In this document: in pieces, positions 1-7,697 of the stretch
Numbering within the stretch: the first letter of the stretch is position 1
How the letters are laid out: each line of letters begins with the position of its first letter
Source of the DNA: Methanobacteriota archaeon
GTDB lineage: Archaea > Halobacteriota > Methanosarcinia > Methanosarcinales > Methanoperedenaceae
Direction of reading: 5' to 3'
Length of the DNA stretch: 7,697 nt
NCBI GenBank assembly: GCA_018899795.1
Contig: JAHIHJ010000353.1
Coordinates: 1-7,697, forward strand
The notes under the pieces: generated by a model
Database searches by the model: none
What the model saw: only the letters and a program-made list of their open reading frames with translations
Told to the model about the DNA's origin: nothing
Translations under genes and position numbers: made by a program

Positions 1-718
1 TGCCCAGTGAGTTAGCGGAATCTGCGATGTCGGAAAGACTTGTCCCCCCATCAGGCAGGACGGGTTTGTGCCCTCCAGGCAATATAGGAGTATCAAGGGT
101 TTCGGAGATATCTGACAGGAATATGCTCTGCACATTCATTAAGCGCAGCATGTTCTTTATCTCCCTGATATCGCCGGGAGTGATTATGCCTGTGATTACG
201 TTTATTTTATTATTAGGTTCACCCTTTACTGCCAGCGTTTCCACAAGCGTCCTCAGGGCATTATCATATCCTGTGAGATGCGTGCCAACATAGCTTGGCG
301 TGGATGCCGGGAATATTTTCATCGTATCATCGGTCAACGCTTTCTTTGCTATCAGTTTCACATCGTCGCCTATGGTCTCGCTCATGCACGTGGTACAAAT
401 ACCAATAGCAGCCGGGTTCAGCCTGGACTTGACGTTCTTTATGGCTTCGGTCAGGTTCTTGGCTCCGCCATATACGGCAGCATCCTCGGCAAGCGATGAA
501 ACTGCAACTTCTGCTGATTCCCTGAAATGGCGCGCGATATTGTAGCGGGGATATGTGCTGCATCCCTGCGAACCGTGGACAAGCGGTACGCAGCCGTGAA
601 CTCCCATGTAAGCAAGTATGGCGCCCATGGGCTGACACATCTTGGGCGGATTAATGGTAACGCTTCGAGTTTTACGAACCGTCTTGATAGACTCAGAACT
701 CGGGTTCATTAAAGCCAT
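1..718 (-). CDS. nifK: Nitrogenase MoFe protein beta subunit NifK, N-terminal 239 residues
   Basis: NifK pairs with NifD in the cytoplasmic MoFe protein and holds half of the P-cluster that passes electrons from NifH to the cofactor. The frame runs off the left edge, so only the N-terminal half (239 codons) is present. Visible P-cluster cysteines are C28 (in KMCQPMGA), C53 (in HGSQGC) and C111 (in TTCMSETIGDD). RHFRE (63-67) and VYGGAKNL (82-89) are further family motifs. The N-terminus is short, without the long extension of the Azotobacter protein, as in anaerobe NifK. The ATG follows the nifD TAA with no gap. A strong Shine-Dalgarno GGAGGTGA lies in the last nifD codons, 5 nt before the start, so translation is probably coupled. 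Residue 146 is Thr where Azotobacter has a Ser near the P-cluster. HGSQGC (not HGGQGC) and the absence of a G-subunit gene point to the Mo type. Confidence 0.95.
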   Translation of the reverse strand, partial: MALMNPSSESIKTVRKTRSVTINPPKMCQPMGAILAYMGVHGCVPLVHGSQGCSTYPRYNIARHFRESAEVAVSSLAEDAAVYGGAKNLTEAIKNVKSRLNPAAIGICTTCMSETIGDDVKLIAKKALTDDTMKIFPASTPSYVGTHLTGYDNALRTLVETLAVKGEPNNKINVITGIITPGDIREIKNMLRLMNVQSIFLSDISETLDTPILPGGHKPVLPDGGTSLSDIADSANSLG

Positions 719-2089
719 TTACTTCACCTCCAGTGGCAGGTTTATGAACTTCCACACAGGGCTGTTCACTGCAACATCAATATCTTTTGCAAAATTCACG
801 AATCCCTCAAATCCCGCATACGGACCTTCTTCGTAGGAATGACCGTTGATAAAGGGAATGCCAAGCTTGTATGTCAGGTATTTCTCCTTCAAGCCGCCGA
901 TAAAGAAATCGGGCTTGAGCTTGACAAGGTATTCCTCGATCTCAAGTGCATTGGGGTTGTCTATACAGATATGCCCTGGCTTTGCCTTCTCCATTATTTT
1001 TTCATAATCGTCCTTGTGACCGAACGTTGTTGCCGTGAGGATCGTTTCGATGCCAAGTTCCCGCATCGGTCCCATCCAGTGCCAGGCTCGCGGTGCTCCC
1101 TGGTATATGAAGCACTTCTTTCCATCGAGTCTCTTTCTATAGTGATCGATCAAGGGCTGGTACTTTGCAACCTCTTCTGCTATCACTTTTTCTGCATTTT
1201 CTTCAAGATGGAAGAACTTTCCTACGTCTCGAAGCGCCTGTGCTGTCTGCTCCATTCCAAACAGGGATACATTGATAAAAGGAACCCCGTACTTGTCCTG
1301 GATCATCTTTGCGATATAGGTGGATGACCTCTGGCACTGCACGATATTCAGCTTTGCCCTGTGCATGATTGGAATATCATTATAGGAGGCGTTGCCTGTA
1401 AAAACGGAAAGCACCCGCACGCCCATCCTTTCAAAAAGTGGCTTGACTATCCAGGCATCGCCGTCAATGTTGAATTCACCGACAATGCACATGTCGTAAG
1501 GCGTGGTCTCTTGCGGTTCTGCTGTTCCAACCACTTTTTCAAACAGCGTTCTGTTGGCTATGTGATGACCCAGCGATTGGCTTACGCCCCTGAAACCCTC
1601 GCAGTGGAAAGGTATCACGGGAATTCCTATCTTTTCCTGCGCCTGCTTGCATATCGCTTCGGTGTCGTCGCCTATGAGTCCGACTACGCAGGTGGAATAC
1701 ACGAACACAGCCTTTCCTTCAGGGAACAATTCGTGTGATTCAATTATGGAATTTAATAGCTTTTTAGCACCTCCATATATTACACTTTCTTCTGTCAGGT
1801 CTGTACTGAAGCAGTACTTCCTGTGCAGCTTCGTGTCTGAAAGGTTTCGCCGCGTGCCCCATGTATAGTAGGCACAGCCAATCGGCCCGTGCACCAGTTG
1901 TATTGCGTCCTTTACGGGCCCGCCTACTACTCCCCTGCACCCTGCGAACGTGCAGCCGCGCTCGGTCATGTCACCAGGAACTGTCTGGACATTGCACATG
2001 GGCAAGACCATGTTCTCAGGGTCATGACATACGATATGCGGCTTACGCTGCGGTATAGGGATGTCGCATTCCGGTAATATTGTTGTCAT
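719..2089 (-). CDS. nifD: Nitrogenase MoFe protein alpha subunit NifD
   Basis: NifD carries the FeMo-cofactor and reduces N2 to ammonia. Its 456 residues include the P-cluster cysteines C46 (ERGCTFAG), C72 (HGPIGC) and C134 (STCVVGLIGDD). Cofactor-pocket residues are R80/R81 (TWGTRRNLSD), Q171 and H175 (GVSQSLGHH), the cofactor ligand C252 (NIVQCQRS), R334, K401 (GLKEKY) and the second ligand H417 (GHSYEEGPY). Spacing between these residues follows the Azotobacter protein closely, so the large internal insertion known from Clostridium NifD is absent. C51 is an extra cysteine five residues from P-cluster C46. The ATG at 2089 has AGGAG 9 nt upstream. The gene follows a 112-nt gap after nifI2 that contains a repeat element, and nifK abuts its stop. 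Overall motif style resembles methanogen Mo-nitrogenase. VnfD and AnfD are unlikely because no G-subunit gene follows. Confidence 0.97.
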   Translation of the reverse strand: MTTILPECDIPIPQRKPHIVCHDPENMVLPMCNVQTVPGDMTERGCTFAGCRGVVGGPVKDAIQLVHGPIGCAYYTWGTRRNLSDTKLHRKYCFSTDLTEESVIYGGAKKLLNSIIESHELFPEGKAVFVYSTCVVGLIGDDTEAICKQAQEKIGIPVIPFHCEGFRGVSQSLGHHIANRTLFEKVVGTAEPQETTPYDMCIVGEFNIDGDAWIVKPLFERMGVRVLSVFTGNASYNDIPIMHRAKLNIVQCQRSSTYIAKMIQDKYGVPFINVSLFGMEQTAQALRDVGKFFHLEENAEKVIAEEVAKYQPLIDHYRKRLDGKKCFIYQGAPRAWHWMGPMRELGIETILTATTFGHKDDYEKIMEKAKPGHICIDNPNALEIEEYLVKLKPDFFIGGLKEKYLTYKLGIPFINGHSYEEGPYAGFEGFVNFAKDIDVAVNSPVWKFINLPLEVK

Positions 2090-2125
2090 TTTTTTTCGCT
2101 CCTGTTATCTTATTCTATGAATTTC

Positions 2126-2190
2126 ACCGCAAAGTTCGCAAAGAGCGCAAAGCGTTTTAATATCTGCGTTCATCTGCGTTTATCTGCGGT
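2126..2190. repeat. Composite short-period repeat able to form an imperfect hairpin, between nifI2 and nifD
   Basis: Three 9-nt CGCAAAG-type units (2128-2154) are followed by three 10-nt ATCTGCG-type units (2161-2190). The two arrays are partly complementary: ACCGCA at 2126-2131 pairs with TGCGGT at 2185-2190, and two inner CGCA/TGCG pairs line up at 2137/2175 and 2146/2165. From memory, both motifs resemble dispersed intergenic repeats seen in many environmental bacterial and archaeal genomes. The element sits in the only large gap inside the nif operon. It has no open frame of note. Confidence 0.75.
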
Positions 2191-2201
2191 TCTTTCTCTA
2201 T

Positions 2202-2558
2202 TTATCTCAATGCCTGTTCTCCGCTCTCTCCTGTTCTCACTCTCATAGCATCCTCGACAGGGCACACGAAGACCTTACCGTCCCCTATCTGCCCTGTCTG
2301 GTTTGTTCTTATTATGGTCTCCACTACTTTCGGAACATCGTCGTCTTCGACCACAGTATATATCATCCTCTTTGGAATGAACTGGAGTCTGTTTTCAGTT
2401 TTTACCTCGTTCATTTCATCGTCTGGCTCTATCAAGCCCCTCTGTTTTCCCCTGCCCTCCACGCTTATCATGGTAAGAGCAGGGACGCCTATGCCCAGAA
2501 GACCAGCCTTTGTCTCCTGTAACCTGTGCCTTCGTATTATAGCGATAACTTCCTTCAT
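2202..2558 (-). CDS. nifI2: PII-family nitrogenase regulator NifI2
   Basis: NifI2 is a GlnB/PII relative. In methanogens NifI1 and NifI2 together bind dinitrogenase and switch it off when ammonia is plentiful; 2-oxoglutarate and ATP relieve this. The 118-residue protein starts MKEVIAIIRRHR (beta-1 of the PII fold). A GRGKQRG motif (35-41) leads into a long T-loop (about 42-62) that ends in FIPKRM. The C-terminal PII signature TGQIGDGKVFV spans 88-98, followed by RTGESG (108-113). The uridylylated Tyr of GlnB is not seen in the T-loop. The ATG is 8 nt after the nifI1 stop. The Shine-Dalgarno AGGTGA (2563-2568) overlaps that TAG stop with a 4-nt spacer. The longer T-loop and second position after nifH separate it from NifI1. 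Confidence 0.94.
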   Translation of the reverse strand: MKEVIAIIRRHRLQETKAGLLGIGVPALTMISVEGRGKQRGLIEPDDEMNEVKTENRLQFIPKRMIYTVVEDDDVPKVVETIIRTNQTGQIGDGKVFVCPVEDAMRVRTGESGEQALR

Positions 2559-2566
2559 ATTTTCAC

Positions 2567-2884
2567 CTATAACCCGGATTCTCCAGTCCTCACAGTGTAA
2601 GCTTCCGAAACATCGGTCACGAATATCTTGCCGTCACCGATATTCCCGGTGCGGGCGCTGTTCTGGATAACATTCAAAGCCTTTGGAACGTCTGCATCCT
2701 CCACAACGAGCATCAGCATGACCTTGGGCAGTTCATCGTAACACACGGTGCCTACCCGGATTCCCTTTTGCTTGCCTCTTCCAAAGACGTTCATTTTTGT
2801 GAGGGAAATAAACCCTTCTTTTTCCAGATGCTCCACGACTTTTTCTTCCTTGTTTGGTCTGATTATTGCACGTATCATCTTCAT
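2567..2884 (-). CDS. nifI1: PII-family nitrogenase regulator NifI1
   Basis: NifI1 is the partner of NifI2 in the PII-like complex that reversibly inhibits the MoFe protein. The start is taken at MKMIRAIIRP, giving 105 residues. An upstream in-frame ATG at 2914 would add ten residues that overlap nifH and match nothing in the family. The chosen ATG lies 4 nt after the nifH stop with GAGGTGA (2889-2895) immediately upstream. The GRGKQKG motif (35-41) precedes a short T-loop ending in ELPKVML (51-57). TGNIGDGKIFV (79-89) is the C-terminal PII signature, and RTGESG (99-104) closes the protein. The position of the GlnB uridylylation Tyr is occupied by Val47 in a hand alignment, so control is probably by ligand binding alone. 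It is co-transcribed with nifH by its spacing. Confidence 0.94.
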   Translation of the reverse strand: MKMIRAIIRPNKEEKVVEHLEKEGFISLTKMNVFGRGKQKGIRVGTVCYDELPKVMLMLVVEDADVPKALNVIQNSARTGNIGDGKIFVTDVSEAYTVRTGESGL

Positions 2885-2888
2885 GTTC

Positions 2889-3794
<906 letters not shown>

Positions 3795-3831
3795 TCAATA
3801 ATAAAAACAATTAATTAATCCGAGCAACAAA

Positions 3832-3839
3832 TTTAAAAG
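3832..3839 (+). promoter_or_regulatory. TATA-like box for the biotin operon
   Basis: TTTAAAAG lies about 45 nt before the bioB ATG and is preceded by a purine-rich ACAAA stretch that could be a BRE. It predicts a transcription start near 3860, inside the BirA-like inverted repeat. The AT-rich surroundings limit confidence. Confidence 0.5.
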
Positions 3840-3872
3840 ATTGTAAACTAATACGCACAAAAAGTTGACAAT
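3840..3872. promoter_or_regulatory. BirA-type biotin operator upstream of bioB
   Basis: ATTGTAAACT (3840-3849) and AGTTGACAAT (3863-3872) form an inverted repeat with 9 of 10 positions matching across a 13-nt gap. If the half-sites are counted as TTGTAAAC and GTTGACAA, the gap is 15 nt. The known BirA operator has half-sites close to TTGTAAAC and GTTTACAA spaced about 15 nt, and it has been described in both bacteria and archaea. The site lies between the TATA-like box and the bioB start, where a biotinyl-AMP-bound BirA would repress. BirA itself is not in the window. Confidence 0.8.
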
Positions 3873-3880
3873 GGTAGGTT

Positions 3881-4855
3881 ATGTTCAAAACAATCAAAAC
3901 AAAAATAGAAAACGGTGAACCAATCAACTTTTCAGACGCCCTTGAACTCATGAACCTGGAGGGACATGAATGTATGGAGCTTTTTTCACTGGCAAACAGG
4001 GTGCGTTCACTGCTCGGTAACAGGGTTGACCTCTGCTCCATCATCAATGCAAAATGCGGTATGTGCCCCGAGGATTGTAAATTCTGTACCCAGTCAGTCC
4101 ATAACGATGCGGAAGTTACTCCTTATCCTCTCATGGAGGAGGAAGAGGTACTGAATCTTGCTCTTATGATGCAGGAAGAGGGGGCTGCCAGGTTCTGTAT
4201 CGTTACCAGCGGGAAAGAGGTGGAAAGTGAGGACTTTGAGAAAATCCTGAGATCTATTCGAAGACTGCGCTCAGAAACCGCATTATCAATATGTGTTTCT
4301 ATCGGGGCGCTCACGGAAAAATCTGCCTGGGCTCTTAAAAAAGCAGGAGTGACCCGGATACACCATAACCTTGAAACTTCAGCCGGGTTTTTTAAGAATA
4401 TATGCACCACGCATTCCTATTCTGAAAAAATAAATGTTATACATATAGCAAGGGCAGCAGGTCTTGAAGTATGCTGCGGAGGGATAATAGGAATGGGTGA
4501 ATCAGTCCACGACATGGTGGAGCTTGCTTTCACCCTCAGGGCTCTGGATGTTGATTCCATACCCATCAATATCTTGAATCCGGTCAAAGGGACATCAATT
4601 CTGACCGTAAAACCAGTCAGTCCCATGGAAGTAATCAAGACAATAGCTGTTTTCCGCCTCATTCTCCCAAAAAAAAACATACGTATTGCCGGCGGGAGGG
4701 AAATAAATCTCAGGGATGTGCAGTGTCTTAGCCTTATGGCAGGTGCAAACGGGTTACTCCTGGGAAACTACCTCACAACTCCAGGCAGAGCCCCAAAGGA
4801 TGATATCCAGATGATCAATGACCTTGGGCTTGTTCCCGGTGGTGTGGATGTATAG
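3881..4855 (+). CDS. bioB: Biotin synthase BioB (radical SAM)
   Basis: BioB inserts sulfur into dethiobiotin to make biotin, using S-adenosylmethionine, a [4Fe-4S] cluster and a sacrificial [2Fe-2S] cluster. The 324 residues contain the radical-SAM motif CPEDCKFC (C62, C66, C69). Equivalents of the [2Fe-2S] ligands are C106 (RFC), C138 (SICVSIG), C198 (EVCCGG) and R268 (IRIAGGRE). HHNLETS (161-167), GGIIGMGE (200-207), PINILNPVKGT (228-238) and MAGANG (286-291) are also family motifs. Length is normal. The ATG at 3881 is the earliest possible start because an in-frame TAG lies at 3875-3877. Its ribosome site is poor, with only GGTAGG close to the ATG. It is the first gene of the biotin operon, under the BirA-like operator, and its end overlaps bioW by 8 nt. 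Confidence 0.96.
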   Translation: MFKTIKTKIENGEPINFSDALELMNLEGHECMELFSLANRVRSLLGNRVDLCSIINAKCGMCPEDCKFCTQSVHNDAEVTPYPLMEEEEVLNLALMMQEEGAARFCIVTSGKEVESEDFEKILRSIRRLRSETALSICVSIGALTEKSAWALKKAGVTRIHHNLETSAGFFKNICTTHSYSEKINVIHIARAAGLEVCCGGIIGMGESVHDMVELAFTLRALDVDSIPINILNPVKGTSILTVKPVSPMEVIKTIAVFRLILPKKNIRIAGGREINLRDVQCLSLMAGANGLLLGNYLTTPGRAPKDDIQMINDLGLVPGGVDV

Positions 4856-5642
4856 CGTGAGGATGAGGGCTGAAAAAGACACAAGGCATATATCAGGAGC
4901 AGAGCAGCTCGTCGAAGAAAATGAGATATCGGATGCTGTATCTACGTTGATTGCCCGGGCGCTTTCACATGACAGGGGAAAACCGGATTCTATCAACATA
5001 ACCATCGACGCATTAAAATTGCCTGTCAAATACCTGGCTTCTCTGCCCGTGACATTATTGCGTGTAGAAAATGCAGAGGAAGGCAAAAATATGGCAAGAA
5101 GGCTGCTCAAGTATATTGGACTGCCTTTTTTTTGCATAGAGAAGGCAATTTCCCTGCTTGAAAACGGACCATGTGACGGAGAGAGCATGAGAGGCGCTAT
5201 TGTAATGGATATGGAGGGAAATCGTCTTGAATCTGATAAACAGAGAGGAATAAGGGCATCACGCATGGGTATTACCAAAGAAGCATCCATTGAGCTTGCG
5301 AGAATGCTTTCCGAGCATGGTCTCTCTTCATGTTACACGCATGTGAGCGAAGCGCTGGTCATTGCCACCAAGGTAGCCTCCATAGATGGAACGATAGCTG
5401 AGCTTTGCTGGTCTGACGACCCATCCTATACAGCAGGCTATGTCTCCTCAAAGAAACTGGGTTACATGAGAATACCACACATGAAGCATGAAGGAGATTG
5501 CCGTGGAGGGAGGGTTTTTTTCGTCGATAATATAGACCCGGATATTTACATTCAGGAGATAGAAAAAAGCCAGGTACTTGTCAATAAGCTCGGAGGAATG
5601 AGGGAGAGCTCCAATAATTTAGATAAATATTTAGGAGAATGA
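4848..5642 (+). CDS. bioW: 6-carboxyhexanoate-CoA ligase BioW (pimeloyl-CoA synthetase)
   Basis: BioW joins free pimelate to CoA with ATP, giving the pimeloyl-CoA that BioF uses. From MYSVRMRAEKD the protein has 264 residues, close to the Bacillus enzyme. Family blocks in order are HISGAEQL (14-21), SHDRGKPD (40-47), RGAIVMD (115-121), RGIRASRMG (133-141), ELCWSDDPSYTAGYV (185-199), KKLGYMRIPHMK (202-213) and GGRVFFVD (220-227). The frame is open ten codons further upstream (ATG at 4818), but those codons lie inside bioB and match nothing in the family. The chosen ATG overlaps the bioB stop in ATGTATAG, suggesting coupled translation. Using BioW implies that pimelate comes from a separate source rather than from the BioC-BioH route. 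Confidence 0.94.
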   Translation: MYSVRMRAEKDTRHISGAEQLVEENEISDAVSTLIARALSHDRGKPDSINITIDALKLPVKYLASLPVTLLRVENAEEGKNMARRLLKYIGLPFFCIEKAISLLENGPCDGESMRGAIVMDMEGNRLESDKQRGIRASRMGITKEASIELARMLSEHGLSSCYTHVSEALVIATKVASIDGTIAELCWSDDPSYTAGYVSSKKLGYMRIPHMKHEGDCRGGRVFFVDNIDPDIYIQEIEKSQVLVNKLGGMRESSNNLDKYLGE

Positions 5643-5646
5643 ATAT

Positions 5647-6645
5647 ATGAAACAACAACAGGTTTTCAGGCAGAAAGAGAAATACGCGGCAGCAAATATC
5701 GCTGTCCTGGGCGCAGGCGGTCTTGGAATGGCAGCCGCCAGAATAATTGCACAGAAAAAAGAGATGAGACTTGTGGCTATTGCAGACAAGACCGGTTTTC
5801 TCACAGATGCAAAAGGAATCAATCCGGAAGTCCTGGAGGATAAAAAGCTTGAAGAAATTGGTAATAGTTCTGACGATACCATAGGTGAAATAATCAAAAA
5901 TTCGGGAAATATAGATGGTATTTTTATCGCCCTTCCAAATCTTTCGAATGATTTCATCCCGAATATAGCCTTAAGATTCGCGCAATATGGTTACAGCGGC
6001 GCAATGGTGGACGTCCTTAAACGTTCCCAGGCTGTTGAAATGATGTTCGGGATAGATGAGCGATTAAGGGATACGGGGATAACTTACATAACCGGGGCTG
6101 GCGCCACGCCCGGATTGCTCACGTGCGCGGCTGCACTTGCTGCGAATTCTTTTATGGAGGTCATGGGGGTTGAGATTAACTTCGGCGTTGGTATATCGAA
6201 CTGGGACTCTTACCGCGCCACCATACGCGAAGACATCGCGCATCTTGAAGGATTCAACCTTGATATCGCAGCAAAAATGACTTGCGCACAAATAAAACAA
6301 GAACTGGACAGCAGGAACGGCATTCTGAAACTGACCAGTATGGAGCATGCCGATGATATACTTCTTGAGAGGGCAGGTATCATAGAGCGAAGTCGAGTGA
6401 ACGTCGGAGGCATGGTTGATACAAGAAATCCCAAAAAACCCGTGAGCACTTCTATGACCCTGACAGGAAGGACATTCGACGGCGCTGTTTCAAGCCACAG
6501 GTTCATTCTCGGTGATGAAACTACCATGGCAGCAAATGTCGTGGGACCTGCACTTGGATGGTTGAAAGCCGCAATGGAATTCCACAGGCGCGGCATATAC
6601 GGTGTATTCGGGTCGGCGGATATAATGCCCAGATTCGTGCAATGA
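5647..6645 (+). CDS. bioU: BioU-like Rossmann oxidoreductase, probable suicide KAPA-to-diamine enzyme
   Basis: The N-terminus has a Rossmann NAD(P) motif, VLGAGGLG (20-27), with an acidic D47 ending beta-2. The 332-residue length and overall look are those of saccharopine-dehydrogenase-like oxidoreductases, among which BioU was recognised in cyanobacteria. BioU converts KAPA to the diamino product (as its carbamate) using the side-chain amine of its own lysine, Lys124 in Synechocystis, so each molecule turns over once. Here K125 in VDVLKRSQAVE is at almost the same position. Other conserved-looking blocks are GAGATPGLLT (150-159), VNVGGMVDT and SSHRFILGDETTMAANVVGP. The gene sits between bioW and bioF, where bioA would be expected, and no aminotransferase gene for that step is seen. 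AGGAG lies 9 nt before the ATG. The family call rests on context, length and the Lys position, not on a database search. Confidence 0.82.
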   Translation: MKQQQVFRQKEKYAAANIAVLGAGGLGMAAARIIAQKKEMRLVAIADKTGFLTDAKGINPEVLEDKKLEEIGNSSDDTIGEIIKNSGNIDGIFIALPNLSNDFIPNIALRFAQYGYSGAMVDVLKRSQAVEMMFGIDERLRDTGITYITGAGATPGLLTCAAALAANSFMEVMGVEINFGVGISNWDSYRATIREDIAHLEGFNLDIAAKMTCAQIKQELDSRNGILKLTSMEHADDILLERAGIIERSRVNVGGMVDTRNPKKPVSTSMTLTGRTFDGAVSSHRFILGDETTMAANVVGPALGWLKAAMEFHRRGIYGVFGSADIMPRFVQ

Positions 6646-7697
6646 AGATGGACTGGCTGGCAGGCGAACTTGCTAATATAAAGAGCAAGGGGCTTTATCG
6701 CGAGCTTAACACCATAGAGGGAGCCCAGGCGCCCAGTATCATGAAAAATGGGAGGGAACTCATACTCCTGTCCTCCAACAATTATCTGGGATTGACCAGC
6801 CATCCAAAGGTAAAAAAGGCAGCAATAGACGCCGTGGAAGAATACGGTACGGGCGCTGGGGGTGCGCGTCTCACCACGGGGAATACCGAACTCCACACCA
6901 ATCTTGAGGAGAAAATAGCCCAGTTCAAAGACACGGAAAGCGCTCTGGTCTTCAGCACAGGCTATATGGCTAATGTGGGGGCGATATCCGCATTGATGAA
7001 AAAAGGCGACCTTATCCTTAGCGATGAACTGAACCATGCAAGCATAATCGACGGGTGCAGGCTGAGCGGCGCGAAGGTCAAGGTCTATCCCCACATGGAT
7101 ATTTCAAGCATTGAGAAAACATTGCGAACGTCAAAACATGGCAAAAAACTCATCGTCACCGATGGTATCTTCAGTATGGACGGGGATATAGCCCCGCTCC
7201 GGGAAATAGTCGAGCTCGCAAAGAACTTCGATGCCATGGTCATGGTGGACGATGCCCACGCCACCGGCGTTCTTGGAAAGCACTGCAGGGGCACAGCCGA
7301 TTATTTTAATGTAGAAGTTGATATTAATATGGGCACCCTGAGCAAAGCGCTTGCAAGCATGGGCGGGTACATAGCCGGAAGTAACGAGCTAATAGACTAC
7401 CTGAGAAACCGTGCCCGCTCTTTTATTTTCTCAACCGCACTACCACCCCCTGCAGCAGCAGCCGCAATTGCCGCGATAGAATGCATCAAAGACGAAAAGC
7501 CTGCAAAAAAACTGTGGCAGAACGTCAGGACATACAAAAAAGGTCTATTAGACCTTGGCTTTTCCATAAAAAGTGAGACCCAGATAATACCTCTTTTTAC
7601 AGGGGATGCAAAAACAACAACAGAAGCTGCCGCTGAACTTGAAAAACTTGGTGTTTATGCGCTTGGAATCCGCCCTCCGGCAGTCCCGGCAGGTAAA
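6642..7697 (+). CDS. bioF: 8-amino-7-oxononanoate synthase BioF, lacking its C-terminal end
   Basis: BioF is a PLP enzyme that condenses pimeloyl-CoA with L-alanine to KAPA, releasing CO2 and CoA. The window contains 352 codons and ends inside GIRPPAVPAGK, a late family motif, so roughly 30-40 residues are missing. Motifs in order are SSNNYLGL (44-51), GAGGARLTTGN (71-81), STGYMAN (105-111), LNHAS with PLP-stacking H132, VDDAHATG (D203/D204 and H206) and GTLSKALASMGGY with the PLP-binding K235. The start ATG overlaps the bioU stop in ATGA; a second ATG two codons later is an alternative. No Shine-Dalgarno site is visible, so translation is probably coupled to bioU. Related 2-amino-3-ketobutyrate CoA ligase (Kbl) has similar motifs, but the bio context supports BioF. 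Confidence 0.94.
   Translation, partial: MKMDWLAGELANIKSKGLYRELNTIEGAQAPSIMKNGRELILLSSNNYLGLTSHPKVKKAAIDAVEEYGTGAGGARLTTGNTELHTNLEEKIAQFKDTESALVFSTGYMANVGAISALMKKGDLILSDELNHASIIDGCRLSGAKVKVYPHMDISSIEKTLRTSKHGKKLIVTDGIFSMDGDIAPLREIVELAKNFDAMVMVDDAHATGVLGKHCRGTADYFNVEVDINMGTLSKALASMGGYIAGSNELIDYLRNRARSFIFSTALPPPAAAAAIAAIECIKDEKPAKKLWQNVRTYKKGLLDLGFSIKSETQIIPLFTGDAKTTTEAAAELEKLGVYALGIRPPAVPAGK

Follow-up and report, generated by a model that had tools for sequence, protein, structure and literature searches.

A BioU-type gene very probably in place of bioA in the biotin operon of ANME-2d archaea

The new sequence and structure comparisons allow the gene at the centre of the ANME-2d biotin operon, bioB-bioW-bioU-bioF-(bioD), to be identified with high confidence as BioU, which here probably replaces the aminotransferase BioA. 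The identification is based on homology, the predicted fold, the positions of a lysine and a histidine, the operon, the lack of an over-cut-off BioA in relatives and the co-occurrence of the gene with bioB and bioD. As the match to BioU is solid, archaea with a seemingly incomplete pathway very probably use a known enzyme for the same job. Specifically, what is new is a BioU family member with a putative function, recognized by homology and by its residues, in lineages where the gene does not carry that name.

The window, i.e. the whole stretch of 7,697 nucleotides that was analysed, holds two divergent units, with the bio genes on the plus strand and the nif genes on the minus strand:

2..718, minus strand: nifK, truncated at the window start (TIGR01286, E 3e-55 over the remaining part)
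719..2089, minus strand: nifD (TIGR01862, 589 bits, cut-off 486)
2202..2558, minus strand: second P-II gene, nifI-type by position (P-II models, E 1.6e-21, under naming cut-offs)
2567..2884, minus strand: P-II gene, nifI-type by position (P-II models, E 1e-18, under naming cut-offs)
2889..3716, minus strand: nifH, ATG at 3713 (TIGR01287, 454 bits, cut-off 394)
3717..3880, no strand: intergenic gap of 164 bases between the divergent nif and bio units
3881..4855, plus strand: bioB, biotin synthase (TIGR00433, 400 bits, cut-off 225)
4848..5642, plus strand: bioW, pimelate (6-carboxyhexanoate)-CoA ligase (TIGR01204, 200 bits, cut-off 193.55)
5647..6645, plus strand: bioU, Rossmann dehydrogenase of the BioU family, 332 aa (NF047886 and 6ir4 matches)
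5707..5727, plus strand: LGAGGLG nucleotide-binding loop, residues 21-27 of BioU (translation and aligned rows)
6019..6021, plus strand: K125 codon AAA, equivalent to Lys124 of Synechocystis BioU (alignment to 6ir4, 6itd and 6k37)
6346..6348, plus strand: H234 codon, equivalent to His233 of Synechocystis BioU (alignment; H233A in 6k38)
6648..7697, plus strand: bioF, 8-amino-7-oxononanoate synthase, truncated at the window end (TIGR00858, 437 bits, cut-off 426)

The first-pass annotation had described a Rossmann oxidoreductase between bioW and bioF, and this holds: the two genes, by their TIGR01204 and TIGR00858 matches, flank an intact reading frame that runs from ATG to TGA. There is hardly any space between bioU and bioF: the bioF start lies just past the bioU stop or, with the alternative ATG at 6642, overlaps it. 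For bioW, the likely start at 4848, overlapping the bioB stop, was chosen by comparison with the related locus L008; its NCBIfam scores (TIGR01204 as above and NF002360, 269 bits, cut-off 226) were computed on a longer reading frame starting at 4818, and it also matches PF03744 with 264 bits. The operon stretch visible within the window contains no bioA, and neither Rfam nor tRNA models gave a match in the window at the thresholds used. The gap between the units probably contains putative promoters of both. The nif genes beside the operon, which the first-pass annotation had noted, are real, but their adjacency looks incidental, since no nif match lies beside the bio operon at 12 ANME-2d-type loci within the flanks examined; on the same ground, the nif neighbours were rejected as an explanation of bioU.

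Chance resemblance of the window protein to BioU is excluded at the level of sequence. The protein matches the NCBIfam family of BioU, NF047886, with 427 bits (E 4e-128) and the Synechocystis BioU structure 6ir4 with an E of 5e-111 over aligned residues 12-331, i.e. with full-length homology, and it is 54-55% identical to Synechocystis BioU. K125 had been proposed to occupy the position of the self-consumed Lys124, and the alignment with 6ir4, 6itd and 6k37 bears this out: it lies opposite the lysine of 6ir4, at a position where 6itd and 6k37, both titled K124A, have alanine. Lysine is found at position 125 in 227 of 227 aligned rows that have a residue there, histidine at position 234 in all 229 aligned rows, and G22, G24, G25 and G27 in all 225 rows that have residues at those positions. 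The predicted structure shows the BioU fold with a Rossmann nucleotide-binding loop and superposes on the studied enzyme with an rmsd of about 1.2 over 315 residues.

The window protein scores below the 600-bit NCBI equivalog cut-off of NF047886, which is a naming threshold and not a biochemical feature. Among 10 other proteins checked, the four cyanobacterial ones all pass (602-640 bits) and the six non-cyanobacterial ones all miss it (369-491 bits); since only cyanobacterial proteins pass among these 10, the shortfall was rejected as a disproof of BioU. This is probably also why public records label the Methanoperedens copies as 'hypothetical protein' or as 'saccharopine dehydrogenase-like'. 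Haloarchaeal proteins are already called BioU in UniRef, Haloferax mediterranei (P0203) being one haloarchaeon that has the gene, and many haloarchaeal BioU proteins appear in NCBI records as 'transcriptional regulator', an apparent misannotation, or as 'hypothetical protein'. Many such labels, and perhaps wrong auxotrophy calls, would be corrected if the naming cut-off were lowered for BioU from outside cyanobacteria.

The operon recurs in relatives. A genome scan for BioU relatives, of which the best 80 of 539 were used, yielded 12 ANME-2d-type loci (L001-L012; L006 and L009 share a genome, and the titles of L002, L004 and L012 are not Methanoperedens), and ten of these have the order bioB-bioW-bioU-bioF-bioD. 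L012 ends inside bioU and was left out of the tree described below. The bioD of L008 scores 173 bits against a cut-off of 83, and a bioD would presumably follow past the window end as well. In L005 (Methanoperedens, 55-2821), bioB, bioU and bioD stand with no bioW or bioF at the locus, as if the cell imported 8-amino-7-oxononanoate (AON) and completed biotin from there. In L007 (7129-8264) the bioF match is split into two pieces that overlap, which may reflect a frameshift or an error in sequencing. A pair of full bioU operons that have diverged from each other lies on one contig of one genome (G002, C10; L102 and L113) and on two contigs of another (G006, C27 and C33; L006 and L009), the latter a bin that may be mixed; two copies per genome would provide more of an enzyme that is used only once.

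Other archaeal lineages show several gene arrangements. All nine haloarchaeal-type loci fetched (L090-L098, from 23 such genomes) have bioB-bioU-bioF, and no bioW was found in these stretches of about 3.8-4 kb each; the haloarchaeal label of these genomes is a likely one, given a 100% match of L098 to Natronobacterium gregoryi, plasmid matches and the tree. One further locus (L089, in the 1.9 Mb genome G151) shows the order bioB-W-U-F-D as in Methanoperedens, and its BioU branches deep with the haloarchaeal type. At three GoM-Arc1 loci, no bioB or bioF match was found beside bioU; in one of them (L016), bioD lies about 4.7 kb from bioU, and in one GoM-Arc1 genome bioB and bioW are adjacent to each other and away from bioU (L085). 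Three DPANN loci (L037, L060 and L061) cluster bioB, bioF, bioU and bioD, and BioU is rare in that DPANN phylum sample (2 of 371 genomes). The Woesearchaeota locus among them (L061, 4471-14636) additionally carries genes for biotin-protein ligase and an apparent acyl-CoA carboxylase, a gene set that would give this DPANN archaeon a biotin pathway.

Across the genomes of this archaeal phylum, bioB is usually accompanied by BioU, which is the wider and more interesting result. Of 34 genomes in the Ca. M. nitroreducens family, 16 have BioU, 15 have bioB and 14 have both (Fisher 1.6e-6; these tests treat related genomes as independent and ignore kinship). In both BioU-only genomes a contig end truncates BioU; a single genome has bioB only. 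bioD is present in 16 of 16 family genomes with BioU and in 0 of 18 without (Fisher 4.5e-10, kinship likewise ignored). Biotin-protein ligase occurs in all 16 genomes with BioU and in 13 of the 18 without, so many family members lacking the operon probably rely on biotin from elsewhere. In the phylum sample of 392 genomes, in which scoring was confined to the 4-5 best first-look candidates of each genome, so that a few genes may be missed, BioU was found in 27, bioB in 38 and both in 26 (Fisher 2.5e-30), and wherever both are present they lie within 0.9 kb of each other (26 of 26). Against the reading, BioU is absent from 12 of the 38 bioB genomes and is therefore not the sole partner of bioB. 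A recheck of these 12 with the BioU alignment A1 (E up to 1e-5) gave short N-terminal matches or none, and the same recheck of three added family genomes gave the two already known cut BioU genes and short matches. Eleven genomes have a bioB over its cut-off with neither BioU nor an over-cut-off BioA (G153, G217, G234, G252, G296, G354, G360, G364, G370, G371 and G374); dethiobiotin salvage or an unknown diamine enzyme are options for them.

No BioA over the 405-bit cut-off of TIGR00508 was found in the 17 genomes behind the archaeal loci, all of which have bioB and bioD over their cut-offs; matches below the BioA cut-off occur in 15 of them, the highest at 291 bits. Four class III aminotransferases were scanned, the three best of G008 and the sole one of G017, and all score higher with other aminotransferase families than with BioA: L081 and L084 pass an ArgD-type cut-off, one of the three from G008 being clearly ArgD, and L082 and L083, both from G008, stay under the cut-offs of all 25 families listed per protein. 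In the phylum sample, a single genome of 392 has a BioA over the cut-off, and it is not among the bioB genomes. One genome with bioB and no BioU (G186) has a partial BioA-like match of 389 bits at a contig end, about 1.3 kb from bioB. For the window protein itself, TIGR00508 is not one of the 15 NCBIfam families listed at E up to 1.

In Synechocystis, Lys124 of BioU is reported to form a conjugate with AON at the expense of NAD(P)H; after carboxylation of this conjugate, NAD(P)+ serves to release the diamine carbamate, and the enzyme, now lacking its lysine amine, is spent after one precursor (PMC12915131, PMC7133116, PMC9302846). Because both mutated residues and the fold are conserved, the same chemistry is what we would best infer for the archaeal protein, with the same predicted substrate and single turnover. 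BioW would convert pimelate to pimeloyl-CoA and BioF would form AON, the ketone of which would form an imine with the side-chain amine of Lys125, to be reduced by NAD(P)H. CO2 would then carboxylate the amine of the BioU-AON conjugate, and NAD(P)+ would oxidise the lysine-side C-N bond, upon which 7,8-diaminononanoate carbamate would leave carrying the lysine nitrogen. The archaeal BioU would be spent at this point and retain an allysine, as the spent Synechocystis enzyme does, while BioD would close the ureido ring and BioB would add sulfur.

Two other readings deserve weighing. The archaeal enzyme might make the same product over many turnovers, with free ammonia or regeneration of the spent lysine supplying the amine and Lys125 serving as an ordinary imine-former; its fold is common to ordinary amine, lysine and diaminopimelate dehydrogenases, and turnover data for non-cyanobacterial BioU were not found in the literature searched. 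Such an enzyme is improbable: Lys125 and His234, whose equivalents were changed by mutation in the deposited structures, do not vary across the aligned rows, which span cyanobacteria and archaea, and identity and fold agreement with the studied enzyme are high. It is even harder to credit that another oxidoreductase, of the saccharopine, lysine, diaminopimelate or carboxyspermidine type, sits in the operon by chance while an aminotransferase elsewhere replaces BioA. The public names of the Methanoperedens copies, a best Pfam match to the ELFV dehydrogenases (25.5 bits over 59 residues) and the two G008 aminotransferases that pass no family cut-off would fit this arrangement. Membership in the saccharopine, carboxyspermidine or diaminopimelate dehydrogenase families was not found by sequence, and the second-best fold families were rejected as the true identity of the protein after the fold comparison.

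With BioU as the preferred identity, the tree of 57 BioU proteins extends the family to a further lineage, as the first-pass annotation had anticipated. The window protein groups with 15 other Methanoperedens-type proteins (support 100/99), and next to join (100/97) are three GoM-Arc1 proteins, from Argoarchaeum, Ethanoperedens and one Methanosarcinales MAG, together with the long-branch unplaced protein P0093. Cyanobacteria and haloarchaeal types form separate groups (100/100 each); the drawn root is a midpoint and gives no direction of transfer. Among the best 120 of 2231 matches, the top organism-named ones are Candidatus Methanoperedens, Methanosarcinales and uncultured archaea, and the closest named protein is 95% identical to the window protein. 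A search of viral contigs gave 11 pattern matches, none of them a relative, and a plasmid search gave seven records, all from haloarchaeal genera, one of which covers at least 80% of the query. These data raise the question whether BioU, and not BioA, is the standard biotin-diamine route of the phylum (ANME-2d, GoM-Arc1 and haloarchaea) with an old operon bioB-bioW-bioU-bioF-bioD, the cyanobacterial enzyme being a single branch within a family found mainly outside cyanobacteria; we regard this as a tentative proposal with a little under an even chance of being right.

The findings have implications for how archaeal biotin synthesis is understood. A 2018 survey (PMC6138646) reports a complete archaeal biotin gene set only in Methanococcales, with bioW, bioF, bioA and bioD all absent from Methanosarcinales (n=29) and, among 31 Halobacteria, bioA in none, bioF in 18, bioD in 14 and bioB in 19. 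BioU would fill the BioA hole: with it, ANME-2d archaea and a few DPANN genomes would have the full gene set, and in haloarchaea it lies beside bioB and bioF. A paper describing an archaeal BioU was not found in the literature searched, the coverage of which leaves out most subscription papers, so a prior mention is possible. If single turnover is true, an energy-limited methane oxidiser would pay one 332-residue protein per biotin, and the cost and use of suicide enzymes would become testable outside oxygenic phototrophs.

Taken together, the window protein most resembles BioU (Slr0355) of Synechocystis sp. PCC 6803, with which it shares full-length homology, the predicted fold and the equivalents of Lys124 and His233. 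It differs from this enzyme in that its activity is predicted, in its position outside the cyanobacterial group and in its place inside a bio operon with bioW; the cyanobacterial bioU loci fetched show no BioB, BioW, BioF or BioD match to archaeal queries in the flanks examined. Haloarchaeal BioU is likewise a homologue beside bioB and bioF with the lysine and histidine conserved, but it is 42-44% identical to the window protein, forms its own branch and lacks bioW in the nine stretches. BioA, the AON aminotransferase, would act at the same pathway step and is an unrelated PLP enzyme. The Methanococcales set bioW-F-A-D-B, as given in the survey (PMC6138646), shares the BioW route from pimelate and has BioA where the window operon has BioU.
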